Part shown: positions 1-64,000 of the stretch, in pieces
Layout of the letters: each line of letters starts with the position of its first letter
Position numbering within the stretch: position 1 is the first letter of the stretch
Assembly: GCA_937924775.1 (NCBI GenBank)
Contig: CALDUT010000020.1
Span: 62,001 to 126,000, forward strand
DNA: 64,000 nucleotides
Origin: an uncultured Gemmata sp.
Lineage (GTDB): Bacteria; Planctomycetota; Planctomycetia; Gemmatales; Gemmataceae
Direction of reading: 5' to 3'
Made by a program: the position numbers and the translations under genes
Notes under the pieces: generated by a model
The model's input: the letters and a program-made list of their open reading frames with translations, nothing else
Databases searched by the model: none
Told to the model about the DNA's origin: nothing

Positions 1-224
1 ACGCGGGGTGTTGGAGCGTGGGGGTGGTCGATTCGAGTAACGAGATGGGCTTGAGTGCCGAAGAATTCGCCGCGTTGGCCGCGGACGCGAAAGCCACTCG
101 CCGCGCCGCTGTCAGCCGGCGTTTCACCGCTGCCGGGGCCCACGCGGTTATCGACACGCTCGCAGAACTGCCGGCCCTCATCGACGCATTCAATGCCCGG
201 CTGAAACGCGGTCAGCGGCCGTGA
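1..224 (+). CDS. phnX: phosphonoacetaldehyde hydrolase, C-terminal fragment (cut by window edge)
   Basis: Only the last 73 or so codons lie in the window; the frame is open to the left edge. The readable part begins AGCWSVGVVDSSNEMGLS and ends with AGAHAVIDTLAELPALID. This matches the end of phosphonoacetaldehyde hydrolase, a HAD-fold enzyme that splits phosphonoacetaldehyde into acetaldehyde and phosphate during 2-aminoethylphosphonate breakdown. In the family the equivalent segments read roughly GMWTVGV..GNE.GLS and AGAHYVID. The GTG at 18 is internal and is not a real start. The nucleophile and cap domain are outside the window, so activity cannot be judged. Confidence 0.75.
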   Translation, partial: AGCWSVGVVDSSNEMGLSAEEFAALAADAKATRRAAVSRRFTAAGAHAVIDTLAELPALIDAFNARLKRGQRP

Positions 225-256
225 AAGTCTGCTTCAACGTCACAATCCCCGCCGGA

Positions 257-262
257 TACAAT
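257..262 (+). promoter_or_regulatory. candidate -10 box upstream of the cytochrome gene
   Basis: TACAAT matches the sigma-70-type TATAAT box at five of six bases. It sits 31 bases before the ATG at 294, just ahead of the ribosome-binding site. The -35 region (TTCAAC, 18 bases upstream) is weak. Prediction only. Confidence 0.3.
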
Positions 263-293
263 AGGGAATGCACGCAAAGGGAGGGAGTTGGCC

Positions 294-1643
294 ATGCTCC
301 GGTTCGTTCTTGTCGTAACTCTAGTTCTTCCAAAAGCTTATGCCTTCGCTGCCGAACGGGAACCGACACCGGCCGAACGCGGCTACCAGGCCCTGACCCA
401 AACCGCGTTCATCCCGGGGTTCTGGTCGACCAACGCCCTTGCCAATGCGTGGAAACAGTGGGGCCTGAAGGAAAAACCCGCCGATTACGACGCCGCTATC
501 CGCGAACGCTACGGCCTTCACCCGGCCCCGTACCCCAACGACGGCCTACCCATGGGGCTGCGCAAAGCCCCGCTGCTGCTGAAAACCGGTATTGGGCTGG
601 ATTGTATGCTCTGCCACGGCGGCTCGATCCTGGGGAAGAGCTACATTGGCCTGGGCAACAGCACGCTCGACGTGCAAGCGCTTTTCGAGGAGCTGGCCCG
701 GGCCGACGGACTGAGCGGGAAACTCCCCTTCACCTTCAGCAATGTTCGCGGAACCAACGAAGCCGGCGGCTTCGGCGTCTACTTGCTCGGCTACCGCAAA
801 CCAGACATGACGCTCAAAAGCGAGTGGACCAACCTCGGCTTGCACGACCATCTGTGCGAAGATGTTCCGGCATGGTGGCTGATGAAGAAAAAGAAAAGCC
901 TCTACTACACCGGGGCCGCCGACGCCCGCTCGGTGCGCACCCTGATGCAATTCATGATGCACCCGTTGACACCCGCCAAAGACTTCCCCAAACACGAAGC
1001 CGCTTTCCGCGACATTCAACAATACCTCCTCAGCCTCGAACCACCCAAGTATCCCTTCCCCATCGACGCAGCCAAAGCCGCGAAAGGCGAAATCCTGTTC
1101 CAACAACACTGTGCGGAATGCCACGGCACCTATGGGGAGAAATGGACCTATCCGAATAAAATCATCGCCCTGGAGGAAATCGGGACCGACCCGGCCCGCT
1201 ACTACGGCATCGAACGCACCTACGGAGAAGCCTATCTCGAATCGTGGTTCGGTCAGGAAAAGGGCGAATGGAAGTTCCCCGGACAGCGGCCGCTGCGGGA
1301 AACCAAAGGCTATCAAGCCCCGCCGCTTGACGGCATCTGGGCCACCGCTCCGTACTTCCACAACGGCAGCGTTCCCACCCTCTACGGCGTGCTGAACTCG
1401 AAAGCCCGCCCCAAACTCTATAACCGCAGCTTCCAAACCGGCGAAGAGGACTACGACAAAACACACGTCGGCTGGAAAGTGACCGAATTGCATCAACTAC
1501 CTTCTGAGCCACTTTCCCCCTTGGAACGCCGCAAAATCTACGACACGACCCAGCCCGGCCGTAGCAACCGCGGTCACACCTACGGCGATGAACTGACCGA
1601 CGAAGAACGGTTCCAATTGATCGAATATCTCAAAACGCTCTGA
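294..1643 (+). CDS. secreted di-haem cytochrome c family protein
   Basis: A 449-residue exported electron-transfer or peroxidase-like protein. The N-terminus is a signal peptide (MLRFVLVVTLVL, cleavage likely near AFAAERE). Two covalent haem sites are visible, CMLCH at about residues 104-108 and CAECH at 273-277. The stretch APPLDGIWATAPYFHNGS near residue 350 is typical of the MauG/RoxA-like and cytochrome c peroxidase-like superfamily. A TTG at 288 is in frame, but the ATG at 294 is preceded by AAGGGAGGGA at 277-286 with good spacing, so that start is preferred. The substrate is unknown. The nearest left neighbour is phnX on the same strand, with about 70 bases between. Confidence 0.85.
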   Translation: MLRFVLVVTLVLPKAYAFAAEREPTPAERGYQALTQTAFIPGFWSTNALANAWKQWGLKEKPADYDAAIRERYGLHPAPYPNDGLPMGLRKAPLLLKTGIGLDCMLCHGGSILGKSYIGLGNSTLDVQALFEELARADGLSGKLPFTFSNVRGTNEAGGFGVYLLGYRKPDMTLKSEWTNLGLHDHLCEDVPAWWLMKKKKSLYYTGAADARSVRTLMQFMMHPLTPAKDFPKHEAAFRDIQQYLLSLEPPKYPFPIDAAKAAKGEILFQQHCAECHGTYGEKWTYPNKIIALEEIGTDPARYYGIERTYGEAYLESWFGQEKGEWKFPGQRPLRETKGYQAPPLDGIWATAPYFHNGSVPTLYGVLNSKARPKLYNRSFQTGEEDYDKTHVGWKVTELHQLPSEPLSPLERRKIYDTTQPGRSNRGHTYGDELTDEERFQLIEYLKTL

Positions 1644-1662
1644 AAGAGGTTTCGGCCTCAGC

Positions 1663-1691
1663 CTGATGTGGCCACGGAAACCGTGCATCAG
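1663..1691. terminator. hairpin between convergent genes
   Basis: CTGATG at 1663-1668 pairs with CATCAG at 1686-1691, and inside it ACGG (1674-1677) pairs with CCGT (1681-1684) around an AAA loop. It lies where the cytochrome gene and the convergent cupin gene end and overlaps the cupin stop. No T-run follows on either strand, so a terminator role is uncertain. Confidence 0.3.
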
Positions 1692-2191
1692 CCGCGGGGG
1701 GTGAGTAACTCGATCTCCTGGGCCAGCGCCGGCCAGCGGAAGATCAACTCGGCCCGGCGGCCGCTGCGATAATCGGCATACTCGAAACCTGGGGCGACAG
1801 TGCAGCCCAATAACGCAAAGCCCCGGTCACCGACCAGCCGCGAACCCTGCCACACGCCGGCTGGTATAACCACCTGGGGTACTTCCCCCGCCGCCAGATT
1901 CGTGCCCAGAATCACCGACCGAGCGCTGCCATCAGGCCACAGCTGCAGCATACGCACCGGCTGCCCCATGTAGAAGTGAAACACTTCGTCGCTGGCCAGA
2001 ACATGCAACTCGGAGACATGCCCCGGTTTCAGCAAATAGTAAATCGCGGTAGAAACGGCCCGCGACCCACCCTGCCCCGGTAATACCGACGCCGGCAGCA
2101 ACACTGGCGAACGATATGTTTCGCGGAAGTAGCCGCCCTCAACCGGATGCGGTTGCAACTGCAAATAACGGATGACATCCTCAGCAGTCAT
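1688..2191 (-). CDS. cupin domain protein, DUF985 family
   Basis: A 167-residue cytosolic protein. Its start (MTAEDVIRYLQLQPHPVEGG, then YFRETYRS) and its core (ELHVLASDEVFHFYMGQPV, then VIPAGVWQGSRL) are the hallmarks of the DUF985 (Cupin_5) family, a small beta-barrel of unresolved function, sometimes likened to epimerases or sugar-binding cupins. Length is normal for the family and the protein looks intact. It converges on the cytochrome gene. The reaction is unknown. Confidence 0.85.
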   Translation of the reverse strand: MTAEDVIRYLQLQPHPVEGGYFRETYRSPVLLPASVLPGQGGSRAVSTAIYYLLKPGHVSELHVLASDEVFHFYMGQPVRMLQLWPDGSARSVILGTNLAAGEVPQVVIPAGVWQGSRLVGDRGFALLGCTVAPGFEYADYRSGRRAELIFRWPALAQEIELLTPRG

Positions 2192-2350
2192 GGTTCAGAA
2201 CCACCAGCCCGTTACACAATCGGAAAAAATGGACACTGTCCCGTGCTTTCCGGCTGCCGCAGGGGCATTTGTCAAGTGACTATCACACATTCGCCCAATA
2301 TCTGTTCGGTGTCCAGATTCTGTTCAGATTGTCACTATTGTGTAACATTT

Positions 2351-3904
2351 TCAGCGCGCCGCCAGGTCAACACAGTCGCGTTTCCACGCCTGTTCAAGCG
2401 TCGCGAGATTTTCTATGCCATATTGGCGTTTTAATGCTTGCATTATGCCATAACGTTGCGCATCATTGAGGAAGATTTTGAAATTCCGTTCACCACCACG
2501 GCTGATCAGGTACTCGGTGAGGGATACGCTCTGGCAATAGAAGCCGGTGATTCCTTCGGTGGGAACGTCCTTCAGTTCAAAGAGAGCCGCGAGGGCACGC
2601 AACTCGTTCTCGCGTGCGCAACGGGGGAGAGTCTGATGATAGCGACGAATTTCTTCTGGTGAACCAGCGAGAATTGCCATAGCTTCCTCGGCCCACTTCG
2701 GTGGCGGGCTGGTGGGGAAAAGATCGGCCAGAATCACATGCGTCAGTTCGCGGGGAAGTGTGTTGGTCAGGAGGGCATCGTCATCGGCCCGCAGATCGAT
2801 GCGGCGTTCGCTGGCCCGATTGTTGACGAGCTTGACGGTGGCGTGCCCAGCCAGAACCGCGGGCTTGCCAGTAGCGCTCGCGTAGGCCGTTGCACTGGTG
2901 TGAAGAACGATATCACACTTCGGTTCCCAGACGCCGCCCGGCGGGCCCGACCATCGTTCGAAAATCTGCTTGCGGCTCGCTTCGGCGGCTTTGGCAATGC
3001 TTTGACCCAATTCCCGCTGACCGCCGTGATGAACGCGAAAACTCGCAGTTTCGCAAACATCACCACTGGCTGCGGCCACCATCGCACGGACCCCAGCGGA
3101 GGCCCCCGGCCTGGCTTTTTGGGCTTTGGTTTGGGCCGCTTGCAGAACTTCGCGACCGGCGGCCAGCAACTTGGCATTGTCGGTAATCAGTTCTAAGGCC
3201 GCGGCGACTTCCTCCACTAAAGCGGCTGCAGTCGGTGCGTCGCAGTCGGGGGCATTAATCCGATCGGCGGCTCGCTTGATGCGACAATAGGCCCAGGCCG
3301 ACTTTTGCTGAGTCGAGAGCCTGGCCGCGCCCAACTGCGCGAACAATTTCTCCGCCTGGGCGAAGTCTTGTTGGTTGAATGCGGCGATAGCTTCGTCGAG
3401 CCCCGGCTTACTGGGCGCGGGTGCGGGGGAAGCTATTTCCCACGGCGCAAGTGAAGGAACAACCGGGGGAGTCGTTGTATCGCCGGGCAAAGAAGTAACC
3501 GGTGGTACCACTGGCGTGGCATCACCAGACGAAGGCACAACCGGCGGTGGTGTTGATGAAGGCGTACTCACGGTTCCGCTGCCGCCCAGGAGTGCCAGCT
3601 TGCGTTTGGTAGAGGCCAAGCGTTCCGCGTTCGCTTGCGGCGCTTGTTCCAGTTGCCGAATCTCAGCGCGATAGGCTTCGCGTAAAAGATTCAGAAACAC
3701 GGTATTGCCATCGGCACACGCGAGTGTTTCCTCCAACACCGCAACGGCCGCAGCAGGATTGTTGCGATCGAGGGCCTGCCGGGCGGCAGCCATCGCCGAT
3801 TGCATCGCCAGTTGTTTTTCGACGGGTGGAATATCCGGTTCCACCGCCTGTACGACTAGCGCCACCAGTAGTGCGCAAGAGATGACAAACGCGAATCGGT
3901 CCAT
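2351..3904 (-). CDS. secreted peptidase-MA-like protein with altered metal motif
   Basis: A 517-residue protein with a signal peptide (MDRFAFVISCALLVALVVQA), helical repeat-like segments at about residues 30-105 and 165-265, and a low-complexity Pro/Thr/Val linker at 110-165. The C-terminal third (about 280-510) resembles gluzincin peptidases of the peptidase-MA type, with RELTH at 385-389 and WAEEAMAIL at 404-412 in the place of HExxH and the downstream glutamate. The first metal-binding histidine is arginine, so it is probably not an active protease. The protein encoded at 51600-52634 has the same layout with an intact HEVTH. Its role is unknown; binding or scaffolding is possible. Confidence 0.6.
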   Translation of the reverse strand: MDRFAFVISCALLVALVVQAVEPDIPPVEKQLAMQSAMAAARQALDRNNPAAAVAVLEETLACADGNTVFLNLLREAYRAEIRQLEQAPQANAERLASTKRKLALLGGSGTVSTPSSTPPPVVPSSGDATPVVPPVTSLPGDTTTPPVVPSLAPWEIASPAPAPSKPGLDEAIAAFNQQDFAQAEKLFAQLGAARLSTQQKSAWAYCRIKRAADRINAPDCDAPTAAALVEEVAAALELITDNAKLLAAGREVLQAAQTKAQKARPGASAGVRAMVAAASGDVCETASFRVHHGGQRELGQSIAKAAEASRKQIFERWSGPPGGVWEPKCDIVLHTSATAYASATGKPAVLAGHATVKLVNNRASERRIDLRADDDALLTNTLPRELTHVILADLFPTSPPPKWAEEAMAILAGSPEEIRRYHQTLPRCARENELRALAALFELKDVPTEGITGFYCQSVSLTEYLISRGGERNFKIFLNDAQRYGIMQALKRQYGIENLATLEQAWKRDCVDLAAR

Positions 3905-4103
3905 CGTGCGGCATCCTTGCCGGGAAGAGTCGCCGCGGCTGGCATGGGTATCACCGCCAACCGCGAAGGACGCACTCTATACGCAGAAGAGCGAACCGAG
4001 GCAAGAGGAATGTGGATTTCCAGCGGCCAAGCGACGCGGCTGAGCTACGACAAACCGCCCACCCCAGACCAGCCACGATAGGGCTTTCTCCCCGAGGCCA
4101 GCT

Positions 4104-4478
4104 TCAGAGCTGGTTGGCGACTTCATTCGCCCGTTGTTCAACGACATCGACCAACAGCGGATGCCGCCCCAACGGCTCCGCCAAAGCAAACCGGACCTGG
4201 GGGAAACGCTGCTGAAGCTCGTCGCGGGCTTCGGCGAGGTCGTCCACGACATGAACGCCGGGCGACAGGAAGTACGGAACGAGGATGACATCGGTAGCCC
4301 CAGCGGCAACACACTGCGCCCCGCCGGCTGCGATCGTCGGTTCTGCTAATTCCAGATACGACACACCCACAATGGGATAACGCCCACGGGCCCGCAGCTG
4401 CGCGGCGATGAATTCCAAATCGGCGTTGGCTTCTGCCCGGCGGCTGCCGTGGGCAATCAGTAATAGGGCCTTTGGCAC
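4104..4478 (-). CDS. cbiX: CbiX/SirB-type sirohydrochlorin chelatase-like protein
   Basis: A 124-residue single-domain class II chelatase. It begins VPKALLLIAHGSRRAEAN, where the HGS histidine is the expected metal-handling residue, and continues with VILVPYFLSPGVHVVDDL. The family inserts Co, Ni or Fe into sirohydrochlorin on the way to cobalamin or sirohaem. A TTG at 4484 is in frame, but AAGGAG overlaps it too closely; the same AAGGAG is six bases from the GTG at 4478, so that start was chosen. No other tetrapyrrole gene is in the window, so the metal cannot be inferred. Confidence 0.8.
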   Translation of the reverse strand: MPKALLLIAHGSRRAEANADLEFIAAQLRARGRYPIVGVSYLELAEPTIAAGGAQCVAAGATDVILVPYFLSPGVHVVDDLAEARDELQQRFPQVRFALAEPLGRHPLLVDVVEQRANEVANQL

Positions 4479-4544
4479 GCCCAACTCCTTCTAGCATTCG
4501 GGAGGTCAAACGATGAACCATCTTGGGGCTTTTGTGATCGTCGC

Positions 4545-7364
4545 TCAACTCCATTCCGCCTTGATACGCAGGGTTTCCCCGGCGGAGTATTCCAGCGGGA
4601 TCGCGTCGCCGTGGATTGAGATCGCATCGCGGAAGTTATCGTTCCCGTCCACGAGGGCAGCATCCTGCGGATCACGGGCAAAGCGCAACTCGGCAGCCCC
4701 GCCGAAGCCTGCCGTTTCGACGAACGAACAGGCCACCGCACGGCTGCGGCCTTCACTCGGTTCCACCGGTTTCATACTGGTGAGAATCAAACTCGGCATA
4801 TCGACATGGGCCAACCAACTCGATGGCCCCACCGGCGGCGGCCCTTTATCCGTGAACACCACCGGTGCCGGCGATACCCACCCTAACGCGGTTTGCATCG
4901 GCACATCGCGATCTGTCGCTAGAAGCAGCTCGAAGCTCCGACCACGTTCGCCCTCAGGAATGAGGATGACATCGGCCATACGCGAACCATGCCGTTGGAT
5001 GAAGGGCAAGCCCCCGGTGAAAAGGAACGACCGTTCCGCGCCCAGCCGCACTTCGAGATAATCGGGCGACACGGGTCGCGTGTAGCCAGTTTGTGCGTTG
5101 GCTCCGTTGACGCCGCGAAACAGCACAGCCCGATCATCACGCCAGCCGAAGCGGGCCCCGTAAAACGCATGCCACGGATAACCGCTTGGTTCGTGTTTGA
5201 CGTCGAGTTCGATCCGCAGCTCCAGAACGGGCCGCCCCAGCCACGCCCGTACACGCTGCCGGAAGCTCGCCAGCAGGTTGTCGCGTTCGTCGATCAGGTC
5301 TCCGGTGCTGACGATTTCACCCAAGGCCGGACCGTTATTGGTAATGCTGATGTCGCGAGCCACCATCTTGCTCCCAGGATTGTACACCAACTGCTGACCA
5401 AAGCGTGTACCGCGGCTGCGCGTGTCGCGGAAGGAGCGAATCCCGCCGGTGGTGGCGTCGATATCGCATTCGATGAACTCATTGCGTACAGTCAAGCCGT
5501 CGGCCAGGCGAATCCGGGGCTTGGGCGGTGCGGCCTGACCGCCGCGCGGCACCCACGCGAACCCCAACGCCGGGACTTCCACCACCAACTTAGCCTGTGT
5601 GCCAACAAACTCCGCTGCCTTCACCGGATCGGCCACTGGAATGATGCCGCGGAAGCCATCGATCTCCAGGGCAACCCGCCGCGTGAAGCTGCACGGATTG
5701 AACACTAGCAACCCTGGCTGCCCGTCGGCGGCGCGGGCTTGAATTCGCTCGGCGAGCCGTTTCGCCCAATATTCCTCGATGCTTACCAGTGCCGTCGCAG
5801 CTTTAGCCGCCTCTTCCGACTCGACGTTGACACCGTGAAGTTCGATCTGGTCCTCAACGTGTGCCAGTTGCCGGAGGGAAGCGTCGTCTTCAGGTGTTGG
5901 CGGTGTCAGCGAGCGATGCAGAGCCGCGAGGGTGTAGGTCGCGTCGATGCGGCGGCGCAGCCGCCAGTGCCGCGGAAAACCGCTCACCGGTTCGGGCCGG
6001 TGCAGATTCGTCACGCGGTCGTCGAGATAGTCGGCGAAGAATTCATCAGCCGGTTGTTCACCGATGTAGTCGCCACTGGTAACGCCTCCGAAGTAGCGGC
6101 TGAGGTTCGTCCACTCGCCAAACACCGGGGCCAGTTCCGACAGCGCGAGCAAATCGTGATAGTTGGCAAACGCGGGTTCCCCTTTGTGTAAGAGCGAAAC
6201 CGTCGCAGCGGAATCATAGGTGGTCGCTTGGTGCAAGTAGTAGACGAGGTTGAAGAACGTGTGCGGGTCGTGAGCGGGAAGCGGTTCGCGGGTATACGCT
6301 TCAACCGAGCGGCCATCCGGCCCGGGCCAGTTCACGGCCGACGAGCGGATGTTGGGAATCAGGCTGCCATCAGTGCTAAGCAACACCGCATGCTTGAAGC
6401 CAAAATGATACAACCAACTGGGTAGCTGCGGGTGATACGCGGCTTTCTGCCGGCCATAAACGACCGGCTCGACGCCCAAAAGCTTCTTCACCACCCGCCG
6501 CGCCGCTCGCAAGTTCCACCATTGGCTTTCGATGGGCATGAGGGCATCTTCGCGGTCACGGTACGAACCACAGCACAGATCGACGGCCTGCGGCAAATCC
6601 GGCGGTAATTTCGCCCTCAATTCCGCGAGTCGCTCCGGAGCTTGCTCCGCGAGTTGTTCGAGAGTTTCCGCCGAGGCGGCCACGATGATGGGCAGTCCGG
6701 CGGCCAGCGACGCCGGCCACGGGGCATGCAGATGTTTCGGCGCCAACTGCACCCAATCGAACCAATGAATGGAACCAGAGAAGACCGGTTCGCGACCCGC
6801 CAGCAATTTCTCGGCAGCAAGCCGCAGATGCTGCTGGTAATCGCCACCACTGGCCAGTGCCTCCACCGCAGCGACAACATCCGTCCAAAAGCCAGGACCA
6901 TCGACCAGCTTCTCGTGGTCCATCGCTTCGTAGAGCGTATCGAGCAGGGCATAGCCGTAACCCAGCCCCGCGAAGAGCCGTACCGCGTCTGCCGGGGCCT
7001 CCAACAGAGGGCCGGTTTGCCCCGCTTCCCGCAGGGCCGTCAGCAACCGCTCAAGGGTTTCTGTTCGTGAAGCGGTCGCGCGCACCACAATCGACTTGAC
7101 CTCCGCAGCCCGTTCGTTCCAATTATCTGGCTGAAATAAATGTGGACCTTCAGGAATGACATAGACAAAGCCGCTTTGGGGGAAATCATGATCGTAGGAG
7201 TTGGAAACTTGTGGCACCTGGGCCGCGCCGGCCAGTGCCGCGGGGTGCCACATCGCGGCGTAACCGTTCAGCCACGCCCCGACTTCATCCGCGGTTTGCT
7301 GAAGCGGGTAAGAAGTCGCTAACCGATACGATGACAGCAAATGCAGTTGGCGTGCTTGGCTCAT
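4545..7364 (-). CDS. large glycoside hydrolase family 38-like protein
   Basis: A 939-residue protein. The N-terminal half (about 1-500) looks like an alpha-mannosidase-type barrel, with long aromatic-rich segments such as ESQWWNLRAARRVVKKLLG and TFFNLVYYLHQATTYDS. The C-terminal half contains NEFIECDIDATTGGIRSF near residue 645, a pattern characteristic of the GH38 beta-sandwich (substrate-facing segment after the helical domain). No signal peptide is evident. The ATG at 7364 is preceded by GGAAAG; the longer in-frame extension to 7475 has arginine/cysteine-rich unlikely residues. I could not verify the catalytic aspartate, so the exact activity is uncertain. Confidence 0.6.
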   Translation of the reverse strand: MSQARQLHLLSSYRLATSYPLQQTADEVGAWLNGYAAMWHPAALAGAAQVPQVSNSYDHDFPQSGFVYVIPEGPHLFQPDNWNERAAEVKSIVVRATASRTETLERLLTALREAGQTGPLLEAPADAVRLFAGLGYGYALLDTLYEAMDHEKLVDGPGFWTDVVAAVEALASGGDYQQHLRLAAEKLLAGREPVFSGSIHWFDWVQLAPKHLHAPWPASLAAGLPIIVAASAETLEQLAEQAPERLAELRAKLPPDLPQAVDLCCGSYRDREDALMPIESQWWNLRAARRVVKKLLGVEPVVYGRQKAAYHPQLPSWLYHFGFKHAVLLSTDGSLIPNIRSSAVNWPGPDGRSVEAYTREPLPAHDPHTFFNLVYYLHQATTYDSAATVSLLHKGEPAFANYHDLLALSELAPVFGEWTNLSRYFGGVTSGDYIGEQPADEFFADYLDDRVTNLHRPEPVSGFPRHWRLRRRIDATYTLAALHRSLTPPTPEDDASLRQLAHVEDQIELHGVNVESEEAAKAATALVSIEEYWAKRLAERIQARAADGQPGLLVFNPCSFTRRVALEIDGFRGIIPVADPVKAAEFVGTQAKLVVEVPALGFAWVPRGGQAAPPKPRIRLADGLTVRNEFIECDIDATTGGIRSFRDTRSRGTRFGQQLVYNPGSKMVARDISITNNGPALGEIVSTGDLIDERDNLLASFRQRVRAWLGRPVLELRIELDVKHEPSGYPWHAFYGARFGWRDDRAVLFRGVNGANAQTGYTRPVSPDYLEVRLGAERSFLFTGGLPFIQRHGSRMADVILIPEGERGRSFELLLATDRDVPMQTALGWVSPAPVVFTDKGPPPVGPSSWLAHVDMPSLILTSMKPVEPSEGRSRAVACSFVETAGFGGAAELRFARDPQDAALVDGNDNFRDAISIHGDAIPLEYSAGETLRIKAEWS

Positions 7365-7557
7365 AATCTTTCCGAAGAGTCGGCACTCGGCCAGCGGAGG
7401 GATTGTTCGAGTGGCACACCGGCAACGCCGGCGACGTTCTTTCCACAGCAAAAAACTCTGCTGGTTATAGTACAAGATCGCTCCGCGGATGAGACGGCCC
7501 GCGCCCGGGCGAGCGCAACTTCCGACTGCGGTGGCGTTCGTGGATCGTCCCCCTATG

Positions 7558-7563
7558 TATTAT
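7558..7563 (+). promoter_or_regulatory. candidate -10 box within an imperfect palindrome
   Basis: TATTAT lies eight bases before the ATG at 7572, inside the inverted repeat TATGT(N7)ACATA at 7554-7570. There is no Shine-Dalgarno sequence before the ATG. If the box is used, transcription would begin almost at the start codon and the mRNA would be leaderless. Prediction only. Confidence 0.3.
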
Positions 7564-7571
7564 GAACATAA

Positions 7572-8792
7572 ATGACCGACACCGTACTGATTGTGGACGA
7601 TGAAGACTCTGTCCGGCGCACGTTTCACGAGTGGCTGACCGCTGCGTTACCCGGCGTGCAAGTGCTGGTGGCCCCCGATGCGGAAACCGCCCTGCGGATG
7701 GCGAACGAGCATCCCATCGACCTTGCGGTTCTCGATTGGAACCTCGGTTCTGGGTCCGACGGGCTTCGCTTGCTCGAAGACCTGGTCGAATTCCAACCGG
7801 ATGTGGTGGCGATTCTCGTAACGGGGTTTGCCCATCAAGCCACGCCGCTGGATGCGTTGCGTATGGGCGTCCGTGATTACATCGACAAAAACCAAGACCT
7901 CACACGCGAATCGTTCGTGGCTGCGGTCCGCAAACAGCTCGACCGCATTCACCCGGCCAAACACCAACGCGAACTGAACCGCCGCCTTGCGGTCTTCCGG
8001 GAAACCGTGGAGAAGATTCTGCCGATCATCCAAGCCTCAGCGGCTTTCAATGATCCCGTACCGCTGCCTGAAGCGGTGAAATCGTTCCTGCGGCTGCTTA
8101 TCCGCAGCACGCAGGCCGCGGATGGCGCCCTGATCGTGCGGCACACCACCGCCGAAGGGAGCGAATCGACCACCGCCTACAGATCGGATGGCGAGAAGCT
8201 GCCAGCGTTCCCGGTTCCCTTCAACCGGGCGCTGGCGGCCAGTGTGATCAGTTTTCACGAACCGGTCGCTCTCAACGAATTCGATCCGCAAACCCTCGGT
8301 CCGGTGGAATTGCTACCGTTCGAAGCCAACCGATCGTGCCTCCTCGCCGCCCCTCTGCGGATCAGCAGCGATACCGTGGCGGTGGTCGAATTATTCGACA
8401 AAGCCGCGCCGGGCTTCAGCGACGACGACCGCCGCTGGCTCGCCTTGGCCGCCGAAGTGGGTACCGACCTGCTCCGCCACGCGGTGGCTGAACGGCAAAC
8501 GCACCGGCTGCTCTTCGACGCGGTCGAAGCGGCGTTGGCCGCGACAGCGTCGGTGGCACAAGCACCGGCAGTGTCATCCGTCGCGGAGACACCCCCAGCG
8601 GATGTGATGCAGCGACTCAAAGAAGGGTTAGGCGCTGATACGAATTCGCTGGCGGATGCCGAAACCACACTGCGGTTGGTCGAGGCGGTACGAGCGCTGG
8701 CGATGCAACATGGCCCCCGGGCGGTAGATTATTGTGTTCGCATCGTCCGCGATCTTCACCAACTTCTGGACGAAGTGACAGGAACCAACTGA
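7572..8792 (+). CDS. response regulator with receiver and GAF-like domains
   Basis: A 406-residue cytosolic signalling protein. The receiver domain (about 1-125) starts TDTVLIVDDEDSVRRTFHEW, with the acidic pair in VDDED and the phospho-acceptor aspartate in LAVLDWNLGSGSDG. Residues about 165-310 look like a GAF domain (RSCLLAAPLRISSDTVAVVE). No DNA-binding, HPt or kinase domain is visible, so its output is probably protein-protein contact. It is followed, after 135 bases, by a subtilase on the same strand. No histidine kinase sits next to it. Confidence 0.8.
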   Translation: MTDTVLIVDDEDSVRRTFHEWLTAALPGVQVLVAPDAETALRMANEHPIDLAVLDWNLGSGSDGLRLLEDLVEFQPDVVAILVTGFAHQATPLDALRMGVRDYIDKNQDLTRESFVAAVRKQLDRIHPAKHQRELNRRLAVFRETVEKILPIIQASAAFNDPVPLPEAVKSFLRLLIRSTQAADGALIVRHTTAEGSESTTAYRSDGEKLPAFPVPFNRALAASVISFHEPVALNEFDPQTLGPVELLPFEANRSCLLAAPLRISSDTVAVVELFDKAAPGFSDDDRRWLALAAEVGTDLLRHAVAERQTHRLLFDAVEAALAATASVAQAPAVSSVAETPPADVMQRLKEGLGADTNSLADAETTLRLVEAVRALAMQHGPRAVDYCVRIVRDLHQLLDEVTGTN

Positions 8793-8927
8793 CCGAGACG
8801 GATTTCACCCTTACGGCACGCAAACGCCCTCCACACCTTGAAGGATGAAAAAGCGTTCCTTCGGGCGGTATCCTTCGTGAGTGGAGCGTGAGAGCGTACT
8901 GCTGAAGGGCCGGGATTTCAAGGACTC

Positions 8928-9737
8928 ATGAACTCGCCAACGGTTTTCGACGAAATTTTCGCCCGACTGACGCCCGACCGCATTTTGCGCGATCCCCGGG
9001 CCACTGGGGAAGGCATCGCGGTGGCCGTCATCGATTCCGGAGTCGAACGGGCCGTTCTCGAAGAGAAATTCCAAAGCGCCGGGACACCGATTCACCCCAT
9101 CGAAGGGGCGATTTTCCGCCCTCACGGCCCACCACAAGAGTACACCGGCCACCAGTCCAGCCCGCATGGCACCACCGTGGCCGATATTATTCTGACGATC
9201 GCCCCCCGGGTGAAACTCTACTCCGCGGATGTCTTCGGGCCAACCGGTTCCTGCGAGGTGGAAACAGTCATCACCGCCTTAAGATATGCGATTGATATTT
9301 GGAATGTCAAAATCGCAAATCTGTCGCTCGGTGTCCCAGAGCATAAACTGCAGCAGCTCCCCCGGCGGCACCAACTGCAGCGGGCGATTGAGGAAGCCTA
9401 CTTCCGCGATGTTCTCGTCTTCGCCGCAGCGCACAACGAACACCCGCTGATGCGCAGCTACCCGGCGGCGTTCGCGCCGCCGCTCATCTCGGTCGATAAG
9501 GGGCTTTTCGACGATCCCCTGCGTTTCGCCTACAAGCTCCGCGAGCAGGTGGAATTTCAAGCCCACGCTAAGGGTTACCTGGGGCCACTAGCCCGTGAAC
9601 CGGCCACCAGTTGGGCCACGCCGCATTTGGCTGGAATCGCTGCCCGCATCTTGTCCTTGAAGCCCGACCTGAAGCCCTTCGAGCTGAAAACGGTACTCTA
9701 CTGGCTGTTCCGCAGTAGTTGCCAGCGTACCGGCTAA
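8928..9737 (+). CDS. subtilisin-like serine protease (S8), no signal peptide
   Basis: A 269-residue S8-fold protein with the full catalytic triad: D36 in VAVIDSGVE, H80 in HGTTVADII and S228 in TSWATPHLAG. The oxyanion asparagine is likely N170 (AAAHNEH, where most family members have AAGN). AAGGA stands just before the ATG. There is no signal peptide or pro-domain, which suggests an intracellular protease or one acting with a partner. It is about 40 residues or more shorter at the N-terminus than secreted subtilisins because the pro-peptide is missing. It follows the REC-GAF regulator and could be co-transcribed with it. Confidence 0.85.
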   Translation: MNSPTVFDEIFARLTPDRILRDPRATGEGIAVAVIDSGVERAVLEEKFQSAGTPIHPIEGAIFRPHGPPQEYTGHQSSPHGTTVADIILTIAPRVKLYSADVFGPTGSCEVETVITALRYAIDIWNVKIANLSLGVPEHKLQQLPRRHQLQRAIEEAYFRDVLVFAAAHNEHPLMRSYPAAFAPPLISVDKGLFDDPLRFAYKLREQVEFQAHAKGYLGPLAREPATSWATPHLAGIAARILSLKPDLKPFELKTVLYWLFRSSCQRTG

Positions 9738-9886
9738 GCTGTGCCGATGGGGTGTGGCCATTGCAACGCCCTTTGCAAGTGAATCGGTGAAGTGAATCGG
9801 AGCAAGCGAGGACCGAAGTCTTTCGCTGGCTTCCCGAATCGCTAGAATGAACTGCCATCGTTTCTCGCCATTGGAGAGGTTGAGTC

Positions 9887-11359
9887 ATGGCCACGCCAAC
9901 CGCGGACATTGGATTGATTGGTCTTGCCGTTATGGGTGAAAATCTCGTATTGAACATCGAGTCGCACGGTTACACGGTGGCAGTTTACAACCGTACCACA
10001 GAGAAGGTGACAGAATTCGTCCAGGGTCGCGGGAAGGGGAAGAAGATCATCGGGGCCACCCATCTGCCAGACTTCATCGCCAGTATCAAAAAGCCGCGGA
10101 AGATCATGATGATGGTCAAAGCTGGCAAACCGGTGGATGAAACCATCGCTAGTGTGCTGCCGTATTTGGAACCGGGCGACATCCTCATCGATGGTGGCAA
10201 CACGCATTTCCCCGACACCACCCGGCGGATGAAGGAACTGGCGGCCAGGGGCATCCGCTACATCGGAACCGGCGTCAGCGGTGGTGAGGAAGGGGCGCTG
10301 AAAGGGCCCAGCATTATGCCCGGGGGCGACCCGAGCGCCTGGCCGGAGGTCAAGCCGATCTTTCAAGCCATCGCCGCCAAAGTGAAAGATACCGATGGCA
10401 AAGAAGTCCCGTGTTGCGATTGGGTCGGGCCAGAAGGGGCCGGGCACTTCGTCAAAATGGTTCACAACGGCATTGAATACGGCGATATGCAGCTCATCTG
10501 CGAGTCGTATCATTTGCTCAAGGAGCTCGGCGGCATGTCGGCGGCGGAGATGAGCGGCGTATTCGCCAAATGGAATAAAGGCGTTCTCGATAGCTACCTC
10601 ATCGAAATCACCGCGAACATCCTCGCCTATATCGACCCGGAGACAAAACAACCACTGGTCGACCTGATTCTGGACACCGCCGGCCAAAAAGGGACCGGGA
10701 AATGGACCGTTGATAGTGCCACCGAAAACGGTGTACCGCTGACCTTGATCGCCGAAGCCGTCTTCAGCCGCTGTTTGTCGGCTCAGAAAGAAGAACGGGT
10801 GGCCGCCAGCCAGATTCTCGCCGGGCCCAGTGTGCAGAAAATCACCGATCGCGAGCAATTCATCGCCGATATCGAAATGGCGCTGTATGCTTCCAAGATT
10901 GTCAGCTATGCACAGGGCTATGCTCTCATGGCGGCCCAGGCCAAAGCCAGCAACTGGGAACTGAACAACGGCGGTATTGCCCTGATGTGGCGGGGGGGCT
11001 GCATTATCCGCAGCGTCTTTCTCGGCAAAATCAAAGAGGCCTTCGACAAGAACCCGAAGCTGGTGAACCTGATGGTCGACCCGTTTTTTGCGGGGGAGCT
11101 GGGCCAGGCTCAGAGCGGCTGGCGCCGGGTGGTGGCTGAAGCCACACGCAGCGGCATTCCGCTGCCGGCGATGTCGAGCGCTTTGGCCTACTACGATGGT
11201 TACCGAACGGCCCGCCTGCCAGCCAACTTGCTGCAAGCGCAACGCGATTACTTCGGGGCGCACACTTACGAGCGCATCGACAAACCCCGCGGGCAATTCT
11301 TCCACACCAACTGGACCGGTCGCGGCGGTACCACCGCCAGCACCACCTACAACGTGTAA
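9887..11359 (+). CDS. gnd: 6-phosphogluconate dehydrogenase (decarboxylating)
   Basis: A 490-residue enzyme that oxidises and decarboxylates 6-phosphogluconate to ribulose 5-phosphate with NADP+ in the pentose phosphate pathway. The N-terminal Rossmann segment is IGLIGLAVMGENLVLNIE, the substrate-binding signature reads GVSGGEEGALKGPSIMPGG, and the catalytic lysine region is GHFVKMVHNGIEYGDMQLI. The C-terminus has the helical domain with LAYYDGYRTARLPANLLQ and RDYFGAHTYERID. Length is normal. GGAGAGG precedes the ATG by about seven bases. Confidence 0.97.
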   Translation: MATPTADIGLIGLAVMGENLVLNIESHGYTVAVYNRTTEKVTEFVQGRGKGKKIIGATHLPDFIASIKKPRKIMMMVKAGKPVDETIASVLPYLEPGDILIDGGNTHFPDTTRRMKELAARGIRYIGTGVSGGEEGALKGPSIMPGGDPSAWPEVKPIFQAIAAKVKDTDGKEVPCCDWVGPEGAGHFVKMVHNGIEYGDMQLICESYHLLKELGGMSAAEMSGVFAKWNKGVLDSYLIEITANILAYIDPETKQPLVDLILDTAGQKGTGKWTVDSATENGVPLTLIAEAVFSRCLSAQKEERVAASQILAGPSVQKITDREQFIADIEMALYASKIVSYAQGYALMAAQAKASNWELNNGGIALMWRGGCIIRSVFLGKIKEAFDKNPKLVNLMVDPFFAGELGQAQSGWRRVVAEATRSGIPLPAMSSALAYYDGYRTARLPANLLQAQRDYFGAHTYERIDKPRGQFFHTNWTGRGGTTASTTYNV

Positions 11360-11431
11360 CGCGGAAGTTCGGTTCCCAGCAACCTCCCAAGGCCTGCTCC
11401 CAGCGGCTTCCACGGATTCCGCGAGCCAGCG

Positions 11432-12409
11432 ATGGACGAACAACTGCTTGCTCTCTACCACCGGCATGTGGCCGCAGCTTACGATCGCAAGTTGCGGTTG
11501 GCCGCATTCGTCCATGAGAAAGCCGGCAGGGTGAAATGGCAGTACGATGTCACTACCGCCACGCTGGCGTGCGGACCGAAGTTACGTTTCGAAGCCCCGA
11601 TGCTCGGCTCCCACACCCACGGCAACAATTCCTGGGTGTGGGCCTGGGCCAACCGCCAGTTCAAGCTCACCCTCACCAATCGGGCGCTCGGCGATTTGGT
11701 TCGTGTCACAGCACACCGGATCGGTGTGCCCATGCTGGCCCATCCGGGGGTTTCTCTCGAACCGCTGTTGGGGCCGGAACTCACGCCCCACGCCGCCGAC
11801 ATCCTCGGTGCGATTTTCAGCCACGAACTCGGCTATGAAGCCTACCACGTTGAACACGACGCGACCGCGGATTCCGTCATTCTCATCCGCTACGATCAGT
11901 TGAAGGCACCGGAACGCTACCCCCTGCACTGCGTACAGACCCTCTTTCCGCAAGTGATCGACACCTTCACCCTCTTTGATCACCGCGCCGCACTGGCGGC
12001 TTATGCCCGCGACTACGGGCTGACCGTGGCCGAAGTGCCGCATGGATTAACCATCAGCGATGGCACCGGTCAACTCGTCGCCACGTTCGACGAACACGAT
12101 CGCCTCACACAACTCGCTGGAACCAACATCGCCACTCCCCCCAAGAAACCCAAGAAGAAGACCGCTGCGGCTCCCCGGGGCGCGACGAAATCGACCGCAT
12201 CGGCCGCGAAGAAATCCACCGCTTCGCAAGGAACGAAGAAAAAAGCCCCGGTGAAAAAAACAACCGCCAGGAAATCTCCAGGTACCGCCCCGCGAAGCAA
12301 AACGAAACGCGTACCCGTGAAGAGAGCCCAAGCCACGAAATCGAAAGCCCAAGTCGCTGCGACCGGCCAAACGGCCCCAACCCGCCGGAAGCCGACCCTG
12401 AAACGCTAA
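11432..12409 (+). CDS. DUF6882-like protein with lysine/alanine-rich tail
   Basis: A 325-residue protein in two parts. Residues 1-230 form a globular domain with WVWAWANRQF and SLEPLLGPELTPHAADILGAIF, which resembles DUF6882-type proteins. Residues 230-325 are an extended tail rich in Lys, Ala, Pro and Thr (KKPKKKTAAA, KKSTASQGTKKKAPVKKTTA), like bacterial histone H1-type tails. No membrane segment is seen. Tails of this kind usually bind nucleic acid or other polyanions, but that is inference here. It begins 72 bases after gnd on the same strand and lacks a clear Shine-Dalgarno sequence. Confidence 0.6.
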   Translation: MDEQLLALYHRHVAAAYDRKLRLAAFVHEKAGRVKWQYDVTTATLACGPKLRFEAPMLGSHTHGNNSWVWAWANRQFKLTLTNRALGDLVRVTAHRIGVPMLAHPGVSLEPLLGPELTPHAADILGAIFSHELGYEAYHVEHDATADSVILIRYDQLKAPERYPLHCVQTLFPQVIDTFTLFDHRAALAAYARDYGLTVAEVPHGLTISDGTGQLVATFDEHDRLTQLAGTNIATPPKKPKKKTAAAPRGATKSTASAAKKSTASQGTKKKAPVKKTTARKSPGTAPRSKTKRVPVKRAQATKSKAQVAATGQTAPTRRKPTLKR

Positions 12410-12441
12410 TGCGGCCGGTAGCCTCGCAAGGCGTTTCTCCC

Positions 12442-12475
12442 GCTGCCGCGCGGTGCTATAGCCCCACGCGGCAGC
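12442..12475. terminator. perfect 9-bp stem hairpin downstream of the DUF6882-like gene
   Basis: GCTGCCGCG at 12442-12450 pairs exactly with CGCGGCAGC at 12467-12475. The 16-base loop can form a further short stem (GGTGC/GCCCC around TATA). No U-run follows in either direction, so it is either a Rho-type or U-less terminator or an RNA structure ahead of the next gene, which starts at 12519. Confidence 0.35.
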
Positions 12476-12518
12476 AGTGATACTGATTTGTGGAATTCGC
12501 TCTTCCGACGATGGCGTT

Positions 12519-12875
12519 ATGTCCGACAACGATCCGCGCGTGTTTTTTGCCGCTGAACGAACGCTGCTAGCATGGATCCGAACCGCGTTGGGATTGATCG
12601 GTCTGGGGTTTGTCGTCGCCAAATTCGGGCTTTTCTTGCGGATTCTCCAACCGCAGGTGCTTCATCCGTCCCACCCATGGACGGGTATTGTGGGGGTGGC
12701 CTTAGCGTTGTCAGGAGCGACAGTGTCGGCCTTGGCCGCTTGGCAGCACCGGCGTTTCATCCAGACACTGGACCCCCACGAACTCCCACCGCGCTACCGA
12801 ACTACGCCGGGCTGGGGGCTTGGCGCCGGTGTCGCGGTGGCGGGATTGGCCTTGGGGCTGATCATCGCGCTCTGA
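12519..12875 (+). CDS. DUF202 (YidH-type) inner-membrane protein
   Basis: A 118-residue membrane protein. The opening SDNDPRVFFAAERTLLAWIR followed by TALGLIGLGFVVAKFGLFL is the DUF202/YidH signature. Three transmembrane segments are visible, at about residues 21-40, 52-70 and 93-116, the last ending in GLALGLIIAL. The in-frame start at 12477 would add 14 residues with no homology, so the ATG at 12519 is preferred. Function is unknown in the family. Confidence 0.85.
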   Translation: MSDNDPRVFFAAERTLLAWIRTALGLIGLGFVVAKFGLFLRILQPQVLHPSHPWTGIVGVALALSGATVSALAAWQHRRFIQTLDPHELPPRYRTTPGWGLGAGVAVAGLALGLIIAL

Positions 12876-12980
12876 CGGTCACGGCCTGGCGATCGGTCGC
12901 GGAAGATCCCTGCCGCCCCCACGGCCTTGGCCGTTCAGGCTGCGGATAACTCCTAGGATCACCCGCCCGCGTTATCAGTA

Positions 12981-14165
12981 TCAGTAGCGGAAGATCGCCG
13001 CCAAGCCGGTTTTTGTTGGCATCTGCGACGACGGAGTGACGATCACATCGGCTTTGGTACGCAGTGCCAACTCGGCCAGGTCGTCGAGCATATCGCCGGT
13101 GGCATCGTTTTTCGTTGCGGCCGGGTGCAAGTTCCCGTCGGCGTCGATCATGCCCGGTTCAGTGCGGTCGTCGTCGATCAGCAGAATGCCGATGCGGCCG
13201 GCCACCGCGGCTTTGGCGGCATCGGACAGATCGCTGGTGGCTTTGCCTTGGGCAAACGCGGTGCCGAAATCTTCGCGAATGCGGGCCAAGCGATCGAGGT
13301 AGTGTTTCTCGAAGACTTTCCAGGCGCGTTCACGGATTTCGGGCAGGGCCAGATTCGTCCAATCACCGTGAATGCTCTCCTCGAGGAGGAAGCGATTTTT
13401 CGACACCGCCCGGAATTCCGCGACGTTGGCATCAATGCCCATGAGAATCAACGGCAGACCGGTGGGTTCCGAAACCCGATGGATCATTTCCCGATCAACT
13501 ACGCGGAAGAAGCGGTGCAGATCGTTGAGGACTTCATCCTTTTTCGAACCGTGGCCGTGGGCAATCATGGCCGCACGTCCTGGGGAGCCGGGGCCCACGG
13601 CACGACTGGGGCCGGCAGTGTGATACTGCGCCTGTGGATCGTCCACTTCTTCTCCCAACGCATCGGTCAACTTCAGCGGAATGCCCGGAACTTCCAGCGG
13701 CCGCAAATCGTAGCGATTGCCTTGGAATAGGGCCACACGTTCACGCGATACCCCCAGAACGTGGAACGGTTCGGCCGATTGCACAAATCGCAACAGCGGC
13801 TTGACGTGGAAGGTTTCACCGACTGTCACGAATTCTGGCATCTTTCGCGGCAACGAGAAGGTATCGAACCGTTGCGGCGAAGCCAAAACCGCGACCCCAT
13901 CCAGAACGTGCGACCAGAACTGATCGTCCGCTTGGAGCTTGTGAAGCTGCTCCACAATCCCGCTACTGACCGATTCCGGGTACGATTTGGTGAGAACTTC
14001 GGCCACGCGATCGGCGAGGTTACGATAGCGTGTTCGGTTCTGCTGATCGGTCAGGCTGCCCTTGGCATTCCCATTGGCCCGATGCGCTGGCAGATAAATC
14101 GAAACACACGGAGCCTCGGACGACATCAGCACCGAAGCGAGATACCCGTTGCTAGTGGCACGCAT
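12981..14165 (-). CDS. baeRF3-like (bacterial archaeo-eukaryotic release factor-like) protein
   Basis: A 394-residue cytosolic protein. It starts with a beta segment APCVSIYLPAHR, followed by NRTRYRNLADRVAEVLTKSY, and ends DVIVTPSSQMPTKTGLAAIF. This arrangement is typical of the baeRF families, which are related to the eRF1/Pelota domain and are proposed to act on stalled ribosomes. AGGAG is eight bases before the ATG. Residues GSPGRAAMIAHGHGSKKDEVLNDL near 200-225 correspond to the loop where family members carry a GxGG-like or HG-rich motif. Catalytic ability is not shown. Confidence 0.75.
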   Translation of the reverse strand: MRATSNGYLASVLMSSEAPCVSIYLPAHRANGNAKGSLTDQQNRTRYRNLADRVAEVLTKSYPESVSSGIVEQLHKLQADDQFWSHVLDGVAVLASPQRFDTFSLPRKMPEFVTVGETFHVKPLLRFVQSAEPFHVLGVSRERVALFQGNRYDLRPLEVPGIPLKLTDALGEEVDDPQAQYHTAGPSRAVGPGSPGRAAMIAHGHGSKKDEVLNDLHRFFRVVDREMIHRVSEPTGLPLILMGIDANVAEFRAVSKNRFLLEESIHGDWTNLALPEIRERAWKVFEKHYLDRLARIREDFGTAFAQGKATSDLSDAAKAAVAGRIGILLIDDDRTEPGMIDADGNLHPAATKNDATGDMLDDLAELALRTKADVIVTPSSQMPTKTGLAAIFRY

Positions 14166-14339
14166 GATGCAAGCTCCTGAAATAACAAGTCATCCTTCAT
14201 GTTGTAGTCGTTCGAGGGAACCAATCACCAAGTTACAAAATCACTACCCGGAATGGGACAGGGAATGCCCCAATCCTCGGCGTGATTCCATTTCTCCCCT
14301 GAAGCATTTCATTCTACGCGGCGGTCGTACATGCTCGTT

Positions 14340-14714
14340 TCATTTTTCCGTGGGTAAACCCGCCTCGGTCCACGCTCGCCACCCGCCATCCATACTCAGG
14401 ACGTTCGTATAGCCCATTTTCTGCAAGGCGTCTGCGGCCAGTGCGGACCGGAAGCCGCCGCCGCAGTAGAGAATCAACGGCGTCTGCGGGTCGGGCACTT
14501 TGGCTTCAATGTCGCGTTCCAGAACACCTTTACTGATGTGGATGGCCCCCGGAATGTGGCCGGCGGCGTATTCGCTCTCTTCGCGCACGTCGATGAGAAC
14601 AAACGAGGTTTGGGCTTGTTGTTGAGCGCGAACATCGGCCACGGTACATTCCCGGATGCGGCTTTTGGCATCCGCAACCAATTGCAGGAAACGCGGCGAG
14701 TGCTGTTTGGCCAT
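14340..14714 (-). CDS. rhodanese-like domain protein
   Basis: A 124-residue single-domain sulphurtransferase-like protein. It contains VLIDVREESEYAAGHIPGAI and the active-site loop LILYCGGGFRSALAADAL, with the catalytic cysteine followed by GGGFRS, and ends with SMDGGWRAWTEAGLP. The loop length fits the GlpE/thiosulfate sulphurtransferase class. AGAGGG lies eight bases before the ATG. The physiological sulphur donor and acceptor are unknown, and no linked sulphur gene is present. Confidence 0.9.
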   Translation of the reverse strand: MAKQHSPRFLQLVADAKSRIRECTVADVRAQQQAQTSFVLIDVREESEYAAGHIPGAIHISKGVLERDIEAKVPDPQTPLILYCGGGFRSALAADALQKMGYTNVLSMDGGWRAWTEAGLPTEK

Positions 14715-14928
14715 CGATGTAACCCTCTGATTTCCCCCCGGTGAGATTATTGTTTCCCCCGCCGGAGAAACGACGATAATTTCCCAAAAATCTTCGAGTT
14801 TCTTCGCAGCGGTTCTCGGCGTCGATCCACTGCGGCTTCGATAACATGATCCTACCCCCAGGACCGCAGCGAAACGGCCCGATGGTGAAGTTTGTACACA
14901 TGAACATTATGCGCAATCATTTCTCGTT

Positions 14929-16308
14929 ATGCAACCCATTCTTTGGATAAATGCGGTCGGATTAACCCGGCGCTGGCTGGCCTACGCCCCCCGCCTGCAA
15001 GCCATCGCGGCGGAAGGCTGGGTGGCCGACATGCCCGAGGTTCTCCCGGCGGTCACTTGTACGGCGCAAGCTACACTTTTGACGGGCGAACTGCCAAACA
15101 AGCACGGGATCGTGGCCAACGGCTGGCTTTTCCACAGCACCAATGAAATTCGTTTCTGGCAACAGTGTAATCGCTTGATCCAAGCCGAGCCGCTGTATGA
15201 AACCGCTCGTCGCCGGGCCGCGGCCCGGGGGCGTGCGTTCAAGAGTGCCAAGTTGTTTTGGTGGTTCAATCAAGGGGCGGCGGTCGATATTTCTGTCACC
15301 CCCAAACCTCATTATGGGATCGACGGTAACAAAGTCTTCGGCATCGCGGGCACACCGCCGGGCTTGACCGACGGTCTGGAGCGGGCGTTGGGGCCGTTCC
15401 CGTTCCCGGCCTTCTGGGGGCCGATGGCTGGCCGGGCCAGTACCGAGTGGATCGCCCGCTGTGCGGCCCGTGTCGTGCGGTCTGAAAAACCGACGCTCAC
15501 TTTGGTGTATCTTCCCCATCTCGACTATGATCCGCAGCGATTCGGGCCCCGTGGAACCGACATGGCCCGTTGCGTCCGGGAACTCGACGACGCCTGTGAA
15601 CCGCTTTTGGAAGCCGCGAAGGAAATCGGGGCGAAGGTGTGGGTCGTCAGCGAGTATGGACACTGCGATGTGACACGCCCGGTGTATCTGAATCGCGGAT
15701 TGCGGGCCGCCGGACTACTGACGGTACGGACCGGGCCGTTCGGGGAGCAGCTCGACTTGTACGGCTCCCATGCGGTGGCGGTTGTGGATCATCAACTGGC
15801 ACATGTCTATGTCCGCGATCCGGCCGATGTGGCCCGGGTGCGGTCGATTCTCGCCGCCATTCCCGGCGTGGCGAAAATTTATGCCGGCGACGAACGCGAA
15901 GCCATCCACCTCAACCATCACCGCAGCGGCGAATTGATCGTGCTAGCGGAACCCGATGCATGGTTCGCCTACCCGTTTTGGCTCGACGACGCGCAGGCCC
16001 CCGACTACGCCCGGGCTGTCGCGATTCATGCCAAACCCGGCTTCGATCCCTGCGAACTGTTCTTCGACCCCAAGTTGTGGTTCCCGAAGCTCCACAGCGC
16101 CTGGCGGCTGATTCAGAAGAAACTCGGGTTCCGCACCATCTTCGACGTGGTTCCGCTCGATGCCCGGATCGTCCGCGGCAGCCACGGCTTGGCCGCTGCC
16201 GATCCGCACGATCGCCCCCTGCTCATCGGCCACGGACCTAAACCCGGCGACAGCGTCCCGATGACGACGGTGAAATCGCTCCTCCTCGAAGCCTTGGCTC
16301 TGGCGTGA
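14929..16308 (+). CDS. alkaline phosphatase superfamily protein (nucleotide pyrophosphatase-like)
   Basis: A 459-residue protein of the type I phosphodiesterase/nucleotide pyrophosphatase fold. The nucleophile segment is VLPAVTCTAQATLLTGELP, with the threonine expected to be attacked by phosphate. LPHLDYDPQRFGP supplies metal ligands. Two normally acidic or histidine sites differ: the first strand reads LWINAVGL where classical members have an aspartate, and the later SDHG motif reads SEYGH. These variants are, as far as I recall, seen together in a subfamily near Ebo-type clusters, so this is probably a subfamily feature. No signal peptide and no clear ribosome-binding site. Confidence 0.75.
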   Translation: MQPILWINAVGLTRRWLAYAPRLQAIAAEGWVADMPEVLPAVTCTAQATLLTGELPNKHGIVANGWLFHSTNEIRFWQQCNRLIQAEPLYETARRRAAARGRAFKSAKLFWWFNQGAAVDISVTPKPHYGIDGNKVFGIAGTPPGLTDGLERALGPFPFPAFWGPMAGRASTEWIARCAARVVRSEKPTLTLVYLPHLDYDPQRFGPRGTDMARCVRELDDACEPLLEAAKEIGAKVWVVSEYGHCDVTRPVYLNRGLRAAGLLTVRTGPFGEQLDLYGSHAVAVVDHQLAHVYVRDPADVARVRSILAAIPGVAKIYAGDEREAIHLNHHRSGELIVLAEPDAWFAYPFWLDDAQAPDYARAVAIHAKPGFDPCELFFDPKLWFPKLHSAWRLIQKKLGFRTIFDVVPLDARIVRGSHGLAAADPHDRPLLIGHGPKPGDSVPMTTVKSLLLEALALA

Positions 16309-16405
16309 GAGGCGGCGTTTCCGGGTAGAAATTCCAGCACCCGGGAGCCTTGTGTTGCTCGGACAGGCCCCCGGGGAGCAATACCCCCCCTCCGGACCGC
16401 GGCTG

Positions 16406-17302
16406 TCAGCCGATCAGTTGGCGGAGCTGCTTGACATAACGCGGTACAGCGGTTTTGGGGTCTTCTTTGGCCTCGTACTCCAGGGCGACATAGCCGTGGA
16501 AGTTCGCGTCTTTGAGAATCCGCACGATCTTAGCCAGGTCGGCCTCCTGGGTTTTGCCACCCGGTGCGATTTCCGTTTTCACTTGGGCGACGACCCCGTA
16601 GGGCGCGATCTTGGCTATGTCGGCATAGGGATCGGCGGTGCGGAAATTCCCGGTGTCGATGTTGACACCCAGCCACGCGCATTTCACGGGTTTGACGAGG
16701 GCCAACAAATTCTCCGGGGTATCAGTGATGCCGCCGTGGTTCTCCAGTGCGAGGTACACCTTGTACTTGGCGGCCACCGCACAGCATTCGTCGAGGGCCG
16801 CGACCACCCGCTTTTGGGCTTCTTCGAGTGTATCGCCTTTCGGGAGTGTTCCCGCGAAGATGCGAACAGTGGTCGCCCCCACCCGAGCCGCTAAGGCAAG
16901 CCAACGCTTGACGTGTTCAATGTCGGCCTGGCGTTTGGTTTCCTCTTTCACGCAGAAATCGCTCCGCACCGGCACGCCGGAGATGGCGAGTTTCTTCTTG
17001 GCCGCGTGCGCTTGGAGCTTGTCGGCATAGGCCTCGGTGGCTTCCGCCCAGTAGTAGGAGGTGAGTTCCACGGCATCAAGCGGTAATTCCGCGGCCAGAT
17101 CGATGAAGTCGAAGAGGGTCATGGTTGGCTTCTTCAGATCGAGATATTGGCGGAAGCTGTAGGCCGCGAGCGAGAGTTTAAGGTCGGGTTTGTCGGAAGG
17201 ACGGCGAATCGGGTCGATAGCGAAACCGCAGGGAGCCATCCAACCACCCGATGCAACGGCCCAGCCTGACGCCACAAGCAATTGCCGGCGGGAAACGATC
17301 AT
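16406..17302 (-). CDS. exported sugar phosphate isomerase/epimerase-like TIM-barrel protein
   Basis: A 298-residue protein of the AP-endonuclease-2/xylose isomerase-like fold. The N-terminus is a Tat-type signal (MIVSRRQLLVASGWAVASGG). The barrel starts KLSLAAYSFRQYLD and contains ELPLDAVELTSYYW, YKVYLALENHGGITDTPE (glutamate and histidine metal ligands), GVNIDTGNF and ending GYVALEYEAKEDPKT. An excellent AAGGAGGT is six bases before the ATG at 17302; the longer frame to 17365 is rejected. Planctomycetes encode many such exported isomerase-like proteins, generally linked to sugar degradation; the substrate is unknown. Confidence 0.88.
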   Translation of the reverse strand: MIVSRRQLLVASGWAVASGGWMAPCGFAIDPIRRPSDKPDLKLSLAAYSFRQYLDLKKPTMTLFDFIDLAAELPLDAVELTSYYWAEATEAYADKLQAHAAKKKLAISGVPVRSDFCVKEETKRQADIEHVKRWLALAARVGATTVRIFAGTLPKGDTLEEAQKRVVAALDECCAVAAKYKVYLALENHGGITDTPENLLALVKPVKCAWLGVNIDTGNFRTADPYADIAKIAPYGVVAQVKTEIAPGGKTQEADLAKIVRILKDANFHGYVALEYEAKEDPKTAVPRYVKQLRQLIG

Positions 17303-17410
17303 GAGAACACCTCCTTCGGAAGAAACGACCGCTTTCGAGTGCCACCACGACATTATTGACGCCAACGCGGTGTTACCGTAATGTCGGCATAAGGCTTTCA
17401 GGAGTCAACT

Positions 17411-19570
17411 ATGATCTCGCGACGTGAAGCACTCGCTCTCCCCGCCGCATGGGCCGCCACCGGTGGTTTCTGCCTGTCGGCGGCCGCCGCCGAGGAGAAC
17501 CCCACCCGGGCCTTCGTGGGCCAGCAGAAATCGTCGGACAGCCGCCTGCGCCCCCCCAAAACGCTCAATGATTACTTCCCGTTTGTGGTCCCAGAGTCCA
17601 AAGAAGCCTGGGACGTGCGGCGGCAGCAATTGCGCACACAGTTACTGGTGGCCAACGGCTTGTGGCCGCTACCGGAGAAAACCCCACTGCAGGCGACCAT
17701 CCACGGCCGTATCGAACGCGACGGCTACACCATTGAGAAGGTCTACTTCGCCTCGCTGCCGGGGCATTACGTTTGCGGGAATCTGTATCGCCCAGCACAA
17801 CGTCAGGGAGCGTCGTCGGCACCGGCAAAGCATCCGGGCATCCTCTTCGCCCACGGGCATTGGAAAGACGGGCGATTCCACGACGCCGGCGAGAAAGCGG
17901 CCCAAGCGAGCGTCGCGGCTCAGGGCGAGCCCGACCTCGACCGCGGCCGCTTCTTTATGCAAGCCCTGCCGGCCACACTCGCCCGATTGGGGTTTGTCGT
18001 TTTCCACTACGACATGGTGGGCTATGCCGACAGTACCGCGATCTCGCACCGCGAAGGCTTCCGCGACGCCGCAGCCGAACTACGTCTGCAAAGCCAAATG
18101 GGTCTGCAAACGTGGAATAGTATCCGCGCTTTGGATTTTCTCAGCAGCCTGCCGGATGTCGACCCGAAGAAGCTCGGCATGACCGGGGCCAGCGGTGGCG
18201 GTACGCAAACCTTCATCCTCGCCGCGATCGACGACCGCCTCAGTTGCGCTTTCCCTGCGGTCATGGTCAGCACCGGGATGCAGGGCGGGTGCATTTGTGA
18301 AAACTGTTCCTACCTCCGCGTCAACACCGGCAATGTCGAAATCGCCGCGTTGTTCGCCCCTAAACCATTGGCGTTTTCCTGCGCCAACGATTGGACGAAA
18401 GACTTCCTCCGCAAAGGTTTTCCCGAACTTCGGCAGCTGTATCGACTGTATGATGCCGAAAAGCACGTCGCCGCCCGCGAATGGCTCCAGTACGGCCACC
18501 AATACAATGTTCATGCTCGTGAGTTCATGTATACATGGATGCAACAGCACCTATTGGGCAAGGAAGAGAAGGTCACAGAACCTGCGTTCCAACCGGTGCC
18601 CCCCAAGCAATTGAGCGTTTTCGACGCCCAACACCCCCGGCCCAAGGACGAACTCGATGCCAAAGCCCTCCGGGCCGTGATGACCAAAGCCAGCGATGAA
18701 CAGATGGCCCGCTACTGGCCCCAGGATGCCAAAAGCCTCCGGGAATTCCGGCGGATCGTCGAACCGGCTCTGCGGGTCATGGTGCAGTACGACACCCTGC
18801 CGCGGCCCGACGAATTGGCCGAATGGGGTGCTGCCGAACGCCAACAGCAGAAGCTACCGGGTGGGCTGATCGCCTCCGCGGGGGAGCTGGGCCACTGCAG
18901 CAAAACTGGGGAGAGTGTTCCCTATTGCCTCCTCGCCAAAGCCGAAGGGCGACCCAAAGGAGAAGTGGTCTGGGTGCATCCCCTCGGAAAGATCAGTTTG
19001 TTGATGAACAATAAGATCCATCCGCTGGTGCAACGCTTGCTGGACGCCGATTTCCGCGTCCGGGCGATTGACCCCTTAGGCATCGGCGAGCATGTCGGTG
19101 ATAAACCCTGGACAGTCGATGCCACTTACGCGGGTTACACCTTCGGTTACAACTTGCCGCTGTTGGCTCAGCGGGTGCGGGATGTGTTGTTGGTTGTGCG
19201 GGCCCACACCGAGGCCAAGATACCGCTGCTCTTGGTAGGGTGGGAAGAATTCGGCCCTCTAGCGATACTGGCCAAGGCCCTCGATGGCGGCGTCATCACC
19301 AAAACCGCCGCGGATGTTCATGGCTTCGATTTTGCGAAGATCGACACAACCGATGATCCGATGATGCTTCCTGGAGCCGTCAAATACGGGGGTTTAGGAG
19401 CCTTCCTGGCGCTGTGTGTGCCGGATGAGGTTCTCGTCTACAACCACCACGGTACCGGAATCGAGCGCATTTCGCAGGCCGCTTATCGAGCCGCCGGGGT
19501 GGCTCATAAGCTAATGTTGAATCCCGAAAAGCTCGACGCCGCTCAAGTGATTGAGTGGTTGGTGAAGTAA
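17411..19570 (+). CDS. secreted alpha/beta hydrolase (acetyl xylan esterase-like)
   Basis: A 719-residue exported protein with a Tat-like signal (MISRREALALPAAWAATGG). Two alpha/beta-hydrolase-like units are visible. The first (about 100-380) has the nucleophile elbow GMTGASGGGTQTFILAA with serine in GASGG, preceded by HPGILFAHGHW and FVVFHYDMVGYADS, and a histidine candidate further on (YGHQYNVHAREF). The second (about 480-715) keeps the fold (VVWVHPLGKISLL) but lacks a clear GxSxG elbow and reads LLLVGWEEFGPLA instead. This arrangement resembles planctomycete carbohydrate esterases. AGGAG precedes the ATG. Overlaps nothing; hflC follows after 23 bases on the same strand. Confidence 0.75.
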   Translation: MISRREALALPAAWAATGGFCLSAAAAEENPTRAFVGQQKSSDSRLRPPKTLNDYFPFVVPESKEAWDVRRQQLRTQLLVANGLWPLPEKTPLQATIHGRIERDGYTIEKVYFASLPGHYVCGNLYRPAQRQGASSAPAKHPGILFAHGHWKDGRFHDAGEKAAQASVAAQGEPDLDRGRFFMQALPATLARLGFVVFHYDMVGYADSTAISHREGFRDAAAELRLQSQMGLQTWNSIRALDFLSSLPDVDPKKLGMTGASGGGTQTFILAAIDDRLSCAFPAVMVSTGMQGGCICENCSYLRVNTGNVEIAALFAPKPLAFSCANDWTKDFLRKGFPELRQLYRLYDAEKHVAAREWLQYGHQYNVHAREFMYTWMQQHLLGKEEKVTEPAFQPVPPKQLSVFDAQHPRPKDELDAKALRAVMTKASDEQMARYWPQDAKSLREFRRIVEPALRVMVQYDTLPRPDELAEWGAAERQQQKLPGGLIASAGELGHCSKTGESVPYCLLAKAEGRPKGEVVWVHPLGKISLLMNNKIHPLVQRLLDADFRVRAIDPLGIGEHVGDKPWTVDATYAGYTFGYNLPLLAQRVRDVLLVVRAHTEAKIPLLLVGWEEFGPLAILAKALDGGVITKTAADVHGFDFAKIDTTDDPMMLPGAVKYGGLGAFLALCVPDEVLVYNHHGTGIERISQAAYRAAGVAHKLMLNPEKLDAAQVIEWLVK

Positions 19571-19593
19571 AACCACCGGAACGCGGAGTTCTC

Positions 19594-20580
19594 ATGACCC
19601 GAAGTCTTGTTCTCGTGGTGCTGGTGGCGTTGGTCGTGTGGGGCCGGACGGCCTTTTACGCTGTCGATGCCGCGGAGTTTGTATATGTCACCCGCTTCGG
19701 CGAGCCGGTCGCCATCCGCGATGGCGGAACCGACGCGGGTTTACACGTCAAAGCCCCCTGGCCGATCGACGCGGTGCTCCGGATCGATCGCCGCGTGCAA
19801 TCGTTCGACTTACCCGCGGTCGAATCCCTGACGCGTGATCCCACCGGGCGCACGGTCGATACCACGATCGCCGTCGATACTTTCGTGACGTGGAAAATTC
19901 CCGATGCCGAAGCGGCCGACCGCTTCGTGAAATCGGTCCGCACGCCCGAACAAGCCCGAAAGATTCTGGCCCCGATCATCAACGGGCAACTGGCCGCTGT
20001 TATCAGCCGTATGCCGATCACCGATCTCATCGGGGTCATCGATGGCGACGACCCACAATTGATCGACGACCGCTACAACCGCCTGCGGCAACGGCTCTTG
20101 GGCAGCGACCACCCGACGGATGATCTGCGCCGCAAAGCTCTCAGCGATTTTGGCATCGAGATCATCGATATCCGCGTGCGCCGATTCAGTTACCCCGAGG
20201 CGGTGCGCAGCAGTATCGCGGAACGCATTCGCAGCGAACGGGCGAAAAAAGTGGCCGACTACGAAAGCGAGGGGCGTAAACGCGCCTCCGACATCCTCAC
20301 AGATGCCGACCGCCGCGCCCGGACCATCGAAGCCACGGCCCGTGCCGAAAAGACAAAGATTCAAGGCCAGGCCGACGCCGAAGCCGCGATCATCCGCGCC
20401 ACCGCTTACGAACAGGACCGCGAATTCTTCCTGTTCCTCGAAAGCCTGCGTTCCTTCCGCAAAATCCTCGCCAACAGCCGCGACTTGCTCCTGCTCAGCA
20501 CCAAACACCCCCTGCTGAAGCCCGCCCTCGACGGACCCCCTAACGCCACCCAAAACGGCGACGGGAAAAAAGACAAATAA
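19594..20580 (+). CDS. hflC: SPFH-domain membrane protein HflC
   Basis: A 328-residue protein with one N-terminal membrane anchor (SLVLVVLVALVVWGR) and a periplasmic SPFH/band-7 domain (YVTRFGEPVAIRDGG ... LHVKAPWPIDAVLRID). A charged coiled coil follows (about 205-285: AERIRSERAKKVADYESEGR). With HflK it forms the ring that encloses and modulates the FtsH protease. GGAG lies five bases before the ATG at 19594; the in-frame start at 19555 overlaps the upstream gene. Gene order is hflC then hflK, the reverse of the usual one. Confidence 0.85.
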   Translation: MTRSLVLVVLVALVVWGRTAFYAVDAAEFVYVTRFGEPVAIRDGGTDAGLHVKAPWPIDAVLRIDRRVQSFDLPAVESLTRDPTGRTVDTTIAVDTFVTWKIPDAEAADRFVKSVRTPEQARKILAPIINGQLAAVISRMPITDLIGVIDGDDPQLIDDRYNRLRQRLLGSDHPTDDLRRKALSDFGIEIIDIRVRRFSYPEAVRSSIAERIRSERAKKVADYESEGRKRASDILTDADRRARTIEATARAEKTKIQGQADAEAAIIRATAYEQDREFFLFLESLRSFRKILANSRDLLLLSTKHPLLKPALDGPPNATQNGDGKKDK

Positions 20581-20722
20581 CCCTCGAACGCCGCCCCAGT
20601 AACGACAAGCAACCAGCCCAAGAACCCGTGAAACGCACACACTAACGCCGCGCTAGCGACGAGAACTAATCGTCGTGAGAGTCTTCTGTAGCCCTGGTAT
20701 GTGCCGCCTGTGGGTTACTGCT

Positions 20723-21670
20723 ATGCTGAAACTCCGCTACCTGCTGTTGCTGCTCGTCGGTGGTTATCTGGCCACGGGGATTTACCAGGTCGGCCCCGAT
20801 CAGCGGGCCGTCGTGCGCCGGTTTGGCCAAGTGGTGGCACGCCCCGGGCCGGGCTTAGGTTTCGGCTGGCCGTGGGGGATCGATCAGGTCGATCGCATCC
20901 CGGTGCGCACGGTGCGGCAGTTGCGGATCGGCTACGATCCGAACACGGCCAACGATTCGGTCACCTCGCCCGGACAGATGCTCACCGGCGATCAGAACCT
21001 CGTTAACATTCAGGTGGTCCTCGATTACGCCATCGGTGAAACCGACGACGACCTTGATGACTATGTACTTCACCGCGACCGGGTCGAAGCCCTCCTGAGC
21101 CGGGCGACGGAAGCCGCCATCGGTGAATGGGCGGCCGCGCACACGATCGACCAGGTGTTGCTCACCGGCAATGCGGTTCTACCGGTGTGGGTGATGAATC
21201 ACCTGCACGAGCGGCTGCCAGCGTTGCGGCTGGGGGTACGCGTGCAGCGGGCCAGCGTGGCCATTCTGGCGCCGCCGGACGAAGTGCGTGCGGCGTTCGA
21301 AGCGGTCAATCAGGCCGAAACCGCCATTCGCACCCGCGAAACCCAAGCCCGCCAACAGAGCGAACAACGCCTCTCCCAAGCCAACGCTGTCAAATATCGC
21401 TTGGAACAAGAAGCCGGGCAATACCGCGACGAACAACTGGCCCAAGCCGCGGCCGAGGCCGAGGCCTTCCGCAAAGAACTCACCGCTTTCCGTGAAGTGC
21501 TCAAAAGCAACCCGGATGCTCTCGCCTTTCTCTGGTGGCAGGAAATGCAGGACATTCTCGACACCCTGACCGCCCGCGGCAGCGAAGTGAAACCACTGGA
21601 TCACTATTTGCTCCATGGCGAGCTGAATCTGTACGAAGTGACGAAATTCTTCAACCCGATCCGCCGCTAG
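20723..21670 (+). CDS. hflK: SPFH-domain membrane protein HflK
   Basis: A 315-residue protein with a single anchor (RYLLLLLVGGYLATGIY) and an SPFH domain beginning VGPDQRAVVRRFGQVVARPG. GQMLTGDQNLVNIQVVLDY is the HflK hallmark, and the coiled coil after residue 210 (RQQSEQRLSQANAVKYRLEQ) fits. Paired with HflC as an FtsH modulator. No strong ribosome-binding site is seen; an alternative ATG at 20699 would add eight residues. The ending KFFNPIRR is normal. The 142-base gap from hflC could allow its own promoter. Confidence 0.85.
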   Translation: MLKLRYLLLLLVGGYLATGIYQVGPDQRAVVRRFGQVVARPGPGLGFGWPWGIDQVDRIPVRTVRQLRIGYDPNTANDSVTSPGQMLTGDQNLVNIQVVLDYAIGETDDDLDDYVLHRDRVEALLSRATEAAIGEWAAAHTIDQVLLTGNAVLPVWVMNHLHERLPALRLGVRVQRASVAILAPPDEVRAAFEAVNQAETAIRTRETQARQQSEQRLSQANAVKYRLEQEAGQYRDEQLAQAAAEAEAFRKELTAFREVLKSNPDALAFLWWQEMQDILDTLTARGSEVKPLDHYLLHGELNLYEVTKFFNPIRR

Positions 21671-21765
21671 CCGCGGACGTGCCCCCCGATGTCCCGCGAG
21701 TAACGGTTATTCCCGGCTATCCTGCTGTGGCTGACGGGCGTATCTAACGAGCTATTCTCCCACGG

Positions 21766-22572
21766 CTATTCCAGGCTCTTTTTCCCCCCGGTGAGTTCGC
21801 CACACACGGGGTTGGAGCGCACCGCTGCCCGCTCGGCGGTAGCCGCCAACCGGTTGCCCATGGCCTGCTGCACCGCGGCGAGATAGGTTCGGATCCACGG
21901 ATCGTTGGGCTTCAGTTCCTTGGCCTCGGTCAGGGCCCGGTAGGCTTTGCAAAGGATCTCTTCGCAGAAGGCCGCGTCGCGGTTGGGGTCGTTGTCTTGT
22001 TGCCGGGCTAAAAGCCACAGCCCCACGCCGCGATGGTACAGTTCAGCGAAGCGATCGCCACGTTGCTGCGCCATTTCCAGCAATTGGATATGGGCGGTAA
22101 TGACCTGCGTCTGGAGCGCCTGGCCGTGGGATTCCGCATCGCGGGCAAAACGTTCGTAATGGAGGCGGGCTTCGTGGGGGCAGTGACAGCGGGCGTACAA
22201 CGTGGCGAGCTGGAAGCGGAACAGCGGTTGGTCCGGATGGCGTTGGACATAGGCTTCGAGCTGTCGGGCCGCTCCGTGCAGATCGTCGCGTTCCAGGCAT
22301 TCTGAGAAAAGAGCGAGGAAATCCGGTTCCACCGGGGTCACTGTTGCCGGGAATCGCTCGGGGGGCGGGGTGGCGGCGGCTTTTGGCCCTCGTTCGGGTT
22401 CCACCGCCGCGGGTGTGGCTGGGCAGGCATGCACTGCGGCGTCCCGGTCTGGGGTGGGTACTGCCGCAGAGGGAGGGGGGGTGGGCGGCGCGCGTAGCGC
22501 CGGCGGAGCCGTTCGTAGCGACTCGCAGCCGAACGCTGCGACCAGGAACCAACCGAGTAAGCGAACCCGCAT
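21766..22572 (-). CDS. TPR-like putative lipoprotein
   Basis: A 268-residue exported protein. The N-terminus (MRVRLLGWFLVAAFGCESL) is a lipoprotein-like signal with an imperfect lipobox before C16. A Pro/Ala-rich linker (about 25-95) leads to helical repeats with TPR spacing from about 100, e.g. DLHGAARQLEAYVQRHPDQP then FRFQLATLYARCHCPHEARLHYERFA. GGAGGA is six bases before the ATG at 22572, and the longer frame to 22725 is rejected. It converges on hflK. TPR proteins scaffold complexes; no partner is known. Confidence 0.7.
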   Translation of the reverse strand: MRVRLLGWFLVAAFGCESLRTAPPALRAPPTPPPSAAVPTPDRDAAVHACPATPAAVEPERGPKAAATPPPERFPATVTPVEPDFLALFSECLERDDLHGAARQLEAYVQRHPDQPLFRFQLATLYARCHCPHEARLHYERFARDAESHGQALQTQVITAHIQLLEMAQQRGDRFAELYHRGVGLWLLARQQDNDPNRDAAFCEEILCKAYRALTEAKELKPNDPWIRTYLAAVQQAMGNRLAATAERAAVRSNPVCGELTGGKKSLE

Positions 22573-22833
22573 CGCGATTCCTCCGATGGCACGGAGTTCA
22601 TCGACGGCGCGGGTTGCAACGGTTGACGCAAGACGGTGAATTTGGTGAAGGGGCGTGGTAAATGGCGCAAAATCTTCTCGCGCTAGCGGAAGTAGCGGCG
22701 GGGGCGCTGGCCGGGCGCTGGCCACCGCTTCTTCAAGAAGAAAACTCTTGGGCGAGAAAGGCCTTTTGGCTTCATTTCCCTGCGCCGCGGTGGTAGTCTG
22801 GGGGCAAATCCCCTTTTCTGGAGAGCCGTTGCC

Positions 22834-23583
22834 ATGCCCTCACGCCGCGACTTTCACGCTCAGTTGCTGGGTTCCGCGATCACCTTTTCGCTCATCGAAT
22901 GGCTCTGGGCACGCGACCTGTACGCCGCCGGTGTCAAACCCACCATCGAAAAATGGTTCGCGGAGTTGGTAGAGATGACCCGCGACCTGCGCGGGCAAAA
23001 ACTCACCGATGTGCAGTTCCAAGCCAAAATGGAAGACCTTTACAAGCGGGTCGATCTTCCCGAACTTTGCAAGCTGATCCGATTGGACGAAGTGGAAAAG
23101 ACAACGAAACTCCCCGACAACGGCGCAGCCAATGTCGGGTTCGATCTGTCGCAAGTGGAGGGTTTGCCAGCCAAGCTCGGCTTCGGCAAGCAGATTTTCG
23201 GCTGTAAGAAGGGCCGCAGCATCGTTCCGCATGGTCACGCGAACATGTGCACCGGCTTTATTGTTCTCAAAGGCCAATGGCGTGGCCGCCACTACGACCG
23301 GTTGGAAACCCACGCCGACCATTACATCCTCAAGCCCACCATCGACCGCACCTTCGGCCCTGGCGAACTCTCCACCATTTCCGACCATAAAGACAATGTC
23401 CATTGGTTTGAAGCGACCAGTGATGTCGGATTTATCTTCAATGTTCACGTCATCGGTTACGACAAAACGATCCAGGAAGCCAGCGGGCGGCTTTACCTCG
23501 ATCCGCACGGCGAAAAGCTTGCCAACGGCCTCATCAAAGCGCCGAAAATGACCAGTGCCGAGTGCCATCGCAAGTATGGTTGA
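22834..23583 (+). CDS. Tat-exported cupin-like protein of unknown function
   Basis: A 249-residue protein with a possible Tat-like N-terminus (MPSRRDFHAQLLGSAITFSL). The central part, VPHGHANMCTGFIVLKGQW followed by RGRHYDRLETHADHYILKPT, has the histidine spacing of a small metal-binding cupin barrel, with further histidines in SDHKDNVHWFE. No family name could be assigned with confidence; cysteine-dioxygenase-like cupins are the nearest comparison. GGAGAG precedes the ATG by eight bases. The next gene begins within eight bases of its end, so the two may be co-transcribed. Confidence 0.55.
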   Translation: MPSRRDFHAQLLGSAITFSLIEWLWARDLYAAGVKPTIEKWFAELVEMTRDLRGQKLTDVQFQAKMEDLYKRVDLPELCKLIRLDEVEKTTKLPDNGAANVGFDLSQVEGLPAKLGFGKQIFGCKKGRSIVPHGHANMCTGFIVLKGQWRGRHYDRLETHADHYILKPTIDRTFGPGELSTISDHKDNVHWFEATSDVGFIFNVHVIGYDKTIQEASGRLYLDPHGEKLANGLIKAPKMTSAECHRKYG

Positions 23584-23590
23584 ACATTTT

Positions 23591-24139
23591 ATGTCGCATG
23601 CTCTTCCGCTGGAATTGTTGCCGTTTGAAGCCGCGGCCTTCGCGGCCCGTGTGCATCGTCACATGTTGCGAAAGGACGGCCAGACACCGTATGTCAGCCA
23701 CGTTTTCCGCGTCGCCTTGGTGGTGCGGCAGGTGTTTGGTTTCGACGATCCGCGGATGCTGGCCACGGCACTCCTGCACGACACCATCGAAGACACAAGC
23801 ACCGATTACGACGATCTGTTCGAGCGCTTTGGACCGATTGTCGCGGACTGGGTGGCCACCCTCACCAAGGACATGCGGCTCCCCCACGAGGCCCGCGAAG
23901 TGGCCTATGTCCAAGCCCTCGCCGCGGCCGCGTGGCCGGTCAAAGTCATCAAATTGGCCGACATTTACGACAACCTTAACGATGCGCAGCAGCTTCCGGC
24001 CGCCGCGCAGCGCGAAACCCTTCACAAATCCCGCCGGTATCTTGACGCTCTGCGTGACAACCTGCCACCTGAAGCCCAATCGGCTTGGCAGATGGTGGAC
24101 CAGCGATGGCGGGAATGGGAAGTGCGTTCATCGGTTTAG
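23591..24139 (+). CDS. HD-domain phosphohydrolase (RelA/SpoT hydrolase-like)
   Basis: A 182-residue protein matching the hydrolase half of RelA/SpoT proteins and the MESH1 group. It has the conserved ALLHDTIEDTSTDYDDLFERFG, where HD supplies metal ligands, a preceding TPYVSHVFRVALV histidine, and KLADIYDNLNDAQ. There is no synthetase, TGS or ACT domain. The family hydrolyses (p)ppGpp or related nucleotides; this member may be a small alarmone hydrolase. Starts at 23576 or 23591 are both possible, with no ribosome-binding site at either; the coupling to the upstream gene could explain this. Confidence 0.8.
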   Translation: MSHALPLELLPFEAAAFAARVHRHMLRKDGQTPYVSHVFRVALVVRQVFGFDDPRMLATALLHDTIEDTSTDYDDLFERFGPIVADWVATLTKDMRLPHEAREVAYVQALAAAAWPVKVIKLADIYDNLNDAQQLPAAAQRETLHKSRRYLDALRDNLPPEAQSAWQMVDQRWREWEVRSSV

Positions 24140-24251
24140 TGATCAACCCCCCTGTATGGCGTGTTTGCTCAGAATTTAGGCTATCGCTGTGGATTTCCCG
24201 AGCAGAAAGTGATACGCTAAGAGTATAACGGGTCTAGATGGAACGATTCCC

Positions 24252-25391
24252 GTGGCTTCCTCTCCCGGAAGCGTTGACTCGATGCCAAAAAATGAGCAGT
24301 TCGAGCCGCCGCTGCCTGAAATTGTTGGCAGTTCGCCGGCTATGCAAGAGGTTTACCGCCTGGTTCGCCTGGCCGCCCCGAAATCCGCCCATGTTCTCCT
24401 GATCGGTGAAACCGGGACTGGCAAAGAAGTCATCGCCAAGGCGGTTCACAAACTCAGCCGCCGTGCCGATGGTCCGTTCATTCGCGTCAATTGTGGCGCG
24501 TTGCATGAAAATTTGCTAGAGAGTGAATTATTCGGCCACATCAAAGGTGCTTTCACCGGGGCGGTCGAGAATAAGACCGGCCGCTTCGAGGCCGCCCACG
24601 GCGGCACAATCTTTCTGGACGAAATCAACAGCACCTCGCCCAAACTGCAGGTGAAGCTATTGCGGGTGCTGCAAGAGAAGGAGTTTGAACGCGTCGGCGA
24701 TAGCCGGACGATCCGTGTCGATGTCCGGGTGATCGCCGCGACGAACGCCTCCCTCGAACAAGCAGTCGAAGACGGTACATTCCGCGAAGACCTGTACTAC
24801 CGGCTCAATGTCATTCCGATCACGCTTCCCCCCCTGCGGGAACGGCGGGACGACATCCCGCTTTTGGCCCAGTTTTTCATCAAACGTTATGGGGAATTGC
24901 ACAAATGCCCAGTTCCTGAACTGACGCCGATGGTTCGCGACGCTCTTAAGGCTTACGACTGGCCTGGAAACGTCCGTGAATTGGAAAACACCCTGGAACG
25001 GCTGATTGTCTTCGCCGATGGGGGGCCGATCACCCCCGAGATGCTGCGGTTTGGGCGTTTGCGTCCGGTCATCCGGGGACCGCGGGGCGGTGGCATTCCC
25101 ACCGATGTACCGTCCCTGATTCACGCCCTGATTCGGGTGGGGTTGAACGCCCCCCGCCCAGAAGGGGTGAAACTGCACAAATTCCTCGTCGATGGCGTCG
25201 AACGCGAACTGATCGAAGCTGTTCTGCGCGAATGCAACGATAATCAAGTGAAAGCTGCCGAACGGCTCGGTATCAACCGTAATACTCTGCACAAAAAACG
25301 CGAAGAGTACCGCCGGGCCGAAAATGGCCTCAGCAGCGAATCCACGGCCGACGCCACCGCGGACGCGCCCCCCGCCAGCGCCGCGGGGTAG
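24252..25391 (+). CDS. sigma-54-dependent transcriptional activator, AAA+ and Fis-type HTH
   Basis: A 379-residue enhancer-binding protein without a receiver or sensor domain (PspF-like layout). The AAA+ domain (about 30-270) contains Walker A GETGTGKEVIAKAVH, the sigma-54 contact loop GAFTGA, and Walker B GGTIFLDEIN. The C-terminus (about 320-355) is a Fis-type helix-turn-helix (NQVKAAERLGINRNTLHKKR). The start could instead be the ATG at 24282, ten bases after GGAAG. With no input domain it may be controlled by a binding partner or its own level. A near-consensus sigma-54 promoter stands elsewhere in the window at 51513-51527. Confidence 0.92.
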   Translation: MASSPGSVDSMPKNEQFEPPLPEIVGSSPAMQEVYRLVRLAAPKSAHVLLIGETGTGKEVIAKAVHKLSRRADGPFIRVNCGALHENLLESELFGHIKGAFTGAVENKTGRFEAAHGGTIFLDEINSTSPKLQVKLLRVLQEKEFERVGDSRTIRVDVRVIAATNASLEQAVEDGTFREDLYYRLNVIPITLPPLRERRDDIPLLAQFFIKRYGELHKCPVPELTPMVRDALKAYDWPGNVRELENTLERLIVFADGGPITPEMLRFGRLRPVIRGPRGGGIPTDVPSLIHALIRVGLNAPRPEGVKLHKFLVDGVERELIEAVLRECNDNQVKAAERLGINRNTLHKKREEYRRAENGLSSESTADATADAPPASAAG

Positions 25392-25411
25392 CGCCTTGGC
25401 CAGGAAAGCCC

Positions 25412-25906
25412 CTATTCGACCCGGTAAGGGCTGTTCGGGTCGGTCTCATGGCGAATTTCATCAACCGGTTCTTGCTTCAGCCAACCACCGTAAAACCGGT
25501 TGGCCGCGTTGAAAACCCACCCAGGCTTCTCACCAATGTTCTTATAAGCGTGAACGATCCCAGGGGGCACAATCACCGCGAAGGGGGCGTTCTCCCCCAC
25601 CTCGCGAACCTCGTGCGCCCCAAAACTGGCCGAATCGTTCCGGGCATCCCACAAATAAATGCGAAATGTCGAAGGACCGATGAAGCAGAAGTAATCGGCT
25701 TGGTCGCGGTGTTCGTGGGGCCCGCGAACCACCCCCGGTTGCGTCATCGACACATACGCCATCACCGGGTGAAACTCCGGCGCAATCAAATCATTGCGAA
25801 ACAATTCCACCAACCAGCCGCGAGCATCCGTGAAAAACTTCAAGGGAATCCACGCCACATCCAGAATCGCACCACGTTCGATATACTTCGGCAACGCCAC
25901 ATTCAT
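25412..25906 (-). CDS. dTDP-4-dehydrorhamnose 3,5-epimerase-like (RmlC family) protein
   Basis: A 164-residue cupin-fold sugar epimerase-like protein. It opens IPLKFFTDARGWLVELFR (the RmlC D.RG start) and contains SMTQPGVVRGPHEHRDQADYF, with the active-site histidine in GPHEH, then FAVIVPPGIVHAYKNIGE. The family epimerises 4-keto sugars for rhamnose and related polysaccharides. No other rml gene is adjacent. The ATG at 25906 is chosen because the upstream 75 residues in this frame show no homology. It converges on the sigma-54 activator with a 20-base gap. Confidence 0.8.
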   Translation of the reverse strand: MNVALPKYIERGAILDVAWIPLKFFTDARGWLVELFRNDLIAPEFHPVMAYVSMTQPGVVRGPHEHRDQADYFCFIGPSTFRIYLWDARNDSASFGAHEVREVGENAPFAVIVPPGIVHAYKNIGEKPGWVFNAANRFYGGWLKQEPVDEIRHETDPNSPYRVE

Positions 25907-26022
25907 GAGCTCTACCCACTCGAACAGATTGTGTCTGAAGCGATTGTGGGAAGGGACCGCCGCGGTGTCAACGCCGTTCCGGAAAGTGGCTTTCTCGCTG
26001 AACGGCCTGAAGCGGGTCAGCG

Positions 26023-26028
26023 TATAAT
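26023..26028 (+). promoter_or_regulatory. candidate -10 box for the YugP-like gene
   Basis: TATAAT is a perfect consensus -10 sequence, 30 bases before the ATG at 26058 and upstream of AGGAG at 26044-26048. No good -35 element is seen at 16-18 bases. Prediction only. Confidence 0.4.
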
Positions 26029-26057
26029 GAGGGGCAGGATTGCAGGAGAACGTGCCC

Positions 26058-26744
26058 ATGTTTTTCGATCCGATGTACTTTCTGTTTCTGGCTCCAGGGA
26101 TTCTACTGGCCTTGTGGGCGCAAGCCCGCATTCATAGTGCCTATCATCACGCCAGCCGCATTCGGGCCGCCAGTGGCTACACCGGAGCGCAAACCGCCGC
26201 CGCTCTCCTGCGCACCGCCGGCGTTAGCGGAGTACAAATCGAAACCGTGCCCGGCCAGATGACCGATCACTACTCCCCGGGCGAAAAGACGTTGCGGCTG
26301 AGCCCCGAGGTGTACCAAGGGCAATCGCTGGCGGCCCTGGGGATCGCCGCCCACGAAGCCGGACACGCCATTCAAGATGCCAAACGCTACAGCCCGCTGG
26401 TGATCCGCAACCTCATGGTGCCCCTGGCGATGTTCGGCAGCAACGCCGCGTGGATTCTCCTGATTCTCGGCTTCTCCCTGCAACTAGCGGGCTTGATCTA
26501 CCTCGGGATTGCGGTTTTTGGGCTGACCGTACTGTTTCAGTTGGTGAACCTGCCGGTGGAATTCGACGCCAGCCGGCGGGCCCGGCAAATGCTCTTGGCC
26601 GGCGGGCTGGTGACCCCAGAAGAAGATGCGGAAGTGGCTCGTGTCTTGAACGCCGCCGCCATGACCTATGTGGCCGCGACGCTCACGGCGGTGCTGACAC
26701 TGCTGTACTTCTTGTTCCGCGCTGGGGCGTTCAACCGCCGCTGA
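26058..26744 (+). CDS. YugP-type membrane zinc metallopeptidase
   Basis: A 228-residue inner-membrane protein of the DUF2268/YugP class (peptidase_M neutral). One N-terminal membrane segment (YFLFLAPGILLALWAQ), then SGYTGAQTAAALLRTAGV, the zinc motif AAHEAGHAIQDAKRY (HExGH), and two further membrane segments (about 120-165 and 200-222). DHYSPGEKTLRLSPEVYQ is a family signature. AGGAG lies nine bases before the ATG at 26058. The substrate is unknown. It points toward yggS and ends 12 bases before that convergent gene. Confidence 0.9.
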   Translation: MFFDPMYFLFLAPGILLALWAQARIHSAYHHASRIRAASGYTGAQTAAALLRTAGVSGVQIETVPGQMTDHYSPGEKTLRLSPEVYQGQSLAALGIAAHEAGHAIQDAKRYSPLVIRNLMVPLAMFGSNAAWILLILGFSLQLAGLIYLGIAVFGLTVLFQLVNLPVEFDASRRARQMLLAGGLVTPEEDAEVARVLNAAAMTYVAATLTAVLTLLYFLFRAGAFNRR

Positions 26745-26756
26745 ACTTCCGGAGGG

Positions 26757-27461
26757 TCACTCGGAGCCCAAATTCTCAAACAGCGTCGTGCCAATTCGCA
26801 CGAAGGTCGCGCCTTCCTCCACCGCGACTTCAAAATCGTTACTCATACCCATCGACAGTTCCGCCAGCGGCCAGCCGGTGTAAGTCCGCATCGCATCGCG
26901 GAGTTCCCGCAACTTCGCGAAGGTGGGCCGTGTCGCCTGCGGGTCCGGATCGTAGGCGGCCATGGTCATCAATCCATGAATGGTGACGCCAGCCAGGGAC
27001 CGTGCAGCGTCGAACACCGACGGCACTTCCGCGGGGGCGAAGCCGCCCTTGGTCGCTTCGCCACTGCAATTGACTTCAATCAGCACCGGCACGGGAGACC
27101 CCCGTTTCTGCCCGAAGGCATCGAGGGCGGCCAGAAGCCGCAGGCTATCGACGGAGTGAATCCGCGTCACCAGCGGCACGGTACGATCGAGTTTGTTGCG
27201 TTGCAAGTGCCCGATGAGGTGCCAGTTGGCCCCGGGAATGGCCGCAGCCTTCTTCCACAGCTCTTGCGGGCGATTTTCCCCCAGATCCCAAACGCTCAGT
27301 TCCCACGCCAGCGTGGCCACGCGGACCGAAACCGTTTTCGTGACCGCAATGAGCGTTACCGTGGCCGGATCGCGGCCCACTCGGGCGCACGCGGCGGCAA
27401 TCCGATGACGAACCGTGGCGATCCGTTCGGCCAGGAGGTGTTTCAATTCTGTGTCGGTCAT
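26757..27461 (-). CDS. yggS: YggS family PLP homeostasis protein
   Basis: A 234-residue alanine-racemase-like barrel that binds pyridoxal 5'-phosphate without known catalysis; the family helps control PLP and amino-acid balance. The N-terminal strand TVTLIAVTKTVSVRVATLAW holds the PLP lysine (VTKT). LGENRPQELWKKA, WHLIGHLQRNKLDRTV and LSMGMSNDFEVAVEEGATFVRIGT are all standard. The start at 27461 follows the stop of the HIT gene by two bases, so the two genes are probably translated together. Confidence 0.93.
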   Translation of the reverse strand: MTDTELKHLLAERIATVRHRIAAACARVGRDPATVTLIAVTKTVSVRVATLAWELSVWDLGENRPQELWKKAAAIPGANWHLIGHLQRNKLDRTVPLVTRIHSVDSLRLLAALDAFGQKRGSPVPVLIEVNCSGEATKGGFAPAEVPSVFDAARSLAGVTIHGLMTMAAYDPDPQATRPTFAKLRELRDAMRTYTGWPLAELSMGMSNDFEVAVEEGATFVRIGTTLFENLGSE

Positions 27462-27463
27462 GG

Positions 27464-27808
27464 TCAACCGGGGGGCCATGTCATCGCGCGACCGCCCAGC
27501 AGGTGATAATGCAGGTGCGGGACGGTTTGACCACCGTGTTCGTTACAGTTCACCACCAGGCGGTAGCCTTTTATCAGCCCGAAATCCTTCGCCAGCTTCA
27601 CCGCGACCAGTTGCAAGTGGCCGAGCAACGCCTGATCGGCCGCGGTCGCATCGTCGAGGGTGCGAATCTCCTTTTTGGGAATAATCAACACATGCACCGG
27701 GGCTTGCGGCTTGATGTCGTGAAATGCCAGGCACAGTTCATCTTCATAAACAATTTTCGCTGGCAGCGATTTATCGAGAATTTTCAGGAAGATGTTCTCG
27801 CCCATCAT
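27464..27808 (-). CDS. HIT family nucleotide-binding hydrolase
   Basis: A 114-residue Hint-type protein. The C-terminal signature HEHGGQTVPHLHYHLLGG is the histidine triad (HxHxHxx), with the catalytic middle histidine. IFLKILDKSLPAKIVYEDE is the usual N-terminus. GGAGGAAC precedes the ATG at 27808. The family hydrolyses purine phosphoramidates such as AMP-lysine. First gene of a two-gene unit with yggS, and divergent from the RNase HII-like gene across an 86-base gap that should hold both promoters. Confidence 0.93.
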   Translation of the reverse strand: MMGENIFLKILDKSLPAKIVYEDELCLAFHDIKPQAPVHVLIIPKKEIRTLDDATAADQALLGHLQLVAVKLAKDFGLIKGYRLVVNCNEHGGQTVPHLHYHLLGGRAMTWPPG

Positions 27809-27894
27809 GTCGGGTTCCTCCGGAGGGCCATTGCCGTTACCATAGTCGCCACGGTTCGCTCCCCCAAGCCCTGTTCACAAAAGAAAGTCCGTCT

Positions 27895-28830
27895 ATGCCG
27901 TGGGTTGTTGGAATCGACGAAGCGGGTTATGGCCCGAATCTGGGTCCGTTGGTACAAGCGGCTATCGCATTGCCCTTGCCCGAGGACGACCGGGCCGGAT
28001 GGAACACGCTGCACGCGGTGGTTCGCCGCACGCACGAGAAACGCGATCACCGGCTGCTGATCGACGATTCCAAGAAAGTGTATGCCCACGGTGGGCTGGA
28101 GGCCCTCGAAACGGGGGTGTGGTCGCTATGGGGTCAATCCGCCGACACTTTCGCCGAAACTCTTATCAAACAAGAACTTGTAAAAAATACCGATTTACTG
28201 ACGGAACCCTGGTTCGACCCCGCCCTACCGCTGCCGCTGGCCATCGACGGCAAGCGTGTCTGGGACGCCGCGGCCCCCGTGCGTGACGCGATCGGCCCCC
28301 ATTGGCGCGGGGATATTCGCGTCGTAACCACACCGCAGTTCAACCGGATTGTGCAAGAAACGGGTACGAAAGCCGCGGTCTTGAGTCGCGGCTGGATCGC
28401 GTTGATCGAATCGGTGATGGCGCACCTGCCCGACGACGGCCAACCAGTGCATGTCAGTTGCGACAAGCACGGCGGGCGGAACTTCTACGCCACCCTGGTG
28501 CAACAGGCTTTTCCCAATCGCAGGGTCGCTACGGAGATCGAATCGGCCGCGGAAAGCCGGTATCGTGTGGAAGGGGGATCGCGCGAGGTGACCATCACCT
28601 TCCGCCCCCAGGCCGAGGGCGACAGCCTGGCCGTCGCCTGGGCTTCAATGCTATGCAAATATCTGCGGGAGGTCTGCATGCAGCAATTCAACCGGTATTG
28701 GATGGCTCATGTGCCCGGGCTTCGGCCCACGGCGGGCTACCCGGTCGATGCCAAACGCTTCTTCGCGGAGATTCAACCGATCCTAGCGAAGATGGGCTTA
28801 ACACGCGATCAGGTGTGGCGTCAGAAATGA
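27895..28830 (+). CDS. RNase HII-like protein with extended central region
   Basis: A 311-residue protein whose ends match RNase HII but which is about 100 residues longer than usual. The N-terminus VVGIDEAGYGPNLGPLV contains the DEAG catalytic pair (D8, E9). Further acidic residues are seen in SCDKHGGRNFY and in EGDSLAVAWASMLCKYLRE, which lines up with the family segment DS..AVAAASILAK. The middle (about 45-200) is longer and divergent, with a possible substrate-specific insertion. The family cuts RNA in RNA-DNA hybrids; the activity of this variant is untested. Confidence 0.6.
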   Translation: MPWVVGIDEAGYGPNLGPLVQAAIALPLPEDDRAGWNTLHAVVRRTHEKRDHRLLIDDSKKVYAHGGLEALETGVWSLWGQSADTFAETLIKQELVKNTDLLTEPWFDPALPLPLAIDGKRVWDAAAPVRDAIGPHWRGDIRVVTTPQFNRIVQETGTKAAVLSRGWIALIESVMAHLPDDGQPVHVSCDKHGGRNFYATLVQQAFPNRRVATEIESAAESRYRVEGGSREVTITFRPQAEGDSLAVAWASMLCKYLREVCMQQFNRYWMAHVPGLRPTAGYPVDAKRFFAEIQPILAKMGLTRDQVWRQK

Positions 28831-28935
28831 GGCACCCATCACCGGTGGCTTGAGAGAACCCTAACCCCCGCGGGCCGAAAACGCTGCCTGCGACGCACAC
28901 GCTCCGAGGGAAGAAAATCCAGGACCCCTGAGGTC

Positions 28936-31014
28936 CTACTTCTTCTCCTTCGCAGGCTCTTCTTTTTTCGGCTCGGTCTTCTTCGGTTCAACCACCTCCA
29001 AGACCACCGGGGGTGGAGTGACGGCGTAGTCTTTGCCCCCGACTTTGGTGGTGGCCCGCCAGAGAACCGGCGACGGACCGAGCGTGGCATTGCCCGCGAC
29101 GGTCAGGGGAAAGTCCGTTTTCGTTTGTCCTTTGGCAATCGGCTTGGCGGCCGCGGTGATGTTCGGCGGCAAATACAGCGGCGCCAGCGCGATGTCCCCC
29201 TCCGCGCCAGGACCGCGGCTAGCCTCCACAGTCAATTGGCTCGCCTTGCCCTTCTCGACGATCCGCGGATTCGCGTTCAGTGTGAGCGTCAACGGGGGTT
29301 GTTCCAACACCGCCACCGCACACTCGCTGATCAAATGCCACGGCGGGTTGGGCATTCCGCCCCAATTGGCCTTCGCCAAATCGACATACGACGCCAGGCG
29401 AACAATCTCCGCGCCCTCAACAGCCGCACGGCCTTTCACCCAGAAGGAATAAGCCCCGGGTTTTGTTCCAGCCTTGACCATCAGGGGAATGAAAGTGAAG
29501 GTTTGGCCAGCCGGGAGCGTGATGGAACCGCTGACGAGATTATCTTTGTCGAAAATGCTCAATTCAACCGGCCCGGCGAAGCCGTTGAGCCGGTTCACCG
29601 TCGCCATCACCGCGGTTCCGCCGCCAGCTACAGCCTCGTAACGATCGAGCGCTAGCGACACGGTGAAATCCGCTTTCGCGGGTGTCACGGACAGATGGTA
29701 AATCTCATGAGGCCCGTGAAGATAATTCAAATGTTCGCACGCCAGGACATAGTCGCCATCCGCGCCAGGGGTAAACTCAAAGCGGTTGTTCGCGGCCGCC
29801 GGGTTGCTCGCGGCCACTTGGGCTCCCTTCGCATCGAGAATGCGCACAAAGACTTCCGCCGGAGAATTCACCTCGTAGGTGAGGACGTTGACAATCAGTT
29901 TCTCGCCCTTGTTCACCCGAATGCGGAAGTGATCGATATCCTTGGGCTTATCGAACTTCGCCGAAATCCCGCCGGGCACCGGTAGCGGATTGGCCTTGTC
30001 GGGTTGGTCGTTGGGTTCTTGCTCGGTTAACTCCGGCCATTCGGAGGCTTGCACCAGAACCGGCCAGCCGGGAAGCCCCTCCGCACGGCGGCGGGGGACA
30101 ATCGGTATCGCGGTGGTTTCTATTCCACTGGGAAAGGAGACTTCAACCGGCGGTAATTCATCCGGCCCGGCAAAGCCGACCTTCGCCGCTTGGCCCGAGC
30201 TAACGGCCAAGGGGAACGCGGTGGTGGCCGCGGGGAAATCGCCGATCCGCAAGCGGTAGGTGAAGTCGGCTCCACCGCGGTAGGTGGTGTCGCGCACTTC
30301 AACGAGGAATTCCCCCGCTTCTCGGAAGGTGTGGGTCAGCCGGCAATCGCCCTGCAAACCCGGTGTATCGTCGGCATACAACTCAATCAGTTCGCGTTGC
30401 GTTTTGGCGTCGTGCAGAACAATGATCGGATCAAGGGGCGAACCGATCCGGCGGGCTAGCACTTCGAAGGTGAGGCGCTGGTTGGCCGTCACTTTCACCT
30501 GGTAAAATTCGGAGGCTTCGTTAGCAATCGTCCCACTGACAACACAAGGAATGGTGACCGCCTGGGCCGTGGCCTTCGTGCGATTGTTGCCGTTCGAGGC
30601 GATCAGCGGAAGCGTATCGACCACAAAAGGCCGAGCATTCGAAACACCCTGTTTCGTCGCAACACGAAGCGAATACAATCCGACCGGGCATTTCTCATCA
30701 ACTTTCACTTTCACGCGGAGTTTGCCCGCGTCGGTACCATTCTGATGATCCGTCGGAATACTGACGGTGGCGGGGGCGTTCAGCATCACTGCGGTGGGTC
30801 CTGCGAGATTGGCGCCGGTGAGAGTCAGTTCCACTTCCTCCCCGGGCTTGACTCCCAGATTCGCCGGGGTGGTGAGAGTAGGGGCTTGCGGGGCGGCGGC
30901 GACCGCGGGAGCTTTCGGCTGCGACTGCACCTCGCGGGTGTCGAGCGATACCACAGCGACCAATCCACCCACAAATCCGGTCAGTGCGAGGATCCTACCA
31001 ACCAAACGGGACAT
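28936..31014 (-). CDS. secreted PPC (pre-peptidase C-terminal) and IPT-like domain protein
   Basis: A 692-residue exported protein. The signal region is RILALTGFVGGLVAVVSLD. Residues about 45-135 form an IPT/TIG-like Ig fold (NLGVKPGEEVELTLTGANLA). Around 150-260 and 335-455 are PPC-type modules (e.g. NEASEFYQVKVTANQRLTFE and DIDHFRIRVNKGEKLIVNVL), known to accompany secreted proteases. Beta-rich repeats fill the rest, and the C-terminus is lysine/glutamate-rich (KKTEPKKEEPAKEKK). No catalytic domain is visible. GAGGTGG lies just before the ATG. Probably a cell-surface binding protein. Confidence 0.75.
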   Translation of the reverse strand: MSRLVGRILALTGFVGGLVAVVSLDTREVQSQPKAPAVAAAPQAPTLTTPANLGVKPGEEVELTLTGANLAGPTAVMLNAPATVSIPTDHQNGTDAGKLRVKVKVDEKCPVGLYSLRVATKQGVSNARPFVVDTLPLIASNGNNRTKATAQAVTIPCVVSGTIANEASEFYQVKVTANQRLTFEVLARRIGSPLDPIIVLHDAKTQRELIELYADDTPGLQGDCRLTHTFREAGEFLVEVRDTTYRGGADFTYRLRIGDFPAATTAFPLAVSSGQAAKVGFAGPDELPPVEVSFPSGIETTAIPIVPRRRAEGLPGWPVLVQASEWPELTEQEPNDQPDKANPLPVPGGISAKFDKPKDIDHFRIRVNKGEKLIVNVLTYEVNSPAEVFVRILDAKGAQVAASNPAAANNRFEFTPGADGDYVLACEHLNYLHGPHEIYHLSVTPAKADFTVSLALDRYEAVAGGGTAVMATVNRLNGFAGPVELSIFDKDNLVSGSITLPAGQTFTFIPLMVKAGTKPGAYSFWVKGRAAVEGAEIVRLASYVDLAKANWGGMPNPPWHLISECAVAVLEQPPLTLTLNANPRIVEKGKASQLTVEASRGPGAEGDIALAPLYLPPNITAAAKPIAKGQTKTDFPLTVAGNATLGPSPVLWRATTKVGGKDYAVTPPPVVLEVVEPKKTEPKKEEPAKEKK

Positions 31015-31261
31015 GCCACCACCTCAGTAGGGGAGTGTAATTCCAGGCGGGTTGTGCCCGATGATACCGCGAAAAGGGGATTTCGGCCAGATTCTCTGAG
31101 AAAGGATTCTTCGTGCGAAAAATCGTCGCGGGGGGTTGGGTGAAACTGCGTCGCTGCGTCAGTTTCCACAGTCCGCGATGAGCCAAGATCGCCCGCTGGA
31201 GGAGCCATCAACCGCTTCGGCCCAAGCGGTTGATAAGCCCGACGGCATTCAACCCACAGGG

Positions 31262-31705
31262 TCAACGCGTGGCCACTTCGTGAGACGGCATCGGTGGAGG
31301 CACGGAATTGGGCAAGTAAAAGACGCCCGTGACAACCGTTCCTATCCACAGAATGAGGAACAACCCCGACAGGGCCCGGTGGGTAGCCCCATGGTGGTAG
31401 CGGCCCGTGTACATCATCGCAGCCAGGATCATGGTGGCGGGAACCGAAAAGCACAAATGAACTAGCAATGGCTGCCGATAAGGGCCGGCCGGGTCAAAGA
31501 ACTCGGCCGATAGGTGGGGCCAAACGATGCGCACCACAACTTCCAACCCAAAAACGGTGGTCACGGCCAGAAGAAAGAAGATTGTGTTGAGTTTCCCGTG
31601 GAGCGTTCGTCGCCCCAAGGCGAGTGCGACCAGAGCTGCGGCCAATAAGACGGTTACGGCCAGTACAGCACCCTGCAACAGGGTGATCAGAAGCGGAGCG
31701 GTCAT
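31262..31705 (-). CDS. DUF420 family membrane protein
   Basis: A 147-residue protein with four predicted membrane helices, starting TAPLLITLLQGAVLAVTVLLAA and including KLNTIFFLLAVTTVFGLEVV, VHLCFSVPATMILAAMMYTG and HRALSGLFLILWIGTVVTGV. The conserved histidines in LLVHLCF and YTGRYHHGATHRA fit DUF420, a family near cytochrome oxidase assembly genes in other bacteria. GGAGGAG lies about ten bases before the ATG at 31705. It lies downstream of cheX on the same strand, 114 bases away, but probably is not functionally part of the chemosensory cluster. Confidence 0.75.
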   Translation of the reverse strand: MTAPLLITLLQGAVLAVTVLLAAALVALALGRRTLHGKLNTIFFLLAVTTVFGLEVVVRIVWPHLSAEFFDPAGPYRQPLLVHLCFSVPATMILAAMMYTGRYHHGATHRALSGLFLILWIGTVVTGVFYLPNSVPPPMPSHEVATR

Positions 31706-31819
31706 CGTGTTGTCAACTCCTCCCAGGCGATTCGATGGCGTGGATATTCTCAATCGGTCCGATGCTTGACTATGAGGCCATCTTCACGATCGGTTGGGTG
31801 TGGGGCACAGTGTGTATCG

Positions 31820-32350
31820 TCACGATCCATGGGACGCGGGGCTATTAGCGAGGGGAGCGGGTATCTGAGCTTTGACAAGTTGAACCCAGAAGATCCCATC
31901 GGCGCTGGTGAAGGCCATGCGGGTGGTTGCGACCCCTGAGGGCACCAACAGCGACAGATTCGTACCACGAACCACTGTGGGCAACGACATTTGCGCAGAG
32001 ATGCCGTGACGATCGAGCCGGGCACAAATCCCGCCGGCGATCACATTCACCACCTCGCCGACCAGGTCGCCCAGATCGGAGCTCTCGGGGGGAATTTCAA
32101 AACCCGCGAACGCTTTGGCCAAAGCCACGGCCCCCGTCGCGGGGAAAATCATGGAAAAGGCCCAGGCGATGTCGCCCACAAACGAGATCGTACTCATGAT
32201 CTCGCCTTCGGGCCGTTCTGGCAGGGGCTGGGTCTGCTCTTCGGCCTTTAAGCCACAGAAGGATTGGAAGAACTCAACGGTGGCGTCGCGGACCGCGGTA
32301 CTAATCACCGTCGGAAACGGAGCCGCGGGAGGAGTCAGGAGTGGAGCCAT
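31820..32350 (-). CDS. cheX: CheX-like CheY-P phosphatase
   Basis: A 176-residue protein in the CheC/CheX family. FQSFCGLKAEEQTQPLPE opens the fold and SDLGDLVGEVVNVIAGGICA is the phosphatase signature, with the E and N residues (xxExxN) used by the family to dephosphorylate CheY-P. MSTISFVGDIAWAFSMIF is the typical preceding sheet. No Shine-Dalgarno sequence stands before either the ATG at 32350 or the GTG at 32398. Last gene of the chemosensory cluster, 64 bases after a CheY-like gene, so it likely resets that receiver. Confidence 0.8.
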   Translation of the reverse strand: MAPLLTPPAAPFPTVISTAVRDATVEFFQSFCGLKAEEQTQPLPERPEGEIMSTISFVGDIAWAFSMIFPATGAVALAKAFAGFEIPPESSDLGDLVGEVVNVIAGGICARLDRHGISAQMSLPTVVRGTNLSLLVPSGVATTRMAFTSADGIFWVQLVKAQIPAPLANSPASHGS

Positions 32351-32414
32351 GGTTGGAGGATTCGCGGTACTCTCAGGAGCTGCACAAAATCTGTACACTT
32401 TAACACACTGGTCA

Positions 32415-32861
32415 TTATCCGAACAGACGCGAGAAGAAACCCTCCTTCGGCTGGGCGGACGCGGTCTTCGCGGTGAGAACCTTGTTGATAACTCGCTCCA
32501 GCTTCATGCGCATGTCTTCGTGAGTAAACGGCTTGCAGATGTAAGCATCGGCCCCGGCCTGGGCAAGCGCCTCTTCAATTTTTGTGACAGTTTGTTCACT
32601 GGTCACCATGACCATCGGTACATGGAAGGCATCGCCGCGGGCGCGGGCTTTGCGGATGAATTCCACACCCGTCATATTGGGCATGTTCCAATCGACAAAG
32701 CAAATGTCGATCGCCGCCGGGCTGAACTTGGCTAAGGCATCGGCCCCATCGACCGCCTCGACAAACTCGAATTCCGCCAAGCGAGCTTTGCGGAGAGCAT
32801 TCATCACCATATTCCGCATGACGTTCGAATCATCGATCACCAAGGCACGCAAGGCACTCAT
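32415..32861 (-). CDS. CheY-like response regulator
   Basis: A 148-residue receiver protein. Acidic pair in VIDDSNVMRN, phospho-acceptor aspartate in ICFVDWNMPNMTG, threonine in MVMVTSEQT and lysine in YICKPFTHED. A short tail of about 20 residues (TASAQPKEGFFSRLFG) follows the receiver, unlike the bare 120-residue CheY. AGGAGGAG is four bases before the ATG at 32861. It lies between cheB and cheX, as expected of a chemotaxis output protein. Confidence 0.92.
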   Translation of the reverse strand: MSALRALVIDDSNVMRNMVMNALRKARLAEFEFVEAVDGADALAKFSPAAIDICFVDWNMPNMTGVEFIRKARARGDAFHVPMVMVTSEQTVTKIEEALAQAGADAYICKPFTHEDMRMKLERVINKVLTAKTASAQPKEGFFSRLFG

Positions 32862-32977
32862 CGTCTCCTCCTGCATGGATCATGGGCCAACGAGCAATAG
32901 GCTCAATTCGTGACAACCATAATTGACAAATACTCGTCGTGCAATTCTATCAACAAGGGTTTAACATTTTCCCCGCA

Positions 32978-34009
32978 TCACTTCGCGGCGGCCAGTTGCA
33001 GCAACGCATGCGGGATGCGTTCGAGAGGTAACACCTGCTCCGCCGCGCCGCACGCGATCGCTTCTTTCGGCATACCAAAGACCACACAGGTGCTTTCGTC
33101 CTGGGCGATGGTGCGGGCCCCAGCGCGGCGCATGGCCAGAAGACCGCGGGCCCCATCGTTGCCCATGCCTGTGAGAATGGCCCCCACGGCATTCGCTCCC
33201 AGGTGTTGAGCGCAAGACTCGAACAGCACATCGACCGACGGACGATGGCGGTTGACCGGTGGCCCACTTTCCACGCGAACAACGACCGTGGTTCCACTGC
33301 GTACGACCCGCAGATGAAAGTTGCCCGGGGCGATGAGGGCATGCCCCGGTAGGACGCGATCGTTGTCTTTGGCTTCTGCAACCCGGATGGCACAGTTTTT
33401 GTCCAAGCGAGCCGCGAAGGATTTGGTAAAGCCCTCGGGCATATGAATGACCGCGACAACCCCCGGGGCATCGGCGGGCAAGGCCCCCAGCATGGCGGCG
33501 ATGGCTTCGCAACCACCGGTGGAGGCCCCGATGGCGATCACTTTGTGCGTGGTTCGAAAACCGCAGGACGCGATGCGGTGCGGTCGCGGTGGCGAGCCGA
33601 CCTGGGGCCGAGCGCGGGCCGCGGCTTTCACCTTGGTGATGATCTCCCGCGCGTGGGCCATCGTGCCCGTGAGGATGTCCAATTTCGGTTTGGTGACGAA
33701 ATCAACCGCTCCCAACTCTAGTGCACGGAAGGTGGTTTCACTGTTTTGTTCCGTCAAGGACGAGACCATCACCACCGGCAGCGGGCGGAAGGCCAACAAT
33801 TTTTCCAGAAACGTCAAACCGTCCATACGGGGCATTTCGACATCAAGTGTCAGTACGTCGGGGTTGGTTTGTTGGATCTTGTCCCAAGCGACGTAAGGGT
33901 TGGGAGCGGTCCCCACCACTTCGAGCTCGGAATCGGCGGACAGCACATCGGTTAGAACCTGACGCATTAGCGCCGAGTCGTCGACGATCAATACTTTCGT
34001 TTTGCTCAC
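32978..34009 (-). CDS. cheB: chemotaxis methylesterase/glutaminase CheB
   Basis: A 343-residue two-domain enzyme. The receiver (1-120) has [15 protein letters not shown] and aspartate in [14 protein letters not shown]. The methylesterase domain (about 155-340) has the catalytic triad in [11 protein letters not shown] (Ser), [11 protein letters not shown] (His) and [11 protein letters not shown] (Asp). It demethylates and deamidates receptor glutamates. Starts with GTG, with GAGGGAGG seven bases upstream, and lies 12 bases after the cheR-cheD stop, so co-translation is likely. Confidence 0.97.
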
Positions 34010-34021
34010 ACCCGGCCTCCC

Positions 34022-35524
34022 TCAAAAGAGCGTGATCTGATCGTCTGGGGGCGCGGCGATGCGCGTTTCGAGTTCCTGGCCAAACGCTTCTTCCTGGCGG
34101 AGAATCGCGGTGAGATCGGTGGGAGCGAGCGGTTTGGCCCAGGCTTGGCCGGTGTCGGGGCGAAAACGCACGATCAACCCCCGGGTCCCACCCAAACACT
34201 GGGCGTCGATCGGGATGCCTTCGGTGGTCAAAAACTTTTGCACAAACTCGCTATTGCGAGCGCCGATATTGAGCCGTTCCAACGCCACGTTGAGAACTTT
34301 TGCCCCCCCGAAGACCTTGGCCCGCAGCCGGTGCCGTTGGCCGCCGTGTTTCATGATGGCGGTGATGAGCATTTCCATGGCATGAACCCCGTAGCGGGTG
34401 TTGGTTCCTTCGTCGGAACTGCCAGGCAAGGAGAAGTGGTTCATGCCGCCGATACCGGTTTCCGGATCGTATAAACACGCCGCGACACACGAGCCGAGGA
34501 GGGTTTTGAGAATCGCCGGTTGCTTGGCCGTCTTCACATCGCCCAAAATCAGGCTGTATTCGGGTAGTTGGGATTCCGGGGCCGAACGTACGGATCTGGT
34601 GAGGGGTTGGGTGAAACGGAGTAACCGCGGTGGGGGGGGCGTGTCTTCGGGGGCCCGCAAATAGTAGATGGTTCCTCCGAGGGGGTGATAGTGTTCGGCC
34701 AGCCAGTGAATATTTTCAGAATGACCGAGAAACAAATAGCCGCCGGGAACGAGATACCGCGTGAATCGCTCCAGAATGCGGTTCTGGGTGGGGCGATCAA
34801 AATAAATCATCACATTGCGGCAGAAAATCGCGTCGAATGTGGTATGAAGGGGCCAATCATCGCTCATCAGATTGATTTGGCAGAATTTCACTCGGCTGCG
34901 CAGCTCAGGCTTAACCGCGACTTGCCCGCGTCGGGCCCCTTGGCCGCGGAGAAAGTACTTGCGTCGCCACGCCTCGGGCACTGTGCTGATCCGTTCTTCC
35001 GGGTAGATACCCTGTTGGGCTTTCGCCAGTACGTCGGTGTCGATGTCGGAGGCCAGAATGTGGGCGTCCCAGCCTTGGGACGGGGGGCAATACTCAGCCA
35101 GGATCATCGCGAGAGTGTAGGGTTCTTCCCCGGTGGAGCAGGCACAACTCCAGATCCGCAGCCGGCGGCTCCCGTGGGCCCGCCGCGCCGGGATGAGCTG
35201 ATCGCGGAGGAAGTCGAAGTGATGAGGTTCGCGAAAAAAATCGGTCTTATTCGTCGTCAGACAGTTGATAAACTCCTGGCGTTCCTCTTTTCCGATTGCC
35301 TCATCGTGTAGGAGATGATAATATTCAGTGAACGAGTGTATCCCATGCCGCCGGAGGCGTTTGGCCAGCCGGGCACAGACCATGTTCCGTTTGGAGGAAC
35401 TCAGAGCAATACCGGTCCAATCGTAGAGGAGGTCGCGGAAGGCTTGGAATTCCGCCTCGCGAAGCGTTATGCCGAAGGCGGCATCGTCGTCGGCAGCAGA
35501 TTGCGGTTTCACCGTTACCACCAT
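34022..35524 (-). CDS. CheR-CheD fusion protein (receptor methyltransferase plus deamidase)
   Basis: A 500-residue fusion. Residues about 15-290 are CheR: the N-terminal helical domain (FQAFRDLLYDWTGIALSSSK), the SAM site in RIWSCACSTGEEPYTLAM, and FDAIFCRNVMIYFDRPTQ. After a proline-rich linker, about 325-480 form CheD, with the catalytic cysteine in LKTLLGSCVAACLYDP (about 346) and histidine in GGMNHFSLPG (about 363). CheR methylates and CheD deamidates the same receptor residues. The ATG at 35524 is preferred, without a strong ribosome-binding site. A single continuous frame links the two halves; no stop or frameshift is seen. Confidence 0.93.
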   Translation of the reverse strand: MVVTVKPQSAADDDAAFGITLREAEFQAFRDLLYDWTGIALSSSKRNMVCARLAKRLRRHGIHSFTEYYHLLHDEAIGKEERQEFINCLTTNKTDFFREPHHFDFLRDQLIPARRAHGSRRLRIWSCACSTGEEPYTLAMILAEYCPPSQGWDAHILASDIDTDVLAKAQQGIYPEERISTVPEAWRRKYFLRGQGARRGQVAVKPELRSRVKFCQINLMSDDWPLHTTFDAIFCRNVMIYFDRPTQNRILERFTRYLVPGGYLFLGHSENIHWLAEHYHPLGGTIYYLRAPEDTPPPPRLLRFTQPLTRSVRSAPESQLPEYSLILGDVKTAKQPAILKTLLGSCVAACLYDPETGIGGMNHFSLPGSSDEGTNTRYGVHAMEMLITAIMKHGGQRHRLRAKVFGGAKVLNVALERLNIGARNSEFVQKFLTTEGIPIDAQCLGGTRGLIVRFRPDTGQAWAKPLAPTDLTAILRQEEAFGQELETRIAAPPDDQITLF

Positions 35525-35610
35525 GGTTGTTGAGTAAGACGTTGGGATTTTGCAAACCCTAGGTGTGGCGCGATCCGGCCAGACCGCGCTACCCACGGGA
35601 GGTTGACCGA

Positions 35611-37539
35611 TCAGTATTCGGTGAACCCATTGTTGTCCGGATGGCCTAGGCGGTCGAGTTCATGCTCTGCGTGCCTATTGGTCCGCGGACTGATCGCGAC
35701 TTGAGGAAACGTTTTGCGGTGTGGCTTGGTGGGAAGGGCTTTTGTTCGTGGTGGCTGGCTTCCGGTAGCCAGTTGAGTGGTCGGGCGTGTTGCGCGTTCT
35801 TCCTGTACGCTGAGTTTGAACTGAGACACCAACTCACGCAATTGGCTCGCTTGGTCATTGAGTGACTGGGCGGTGGCCGTTAGTTCCTCGGTCTGGGAGG
35901 CATTCCGTTGCGTGACGGTATCCATTTGGGCCATCGCTTTGTTGACTTGTTCAATGCCGGTGGCTTGTTCCCGGCTGGCGGCGGCAATCTCCGTCACGAT
36001 GTCGGTAACGCGTTTGACGGACGCCACGATTTCTTGAAGCGTACTGCCCGAACGATTGACCAATTCCGTACCGGTTTCAACTTTCTTCACCGAATCTTGG
36101 ATGAGGACTTTGATCTCCCGGGCCGCGGTAGCACTGCGTTGTGCCAAATTGCGGACTTCCGCGGCGACCACGGCAAATCCGCGGCCTTGTTCCCCAGCCC
36201 GGGCGGCCTCCACCGCGGCGTTGAGCGCCAATAAGTTCGTTTGAAACGCGATTTCATCAATCGCTGTGATGATTTCCGCAATCTTTTTGCTCGATTGGTT
36301 GATGGCTTCCATCGCTTCCACTGCCCCCCCTACAACCTGCCCGCCTTTCTCGGCCACGTCTTTGGAACCGTTCGCCAGTTGCCGGGCTTGTTGAGCGCTA
36401 TCGGAATTGTGTTTGACCGTGGCCGTCAGTTCTTCGAGGGTGCTAGCGGTTTCTTCGAGGCTGGAGGCTTGCTGTTGCGCACCGGTGGAAATTTCTTCAC
36501 TGACAGCAGACAGTTGTGAGGATGCTTCCGATACCAAGTAGGACACTTCGCGAACTTGCTCCAGGGTATCGCGAATCGAAACGACCGCCTTATTGAGGGC
36601 ACGGGCCATTTGCCCCACCATGTCATCACCCAAATCCGGGACTTCTTGCGTGAAGTCCCCGGCGGCCAGGGCATTAACGGTGACCAAAATCGTGTCAATC
36701 TTGCGTTGGAGTTCGGCTGCTTCGTCCTTCTTCCGCTCCAGGTTTTTCGCCGCGGTGATGTCTCTGGCAAATTGCACGACCTTGTAGTATTTCCCGGTGC
36801 GATCCGCGATCGGCGTGTAGATGGCTTGCAACCAAACCTCTTGGCCGCCTTTGCCCACCCGTTTGAACTCGCCGGCCACATACTCGCCGCGGTTGAGTTT
36901 GGCCCACATCTCCCGATACTCGGAGCTATTGGCCACTGCCGGCTCAACAAACATACTGTGGTGGCGTCCTTGAATTTCTCCAAGCGTATAGCCAACGGTG
37001 TTCAAGAAGTTATCATTGGCCGCCACAATCGTGCCATCGGGCTTGAACTCGATCACCGCTTGCGCTCGTTGGATCGCGGCTAACTGCATCGAGTAATCAG
37101 CGTTCTGAGCTTCTTGAGCCATCCGTTCGCTCACAATGTCCCAAGTGACCATCGTGCCCAAGAAGTTCCGGTCGGTATCGAAGACAGGGCTGACCCGCAA
37201 TTCGAGTGTTTCCGGCCCAAGTTGGATCAGCGACACGGGCGGAATCCTCTCCGGATTCGCCAGCATCGCCCGCTGATGTTCGGGGCGTTTGTGAAAGATG
37301 TCGATCGACTGGCCCACGATCGCTTCTGGGCGAATGGGAAGGTATTTTTCAACCCGTTTGAGTGTTTGGAGGGTAGTGGGGTTGACGTAACGAATGATAA
37401 AGTCGCGGTCGGCGAACATGATGGCCGTTTTGGCCGAATTCAGCATCGCTTCCCACAGGTGGGCTGAACCGTTCGCCGCAGCCGAGGAGGTTGCCTGTTG
37501 TTTCGCGGAGTTTTTGGGAGCTGGTTGTGTGCGAGCCAT
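35611..37539 (-). CDS. soluble methyl-accepting chemotaxis protein with two PAS domains
   Basis: A 642-residue receptor with no membrane segment. Two PAS domains are visible, about 30-150 ([20 protein letters not shown]) and 155-275 ([20 protein letters not shown], followed by [15 protein letters not shown]). A HAMP-like linker precedes the signalling coiled coil, whose tip is [20 protein letters not shown] followed by [13 protein letters not shown]. It would form a cytoplasmic array that senses an internal cue such as redox or a ligand. The ATG at 37539 begins the open frame with homology. The C-terminus shows no NWETF-type CheR tether. Confidence 0.93.
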
Positions 37540-37606
37540 GCGATTATGTAACCTCTTAACAGTTAAGGAGATAGAACATTCTCGGAAGTCGGTACCGCGG
37601 TGGTCG

Positions 37607-38086
37607 CTACGGCGCAGTCGCGGAGAAACCCACGAGGCGATCGACATTCAACAGGGTGATCAGCCGTTCCCCCGCGCGCGCGATGCCGGTGATAAACGAC
37701 GTATCCACGCCACTTCCTAAGTCGGGAGCGGCCACCGCGTCGTGACTGGTGACGTTGAGGACATCGGAGACCGCATCGACCACCAAGCCAACAATTTTTG
37801 TGCCCACCGTGACGACAATGATGACAGTGAACCGGTTGTACTCCGTTTCCCGCAAGCCAAAGCGGACACGCAGGTCGATAATCGGAACTACCGTTCCCCG
37901 CAGATTCATCACCCCCTTGATTTCGGGGGGCGTGTTGGGCAATGGCGTGATCTTGGAATAGCCTTTAATCTCCTGGACGCGGAGAATCTCCACGCCATAC
38001 TCTTCCTCCGCCAACCGGAACGTCAGAAATTGGCGACCATCCGCGGTGAAGGTGGTGACGCCGCGATCGTTCTCGAGTGCGTTCAT
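37607..38086 (-). CDS. cheW: chemotaxis coupling protein CheW
   Basis: A 159-residue scaffold that links receptors to CheA. The core is [59 protein letters not shown] and [20 protein letters not shown] is six bases before the ATG at 38086. The start codon overlaps the cheA stop as ATGA, which implies translational coupling. Confidence 0.95.
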
Positions 38087-41000
38087 ACCAGTTCTCCTGC
38101 CCCCTTCAGGACGGGTGCAGCTCCCTCCCCCCAATCCTGTTGCATTTCCATAAAACCTTGTTGGCCGTGGATTTGCGTCAGGCCGTGAACATCCAGAATC
38201 ATGGCGACGCGGCCATCGCCCAAAATGGTGGCCCCGGCCAGCCCCTCCACGCGGCGGAAGTTGGCATCGAGGCTTTTCACAACGGCTTGAATTTGCCCCA
38301 ACAATTCGTCCACCAAAAGGGCGTACTTTTTGCCTTGATCCTCCACCACCACGACCAAACCCGCCCACGGATCGGTGACGTGGGCCGGACGGCGTAATAC
38401 GCGGTACAACCGCACCAGCGGCATAACCTCGCGGCGAACCCGGACCACTTCCCCCTGGCCAGCCAATAAGTGAACATCGCTGACCCGGGGGCGGAACGAT
38501 TCCACCACCGATAACAGCGGCACAACGTACACATCGTCGCCCAAACCCACCATCAAACCGTCCATGATGGCCAAAGTGAGCGGTAAGCGGATAGTGAAGG
38601 TGGTTCCCTGGCCGGGCTGAGTGCGAATGGCAATACTGCCCTGGAGAGCTTCAATATTGCGGCGAACAACGTCCATGCCCACGCCCCGGCCGGAAACATC
38701 CGTCACCGTGGCCGCTGTTGAGAAACCGGGGGCAAAAATGAGGGCGTAAATTTCCGCATCGCTCAGGCGTTGGCCTTCGGCCACCAGCCCTTTTTCGATC
38801 CCCTTTCGCAACAGCCGGTCGCGATCCAAACCCCGGCCGTCGTCGGCCAGTTCGATGAAAACATTCCCCCCCTGGTGATAGGCCCGCAAACTGATGCGGC
38901 CTTCAGAGGGTTTACCAGCCGCGCAGCGTTCCTCAACCGGTTCCAGCCCGTGATCAATCGCATTACGAACCATGTGCATGAGCGGATCACCCAGTTGATC
39001 GACCACGGTTTTATCAAGTTCAATCTCCTCGCCATGAAGTTCCAGTGCCACCGGTTTATTCATCTTCCGCGACAGATCACGCACCAGCCGGCTCATCTTT
39101 TGGAAGATGCCTTGCAGTGGGACCATGCGCAGCGATAGGCTCAATTCTTGCAGGTCGCGGGAAATCTTGTTCAACTCGGGTAAGGCTCGGGAATGCCACC
39201 CCGAACCGGCGGTCAGTTCGTCAAATTCCTGTTGCACCATCGACTGGGCAATCACCAGTTCGCCAATCGTATTGGTCAGTTTGTCGAGGCGTTCCTTATC
39301 TACCCGAACGGTTTCCTTCTCAGGCATGCCCAATCGCGCTGGGGCGACCGACGGTCCGACGGGACCTTGGGGCTGGGAAGGGGCCGGAGGTTCCGCTGCC
39401 ACCGTCGCGGGTTCGGACCGTGATACGGATACGGCCGACTTTTCCGAAGCGGGAGTTTCTGTGGAACGACCAACCCCCGCACGCCGCAACTCGCTGAGCA
39501 GTTGGGTCAATCCCGGCTCTGTGGGCACTGGACCGCGATCGGGCGTCCAACCGCGAAGCTGGTGAATTTGCCGTTTGAGGGCATCAGTGCTGGCGAACGC
39601 CAAATCCAGATAGCGATCTTTCAGCACGATCTGTCCGTCGCGAGCCAGATTGAGCAGATTTTCCGTTTCATGGGCCAACGTGCGGATCACTTCCAGCCGC
39701 AACATGCTGGAAACGCCCTTGATCGTGTGAAAACCGCGATAAATAGCGTTGAGCGATTCCGCGTTGGTGGGGTCGTCATCAAGAACTAACAGGTGCCGGT
39801 CGGCCGCCTCCAGGTGTTCTGTGGCCTCCGCGCAAAATTCCGGCAACATCTCCAGGCTATCGTCCGCGATCACGGTTTCCGCTGGTAGCGCAACATCGCT
39901 AACGGCAGGCGTTTCGGCCTCCGAACGCTGGTTTGCTGCCGACACGGGGGCTGTGTGCGTAAACCCTCCCGGACGCGAAGTGGACTGGTCGGTCGCGAAC
40001 GTGGCCAGTTCGACCTCCAGGGTGGGCCGATCGATCAGCCCATTTGCGATGAGAAACTCGGGCCACGCGGGTGTCCGCTGTTCCTGGAGCCGCACCAGCC
40101 GTCCTAAATCCGGATCGGTCAGGTACCCACCATCCACCGCGGCTTGGGCCCATCCAGAGCCGAGGGCCAGCCGCTGTTGGGTCTGGCGGCATTGGTCGTT
40201 CGTCATCAACCCCAGTTCCACGGCCAGCTCTCCCAGTGTCGGGCGGCACCGATGATGGCGTGCCAGGGCGTCGAGCGTTGACTCTGCGCGGAGAATGCCG
40301 CGTTTGACGAGGAAATGGGCCAGTTCCACCGGGTCCAGAACGCGCAGGCCAGGATTTTCGGACCCCCCGGACGTGGGGAGGGAAGGGGAGGACGCCGCTG
40401 AACCTGTAGGGGACACCGGTTCACGTTCGATGGTCAATTCCACCATAGCCGCGGCAAAGGCACATGCCGCCCGGATGGCCTCGGCGGATTGGTGTGTTTC
40501 GAGTCGCACCGTCCACGACACATAACAGCGTTCGGGGTCCAAGTCCCGTAGCCGGGGAAGTCCCTCCAAGTGCGGTTTGACCTCGCGGAGCGTGCCCAAT
40601 TCCTCCAACGTTCGCAGCACGACAATCGGGTCGAGCCCCGACCGCAAGGATTCCGGGTGCGGAACAAGGGTGATCCGATAGATGGTTGCCGGCTGGCCGG
40701 ACGCTGGTGGCTCAGTGGCTGACGCCTCCGTGTCCGAGGATTCCGCCCCCGCTACCGGGTGGAACAACAGGGGGTCTTCAGCCGCTTCCAGCCGAGTCTG
40801 AAGTTCCGCAATCGCCGCCGCCGCGGAATCGCCACGCCGCAGCGTGGCGACAATCTGCGTCAGAGCGTCCGTCGCTTCCAAGAGTCGATCCACCACCGCT
40901 CGGGGAATCGGGGCAGTATGGCGGAAGCCTTCCAGAACGCTTTCCAACCGGTGCGTCAATTGAGCCAACTCACGCAATCCGACAATATCGGCCCCCCCCT

Positions 41001-41151
41001 TGAGCGAATGGGCCGCCCGAAAGGCGTCGTCCACGGCCGCGGCATCGCCGAGGTTCGCGTCGAGGCGCAGCAACCCGGCTTCGAGGGCCGCCAAATGTTC
41101 CACGGCCTCTTCGAAAAACATGTCGCGGTAACGGGTCCAATCGATGTTCAT
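38083..41151 (-). CDS. cheA: chemotaxis histidine kinase CheA with two HPt domains
   Basis: A 1022-residue kinase. HPt1 is at about 5-125 (H48 in AAHSLKGGAD), a CheY-binding-like ferredoxin fold at 160-245, helical modules at about 270-385 (LAHFLVKRGILRAESTLDAL), HPt2 at 430-545 (H475 in FHTIKGVSSM), dimerisation P3 at 615-700, the ATP-binding P4 domain (N-box HMVRNAIDHGLEP, G1 DDGRGLD, G2 GRGVGMDVV) at 700-860, and a CheW-like P5 after 865. The second HPt and the middle modules make it longer than the usual 650-700 residues. Overlaps cheW by ATGA. Confidence 0.97.
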   Translation of the reverse strand: MNIDWTRYRDMFFEEAVEHLAALEAGLLRLDANLGDAAAVDDAFRAAHSLKGGADIVGLRELAQLTHRLESVLEGFRHTAPIPRAVVDRLLEATDALTQIVATLRRGDSAAAAIAELQTRLEAAEDPLLFHPVAGAESSDTEASATEPPASGQPATIYRITLVPHPESLRSGLDPIVVLRTLEELGTLREVKPHLEGLPRLRDLDPERCYVSWTVRLETHQSAEAIRAACAFAAAMVELTIEREPVSPTGSAASSPSLPTSGGSENPGLRVLDPVELAHFLVKRGILRAESTLDALARHHRCRPTLGELAVELGLMTNDQCRQTQQRLALGSGWAQAAVDGGYLTDPDLGRLVRLQEQRTPAWPEFLIANGLIDRPTLEVELATFATDQSTSRPGGFTHTAPVSAANQRSEAETPAVSDVALPAETVIADDSLEMLPEFCAEATEHLEAADRHLLVLDDDPTNAESLNAIYRGFHTIKGVSSMLRLEVIRTLAHETENLLNLARDGQIVLKDRYLDLAFASTDALKRQIHQLRGWTPDRGPVPTEPGLTQLLSELRRAGVGRSTETPASEKSAVSVSRSEPATVAAEPPAPSQPQGPVGPSVAPARLGMPEKETVRVDKERLDKLTNTIGELVIAQSMVQQEFDELTAGSGWHSRALPELNKISRDLQELSLSLRMVPLQGIFQKMSRLVRDLSRKMNKPVALELHGEEIELDKTVVDQLGDPLMHMVRNAIDHGLEPVEERCAAGKPSEGRISLRAYHQGGNVFIELADDGRGLDRDRLLRKGIEKGLVAEGQRLSDAEIYALIFAPGFSTAATVTDVSGRGVGMDVVRRNIEALQGSIAIRTQPGQGTTFTIRLPLTLAIMDGLMVGLGDDVYVVPLLSVVESFRPRVSDVHLLAGQGEVVRVRREVMPLVRLYRVLRRPAHVTDPWAGLVVVVEDQGKKYALLVDELLGQIQAVVKSLDANFRRVEGLAGATILGDGRVAMILDVHGLTQIHGQQGFMEMQQDWGEGAAPVLKGAGELV

Positions 41152-41200
41152 GCTCGCTGATCCGGCACGCGAATTCTGACCGATCGCTCCAACCCCCAGC

Positions 41201-41566
41201 TTAAGGAACCAACCGTTTTACCACCTGAATCAACCGTTGTGGGTCGAACGGTTTGACGATCCAACCCGTCGCTCCCACCGCGCGACCTTGATTCTTCCGG
41301 CTCTCATCCGATTCTGTGGTGAGAACCAGAATCGGCGTGAAGCGAAATTCTTTCTTCGCCCGGAGCTGCTCGATCAACGCCAGCCCCCCCATCACGGGCA
41401 TGTTGAGATCGGTGATCACCAGATGAACTGTCTGCCCAGATACGCAACGTAAGGCTTCTTCGCCATTGGCCCCTTCCAATACGCTGAAGCCCGCGCTGCG
41501 AAGGGTATCACCCAGCATCTGCCGAATCGTGCGCGAATCGTCGACAATCAGGACCGACTTGCCCAT
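41201..41566 (-). CDS. CheY-like response regulator
   Basis: A 121-residue single-domain receiver: SVLIVDDSRTIRQMLGDTLR, aspartate in LVITDLNMPVMGG, threonine/serine in ILVLTTESDE and lysine in GWIVKPFDPQRL. This is the classic CheY layout, shorter than the other receiver in the cluster. GAGGAA is seven bases before the ATG. It is next to cheA, 49 bases upstream of it in transcription order. Confidence 0.95.
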   Translation of the reverse strand: MGKSVLIVDDSRTIRQMLGDTLRSAGFSVLEGANGEEALRCVSGQTVHLVITDLNMPVMGGLALIEQLRAKKEFRFTPILVLTTESDESRKNQGRAVGATGWIVKPFDPQRLIQVVKRLVP

Positions 41567-41600
41567 GGTGTGTTCCTCAGTTCGCTTCCAGGCGGCCCTG

Positions 41601-41981
41601 TCACCGCGACTGAACCGGGGCTGCCTCATTTCCTTCCGCCGCGGGTTCCGGTGGTAACAATTTGGTCAGTCCCGTTTGGCGGAAAACGTCGCGCGTCGGG
41701 CCATGGACACCGCACCACACGCACGCCCCACCCTGTTCCACCACGTCCCGGTACAGGCTGAGCAGAATTTGCAAGCTCGCAGTGTCCAAACTTTGAACAT
41801 CCGAACAGTCAATTTCCACGGACGATGGCCGCGTCGCGAGGCCCGTCGCCAGTTGATGCAATGCGGCCGCTCGGTGAGCCGTGAGCTTCCCGGTGAGAAT
41901 CAGCCGTTGCCGGTCAGGACTGACGGGGAGTATCCTAAACGAGTTGTTGGTGTCGGTTTCGGCGTTGGGGCTAGGCGCCAT
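41601..41981 (-). CDS. STAS-domain protein (anti-sigma antagonist-like)
   Basis: A 126-residue protein. The region RLILTGKLTAHRAAALHQL followed by SSVEIDCSDVQSLDTASLQI, LLSLYRDVVEQGG has the STAS fold with the usual serine position (SLDTAS) for phosphorylation-type switching. It resembles both anti-anti-sigma factors and MlaB-type proteins. The ATG at 41981 has GGAG upstream; in-frame starts at 41987, 41993 and 42008 are alternatives. It is the first gene of the chemosensory cluster, so it may regulate the cluster or couple it to another pathway. Confidence 0.7.
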   Translation of the reverse strand: MAPSPNAETDTNNSFRILPVSPDRQRLILTGKLTAHRAAALHQLATGLATRPSSVEIDCSDVQSLDTASLQILLSLYRDVVEQGGACVWCGVHGPTRDVFRQTGLTKLLPPEPAAEGNEAAPVQSR

Positions 41982-42320
41982 CGCCATCTCCATACAGTGG
42001 AAGACCACTTTCTGAACACCTTAGAACACGAATTCAGCCGCGGTCGTAACGAGACACGGAAAATCGCTACAACAGAAATTCCCACGAGCGAAAGTCTTCA
42101 TTCCAACTAAAATCTTCTTGACAAAATGAAAACCGTTATTGCTTAAAACGCCGCAGGATCTGATGTTTGAGCGGCTGGAGTTGAGGACGCAGAAGTATTT
42201 GCCAGTGCCTAGGGGGGGGAAACGCAGACCCAAGACAGCCCGCGGCCGGTGAATACAACGCCTCTAGCTTCGTCGCCAGCAGGTGGTGAAGCGCTGCGAT
42301 CCCTGCGTGAAGCCTTCCCT
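41982..42320. other. divergent intergenic region between chemosensory cluster and methyltransferase gene
   Basis: About 340 bases without a gene. It must hold the promoter for the minus-strand chemosensory operon and the plus-strand methyltransferase gene. It is less GC-rich in its middle (42060-42150). On the plus strand TTGACA at 42119-42124 is a perfect -35 hexamer, followed at about 17-18 bases by GCTTAAAA, a weak -10. A convincing minus-strand promoter was not found. Confidence 0.3.
42119..42147 (+). promoter_or_regulatory. candidate sigma-70-type promoter
   Basis: TTGACA (-35, consensus) at 42119-42124 followed by a spacer of 17-18 bases and CTTAAA, which shares only three bases with TATAAT. 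The gene it could serve starts about 175 bases downstream, giving a long leader. Low confidence. Confidence 0.25.
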
Positions 42321-43892
42321 ATGACATCGCCGCTACCGACAGCCACCAGTTACGATGAAGTTCCTTACGAAAGCCTGCCGTTTGCCCAATCGCACCCATC
42401 GCGGCTGGCGACCGTGGCCCGGGTGTTTGGGCTGCAACCGCCGCCGGTGGAGAATTGCCGCGTTCTGGAACTCGGTTGTGCGGCCGGTGGTAACATCATC
42501 CCGATGGCCGAAGCCATCCCCACCAGCCAATTCGTGGGGGTGGATCTGTCAGCCCGCCAAATCGCCGACGGGCAACGCGATCTCGAACAATTGGGATTGA
42601 GCAACGTTCGGCTGCATCATACCAACATCCTCAATATCGACGATTCCTGGGGATCGTTCGACTATATCATCTGTCACGGTGTTTTCTCGTGGGTGCCCCG
42701 CGATGTGCAGGATCACATCCTGGCGATCTGTGGCCGGCAACTGACGCCCACCGGGGTAGCTTACATCAGTTACAACACCTACCCCGGTTGGCACATGCGT
42801 GGGCTGATCCGCGACATGATGCGTTACCACGCCCTGCGTTTCCCCACACCGCAGGAACGCGTCGGGCAAGCGCGGGCCCTGATCGATTTCCTTGCGCAAT
42901 CGGTTCGCAACGATACCGGGGCTTATGCGGTCCTGCTGCGGACGGAGTTAGAGTTGATACAAAATCAAAGCGACCATTATCTGTATCACGAACAGCTCGA
43001 AGATATTAACGACCCGATGTACTTTCATACCTTCATCGAACGGGCCCAACGCCACCGGCTCCGTTACTTGGGGGAAGCCCGGGTTTCAACGATGGTGACG
43101 CGAAATTTTGGGCCGAATGTTCAGAAAACACTAGCGTTATTGGCCAGCGATCTTATTCAAACCGAGCAATATCTTGATTTCGTCCGCAACCGGACGTTCC
43201 GGGAAACATTGTTGGTCCGAGACGAGCAAACCCCGGATTGGACCATCACTCCGGAGCGGATAGCAGACTTGCACATCGCCTCACCGGCCCAACCAACAAA
43301 GCCCGTGGATGTGACCAACGAATCCCCCGCCCAGTTTGTCACCCCGTCGGGTTTGTCTATTTCCGGGACATGGCCGCTACTGAAAGCCGCGATGCAACTT
43401 CTTGCGGAGAGCTGGCCGGGCACGCTACCCTATCGGGAACTGGTGCGACAAGCCGCGGCACGCTGCGGCCGAGAACCGACCAGCGAGGATAGGTCCCGCT
43501 TGACTCTGAGCCTTCTCAATGCTTACCTCAGTTCGGATGTTATCGAGCTGCACGCCACCCCAGTGACCGTGGTGCGTACAATTGATGAAAAGCCAGTGGC
43601 ACTGGCCTATGCCCGCGTGCGCGCGGCCGCCGGGCACCGGACAGTGACGAACCGGCGGCATGAAGTGGTCGCCCTTCCCGATCTCCACATCCGGCTGGTC
43701 CCCCTCCTTGATGGTACACGCGATCGCAACGCGATTGTCGATGCCCTGACCGCGTATGCTCAGAAAGGCGACCTGACGGTGAACGTCAGCGGTCAGCCGG
43801 TCACGGAGGCCGCGGCGATGCGGAATGCCTTGCGTCGGGTTCTCGAACCGGCTCTGGAAACACTGGCTCGCGATACCGTGTTGGTGCGCTGA
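42321..43892 (+). CDS. SAM-dependent methyltransferase with methyltransferase regulatory domain
   Basis: A 523-residue protein. The N-terminal class I methyltransferase (about 10-220) has the SAM motif NCRVLELGCAAGGNIIPMA and FDYIICHGVFSWVPRDVQDH. The rest (about 230-520) fits the methyltransferase regulatory domain found in this protein family (RAQRHRLRYLGEARVSTMVT, then SLSLLNAYLSSDVIELHATP). Similar proteins have been linked to protein lysine or small-molecule methylation; substrate unknown. The GTG at 42249 would add 24 residues. Neither start has a clear ribosome-binding site. Confidence 0.75.
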   Translation: MTSPLPTATSYDEVPYESLPFAQSHPSRLATVARVFGLQPPPVENCRVLELGCAAGGNIIPMAEAIPTSQFVGVDLSARQIADGQRDLEQLGLSNVRLHHTNILNIDDSWGSFDYIICHGVFSWVPRDVQDHILAICGRQLTPTGVAYISYNTYPGWHMRGLIRDMMRYHALRFPTPQERVGQARALIDFLAQSVRNDTGAYAVLLRTELELIQNQSDHYLYHEQLEDINDPMYFHTFIERAQRHRLRYLGEARVSTMVTRNFGPNVQKTLALLASDLIQTEQYLDFVRNRTFRETLLVRDEQTPDWTITPERIADLHIASPAQPTKPVDVTNESPAQFVTPSGLSISGTWPLLKAAMQLLAESWPGTLPYRELVRQAAARCGREPTSEDRSRLTLSLLNAYLSSDVIELHATPVTVVRTIDEKPVALAYARVRAAAGHRTVTNRRHEVVALPDLHIRLVPLLDGTRDRNAIVDALTAYAQKGDLTVNVSGQPVTEAAAMRNALRRVLEPALETLARDTVLVR

Positions 43893-43944
43893 GCCCGTAC
43901 CAAAGCGGATTCAGAAGCGCCAGGACGTGGAAGAGTCCACCGGG

Positions 43945-44556
43945 TCAACGTAGCAGGCGTACCGCTTTCACAATATATTGCACCCCGCTGCCCACCGTGG
44001 CGGCGAGCATCGCCCACAGAAGCACCGCCTGGAGAGACTTCAGCAGCGCCAGAACCGGAGGAATCGATGTCTCCGCCGCTTCGGGCGCTGCGTGCGATTC
44101 CAGCAAAGCCAGCAAGAAAACGCCGATCAGCACCGCACATTGCAACACCATTTTGAGTTTGCCGAACCAATCGGCCCCGAATTTCTGGCCCGCGGCTTCG
44201 ACCATGCCCCGAATTCCGGTCACAAGCAATTCGCGGCAGACAATCACCGTCACCATCCACGGCACAATTCCCGCCGCTTCCACCGGAATCAGGTAAATGA
44301 ACGCCCCACATACCAACACCTTATCGGCCAGTGGATCGAGATTGCGGCCCACTAGCGTCAGCGGGCCGTACCGGCGGGCCCACCAGCCATCGAGCCAGTC
44401 GGTCGCTGTCGCGAGCAGAAACACGATCAACGCGACCAGCCACCATGATTTCACTATACAAAAGAATAGAAAGATAGCCAAGGGAATCCGCGCCAACGAC
44501 AGCAGATTCGGGATGTGGAGCAGCGGTTCGGGTGGGGCCGGCGTTGAAGCACTCAT
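43945..44556 (-). CDS. pgsA: CDP-diacylglycerol-glycerol-3-phosphate 3-phosphatidyltransferase
   Basis: A 203-residue membrane enzyme that makes phosphatidylglycerophosphate, the precursor of phosphatidylglycerol and cardiolipin. It carries the CDP-alcohol phosphatidyltransferase motif DGWWAR, then eight residues, then G, three residues, D, three residues, D (GRNLDPLAD). Four or five membrane segments are evident. Length is normal. The ATG at 44556 is chosen because the upstream 54 residues are unlike the family. It follows the vWA gene by 79 bases on the same strand. Confidence 0.92.
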   Translation of the reverse strand: MSASTPAPPEPLLHIPNLLSLARIPLAIFLFFCIVKSWWLVALIVFLLATATDWLDGWWARRYGPLTLVGRNLDPLADKVLVCGAFIYLIPVEAAGIVPWMVTVIVCRELLVTGIRGMVEAAGQKFGADWFGKLKMVLQCAVLIGVFLLALLESHAAPEAAETSIPPVLALLKSLQAVLLWAMLAATVGSGVQYIVKAVRLLR

Positions 44557-44635
44557 GGGAGTTGTCCGCCAGGAATTCGGTTCACTTCCCGATATTGTGC
44601 ACACACAAGCTCCCAACAGCGAGCGGGGCGTGGAC

Positions 44636-46222
44636 TTAGGGTTTGGACATCCCCACAAAGCTGCCATCGTTTTCACGCGACAGCGACCACAAGAACGCCC
44701 CAAGATCGGGGCTATCAAAGTAGAAGCCGATGGAATGGATTTTCACACGCGGCCGGCCATGATCGGCGCGGTTCCAACTGCGAGCGAGTTTGTCGCGAAC
44801 GTACTTGCCGAGAATCACACCTCGCTCATGTTCCGACAGATTCTCCTGAGCCGGGGTGAGGCCTTCGCCACTGGTGGGCAAGCCATCGGAGAAGAGGTAA
44901 ATCGTATCCAACCCAGTGGCCCGCAAGGAAAATGCCTTCTCAAACGCGGCAAACATATTCGTATCGTCTTTGGGTTTGACTTGCAACAGGGCCTTGCGGA
45001 CCGCCTCCACGCACGGCTCCCCAGTGAAAGTCCGCCACTGGCCACTCCCGAAAAGCCAATGCGCCGAACTGGAGAACACAATCACCTGGTACTCTTCCAG
45101 TGTCGGGATGCTGCGCATCACCTTACAAACGGTTTCGACCACCAGTGGCCATTTGCTCGAGTCGAGCGTGGTCAGATCACGCTTGCCCATACTGCCGGAC
45201 ATATCGACGATGAAGACGGCTTTTTTGCCGGTCATCGCAATTCCGGCGAAGCGGGCCTCGGTTTCCTTTTGGAACTTGTTGAATTGATCGGCAAGTTTGG
45301 CTTTGTCGCCTTGCAGGTCGATGATGGTGGTGTTGGCCTCGTCGATCTTCTTGGTTAGTTGCTGGATTTGCAACTTGGCCGCGGCGAGTTCGTCCCCGGT
45401 CTGAGTGGCTTGGGCTTTGGCGGTCGCCAGTTGCTCGGTGGCGATTTTCAGAGCCGCTTTGGCACGGGCCAGTTCTTCCATGGCCCCCTTGGCCGCGGTA
45501 TGGGCCGCAGCGATGTTTGCATCGAGTTCTTTTTGGGTGGCGAGGCGTTTCGCTTCTGCTTCGGCGAGTTCCTTCTTGAGGGCCGCGAGGCGGTTTTCGA
45601 GAGAAAGCCGTTCGTCGTCTTTTTGACGGAGCAGCTTTTGCAACCGGTCCATTTCCAGGGTGGAAGCGGCTTCCTTCTTCGCCAGGGCGTCAATATCCGC
45701 GAGCTTTGTTTTGAGCTGTTCATTGAGCGTGGTGAGGTCGCGGCGGGTGTCGGCGAGTTCTTGGGCTGTGATGTCGGCACGCTTCTCGGCAACGGCCAGC
45801 GCGGTCTGCTGTGCCGCCAAGCGGGTCTGGGCCGCCTTGGCGTCGTCGCGGGCTTGCGCCAGTTGCCTGGCGAGGTCATTGTTTTCGGCCCGGGTGGTGG
45901 CGAGCCGTTCCCCCAGCATCTGCACTTCCGCCAGCAATTTCCGGCGAAGTCCGTCCAACTCGGTGACTGTTCCCACGAGGCGGGCCCGCTCGTGTTCGAC
46001 TGTGGCGAGCCGGGTTTGTGTGTCGCTGAGTAAGCCGATGGCGTCGGTCAATTGTTGATCCGTGATGGCGAGTTGCTGGCCGAGGGCGTTTTTCGCCTCG
46101 ACCGCGTCGCTGGCCATGCGGCTGTTGATGAGAAACAGCAGCGAAACGCACCCCAGTGCACAACAGAACACATCGAGCATCCACATGCTCACGAGGGTCG
46201 GCGGTTTGTGATGCACTTTCAT
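44636..46222 (-). CDS. membrane-anchored coiled-coil vWA-domain protein
   Basis: A 528-residue protein. A single N-terminal membrane segment (SMWMLDVFCCALGCVSLLFL) is followed by about 290 residues of alanine/leucine/lysine/glutamate-rich coiled coil (for example ELADTRRDLTTLNEQLKTKL). Residues from about 335 are a vWA domain with an intact MIDAS: DMSGSMG, the threonine in DDTNMFAAF and aspartate in LFSDGLPTSGEG. The topology resembles MotB or TolR with a vWA in place of the peptidoglycan-binding domain. It is encoded 28 bases after an Hsp70-like gene and downstream of an ExbB/TolQ channel gene, suggesting a shared complex. Confidence 0.7.
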   Translation of the reverse strand: MKVHHKPPTLVSMWMLDVFCCALGCVSLLFLINSRMASDAVEAKNALGQQLAITDQQLTDAIGLLSDTQTRLATVEHERARLVGTVTELDGLRRKLLAEVQMLGERLATTRAENNDLARQLAQARDDAKAAQTRLAAQQTALAVAEKRADITAQELADTRRDLTTLNEQLKTKLADIDALAKKEAASTLEMDRLQKLLRQKDDERLSLENRLAALKKELAEAEAKRLATQKELDANIAAAHTAAKGAMEELARAKAALKIATEQLATAKAQATQTGDELAAAKLQIQQLTKKIDEANTTIIDLQGDKAKLADQFNKFQKETEARFAGIAMTGKKAVFIVDMSGSMGKRDLTTLDSSKWPLVVETVCKVMRSIPTLEEYQVIVFSSSAHWLFGSGQWRTFTGEPCVEAVRKALLQVKPKDDTNMFAAFEKAFSLRATGLDTIYLFSDGLPTSGEGLTPAQENLSEHERGVILGKYVRDKLARSWNRADHGRPRVKIHSIGFYFDSPDLGAFLWSLSRENDGSFVGMSKP

Positions 46223-46250
46223 GGCCAAGACCGTAGCGGTGTATGCCTCG

Positions 46251-47471
46251 TTATTTGGCACCGGGTTGGGCACGATGCGTCAGCGCGCTGGGGAGTTCGA
46301 GGGGAATAACACTATCCAAATGCGTGCGCGGTAAATCGCCCGCCAGCCAACGGGGTACCAATGCCGCGGTGGCTGCGGCCACCGCGGAGGGCGAAAGGAC
46401 TTCAATTGCCGTGGCTTCCGAGGTATTGGTATGAATAGCGCTGACCAGGCCGGGCAGGCGGCCCGCGGCATCCGTCAGCCACACCACGGTGGGCGGTACA
46501 ACCAGCCCGATACCGTTGATGAAATCGCGGATCGACTCCCCCGCGAACCGGCTGAGAGAGTGGCAGTGGGCGGCGAATTCCTCCGGTTGTTGGATCACAT
46601 CCTGGAACCAGTGGGCCGTGCGTACGGTGAGGCTGATCCGCTGCCCGGCGCGGGCTCGGTCGAGGGCGTCATCCAACTGATCGTAGAGGGCTTGTTCGGC
46701 TTCGGCGGAATCGCGTGGATCGCGGCGACATAAACGCACGCAGCGATCCGCAACCGCATCGAGCAGGCGATCTTTCCAGATTTTGAGGCCCAGGCGGGGC
46801 CAGGCGGCAGAAGCGGCCAACTTGACTCGATCCGGGTTCACTTGAACCAATACGGCACTCAGAGCGCATTCATCGGCATCGACGACGACCACAGTCGCCG
46901 CAGGCCGCGGTTCTAGACGCAACGGCACCACCCAATCCGCGGAAGGCGGCGGCACGCTGTGGGCGGAGCCTGTGAGAAGTTGGGCCGCATGGTCGGCCAC
47001 CACGACCAACGTCCCGACCGCTGTTCCTTTCAGTGGGAGCTTGGCCCGGTGGGCCGTCGCGGCGACCCGGCTGACCTGCGCCGGCGACAGATACGCCGGC
47101 AGAGCCAGGCCAATCGATTCTGTTTCGGCTATAACGGGTTTGCGAATCGTCTCGAAAATCAGCCCCAGTGCCGTTTCGGCCGTGAGGGTGTGACGGCCCA
47201 TCCGCCATTCGCGGGATTGATTCAGCGACGCCAGGAAGTTGGAACAGACCAGATGCGGCCAACGGCGGCAGATCGCCACCGCCGCCTGGCCCACCACCGG
47301 CACACGCCGCTCCCCCGAAATGAACAGTTGTAGTTCCGTGGCCGGTTCGTCGAGTACCAGCGGACGAAACTCACTGCTCAGGGCTTCAGCCCGCACGCGG
47401 CTGGCTGTCAAGTCCAAGCCGACCGCCCGCACCCGATCATGCACCGATGCCGATTTCCGCGACCACAGCAT
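46251..47471 (-). CDS. degenerate Hsp70/actin-fold protein
   Basis: A 406-residue protein that resembles the Hsp70 ATPase fold with worn motifs. AVGLDLTASRVRAEAL occupies the phosphate-1 position, VVVDADECALSAVLVQV the phosphate-2 position (usually DxGGGT), and VVWLTDAAGRLPGLVSAI the adenosine motif (usually GGxxR). The glycine-rich parts are lost, so ATP hydrolysis is doubtful. GGAAG lies six bases before the ATG at 47471. It sits between the ExbB/TolQ gene and the vWA gene, so it could be an assembly or structural part of their complex. Identification by motif order only. Confidence 0.45.
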   Translation of the reverse strand: MLWSRKSASVHDRVRAVGLDLTASRVRAEALSSEFRPLVLDEPATELQLFISGERRVPVVGQAAVAICRRWPHLVCSNFLASLNQSREWRMGRHTLTAETALGLIFETIRKPVIAETESIGLALPAYLSPAQVSRVAATAHRAKLPLKGTAVGTLVVVADHAAQLLTGSAHSVPPPSADWVVPLRLEPRPAATVVVVDADECALSAVLVQVNPDRVKLAASAAWPRLGLKIWKDRLLDAVADRCVRLCRRDPRDSAEAEQALYDQLDDALDRARAGQRISLTVRTAHWFQDVIQQPEEFAAHCHSLSRFAGESIRDFINGIGLVVPPTVVWLTDAAGRLPGLVSAIHTNTSEATAIEVLSPSAVAAATAALVPRWLAGDLPRTHLDSVIPLELPSALTHRAQPGAK

Positions 47472-47649
47472 AAATCGCTTCCACGTTATTGCCACTTTTG
47501 CGATCCGAATACTCCCCCTGTTTTCCAGTCCTTCGGTCGAGGGACGGTATCCTTCAGCGGCCGAAAGTTCCGCTCCTACAAAACGCTGTCAGCGAACCCT
47601 GGGCGAACCAGAAAATTCCCACTCCCGTTTTCCTGGCAGCTACGTAGCA

Positions 47650-48444
47650 TTAGATGCCCCCTTCTTTGGCCGGGTCGTACAGCCGCAGGAGCAAATGTTC
47701 CTGGCAATACTGCTGGGCATCGGTGATCAGCGTTTCCTCAGCCCGTTGCACCATATGCAGAAAATACATCACGATCAGGCTAAGGACCAAGGCCACCAAC
47801 GTACAATCGAAGGCGATATTGAGTTGATCCTTGGCTTGATCAGTGAACTTCAGAATGTCGCTTTCGCGAACACCGAACGCCCCACCCAGCCCGCGGACTG
47901 TACCCACAAAACCAATGGCTGGAATCGCCCAGGCCAGGTAGTTCACCGTCGCCATGGTGGCAATCAAGCGTGACAACTCGACATCCGCCTGATTGCGAAC
48001 CACTTCGGCCACGTCCGGGGCCGATTTGCTGATGGCGAACTTGCCCAAACCGAGCCGAACCATGTTCGCCAAAATCAATGGTTGCCCGTGGGTGAGCTGC
48101 TCGATTTTACGGGTGAGCGGGCGGGCGTCTTCGGGAAGAATGCGGGCCCCCTCTTCGGTGGGTAGTAAATCCATGCCGAAGGCGCGGCGTTGCCGCAGCA
48201 CTTCGCGGTAACGGCTTTGGAGGATCAAGCCGGCCCAGACCGCGCACAGATAACACAGCACCTGTTCCGGACCGATGAACAGCCGCAGCAGGCGTTCCTC
48301 CGTCCACCTGCGGGCCCAATCCTCGCGCATGGCCACACCGCCGAGCAGTTGCCACACCGGAGTGATCACCCCGCCCACAATCACCAGGGCCACAAGCAGC
48401 AACAGCCACTCCCGAGCCGGCCGGTGGGATGCGGAGATCGCCAT
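47650..48444 (-). CDS. MotA/TolQ/ExbB-family proton channel protein
   Basis: A 264-residue inner-membrane protein. Membrane segments at about 13-35, 57-75, 165-190 and 208-228. YLAWAIPAIGFVGTVRGLGGAF followed by DILKFTDQAKDQLNIAFDCT and LVALVLSLIVMYFLH is the family core. TolQ, ExbB and MotA form proton channels that power envelope work or flagellar rotation. No flagellar gene or TolR/ExbD gene is adjacent; the vWA protein downstream could be its membrane partner. It starts the three-gene unit, with a 178-base gap to the next gene. Confidence 0.85.
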   Translation of the reverse strand: MAISASHRPAREWLLLLVALVIVGGVITPVWQLLGGVAMREDWARRWTEERLLRLFIGPEQVLCYLCAVWAGLILQSRYREVLRQRRAFGMDLLPTEEGARILPEDARPLTRKIEQLTHGQPLILANMVRLGLGKFAISKSAPDVAEVVRNQADVELSRLIATMATVNYLAWAIPAIGFVGTVRGLGGAFGVRESDILKFTDQAKDQLNIAFDCTLVALVLSLIVMYFLHMVQRAEETLITDAQQYCQEHLLLRLYDPAKEGGI

Positions 48445-48623
48445 TGTGAATCATCCTCACACAACCAACTTTCCGGACTACCCAAATCATTGTATTCTCA
48501 TCTGGCCGCGGACGAACCGCAAGCTCCGTTGCCACACTGCCGGAATGCCTATTCTAACGCCTGACAAGCTCTGCCGGTGTGGTAAGCTAGGTACTTTCTC
48601 CCAACCTTGTCGAGACCGTTACC

Positions 48624-49883
48624 ATGCGTTACGCTATTCTCCTGGGGGCCCTCTGTGTTCCTATTCCCACATTCGCTGCCGACTTCCCAAAATTCACAAC
48701 ACAAGAAATTGATACCGGGCTGAGTATTGGATACGCGGTCATCGTCGAAGATATTGACGGCGACCAGAAGCCCGACATTATTGTGGTCGATCAGCACAAA
48801 GTCGTCTGGTACAAAAACCCCGGCCCGCCCGGCGCAGCATGGAAGAAATACACCCTTCTCGACGGCAAAACCCGCCCCGATAACGTCTGTATCACCGCCC
48901 TCGACATCACCGGTGACGGGAAACCGGAATTGGTTCTCGGCGCGGCGTGGAAACCGGCCGACACCACCACCAACGGTCAACTCGTGTGGCTCCAACGCGG
49001 ACCGGATGTCACCCAGGAATGGTCGATGCACGAACTGCCGTGCGACGAACCCAGCATTCACCGCATCCGGGCTATCGATATTGACGGCAACGGGAAACCG
49101 GAAATCGTCCACGTCCCCCTTCAGGGCCGCGGTGCCAGCGCCAAAGGCAATTTCACCGATGGCAAACCGGTTCGCATCATAGCCATGAAAGTTCCCGCCA
49201 AAGAACCGGAGAAAAAAGAGAACTGGAAACCTATCGTTCTTTCCGAACAGTTACATGTCTGCCACAATTTCTACCCCGGTCCCGACGGCGGATGGGCCCG
49301 CAAAGGCCGTTCGATTCTGGTCGCCAGCTACGAAGGCGTGAGCCTTGTTTACCCGGACGGCCCCGACGACGCCTGGACCACCCGTACCCTGCACGAAGGC
49401 CACCAAGCCAACCCCCAAGGCCCGCGTGGGGCCAGCGAAATCAAACATAGCCACGATGGCCGCGGCCTGATCGCGACGATCGAACCGTGGCACGGGCATC
49501 AGGTCGTGGTCTACACCCCCGGGAAACCCCATCCGGAGAAGCCCTTCCCCCTCGAGCGCCACGTCATCGACGAACAACTGCGCTGGGGCCATGCCGTTTG
49601 GTTCGCCGATCTCGATGACGATGGACGCGATGAACTCATCATCGGTGTTCGCGACGATCCTAACCCCAAAGCCGGCGACAAACACACCCAACGCCGCGGC
49701 GTGCGGATTTACCGCTCGATCGACGCCCGTGGCACCACGTGGGACCGCGCTTTGGTCGACGAAGGCGGCGTGGCGGTAGAAGATTTGACGGTGGCCGATC
49801 TCGACGGCGATGGCCGGCCCGACATCATCGCCGTCGGCCGCCAAACGAAAAACGTCCGAATTTACTGGAATCAAGGAAAATAG
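48624..49883 (+). CDS. secreted FG-GAP/VCBS repeat protein
   Basis: A 419-residue exported protein (signal MRYAILLGALCVPIPTFA). Calcium-binding-like repeats appear as VEDIDGDQKPDIIVVDQHKV, ALDITGDGKPELVLGAAW, AIDIDGNGKPEIVHVPLQ, FADLDDDGRDELIIGVRD and TVADLDGDGRPDIIAVGR, the FG-GAP/VCBS pattern of a beta-propeller. Planctomycetes have many such proteins; this probably is a surface or periplasmic binding domain protein. Function and ligand are unknown. It is divergent from the ExbB/TolQ gene. Confidence 0.8.
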   Translation: MRYAILLGALCVPIPTFAADFPKFTTQEIDTGLSIGYAVIVEDIDGDQKPDIIVVDQHKVVWYKNPGPPGAAWKKYTLLDGKTRPDNVCITALDITGDGKPELVLGAAWKPADTTTNGQLVWLQRGPDVTQEWSMHELPCDEPSIHRIRAIDIDGNGKPEIVHVPLQGRGASAKGNFTDGKPVRIIAMKVPAKEPEKKENWKPIVLSEQLHVCHNFYPGPDGGWARKGRSILVASYEGVSLVYPDGPDDAWTTRTLHEGHQANPQGPRGASEIKHSHDGRGLIATIEPWHGHQVVVYTPGKPHPEKPFPLERHVIDEQLRWGHAVWFADLDDDGRDELIIGVRDDPNPKAGDKHTQRRGVRIYRSIDARGTTWDRALVDEGGVAVEDLTVADLDGDGRPDIIAVGRQTKNVRIYWNQGK

Positions 49884-49987
49884 CGAAACGCTTCCAGCCG
49901 TTGGTCCTGTGGGCACGTCCGACCAACGCCAATGACCCGGCCCGCGTGTACAACAACCGGTGTACCGCGAGCACGAAAGGACACGCG

Positions 49988-51124
49988 ATGAAATCCCGAC
50001 TCTTCACGCCCGGACCCACGCCGGTTCCTGAAGAAACACTCCTCGAACTAGCCAAACCGGTCACCTACCACCGCTCGGCGGAAGCCAAGGCGATTCTCGC
50101 CGAGCTGACCGAAGGCCTGAAGTACGTCTTCCAAACGGCACAACCCGTCTACACGCTCACGGCGTCAGGTACCGGCGGGATGGAAGCCGTGGTCAGCAGC
50201 ACCCTGGCCGCGGGGGAAAAGGCGATTCTCTGCACCGCGGGCCGCTGGGGCGAACGCTGGCGCGGCATTCTGAAGGCCTTCGGGGCCAACATCGTGGCTA
50301 TCGAGGTCCCCTACGGTCAAGCCGTGACCCCCGCGATGCTGGAAGACGCCCTCGCCGCACATCCGGATACCAAAGTCGTCTTCACTACCCTGTCGGAAAC
50401 CAGTACCGGGGTGGGGCACGACATCGAAGCCTTCGGCCGCATTGTCGCCCCCACCGCAGCGCTGTTGGCCGTCGATGCCATCAGCGGCTTGGGGGCGATG
50501 GAATGCCGCATGGATGCATGGCAGCTCGATCTGGTGGTCAGCGGGTCGCAAAAAGCTCTGATGCTGCCACCGGGATTGGCCTATGTAGCGGTGAGCGAAA
50601 AAGCCTGGCGCAAGATCGAGGCCACCCCGGTGCGGAATTTCTACTTCGACTTGCGCCGATACCGGAAGTCGCTGGCGGAAAACGATACCCCGTTCACTCC
50701 GGCCAATACCCTCATCAAGGCGCAGCGGGCCAGCCTCCAACGCATCCGGGCCGAAGGCATCGAAAACCTCTGGGCCCGGCACAACCGCCTCGCCGCCGCG
50801 TGCCGCGCCGGCGTCGCGGCCATGGGGCTGAAAATCTTCGCCGAACGACCCAATAATGCCCTCACGGTTATTCAAGTGCCGGCCGGTCTCGACGGCACCG
50901 CGACCCTCAAGCGGCTCGAAAAGCAGTATGGCTACAAACTGGCCGACGGGCAAGATACGCTCAAAGGCCACATCTGGCGGCTGTCGCACATGGGCTATGT
51001 CGATAGTTTCGACATTCTCGGGGCCCTGGCCGCCTTGGAATTGGTGCTGCTCGAAAGCGGTTTTGCCCTCGAACCGGGGGCCGGGGTCGCCGCGTTCCAG
51101 AAAGCGTTCGTCGCGGCCCGCTGA
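49988..51124 (+). CDS. class V aminotransferase (alanine-glyoxylate aminotransferase-like)
   Basis: A 378-residue PLP enzyme. MKSRLFTPGPTPVPEETLLE is the family N-terminus, TASGTGGMEAVVSSTL the phosphate-binding turn, and LVVSGSQKALMLPPGLAYV contains the PLP lysine. LLAVDAISGLGAMECRMDAW holds the PLP-pairing aspartate. The family includes serine-glyoxylate and alanine-glyoxylate aminotransferases and 2-aminoethylphosphonate transaminase-like proteins. AAAGGA is six bases upstream of the ATG at 49988. The exact substrate cannot be read from sequence. Confidence 0.88.
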   Translation: MKSRLFTPGPTPVPEETLLELAKPVTYHRSAEAKAILAELTEGLKYVFQTAQPVYTLTASGTGGMEAVVSSTLAAGEKAILCTAGRWGERWRGILKAFGANIVAIEVPYGQAVTPAMLEDALAAHPDTKVVFTTLSETSTGVGHDIEAFGRIVAPTAALLAVDAISGLGAMECRMDAWQLDLVVSGSQKALMLPPGLAYVAVSEKAWRKIEATPVRNFYFDLRRYRKSLAENDTPFTPANTLIKAQRASLQRIRAEGIENLWARHNRLAAACRAGVAAMGLKIFAERPNNALTVIQVPAGLDGTATLKRLEKQYGYKLADGQDTLKGHIWRLSHMGYVDSFDILGALAALELVLLESGFALEPGAGVAAFQKAFVAAR

Positions 51125-51599
51125 GTTCGTCCCCAGCCGCCCACGACCGGGAGAAATACCGACCGCCCCTGTAAAACTGCCAAGCGAAGCCGCTGTGGCT
51201 CCCCGGCGGCTTGCTCCCCGGCCTCCCCCCGCAACGCGTTACCCCGGTGGAACCGCCACGCAGACGCACCAGATGGATCTGAACCCAAGGGGTTAAGTCA
51301 GCGGAGCCCTCGGGACGATGAAACGATAGCCCGATGGCCGCCAAGGATTCTTGTAAACTTTTCAATCCCATCTCCTCCGTGTCCGTCTGTAGTTATTACA
51401 CCGCGGGCACGGCGCGCCGGTGTTCTCCGCATTTCGCGTGAAATCCCGAACTCTTGCTCACACCGCACTTTACGGCAGCGGATTTCCCGATCCGCACACC
51501 CTGTTCCGCTCCTGGCACACCACTTGCGGTTACACTTTTGACGCCCTTGATTCATTGCTGCCGGGCAGCAAGGCGTCTTCTACCACGGAGGTCAAGGGA
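51125..51599. other. 475-base intergenic region with sigma-54 promoter
   Basis: No credible gene on either strand. It contains the sigma-54-type promoter listed separately near its right end. Much of the left half is GC-rich and unstructured. No repeat, tRNA or riboswitch was recognised. Confidence 0.4.
51513..51527 (+). promoter_or_regulatory. near-consensus sigma-54 (RpoN) promoter
   Basis: TGGCAC (51513-51518), five bases, then TTGC (51524-51527): the -24 GG and -12 GC are separated by exactly ten bases, as required. Transcription would start near 51538-51540, about 60 bases before the ATG at 51600 of a peptidase-MA-like gene. The site is in non-coding DNA. A sigma-54 activator with no sensory domain is encoded at 24252-25391. 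Confidence 0.6.
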
Positions 51600-52634
51600 A
51601 TGACTCTTCGTCGGCATCTGGTCGCCGTCATTGCGGTGTTTGTGGCACCCGCATTGGCGCACGCCGCGACTTACACCACCGACAATTTCACCACGGAAGC
51701 CCCCACTGCCGAACTGGCCAAGAAATTCGGTGACATGGCCGAGTTCTATCGTAAGGAAAAAGCACTGGAGTGGTTGGGGCGGGAAATGCCACCGTGGCCC
51801 TCGCGTTGCCCACTGCGGGTGCAGATCACCAGCGGTTCTGCCGGCGGTGCCACCACCTTCACCTTCGGGCAAGACGGCGGACGTCCGGTCGTCACCAGTA
51901 TTCGCATGGAAATTCGCGGTGAAGTGAAGCAATTGCTCCACAGTGTTCTTCCGCACGAAGTGACCCACACGGTCCTAGCGCACCACTTTGGCCGTCCGGT
52001 GCCCCGCTGGGCTGACGAAGGCGGCAGTGTGCTGTCAGAAAATGATGAAGAGCGATTCAATCACGATGTTCGCTGCCGGGAGCTGCTCAACGCCGGACGG
52101 GGTTACCGCCTGCAGGCTCTCTTCCGCATGACGGAATACCCGCGCGACATGATTGTTCTGTACGCCGAAGGCTATTCGGTGTGTGCTTTTCTGGTGGACA
52201 AGGGCGGTGGCGGGCGGGAAGGCCGCGGCAAGTTGTTACAATTCCTCGCTTTGGGAATGCAAGGCAACACGGTGGAAAGCTGGAACCACGCGGTCAACAG
52301 AGTGTATGGCTACGAATCGGTCGATGCTTTGGAAAAAGCGTGGTTGGATTCTCTCAAAACGCCGCCATCGCGGGTGGTGGCCCGCGACACCACCTCGCCC
52401 GGGGGTGCCGCGGCCCTGATGACCAGCGGAACGAAAACGGAACTGCGTTCCTCGGCCGCACCTGGTGTGCCGCTTCTCGAACCTCCGGTCAAAGCCGTTC
52501 GTGCCGCCGCCCCTGATGAAGAATCCACGCGTTCGGCCGCCACCGCCCCCCCAAGCTTCAGCCCGGTGGTTCGTCCGCTGGCTCCGGATCGCCCACCGCC
52601 GGTTCTTCTTCCTCCCGAACTTCCCATACGCTGA
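51600..52634 (+). CDS. secreted peptidase-MA-like gluzincin metalloprotease
   Basis: A 344-residue exported protein (signal RRHLVAVIAVFVAPALAHA). The zinc motif HEVTH at 119-123 and the downstream glutamate E140 in PRWADEGGSVL fit a gluzincin of the peptidase-MA type. A helical, partly proline/alanine-rich C-terminus (about 255-344) follows. GGAGG lies eight bases before the ATG. It is controlled, on sequence evidence, by a sigma-54 promoter. The protein at 2351-3904 is a relative that has lost the first histidine. Substrate unknown. Confidence 0.75.
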   Translation: MTLRRHLVAVIAVFVAPALAHAATYTTDNFTTEAPTAELAKKFGDMAEFYRKEKALEWLGREMPPWPSRCPLRVQITSGSAGGATTFTFGQDGGRPVVTSIRMEIRGEVKQLLHSVLPHEVTHTVLAHHFGRPVPRWADEGGSVLSENDEERFNHDVRCRELLNAGRGYRLQALFRMTEYPRDMIVLYAEGYSVCAFLVDKGGGGREGRGKLLQFLALGMQGNTVESWNHAVNRVYGYESVDALEKAWLDSLKTPPSRVVARDTTSPGGAAALMTSGTKTELRSSAAPGVPLLEPPVKAVRAAAPDEESTRSAATAPPSFSPVVRPLAPDRPPPVLLPPELPIR

Positions 52635-53004
52635 AATTCATCAGAATTACGTCTTCGCCAACTCTACCGCCCGGGTTTGTGCCCCGGGCGTGGTGCGTGG
52701 TCAGCGCAAAACCCGCCAATTCTTACACTCGTCTGGTGCCTGCCTGAGCGCGATTGGTCTTACAACACGTCCTTTCGCTTGGGAGGATTCTTGGGGAATG
52801 GGACTTGCCGGGGATTGTGGCTCACAGTGGTTCGGGGGATTTTCTCGTCAACGGCGAGAAACTCGCCACGCAGAAGGCCAAGCTGGAGCCGGGGCCGCTG
52901 ATTCTGCGTGCAGAGACCGGACAGATCTGGTTCAAAAACATCTGGGCGAAGGACCACAAGTAGCGTCGTGCGTTGGCCCGGTCCGCCGCCGAGCTGGAAA
53001 GAAC
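52635..53004. other. intergenic region with a gene remnant only
   Basis: The 370 bases between two convergent gene ends contain the possible DUF1080 remnant at 52754-52963 and nothing else I can support. No terminator hairpin with a T-run was found. Confidence 0.3.
52754..52963 (+). pseudogene. possible remnant of a DUF1080 (3-keto-disaccharide hydrolase) gene
   Basis: A 69-codon open segment opening with TTG ends VNGEKLATQKAKLEPG, PLILRAETGQIWFKNIWAKD. The terminal RAETGQIWFKNI echoes the end of DUF1080 proteins, where the family reads roughly LQ.EG..VWFRNI. The same frame is closed by a TGA at 52745-52747, and no upstream part is in frame. It could be a decayed gene end or a small unrelated ORF. 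Confidence 0.3.
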
Positions 53005-54102
53005 TCACGCGGCTTCGCTGTGGACTACGCGGACCGGCGGAAAAAGCCAGCCCGCCGGTGCCGGCGGTTTGGGGCCGTGAGGGCCTGTGGCGGTGCCGTC
53101 CCACGAGTGGGCCTGTAGGGCCGCTAACACGCGTTCGGCCAATTCCAGAGCATTGCGGCCCGCGGTGCCATCGACCCGTGGCGTTTCGCCTGTTCGCACG
53201 CAGTGGATGAAATGCCACAATTCCGCCGTCAGTTGATCGAATTTCCGATCGGCATCCAAGTTCAAAACTTGCAGGTAGCGACCGAAGACTTCATCTTTGA
53301 GCCGGGCTTTGGCCTCGACATCGAGTTGGTCGGCGCGCAGCCCATGGAGGCGAAGTTCTTCGCTCTGTTGCACCAGGGTGAGTTTGCGGGTCACAAAATC
53401 AATTCCGGCGTAGCCTTCCGGAGCCCAGACCCGCAGCCGGCGTTTGGGATGCCGGGTGATGCGGCTGGCCGTGACATGGGCGATACAGCCGTTTTCGAAT
53501 TCTAATCGCGTGTTCACCATATCTTCGTAGCTACCGAAGACGGCCGCGCCCACCGCGGCCACCCGGGCCACGCGGCTGCCGACCAAGGCCAGCAACAAAT
53601 CGAGGTCGTGAATCATCAGATCAAGAACGGCTCCGATGTCGATGGAACGACCGGTAAACGGTCCGTGGCGTTCCGCTTCGATGAATTTGGGCCGGATGGG
53701 TCGCTTCACCAACTCCTCAAACGCGGGATTGAACCGCTCGATGTGACCAACTTGCAGTGGTACGCAGGCTTTGTGGGCCAAGGCAATGAGGTCATCGGCT
53801 TCGGCAAGTGTACGGCAGATCGGCTTTTCCACCAAGGTGGGCACGCCGGCTTTGAGGAACGCCGAAGCCACTTCGTGATGAAAGATCGTCGGGGTGACAA
53901 CGCTGACCGCATCGACCCGGCCGATCAAGGGTTCATAATGTTCATAAGCGGTGGTTCCCAAACGCGACGCGATCAGTTCCGCCTGATGGGGGTTAGAATC
54001 GACTACCCCCACCAATTCCACGTCAGGAAAACTGGCGAGAATTCGTGCGTGGTGTTGTCCGAGATGGCCGACACCAATGACCGCGATACGCAGACGAGTC
54101 AT
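53005..54102 (-). CDS. Gfo/Idh/MocA-family NAD(P)-dependent oxidoreductase (possible lipid A sugar enzyme)
   Basis: A 365-residue enzyme. The Rossmann start is RIAVIGVGHLGQHHARILAS with VELVGVVDSN, the family lysine-proline motif is VEKPICRTL, and the catalytic histidine/aspartate region is VLDLMIHDLDLLLALVG. It lies directly downstream of lpxC (30 bases) on the same strand. In several bacteria a Gfo/Idh oxidoreductase (GnnA) near lpx genes oxidises UDP-GlcNAc to build the 2,3-diaminoglucose form of lipid A. That role is inference from position; no GnnB aminotransferase is in the window. AAAGG precedes the ATG. Confidence 0.88.
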   Translation of the reverse strand: MTRLRIAVIGVGHLGQHHARILASFPDVELVGVVDSNPHQAELIASRLGTTAYEHYEPLIGRVDAVSVVTPTIFHHEVASAFLKAGVPTLVEKPICRTLAEADDLIALAHKACVPLQVGHIERFNPAFEELVKRPIRPKFIEAERHGPFTGRSIDIGAVLDLMIHDLDLLLALVGSRVARVAAVGAAVFGSYEDMVNTRLEFENGCIAHVTASRITRHPKRRLRVWAPEGYAGIDFVTRKLTLVQQSEELRLHGLRADQLDVEAKARLKDEVFGRYLQVLNLDADRKFDQLTAELWHFIHCVRTGETPRVDGTAGRNALELAERVLAALQAHSWDGTATGPHGPKPPAPAGWLFPPVRVVHSEAA

Positions 54103-54132
54103 AGAAGCCTTTCATGGTGACCGAACAGCCCC

Positions 54133-55041
54133 TCAGGCGGCGTGGCACAGCGGGGATTCGGCCAAGCGAGGATGTCGTTTTGGCGTTCCGCCAGCACGTT
54201 CGACAAGCATCGAAGCCAGGGCGACGTTCAAGGAATGCCCGGAGCGATAGCCGACCAAGTGCCCCGCAATATCGAAACCGCACAGAGCCAAATCGCCAAT
54301 CATATCCAGGATTTTGTGGCGGGCCGGTTCATCGGCAAAGCGAACCCGATTGCCGATCGGTCCCTGCGGGCCGAAAACCAACACGTCTGCGGGTCCCAAA
54401 TGCAGGCCAATACCCATTTGCCGCAGAGCATGAACTTCCGACTCGGTAAGGAATGTTCGGCAGGGAGCCAATTCCCGGGCGAACTCTCCCGGACAGATGC
54501 ACCGGGTGTGGGTTTGAGGAGCCAGCGGTGCCCCCCAACCATAATCCAGCCGATAGGTGGCTCGCAATTGCTTGTCTTCCGCCGGATGAAGGGCCAGCGT
54601 GGCCCCTCCCGAACGGACAAGTGCCGGCTCACTAACGGTATAAATGGGTCGACGAGCCGCCTGACGAACCACCCCCACCGCGCAGATCGCCGCGACAAAG
54701 CCCCACGCGGAGCCGTCCAAACCCGGGGGTTCAGGTCCATCGAGTTCAATCACACAATTGTCAATGCGTAACCCAAATAGCGCCGCGAGAATGTGTTCTA
54801 CCAACGTGATCCCCGCCGCCGGCGGACCCAAAGTTGTCCGGCGTTGGGTGTTGGTCACCGCATCGACATGGGCACAAATGGGGGATGAGCCATGCCGATC
54901 AATGCGACGGAACACCAATCCGGTGTCTGCAGCCGCCGGGCGTAATGTCGCCTCTATCCTCGCCCCGGTGATGAAGCCCACTCCGGCGATCTTCACCGGC
55001 GCGGCCAGCGTGCGTTGACTTCGATAGCCAATGATTCTCAC
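54133..55041 (-). CDS. lpxC: UDP-3-O-acyl-N-acetylglucosamine deacetylase LpxC
   Basis: A 302-residue zinc deacetylase that commits the cell to lipid A synthesis. ITLVEHILAALFGLRIDN contains the first zinc histidine, PARHKILDMIGDLALCG supplies the histidine and aspartate ligands, and GHLVGYRSGHSLNVALA holds the general-base histidine. CRTFLTESEVHALRQMG matches the family ARTF segment. The GTG at 55041 is preferred because AAGGAAGG stands five bases upstream; the longer frame to 55170 adds unlikely cysteine-rich residues. Confidence 0.95.
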   Translation of the reverse strand: MRIIGYRSQRTLAAPVKIAGVGFITGARIEATLRPAAADTGLVFRRIDRHGSSPICAHVDAVTNTQRRTTLGPPAAGITLVEHILAALFGLRIDNCVIELDGPEPPGLDGSAWGFVAAICAVGVVRQAARRPIYTVSEPALVRSGGATLALHPAEDKQLRATYRLDYGWGAPLAPQTHTRCICPGEFARELAPCRTFLTESEVHALRQMGIGLHLGPADVLVFGPQGPIGNRVRFADEPARHKILDMIGDLALCGFDIAGHLVGYRSGHSLNVALASMLVERAGGTPKRHPRLAESPLCHAA

Positions 55042-55206
55042 GGTGGCCTTCCTTGGCAAAACCGTTGGCGGGCGAAAAGAAACGATCGATCCGGGTTGGC
55101 AAGATCCGCAGCTGCAAGTGGCCATCCGGTCGCTCCGATGGTATCGGATCAGCGACCGGATGCACTTCAATTCCTTTCTTTCAGCGTCATCGTCATCCTC
55201 AGACCG

Positions 55207-56001
55207 TTATCGTCCGGGAACGACAGGTGTAACCGGTGTTGGGGGCTGCGGTTGCGGTTGTGTTCCGCCGTTGGGCACACCGGTGTTCGGGGTATTGTTC
55301 GGCCCCAACGCAGGCGGTTCTTCAAGCTTGTTCACATCCACCACTTTCCCTTGGGAATCGACCGGGGGATACCACGCATTCAGGGCTTTGACTACCACGC
55401 CGGTAATATCGGCATGCGGAGCCACATAGAATGGCTGGGCGGCCGGCGGCTTGAGCTTCAATTCTTTGATGTAGGCATTGTTCATTTCTTCTTTCGTGAC
55501 CGCGTCGGGATACGCAAACACTACATGGTAGCCATTCATTTCCGCGGTGCGGTCGATCACGGTTTTGATCTTATCGTACAGATCACTGATAATGGCACTG
55601 GCCGCATCGTTGAGCAGTTTGTTGATACGGCGGTCCTCATCTTCGATGAGCCGCTGCAGTTCGATCATGCGGCGTTGTTTGGCGTCTTTTTCTGGATGCT
55701 GGGGGTTGCGTTGCAAGTCTTGGTTCAGTTGGATGTATTCCCCGCGCAGTTCGACCAGTTTTTTCGATTCTTCAGTTTTGCGTTTGTTGAGCAGCCAGAC
55801 TTGGTATTTGGCTTGGCCGAAATCGCGCATGACGGCCGCCATGTTGAAGACCGCCACAGTCGGCCGTGTTGGCGCCGGCGCGTGGGTGACCGGGGCAGGT
55901 CCGCCGCCCGGTGACGAGTTTTGTGCGAAGCTCGCTTCGTTGATGCTAAGCAGCCCCGCTACGGTCAGTGCCGCGGTGAACAGTGCGAATTGGCGATTCA
56001 C
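55207..56001 (-). CDS. ompH: OmpH/Skp-family periplasmic chaperone
   Basis: A 264-residue exported protein. Starting at a GTG at 56001 (GAGGAGGG seven bases upstream) it reads a signal FALFTAALTVAGLLSINEAS, an Ala/Pro-rich linker, then the Skp/OmpH core VAVFNMAAVMRDFGQAKYQV, a charged helical hairpin (AKQRRMIELQRLIEDEDRRI) and the strand GYHVVFAYPDAVTKEE. A proline/asparagine-rich tail of about 40 residues is added at the C-terminus. Skp carries outer-membrane proteins through the periplasm. First gene of the ompH-lpxC-oxidoreductase unit. Confidence 0.85.
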   Translation of the reverse strand: MNRQFALFTAALTVAGLLSINEASFAQNSSPGGGPAPVTHAPAPTRPTVAVFNMAAVMRDFGQAKYQVWLLNKRKTEESKKLVELRGEYIQLNQDLQRNPQHPEKDAKQRRMIELQRLIEDEDRRINKLLNDAASAIISDLYDKIKTVIDRTAEMNGYHVVFAYPDAVTKEEMNNAYIKELKLKPPAAQPFYVAPHADITGVVVKALNAWYPPVDSQGKVVDVNKLEEPPALGPNNTPNTGVPNGGTQPQPQPPTPVTPVVPGR

Positions 56002-56843
56002 TCCATGCCCTCCTCTGGTCCGTTTTGGTCGGAGCGAGGGTTCCGGTCCTCGCCGCCGTCCCACCCCGCTATCAAGCAGGCATTCATATACACCGGCCCG
56101 CGACGCGGGCTGCGCAAACAAGCCGCTGACGGCCTGACGCCGCCCCGAATTCGGCTCATCCACGTTCCCCTCGGTGCCATGGCGAGCGTACATACCCCAT
56201 GGAATCGCTCGCGTCAATCCGAAGGGGAAAAACAGTATCGACAGCGGAAAGGTAGGACGTTTCAAACAACGAACCGGGCTGTGGGCTGGCGGTGGACGAC
56301 GCAAACGAGGGCTCTTTCCCGGTGTTGCCGGACCCGATGAGCTGCTTTGAAAGGTTGGCCGCGCCAGGATAGTCGCGAGCAATGCCAGCGAGGGAACGCC
56401 GTTCCGGTTGCACTAGCGGTACGTCGAGCGTCTATAGGCGACCGCGGATGTCGCATTTTGGCCAACAATGTTCCACGTGGAACGTCGGCGAATGTTAGAA
56501 TGTGATGCCGAAGTAACTGGCATTACTGATCTTATGAATAATCATCGAATTTTCACCAATTCTACTTCCGAATTGGCACGCTTTTCTAAATAGACGAAAG
56601 TAAACATCGACGCCCCCGGCCCACGGTAACAGTCGCCAGACCATGCGCCGCTAGGCTGCCTGACAAGGACTCGGCTGGATCAGACCGTCCACCGGGGGTC
56701 ACCTCGTTGCTAACTCCTGATGGGACTTCATGTTATAGCGAAAATGCCCGCCGGAGTATTACCCACCGCTGGCACGATCGGAAGTTCCCTCTCGGGCCAA
56801 CGCCCGAGAGAATCGGTCGCTCCCCGTCACTGTCGTGGTACAA
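56002..56843. other. 842-base intergenic region with a parS-like palindrome
   Basis: The longest non-coding stretch of the window. It starts upstream of ompH and ends at the trmJ-like stop codon. It is less GC-rich from about 56480 to 56600 and contains the parS-like palindrome listed separately. A lone -24-like element TTGGCACG at 56573-56580 lacks a matching -12. Short open frames here have no recognisable content. Confidence 0.4.
56470..56483. promoter_or_regulatory. parS-like ParB binding site
   Basis: GTTCCACGTGGAAC is a perfect 14-base palindrome that matches the ParB/Spo0J centromere-like site (consensus GTTTCACGTGAAAC; GTTCCACGTGGAAC is a known form in some bacteria). The flank is TGTTCCACGTGGAACG. 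It lies in non-coding DNA. ParB nucleates there and spreads; the site is usually near the replication origin. No parA or parB gene is in the window. Confidence 0.7.
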
Positions 56844-57644
56844 TCATTCCTCCGTTCCCGCTTCACGCGGAGGCGTATCGCGGTGATCGCGACGCGGCGG
56901 GATGTGCTGGGCGGCCCAGAGGATCTGCCGGGCTAAGCCGTGCAGGAGTTTCACCTCCTGCGGACTGAGTTGCGCTCGGCCGAGGAGGTGGCGAACACCG
57001 TGCATCAGCGTATCGGCTTTATCCCCATACAAGTAGCCAATCGCGGTCAGGGCTTGCCGCAGATGCGCAAACATCCGCTCTTGATCGGCAAACGGCGCTA
57101 CCGCACGCCGGGGAAACTCGGGTTGGCCACGGGCAGCATTTTCCGCCTGCGACCACGCTTTGCGCAATTCGTAACAACAAATGGCAACCGCTTGCGCCAA
57201 ATTCAGCGAGCCGTATTCGGCCTCCACAGGAATGTGAACCAGCCCGTGACAGCGGGAAATCTCGTCGTTGGTGAGGCCGTGCGGTTCTGGGCCAAAGACT
57301 ACGGCCACTGGTCCGGCGGTTGTCGCAGCCAGCAATTCTGGCAGTTTCTCGGCCGCCGCGCCAATGGTTCCCGCACGCCACAAACCCGCGGTCAGTGCCG
57401 AAGTGGCCAAGGTGTAGACACAATCGGCCAATGCTTCGCCCAAATCCGCCACCACCCGGGCGGAATTGAGAATATTGAGCCCGCCGCGGGCCATTCGCTG
57501 GGCCTCGGGATTGGTGATGTGGGCATAGGGGGCCACCAGCACCAGGTCGCGCAGGCCGAAATTGCGCATCACCCGCGCGGCGGCCCCCAGATTACCCGCG
57601 AAGTGCGTGCGCACCAAAACAATTCGGCACCGTTGAAGCATCAT
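56844..57644 (-). CDS. TrmJ-like tRNA/rRNA methyltransferase (SpoU/TrmH fold)
   Basis: A 266-residue SPOUT methyltransferase. MMLQRCRIVLVRTHFAGNLG starts the fold, LGAAARVMRNFGLRDLVLVA is motif 1, VFGPEPHGLTNDEI is the GPExxGL motif 2, and VHIPVEAEYGSLNLAQAVAI is motif 3. The length and C-terminal helices fit TrmJ, which 2'-O-methylates position 32 of tRNA. A longer frame to 58559 runs antisense to yebC and is rejected. It is divergent from yebC across about 100 bases. Confidence 0.88.
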   Translation of the reverse strand: MMLQRCRIVLVRTHFAGNLGAAARVMRNFGLRDLVLVAPYAHITNPEAQRMARGGLNILNSARVVADLGEALADCVYTLATSALTAGLWRAGTIGAAAEKLPELLAATTAGPVAVVFGPEPHGLTNDEISRCHGLVHIPVEAEYGSLNLAQAVAICCYELRKAWSQAENAARGQPEFPRRAVAPFADQERMFAHLRQALTAIGYLYGDKADTLMHGVRHLLGRAQLSPQEVKLLHGLARQILWAAQHIPPRRDHRDTPPREAGTEE

Positions 57645-57670
57645 GCTGTTAGTGTAGCAGTGGTCAACCC

Positions 57671-57699
57671 CCGACAGCCGCCACGTTATCCGATATACT
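57671..57699 (+). promoter_or_regulatory. candidate sigma-70-type promoter for yebC
   Basis: CCGACA (-35, four of six) at 57671-57676, 17 bases, then TATACT (-10, five of six) at 57694-57699. Transcription would begin near 57706, giving a leader of about 38 bases that includes GAGGG before the ATG at 57744. Confidence 0.45.
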
Positions 57700-57743
57700 G
57701 GTGTCATCAGGCTATTGTGAGGAATTGAGTGAGGGAATGCGCT

Positions 57744-58490
57744 ATGGCGGGTCATAGTCATGCGAAAAATGTGATGCGGCATAAGGCCGTGGTGGACGCC
57801 AAACGGGGTAAATTGTTCAGTAAGTTGAGTCGTTATATCATCATTGCCGCGAAAAACGGAGGTGGCGACCCGGCGATGAACCTGCCGCTTCGCTACGCCA
57901 TCGATAAGGCCCGGGCCGTGAGCATGCCCAAGGAAAACATCGAACGGGCCATCAAACGCGGCACCGGCGAACTCGAAGGCGCCAGCTACGACGAAATCAT
58001 GTACGAAGGTTATGGCCCCGGCGGGGTGGCGGTGTTGGTGGAAGTTCTCACAGATAACCGCAATCGGACCAACGGCGAGATCAAGAAAATCTTCGAACGG
58101 GCCAACGCCACCGTCGGTGTACCGGGCAGTGTGGCCTATATGTTCGAACGCAAAGGTTTCTTTGCCGTGGATGCGAAAAAATACCCGGATGAAGACGCCC
58201 TCCTGGCCATCGTTCTCGATGCCGGGGCCGACGACCTCAAACGCCAAGACGATCTGTTCGAAATCACCGCCGATCCCTCGTGTTTTTCCGCGGTGATGGA
58301 AGCCCTCAAAAAAGCCGGGATCGAAACGGTCGAGGCCGAAGTCAAATATCTGCCCAAAATGCAGAAGGAAATTGATGTGGAAACGGGCAAAAAGGTCGTC
58401 AAATTCATCGACGCTCTCGAAGACCACGACGATGTTCAAGAGGTGTACACCGACGCGATCCTGACCGAAGAAATGACTGCTGCGGAGTAA
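57744..58490 (+). CDS. yebC: YebC/PmpR-family protein
   Basis: A 248-residue protein. MAGHSHAKNVMRHKAVVDAK followed by RGKLFSKLSR is the family N-terminus, AVSMPKENIERAIKRGTGEL and MYEGYGPGGVAVLVEVLTDN the core, and TNGEIKKIFERANATVG the second domain. YebC-type proteins act as transcription regulators or, as reported for some, as ribosome-associated factors that relieve stalling at proline stretches. Not next to ruvC, as often found elsewhere. The ATG at 57744 follows GAGGG. Confidence 0.96.
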   Translation: MAGHSHAKNVMRHKAVVDAKRGKLFSKLSRYIIIAAKNGGGDPAMNLPLRYAIDKARAVSMPKENIERAIKRGTGELEGASYDEIMYEGYGPGGVAVLVEVLTDNRNRTNGEIKKIFERANATVGVPGSVAYMFERKGFFAVDAKKYPDEDALLAIVLDAGADDLKRQDDLFEITADPSCFSAVMEALKKAGIETVEAEVKYLPKMQKEIDVETGKKVVKFIDALEDHDDVQEVYTDAILTEEMTAAE

Positions 58491-58571
58491 GAATTTGCCG
58501 ACAGCGACATCGCGGGAGTGAACCGCCTCCAGGTGATCCTGAGCCACGCGATTACGCACTTTACCAGCGAA

Positions 58572-58590
58572 ATGCTCACAGTTTGAGCAT
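58572..58590 (-). terminator. hairpin just after the LRR gene
   Basis: ATGCTCA (58572-58578) and TGAGCAT (58584-58590) form a perfect seven-base stem with a five-base loop, immediately after the LRR gene stop codon in the minus direction. A short TTTC follows, so it is a weak intrinsic terminator at best. The yebC gene ends on the other strand 80 bases away. Confidence 0.35.
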
Positions 58591-58591
58591 C

Positions 58592-59281
58592 TCAGTGGCG
58601 AACTGCCCGCAGATTGGGCATTTCATCAGAGAAGCGTTCGGCGGCTCCGGGTGTCACTGCGGTGTTGCCGACGTGAAGCGTCCGTAAACCTTCGAGAGGT
58701 TTCAGCTCGGGCAAGCCCGCGTCGGTAATGCCCGTATTCCGTAAGTACAGCGCTTGCAACCGTTCCAGCGACTTGATGACGGTCAACCCCTTGTCGGTGA
58801 TTTTGGGATTATTGGAAAGATCGAGCGATTCCAGAAGGGTCAAGTTCTTCAGCCCAGCGAGTTCAGAATCGGTCAAATTGGCGTTGGCCAAATACAGCAC
58901 GCGCAGTTCCTTGCATTGGCCGATGGCGGCGACCCGGACCGCAGTTAGGTTCGACTTGGCGATGCTCAAGCGGCGCAGGTTCGGGAATTCTTTGAGCAGG
59001 GCAAAGCCTTTGTCGGTGCAGCGGCTCATGTCAAGAATTTCGAGCGAGCCCAACGCTGGGGCTTTTTTGAGGTTGAAAAGCATCAGATCTGTCGCGGAAT
59101 CAAACTTGACAGCCACACGGCCCGGTGGCGGTAGTTGTGGGTGGATCTCCGCCCGCCCCCCGGCCTTGGCCACCAGCTCTATCAGTTTTTTCTCATCGGC
59201 GGTCGGTGCGAGGGGAGCCTGTTGGGACCGGGCCGCGACGACCAGGCCCAAACCCAAGAAGAAAGCGGCGGGGAAACGCAT
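58592..59281 (-). CDS. secreted leucine-rich-repeat protein
   Basis: A 229-residue exported protein with a signal peptide (FPAAFFLGLGLVVAARSQ). From about residue 80 it has LRR units of 23-25 residues, such as LGSLEILDMSRCTDKGFALL, LRRLSIAKSNLTAVRVAAIG, LRVLYLANANLTDSELAGLK and LQALYLRNTGITDAGLPELK, the bacterial-type cysteine-poor LRR. The N-terminal ELVAKAGGRAEI segment is typical of planctomycete LRR proteins. GGAG is seven bases before the ATG at 59281. Likely binds other proteins or surface polymers. Confidence 0.8.
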   Translation of the reverse strand: MRFPAAFFLGLGLVVAARSQQAPLAPTADEKKLIELVAKAGGRAEIHPQLPPPGRVAVKFDSATDLMLFNLKKAPALGSLEILDMSRCTDKGFALLKEFPNLRRLSIAKSNLTAVRVAAIGQCKELRVLYLANANLTDSELAGLKNLTLLESLDLSNNPKITDKGLTVIKSLERLQALYLRNTGITDAGLPELKPLEGLRTLHVGNTAVTPGAAERFSDEMPNLRAVRH

Positions 59282-59558
59282 GGGTTTTCTCCGTCGGCCG
59301 GAAGAGAGTGAGGGATTGATAATATAACACGCCACCGGGGCAAACCGGACCTCGCATTTTTCGGAGGGATAACCTTCAGTAAGATGAAAACAGCGTAAGC
59401 GCCCAGCGGTGGCTGTCGCCTTCGCCAAAAACTGCCGTTGCGACCACCCACCGTCCTTGGGGTCACGGATCGCCGCCCCCGAACGAGGGGTCTGTGGCCA
59501 ACAACAACGGCCCTCCATCCTCGCTGTTCTCGCAGGTCGGTGTCCCGCGGAGCCGGAA

Positions 59559-61154
59559 ATGCCCGAGATGCAGCAGAAACCCGCCACCCCACCCCCGGAC
59601 ATCACCGGCCGAACGCTCGGCGATTTCCACATTCTGCGCCGCATCGGCACGGGTGGCATGGGGCAAGTGTATCTGGCCCGGCAAATCTCCCTCAAACGCG
59701 AGGTGGCCCTCAAACTTCTCCGCAACGACCTCAACAGCGACCCCACGGCACTGGCCCGCTTTCAGGCCGAAGCCCAGGCGGTGGCCAAGCTCAATCATCC
59801 CAACATCGTCCACATCCACCAAATCGGGGAAAGCGACGGCCTGCGCTACATGGTGCTGGAATTCGTTGAGGGGCGCAACCTCCGCGACTATCTGGCCCGC
59901 AAAGGCCCCCCGGATTTACTAATCTCGCTCAGCATCATGCGGCAGGTGGCTGCCGCTTTGCAGAAAGCCCACGAACAAGGCATCATTCACCGCGACATCA
60001 AACCCGAAAACATTCTGGTGACGCGGAAAGTCGAAGTGAAAGTGACGGATTTCGGCCTCAGCCGCTTTTTCACGCCCGAATCGCCCCCCACCCATCTGAC
60101 GCAAAGCGGTGTCACTCTGGGAACGCCGTTATACATGTCGCCCGAGCAAGTCCAAGGCCAGCCGCTCGATCACCGCAGCGACATTTACTCGTTGGGGGTT
60201 ACCTACTACCACCTGCTGGCCGGGGAACCGCCGTTTCGCGGCTCCAGCGCCTTCGACGTGGCCCTGAAACACGTCCAGGAATTGCCGCGGCCGCTGATCG
60301 AACTGCGGCCGGATCTACCGCCGGATTTGTGCGGTATGGTCCACAAAATGCTAGCGAAGAACCCGGCCGATCGCTACCAATCGGCTCGGGAAATCTTGCG
60401 CGACCTCATCAAAATCCGCGAGGGGCTCACCACCGGAACTGCCACGTTAGCCCTGGCCCCTCCGGCCACCACTCCGCCACAACTGGCCCGCTCGCGGGCC
60501 CGGTGGCGTCCGTGGTTACGCGGGAGCCTTGTAGCCGGCGGATGCCTGATCGCCACGGCGATCGGAGGGCTGTTACATAGCCTTTGGAACTCCCTGGAGC
60601 CTCCCACCGGCAGCCCTTCGGCCCCACCGGTTGCAGGATTGGTAGACATTCGCCCCCCCGAGCGGATCATCACTCTCCGCGAACGGGAATTGCTCACTGT
60701 TTTAAACAGCGAGGACACCAAACCCCATGACGCCATCAAAGCCTCGTTAGAATTAGGCTTGCTGTATCTGAAAGAACACCGTTTGGTTGAAGCGGCCGAC
60801 CGTTTCGAGCGGCTGCGGGCTCGCGAACGCGAATGGCGCGATCCGGTGGCCGCCCGCACGGCCAGCCTCACCGGTCGGCTGGGTTTGGCCGTGGTTTGGG
60901 CGCATGAAAAGGACAAGGCCGAAGCCTCTAACAAGCTATTTCTTGAGATTGTGACCGAACCGTTCCCCAAATTCGGCGGGCCGAAGTTCGAGCGCTCGAT
61001 CGTGACCGCCAGCTGGGTACTGCTCCGCTTCCCCGACCTCAGCAACGCTGTGACCGATGCTCTCAACCGCAACGCGGTCAATCTGGGCAAAACCAAACTC
61101 GAACCACAATTAGAACAACTCCGCTCCCCGCAACGTATCGGCGCAAAAGACTAA
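59559..61154 (+). CDS. membrane Ser/Thr protein kinase, Hanks type
   Basis: A 531-residue kinase. The kinase domain (about 20-290) has the glycine loop RRIGTGGMGQVYLA, the lysine in VALKLL (K52), HRDIKPENILVT catalytic loop, DFGLSRFF and SPEQVQGQPLDHRSDIYSLG. A membrane segment (LVAGGCLIATAIGGLLHSL) at about 355-375 puts the following helical repeats (about 410-515, TPR-like) outside. GGAG lies six bases before the ATG at 59559. The stop codon lies within a tandem duplication; see the repeat at 61105-61202. No cognate phosphatase gene is nearby. Confidence 0.9.
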   Translation: MPEMQQKPATPPPDITGRTLGDFHILRRIGTGGMGQVYLARQISLKREVALKLLRNDLNSDPTALARFQAEAQAVAKLNHPNIVHIHQIGESDGLRYMVLEFVEGRNLRDYLARKGPPDLLISLSIMRQVAAALQKAHEQGIIHRDIKPENILVTRKVEVKVTDFGLSRFFTPESPPTHLTQSGVTLGTPLYMSPEQVQGQPLDHRSDIYSLGVTYYHLLAGEPPFRGSSAFDVALKHVQELPRPLIELRPDLPPDLCGMVHKMLAKNPADRYQSAREILRDLIKIREGLTTGTATLALAPPATTPPQLARSRARWRPWLRGSLVAGGCLIATAIGGLLHSLWNSLEPPTGSPSAPPVAGLVDIRPPERIITLRERELLTVLNSEDTKPHDAIKASLELGLLYLKEHRLVEAADRFERLRAREREWRDPVAARTASLTGRLGLAVVWAHEKDKAEASNKLFLEIVTEPFPKFGGPKFERSIVTASWVLLRFPDLSNAVTDALNRNAVNLGKTKLEPQLEQLRSPQRIGAKD

Positions 61155-61202
61155 GCACAATTGGCACAACTCCGCTCCCCGCAACGTATCGGCGCAAAAG
61201 AC
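61105..61202 (+). repeat. 51-bp-period tandem duplication spanning the kinase stop codon
   Basis: The segments 61105-61151 and 61156-61202 are nearly identical, differing only in AGA versus GGC after CACAATT. The period is 51 bases, or 17 codons. The TAA stop of the kinase gene falls at the junction. If TAA is skipped, the second copy reads AQLAQLRSPQRIGAKDEK in the same frame. A recent in-frame duplication is likely. Confidence 0.85.
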
Positions 61203-61360
61203 GAAAAACCATGCCTTTCAGTCTGTGACACCCAAGACAAGATAGGCTCGGCGAGAAAGGCCGCCGGGTGGAGAAATCGGAAACTCCTCTGTTCCTCTGG
61301 GCGGCGAGCCATGGTATTGTAAGCTTCGCATTCGCCTCCACTCGCAACCCGAGGTCTACC

Positions 61361-62500
61361 ATGCGGTGTCTCGCTTGTTGGGCTCTCTTCGGATCGGTCC
61401 TCGCCGTTGCTTTGGCCGTTACGGTGTCTGCCGCGGATGAACCCGCGCCGCTCTTGAAGCCGGTGAGTATCACGGGCAGCTACGCGCGGGTCCGCCTCCC
61501 CGTCACCCCCGGCGAGCCGACCACCATGTCGTTCACAGCACAGTTGCCTCACGGTGCCAACAAGCAGGAGATGGTCGATGTCGTCGTCGCGTTGGACACG
61601 ATGCATGGCAAGTCGTACGTTTCGGCCAAGAAATGGGAGAGCTGGGGTTACAACAAACCGAACACCCCCGAAGTGATTCTGCCCGAGTTGTATATCGCCG
61701 CGGGACAAATTGCCCCCAAACCCATGCCGGGGCACGATGTCATCGTCCGCTTGTCGAATTTGAAGCTGACCATTCTGAACAATACCCCGACACCCGATGG
61801 CTCGGTTCACCAATGCGATCTGTCGTTATCGGCCCAAACGCTCTTTGGCGGCAACGACCGCAGTTTTCAGCCCCACGTTTCGTTCAGTGATAAGTATTTT
61901 GAACTGACTGTACCCCAAACCGCTCTCAAGAAGCTCGGCACAAGCGATTTTATCATACCCGAAGCGACCACCACCAACGACCCACGTCTGACGCCGGTAT
62001 TCGTACCGCATAAAAAAGACGCGAACTATTACATGTTCGAATACGCGGCGATCAATGGCGTCAGCATTTACCGGGCCCCGGATAAAAGCCTCAACCCGGT
62101 GAAAGTGACGGTGGCGTCCATCACAAACACCCCGACGGGCATCGTCATTCCCATCGGCATCGCCCGGGAATGCAAGGTGGAGATGGACGAGAAAGATGTC
62201 AACGAAGGGATTGGGGCGCAAACCAAAACGGAATTCATTCCCGGCAAGCTAAAGGAAATGCGGATTGCGGTATTCACGGGCCCCGGCTTCAGAACGCTCA
62301 AGGATTTGGTCATCAAAGACCTCGACGTTCACGTCAATCGCTATCAATCGCAGGGACGGGTCGTGATCGGTCAAAGGTTCATCGACACTTATTTCGCCGA
62401 TGGTATCTACGCGGCCGACGCCAGCGGTTACAAGTTGTATGGCCGGGTGAATCCCGAGTTGTTGGCGGACATCAAGACGCGACCAAAGCAGAAGCCGTGA
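61361..62500 (+). CDS. secreted protein of unknown function
   Basis: A 379-residue exported protein (signal RCLACWALFGSVLAVALAVT). The rest is beta-rich: ITGSYARVRLPVTPGEPTT, HDVIVRLSNLKLTILNNTP, VKVTVASITNTPTGIVIPIG and LKDLVIKDLDVHVNRYQSQG. No domain, catalytic motif or repeat could be named. GAGG lies seven bases before the ATG at 61361. It sits between the kinase and the YTV gene with the terminator after it. Confidence 0.55.
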   Translation: MRCLACWALFGSVLAVALAVTVSAADEPAPLLKPVSITGSYARVRLPVTPGEPTTMSFTAQLPHGANKQEMVDVVVALDTMHGKSYVSAKKWESWGYNKPNTPEVILPELYIAAGQIAPKPMPGHDVIVRLSNLKLTILNNTPTPDGSVHQCDLSLSAQTLFGGNDRSFQPHVSFSDKYFELTVPQTALKKLGTSDFIIPEATTTNDPRLTPVFVPHKKDANYYMFEYAAINGVSIYRAPDKSLNPVKVTVASITNTPTGIVIPIGIARECKVEMDEKDVNEGIGAQTKTEFIPGKLKEMRIAVFTGPGFRTLKDLVIKDLDVHVNRYQSQGRVVIGQRFIDTYFADGIYAADASGYKLYGRVNPELLADIKTRPKQKP

Positions 62501-62515
62501 TCCCGGTGGTTCCAT

Positions 62516-62555
62516 GAAAGAAAAACCCCGCTCAGGTGAGGGGGCCTGAGCGGGG
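62516..62555 (-). terminator. Rho-independent terminator of the YTV gene (minus strand)
   Basis: CCCCGCTCAGG (62526-62536) and CCTGAGCGGGG (62545-62555) form a perfect eleven-base stem with an eight-base loop. On the minus strand the stem is followed by TTTTTCTTTC. This ends the minus-strand YTV gene, whose stop is about 50 bases upstream. Confidence 0.8.
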
Positions 62556-62602
62556 GCGACGCGACCGGGCGAACGGGGAGCCCGGTCGGTCAGGGTCCAC
62601 GA

Positions 62603-63913
62603 TCAGTGACAGCAGCCCGCCGCCGCACCGCTGGCCGCCGCTGTGCTGCAGCCGCAATCGCCACCTTTCTTGCCCAAGCGATCTTTCAGACCACCGAAGG
62701 CCCCGCGGAGACGATCGAGCAGACCCGCCCGGCTAGCCGTGGCGCACGGATCGCAGCAGACAGCCGCCGCCGGAGCCACAACCACTTCCTTCTCGACTTC
62801 ACGAGCGACCATCTTGGTCACTTTCACTTTCTCTTGCACCGGTTCGCACACCGTCACTTGACGCGTGGCTTGGTAAGGCACGCACTTGCGAACGTGGACA
62901 GTCTTGGTGACGGTTTCAACCGTCGGCACGCAGCGGGTGCGGGTCACCGGCACGGCCACCGTCTTGCTGACGCATTCATAGGTGGTAATAGTCTTTTGCA
63001 CCGGCACGCATTCATAGGTGGTAATAGTCTTTTGCACCGGCACGTACTCGTAGGTGCAGATCGTCTTTTGCACCGGCACGCACTCGGCAACTTTCTTGCA
63101 CTTGGTGACCGGGACGCACACCGTCTCGCAGTGCTTTTCGGTCTTGCACCCGGTGACGACCCGCGGGCAGGGGGTGTAGCACGGATCGCAGATCTTCTTC
63201 AGCCGATCGCTGAGCGACGGGCCCAGTTCCTTGCAGTAGGGGACTTGCACTTTGTGGGTTACGGTCCGTGTTTCCACTTCCGTCACCATGACCTTCTTCC
63301 ACTGCGTTTCCATGACGGTGACCGTCTTCTGAACTGGGCGGCGTTCCATGACCGTCACGGTTTTTTGCACCGGGCGGCGTTCCATGACGGTGACCGTTTT
63401 CTGAACCGGGACGCGTTCGGTGACCACCCGGTTTTCCGTCACCGTTTCCGTGACGAGCTTGTTCACCGTCACTTGGCAGGTCACGGTTTCAGGAACGCAT
63501 TCCCAGCGGTGGGCGGTGTAGGTTTCCGTCTTGGTGACGGGTTTCAGGACGGTCACGGTTTCTTCGACTTCCGTCGGAACCCATTCGGTCACTTTGACCT
63601 TCTGCGTGGTCGGGGCGGCGGGAGCCGCGGGAGCCGCGGGAGCCGCGGGAGCCCCCGCGATGGCACAGGGATCGCAAATCACCCCACCCCGGCCACCGCG
63701 GCTGCCGAGGTTGGCCAACCAATCTCGCAGAGCGCCGCCGCGGCCTTTGCCAGCACACGGATCCGCGCAGGGATCCGGGCAGGGTGTGGCACACGGATCG
63801 GGGCAGGCCTCTTTCTTCTTGCCGCCAAAGGCGTGGACGTCGCTGGCCAGCACACCCACGAGGCCGATACAGACGGCCGTCATTGTCCAAGTCTTCATTC
63901 GTCGAAAGCTCAT
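62603..63913 (-). CDS. secreted cysteine-rich YTV-repeat protein
   Basis: A 436-residue planctomycete-type surface protein. The signal is MTAVCIGLVGVLASDVHA. A cysteine-rich segment (PDPCATPCPDPCADPCAG) is followed by a proline/alanine tract (GAPAAPAAPAAP), then repeated VTE/VPVQKTVT units: VMERRPVQKTVT three times, then VPVQKTITTYEC-type units. The C-terminus is again cysteine-rich (CDPCATASRAGL ... CGCSTAAASG). GAGGG precedes the ATG at 63913. YTV proteins are known in planctomycetes and are thought to be secreted, disulphide-linked structural proteins. Tandem 36-base DNA repeats underlie the units. Confidence 0.85.
   Translation of the reverse strand: MSFRRMKTWTMTAVCIGLVGVLASDVHAFGGKKKEACPDPCATPCPDPCADPCAGKGRGGALRDWLANLGSRGGRGGVICDPCAIAGAPAAPAAPAAPAAPTTQKVKVTEWVPTEVEETVTVLKPVTKTETYTAHRWECVPETVTCQVTVNKLVTETVTENRVVTERVPVQKTVTVMERRPVQKTVTVMERRPVQKTVTVMETQWKKVMVTEVETRTVTHKVQVPYCKELGPSLSDRLKKICDPCYTPCPRVVTGCKTEKHCETVCVPVTKCKKVAECVPVQKTICTYEYVPVQKTITTYECVPVQKTITTYECVSKTVAVPVTRTRCVPTVETVTKTVHVRKCVPYQATRQVTVCEPVQEKVKVTKMVAREVEKEVVVAPAAAVCCDPCATASRAGLLDRLRGAFGGLKDRLGKKGGDCGCSTAAASGAAAGCCH
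62971..63078 (-). repeat. 36-bp tandem repeats in the YTV gene, block 1
   Basis: Three copies starting at 62971, 63007 and 63043 encode the 12-residue unit VPVQKTITTYEC and variants. The first two copies are near-identical at DNA level, so recent unequal exchange or slippage is likely. Confidence 0.8.
63306..63413 (-). repeat. 36-bp tandem repeats in the YTV gene, block 2
   Basis: Three copies of about 36 bases encode VMERRPVQKTVT. Copies at about 63306, 63342 and 63378 differ at several bases (for example GACGGTGACC versus GACCGTCACG), so this block is older than block 1. Confidence 0.75.
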
Positions 63914-64000
63914 GGTGACCCTCACTGCTCCGGGTATCAGCACCCCGTCACTTCCGCCGCGACCTTCCCTTCGTCGCAGCACACGGAAGTGGGACCCGGT

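Follow-up and report, generated by a model that had tools for sequence, protein, structure and literature searches.

A conserved Gemmatales gene unit encoding a TolQ/ExbB-type channel, a degenerate Hsp70-like protein and a membrane-anchored vWA protein, a probable envelope motor

The window, i.e. the whole stretch of DNA analysed, comprises 64,000 nucleotides from an uncultured Gemmata sp. (Gemmatales, Planctomycetota). On its minus strand, genes for a TolQ/ExbB-type proton channel (47650-48444, 264 aa), an Hsp70-like nucleotide-binding-domain protein whose glycine loops are degenerate (46251-47471) and a membrane-anchored coiled-coil vWA protein (44636-46222) follow one another. An earlier note had given this strand, order and location, lost glycine loops in the Hsp70-like protein, and a one-helix coiled-coil protein ending in an intact vWA MIDAS domain; all of these proved correct. 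The open frames of the second and third genes reach to 47495 (46251-47495) and 46273 (44636-46273), and by comparison with relatives the likely starts are 47471 (MLW...) and 46222 (MKVHHK...). dN/dS against the nearest relative was ~0.04 (channel), ~0.11 (Hsp70-like) and ~0.14 (vWA); all three genes are therefore kept by selection. A sigma-70 promoter scan returned 1 site against a chance mean of 1.0. The adjacent pgsA (43945-44556) was rejected as a fourth member since it adjoins few of 24 intact units: it comes directly after the unit in the window and in L066 and L074, at a distance of 1.6-3.4 kb in L068, L069, L072 and L073, and was not seen with the unit in the remaining 18. A divergent FG-GAP gene was likewise rejected, being present in 12/24 stretches, in opposite direction, and not in the rest.

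The channel passed the Pfam MotA_ExbB cut-off (E 1.7e-7, 31.5 bits vs 22.9) and was further assigned by AlphaFold2 (pLDDT 85.6), Foldseek and a 59-row alignment (A7). ExbB and TolQ were the best Foldseek matches of the model, with modest E-values (best 7e-4), followed by ZorA and then by MotA chains; a search of the channel profile against PDB by sequence gave 0 matches at E <= 1. Four long membrane-type helices were predicted (residues 12-34, 59-90, 165-190 and 197-250), whereas TolQ and ExbB have three. Both pore threonines of the TolQ/ExbB/MotA family were found in 59/59 rows of A7. Thr182 (codon 47899-47901), in the helix with WAIPxxGFxGT, aligns with an ExbB of the same genome; Thr215 (47800-47802), in the last helix, is also invariant in 8/8 rows of alignment A8, which takes in ExbB and MotA of this genome. 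A word search of the available text of PMC12215075 found no mention of pore residues. The motif ILPED (48127-48141), in the cytoplasmic loop (residues 80-120), is a candidate docking site for the Hsp70-like protein. LPED is strict in 44/56 Gemmatales channel rows, occurs also in the channels of L238, L240 and L264, and is absent in all 11 compared channels without an Hsp70 gene and in L241, whose Hsp70-like gene is divergent. As proof of docking it was rejected: the tree puts most LPED bearers in one clade, so the motif is largely one evolutionary event. Related channels found outside Planctomycetota include one from Rhizobium and two from cyanobacterial plasmids; the Rhizobium locus and one cyanobacterial locus were inspected.

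For the Hsp70-like protein alone, Pfam, NCBIfam and PADLOC gave no above-threshold match. A profile of 56 Hsp70-like relatives matched DnaK over the whole nucleotide-binding domain (E 4.4e-18), the AlphaFold2 model scored pLDDT 92.0 and pTM 0.89, and Foldseek on this model ranked DnaK first (best E 6.4e-20; 6w6e_I, TM 0.73/0.84). Judged by profile match, predicted fold and Foldseek, the Hsp70 assignment of the window protein is real. The phosphate-1 loop (GLDLTASRVRA, 47388-47420), the phosphate-2 loop (VVVDADECALSA, 46854-46889) and the adenosine loop (VVWLTDAAGRLPG, 46449-46487) are degenerate, and all three glycine loops are gone in 56/56 aligned rows; they are retained in an Hsp70 paralogue of the same genome (L248). 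The protein stops after the nucleotide-binding domain and has no substrate-binding domain. An R-x-D-x-R motif, mostly RRDPR, is invariant. In 11/56 relatives the Hsp70-like domain is followed by a C-terminal FHA domain (E <= 1, best 1.1e-15); the homologue L144 bears one at E 4.6e-13, and none was found in the window's own protein. A conserved pseudo-ATPase with an FHA link suits regulation at least as well as the possible help in assembly suggested by the earlier note, and the protein may be a cytoplasmic, phospho-controlled scaffold or clutch. At L142, channel and Hsp70-like domain share one 674-aa frame, a single case and perhaps a frame error of the assembly.

The vWA protein matched Pfam VWA_2 over the cut-off (E 5.4e-8). 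A positively charged N-terminus precedes its single transmembrane (transpore-type) helix PTLVSMWMLDVFCCALGCVSLLFLI (46127-46201), which carries Asp34 (codon 46172-46174), an Asp of the TolR/ExbD/MotB type. A predicted coiled-coil stalk of about 290 residues (45254-46126) with SMC-type coiled-coil matches follows, and the protein ends in a vWA domain (44639-45253) whose MIDAS residues D357, S359, S361, T438 and D463 are invariant in 16/16 rows. In the Gemmatales vWA proteins the stalk measures 200-300 residues; from the 57 loci used for this count, 3 without a parsable vWA start were dropped. The helix Asp is present in 25/25 proteins (the window and 24 units located by channel or Hsp70 matches) and in 16/16 in A3. 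By script it was also found in 53/54 remaining loci, and the exception, L137, is an over-long frame with the Asp present in its helix; because the 57-locus set was partly chosen by a pattern containing Asp, the claim rests on the 25/25. G062 provides a natural control: it has no close channel, and its copy of this vWA domain belongs to a fusion with a protein kinase (Pkinase E 2.8e-52) whose helix is without Asp. The vWA protein had no match to ExbD, the TolR/ExbD family domain.

That the three genes should also be neighbours in other planctomycetes was borne out: the order channel-Hsp70-vWA on one strand is kept in 24/27 fetched genomes of the order, drawn from 31 others found. The genes lie apart in G006, G023 and G027, with all three still present in each. 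Among 75 named loci, which overlap the genome set and in many cases come from the same contigs, the three genes are consecutive in 57; in the other 18, 14 are cut by contig ends, 3 are without an Hsp70 gene and L113 is a lone vWA gene. L259 was set aside (no channel call), and the partner at L260 is cut by a contig end. The Hsp70-like protein was found at E <= 1e-40 in at least 90 of 102 order genomes, with up to the best 18 candidates per genome scored (up to the best 8 in a further per-genome count). Eight of the 12 order genomes without it show neither this vWA protein nor a close channel. Only part of the set is kept in four order genomes, three of them fragmented (G016, G051, G108) and one 91% complete (G062). 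At L176, L178 and L179, channel and vWA genes are paired and no Hsp70-like gene is present; the Hsp70-like gene is therefore not essential to this kind of motor. Units of the form channel-Hsp70-vWA-vWA were found in four genomes of two other, distant planctomycete families (L238-L241); their channels group with the Gemmatales channels (92/86, just under the tool's star). A tblastn search of plasmids with a paired-type vWA protein gave no match.

The earlier note had proposed that the vWA protein takes the place of TolR, ExbD or MotB. This role is well supported, by the invariant Asp, the positive N-terminus, the tight channel synteny and the lack of a listed ExbD on the window's contig (C20). 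The unit is probably a motor of the TolQ-TolR / ExbB-ExbD / MotA-MotB kind, driven by the proton motive force. Five channel subunits would form an inner-membrane ring, and two vWA copies would insert their Asp34 helices into its pore as the axle. Protons passing Asp34 and the channel threonines would turn or pull this axle. The stalk, about 43 nm long if one continuous helix, could span the periplasm and bring the vWA MIDAS domain to the wall or outer membrane, where it would bind a metal-dependent ligand. The Hsp70-like pseudo-ATPase may dock on the cytoplasmic face of the channel as a scaffold or clutch, and Ser/Thr kinases probably switch the motor, since the Hsp70-like proteins of relatives carry an FHA phospho-threonine reader. 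A more specific picture is offered tentatively: the dead Hsp70 might be a phosphorylation-controlled clutch that clamps the ring of an ion-driven 5:2 motor, kinase marks might be read by the FHA domain or by a partner FHA protein, and the motor might swing a 40-nm vWA grapple across the periplasm.

The same genes could instead form a non-motor assembly or quality-control complex, with the channel as a non-conducting scaffold, the Hsp70-like protein as a chaperone and the vWA protein as a substrate holder. The Hsp70 fold, seen by profile and Foldseek, agrees with this, and vWA domains often work in assembly complexes. However, the proton-path residues, the Asp and the two Thr, do not vary, and with the ATP loops lost in 56/56 rows and no substrate-binding domain, classical chaperoning is improbable; we consider such a complex unlikely. 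A Zorya-like defence system is very improbable. The channel matches ZorA2 weakly (E 0.0021), but this was the only Zorya match among the three proteins, without ZorB, ZorC or ZorD, a vWA domain stands in place of the OmpA-like domain, and the steady presence across the order is unlike that of a patchy defence island.

In another reading, also quite unlikely, the vWA protein would act like TolA or TonB as a transducer bound to the side of the channel, and a TolR/ExbD protein from a different locus would be the true axle. In the sections used here, PMC12204202 reports a vWA family of this type, Planctomycetes included, beside TPR, tolQ and a tolR-like gene pair, and ExbD genes occur somewhere in all 32 genomes searched. 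Against this, the axle-type Asp is constant wherever the helix accompanies the channel in the 25 proteins and is missing where the vWA domain serves a kinase. Moreover, among the matches listed, ExbD genes of this genome lie on contigs C12 and C10 and none on C20 (three of four matches are listed; a second ExbD on C10 was seen separately), and in other genomes no listed ExbD lies within 40 kb of an inspected unit. Channels of this genome on C12, C10 and C1 adjoin ExbD, ExbD and MotB proteins, respectively; the partner on C19 had no ExbD family match, and a textbook partner is thus not found beside each of this genome's channels.

For the favoured motor reading, the pseudo-Hsp70 as a fixed companion suggests that an envelope motor is controlled from the cytoplasm, and we know of no such control of Tol or Ton motors. 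The envelopes of Gemmata-type bacteria are unusual and invaginated. For gene removal, the unit offers a concrete target in the named strains Limnoglobus roseus and Zavarzinella formosa.

The idea of a vWA axle is not new, because vWA proteins as partners of TolQ in place of TolR were proposed in 2025 (Mol Biol Evol, PMC12204202). In the sections of that paper used here, these TPH-vWA units are mainly from Proteobacteria and Verrucomicrobia, their vWA genes predominantly come as heterologous pairs, and there is no mention of Hsp70 in connection with them. Compared by description, the Gemmatales unit agrees with them in the TolQ-like neighbouring channel, the one Asp-bearing helix of the vWA protein and the lack of tolR/exbD nearby; it differs in its single long-stalked vWA gene, the heterologous pair not being a strict feature and pairs occurring in L238-L241, and in the intervening pseudo-Hsp70. 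New is the Gemmatales form, in which a single vWA gene encodes a stalk of 200-300 residues and the pseudo-Hsp70 is conserved; the Hsp70-like companion of a TolQ/vWA motor appears to be new as well. The AglRQS gliding motor of Myxococcus, as far as covered in the sections of PMC3169522 used, includes the ExbD/TolR proteins AglQ and AglS and has the FHA-domain protein GltG, and thus shares a TolQR-type motor with an FHA protein in the machinery; the motor cluster as listed there has no Hsp70-like or vWA partner. The MotA-MotB stator and Zorya ZorA-ZorB likewise combine a channel with a one-helix partner, but, as the earlier note had remarked of the layout, no OmpA-like peptidoglycan-binding domain, as in MotB and ZorB, was found in the three proteins. 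With Hsp70/DnaK, the whole nucleotide-binding domain is shared by profile and fold; the Gemmatales protein differs in having neither the three glycine loops nor the substrate-binding domain, and in its R-x-D-x-R motif. TolQ-TolR and ExbB-ExbD have the channel family, fold, Thr residues and Asp helix in common with the Gemmatales unit, which carries a long stalk and a vWA domain in place of their small periplasmic domain, and an extra Hsp70-like gene.

Reading of the window confirmed, on one strand, the three genes named in the earlier note: a channel gene (47650..48444 (-)), an Hsp70-like gene (46251..47471 (-)) and a vWA gene (44636..46222 (-)). Domain searches assigned the first to the MotA/TolQ/ExbB channel family and the 3' part of the third to the vWA family; the Hsp70-like protein alone gave no family match in these searches. 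The genome containing the window comprises 4.8 Mb. The closest relative with the same genes was a contig of 'Gemmata sp. isolate SKYG68' (channel identity 93%), which marks the source of the window as a planctomycete resembling Gemmata. A few kb from the unit (37607-42008), genes resembling cheW and cheA were read from the sequence, together with a response regulator and a STAS-like protein; this reading gave no indication that any of these neighbours belong to it.

For gene order within the Gemmatales, 27 genomes were fetched out of 31 others. The conserved neighbourhood sought in the earlier note was found in 24 of the 27, with channel, Hsp70-like and vWA genes in the same order and on the same strand; in G006, G023 and G027 the genes were separated, yet all three were present. 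A scan of named genomes, overlapping the fetched ones, yielded 75 loci. The full gene order was present in 57, channel and vWA genes without the Hsp70-like gene in 3, and 14 were truncated by contig ends; the vWA gene stood by itself in one (L113, the G006 contig). Among 102 genomes of the order, 90 gave an Hsp70-like match at E <= 1e-40. Eight of the 12 genomes lacking it had neither a vWA match nor a close channel, and four (G016, G051, G062 and G108) retained parts of the set.

The vWA protein starts with a short positive N-terminus and one hydrophobic helix; a predicted coiled coil of approximately 290 residues then leads to a vWA domain in which every MIDAS residue is present. Its helix (MWMLDVFC) carries an Asp at the position of the TolR/ExbD/MotB Asp; the corresponding helices of ExbD and MotB proteins from the same genome read VPMLDMTF, VPLLDLVL and AYADFVT. 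The Asp was present in 25/25 vWA proteins (the window plus 24 units found through channel or Hsp70 matches), with stalk lengths of 225-305 residues. Genome G062 of the order, without a close channel or an Hsp70-like gene, has the same vWA domain (E 1e-75) joined to a protein kinase (E 2.8e-52), and the helix of this fusion (MVVLLLLIMGCGMLFLN) lacks the Asp. Because it is absent in this channel-less fusion, the Asp is tied to the channel and not to the vWA domain. With the axle-position Asp in 25/25 proteins and G062 as control, the earlier assignment of the vWA protein to the TolR/MotB role is well supported. At the G062 locus (L243, 6402-8411), the vWA domain terminates a membrane-spanning protein kinase, resembling a periplasmic sensor.

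In the channel, Thr182 and Thr215 were invariant in 59/59 aligned rows and aligned with an ExbB of the same genome. ExbB and TolQ came closest to the AF2 model (pLDDT 85.6), at E about 1e-3 and with TM values reaching 0.55/0.65, and ZorA and MotA scored lower; a PDB sequence search with the channel profile returned no chain at E <= 1. Four further channel-family matches were found in the same genome, on contigs C12, C10, C1 and C19. The C12 and C10 channels are each accompanied by two ExbD proteins and the C1 channel by a MotB-type protein; next to the C19 channel is a one-helix protein that contains the motif IPLIDVL and has no ExbD family match. Among the ExbD matches listed (3 of 4; those of this genome on C12 and C10), none lay on the contig of the window.

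The second gene encodes an Hsp70 relative whose ATP loops, judged from its aligned residues, no longer work. The profile built from 56 relatives matched DnaK at E 4.4e-18 across positions 8-369, and the AlphaFold2 model (pLDDT 92.0, pTM 0.89) had DnaK and other Hsp70 chains as top Foldseek matches. With loop positions set by alignment to DnaK, the phosphate-1 glycine was replaced by T, N, D or S and the phosphate-2 glycine after D-x by D (56/56 rows each), and the adenosine-loop GG was kept in 0/56; all three loops are intact in another Hsp70 of the same genome (L248). An R-x-D-x-R motif peculiar to the protein was invariant (56/56), and dN/dS was ~0.11 against the nearest relative. The protein has no substrate-binding domain. 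An FHA domain follows the Hsp70-like domain in 11/56 rows (E <= 1; best 1.1e-15) and is absent from the protein of the window. At L142 (5914-7938), a single 674-aa open frame comprises channel and Hsp70-like domain, either a real fusion or an assembly error. In the two-contig genome G017, the Hsp70-like gene is broken into three frames (C1:3273082-3274252) in an otherwise complete unit.

Outside the order, 391 other sampled genomes of the phylum gave no vWA match better than E 4.1e-19. Four genomes of two other families (L238-L241) have channel, Hsp70-like gene and two vWA genes consecutively, with an Asp in the helix of both vWA proteins; in L241 the Hsp70-like (2.6e-5) and second vWA (2.9e-4) matches were weak. 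Their channels cluster with those of Gemmatales (support 92/86, just under the tool's star; the L241 branch is long). Candidatus Uabimicrobium amorphum and kin (L176, L178, L179) have channel and vWA genes, the Hsp70-like gene being absent at the locus. Two of these places were tested for upstream genes (L178 as L262, 3824-9236; L179 as L263, 5160-10292), and both showed a protein kinase, an FHA-trypsin protein, channel and vWA gene consecutively. In a planctomycete of another order (L264, 5141-10321), the series is FHA, FHA-trypsin, Hsp70-FHA, channel and a 235-aa one-helix Asp protein with no vWA match; the Hsp70-like protein here retains the phosphate-1 glycine. Channels of this type thus repeatedly have Hsp70-like, FHA and kinase parts as neighbours, which makes a cytoplasmic regulatory role likely.

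On Rhizobium leguminosarum plasmid pRlBT01d (L254, 3551-6344), a PP2C phosphatase, an FHA protein, a channel and a one-helix Asp protein are consecutive, a set of phospho-signalling genes adjoining a TolQ-like motor; a kinase-like frame, judged by eye only, lies upstream. In other planctomycetes (L095, L096, L097, L098 and L265), longer channels of about 460-660 aa, with N-terminal CxxC motifs in those read, are followed by one-helix proteins, of which one bears a helix Asp (DSLLDTMTNVVG) and the other lacks it (PFLSILACVIG); L098 yielded a call for the Asp-less protein alone. The pairing suggests an asymmetric axle.

The simplest reading of the three-gene unit is a proton motor in which a dimer of the vWA protein would serve as axle. 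The stalk would reach to the wall or outer membrane and present there a domain that binds in a metal-dependent way. The Hsp70-like protein would be placed on the cytoplasmic face of the channel, for which the single open frame of L142 may be cited; any function assigned to it there is inferred.

One-helix vWA proteins with an axle Asp have been proposed, in the main text of PMC12204202 (Mol Biol Evol 2025), to replace TolR/ExbD beside TolQ-like genes, and the cases given there are predominantly heterologous pairs from Proteobacteria and Verrucomicrobia. A word search of that main text returned no mention of Hsp70, DnaK, chaperone or Gemmata. In the open PMC literature, no paper was found that brings together TolQ, vWA and an FHA domain, or Hsp70, TolQ and FHA. 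Wider combinations of these subjects brought up, apart from PMC12204202, two eLife papers on conflict systems with no TolQ counted in them and a coral paper; papers on Gemmata with ExbB appeared from their titles to be unrelated. The pseudo-Hsp70 companion, with no earlier description found in that literature, appears to be the new element; the unit itself is well conserved and probably a variant of a motor kind already recently described.
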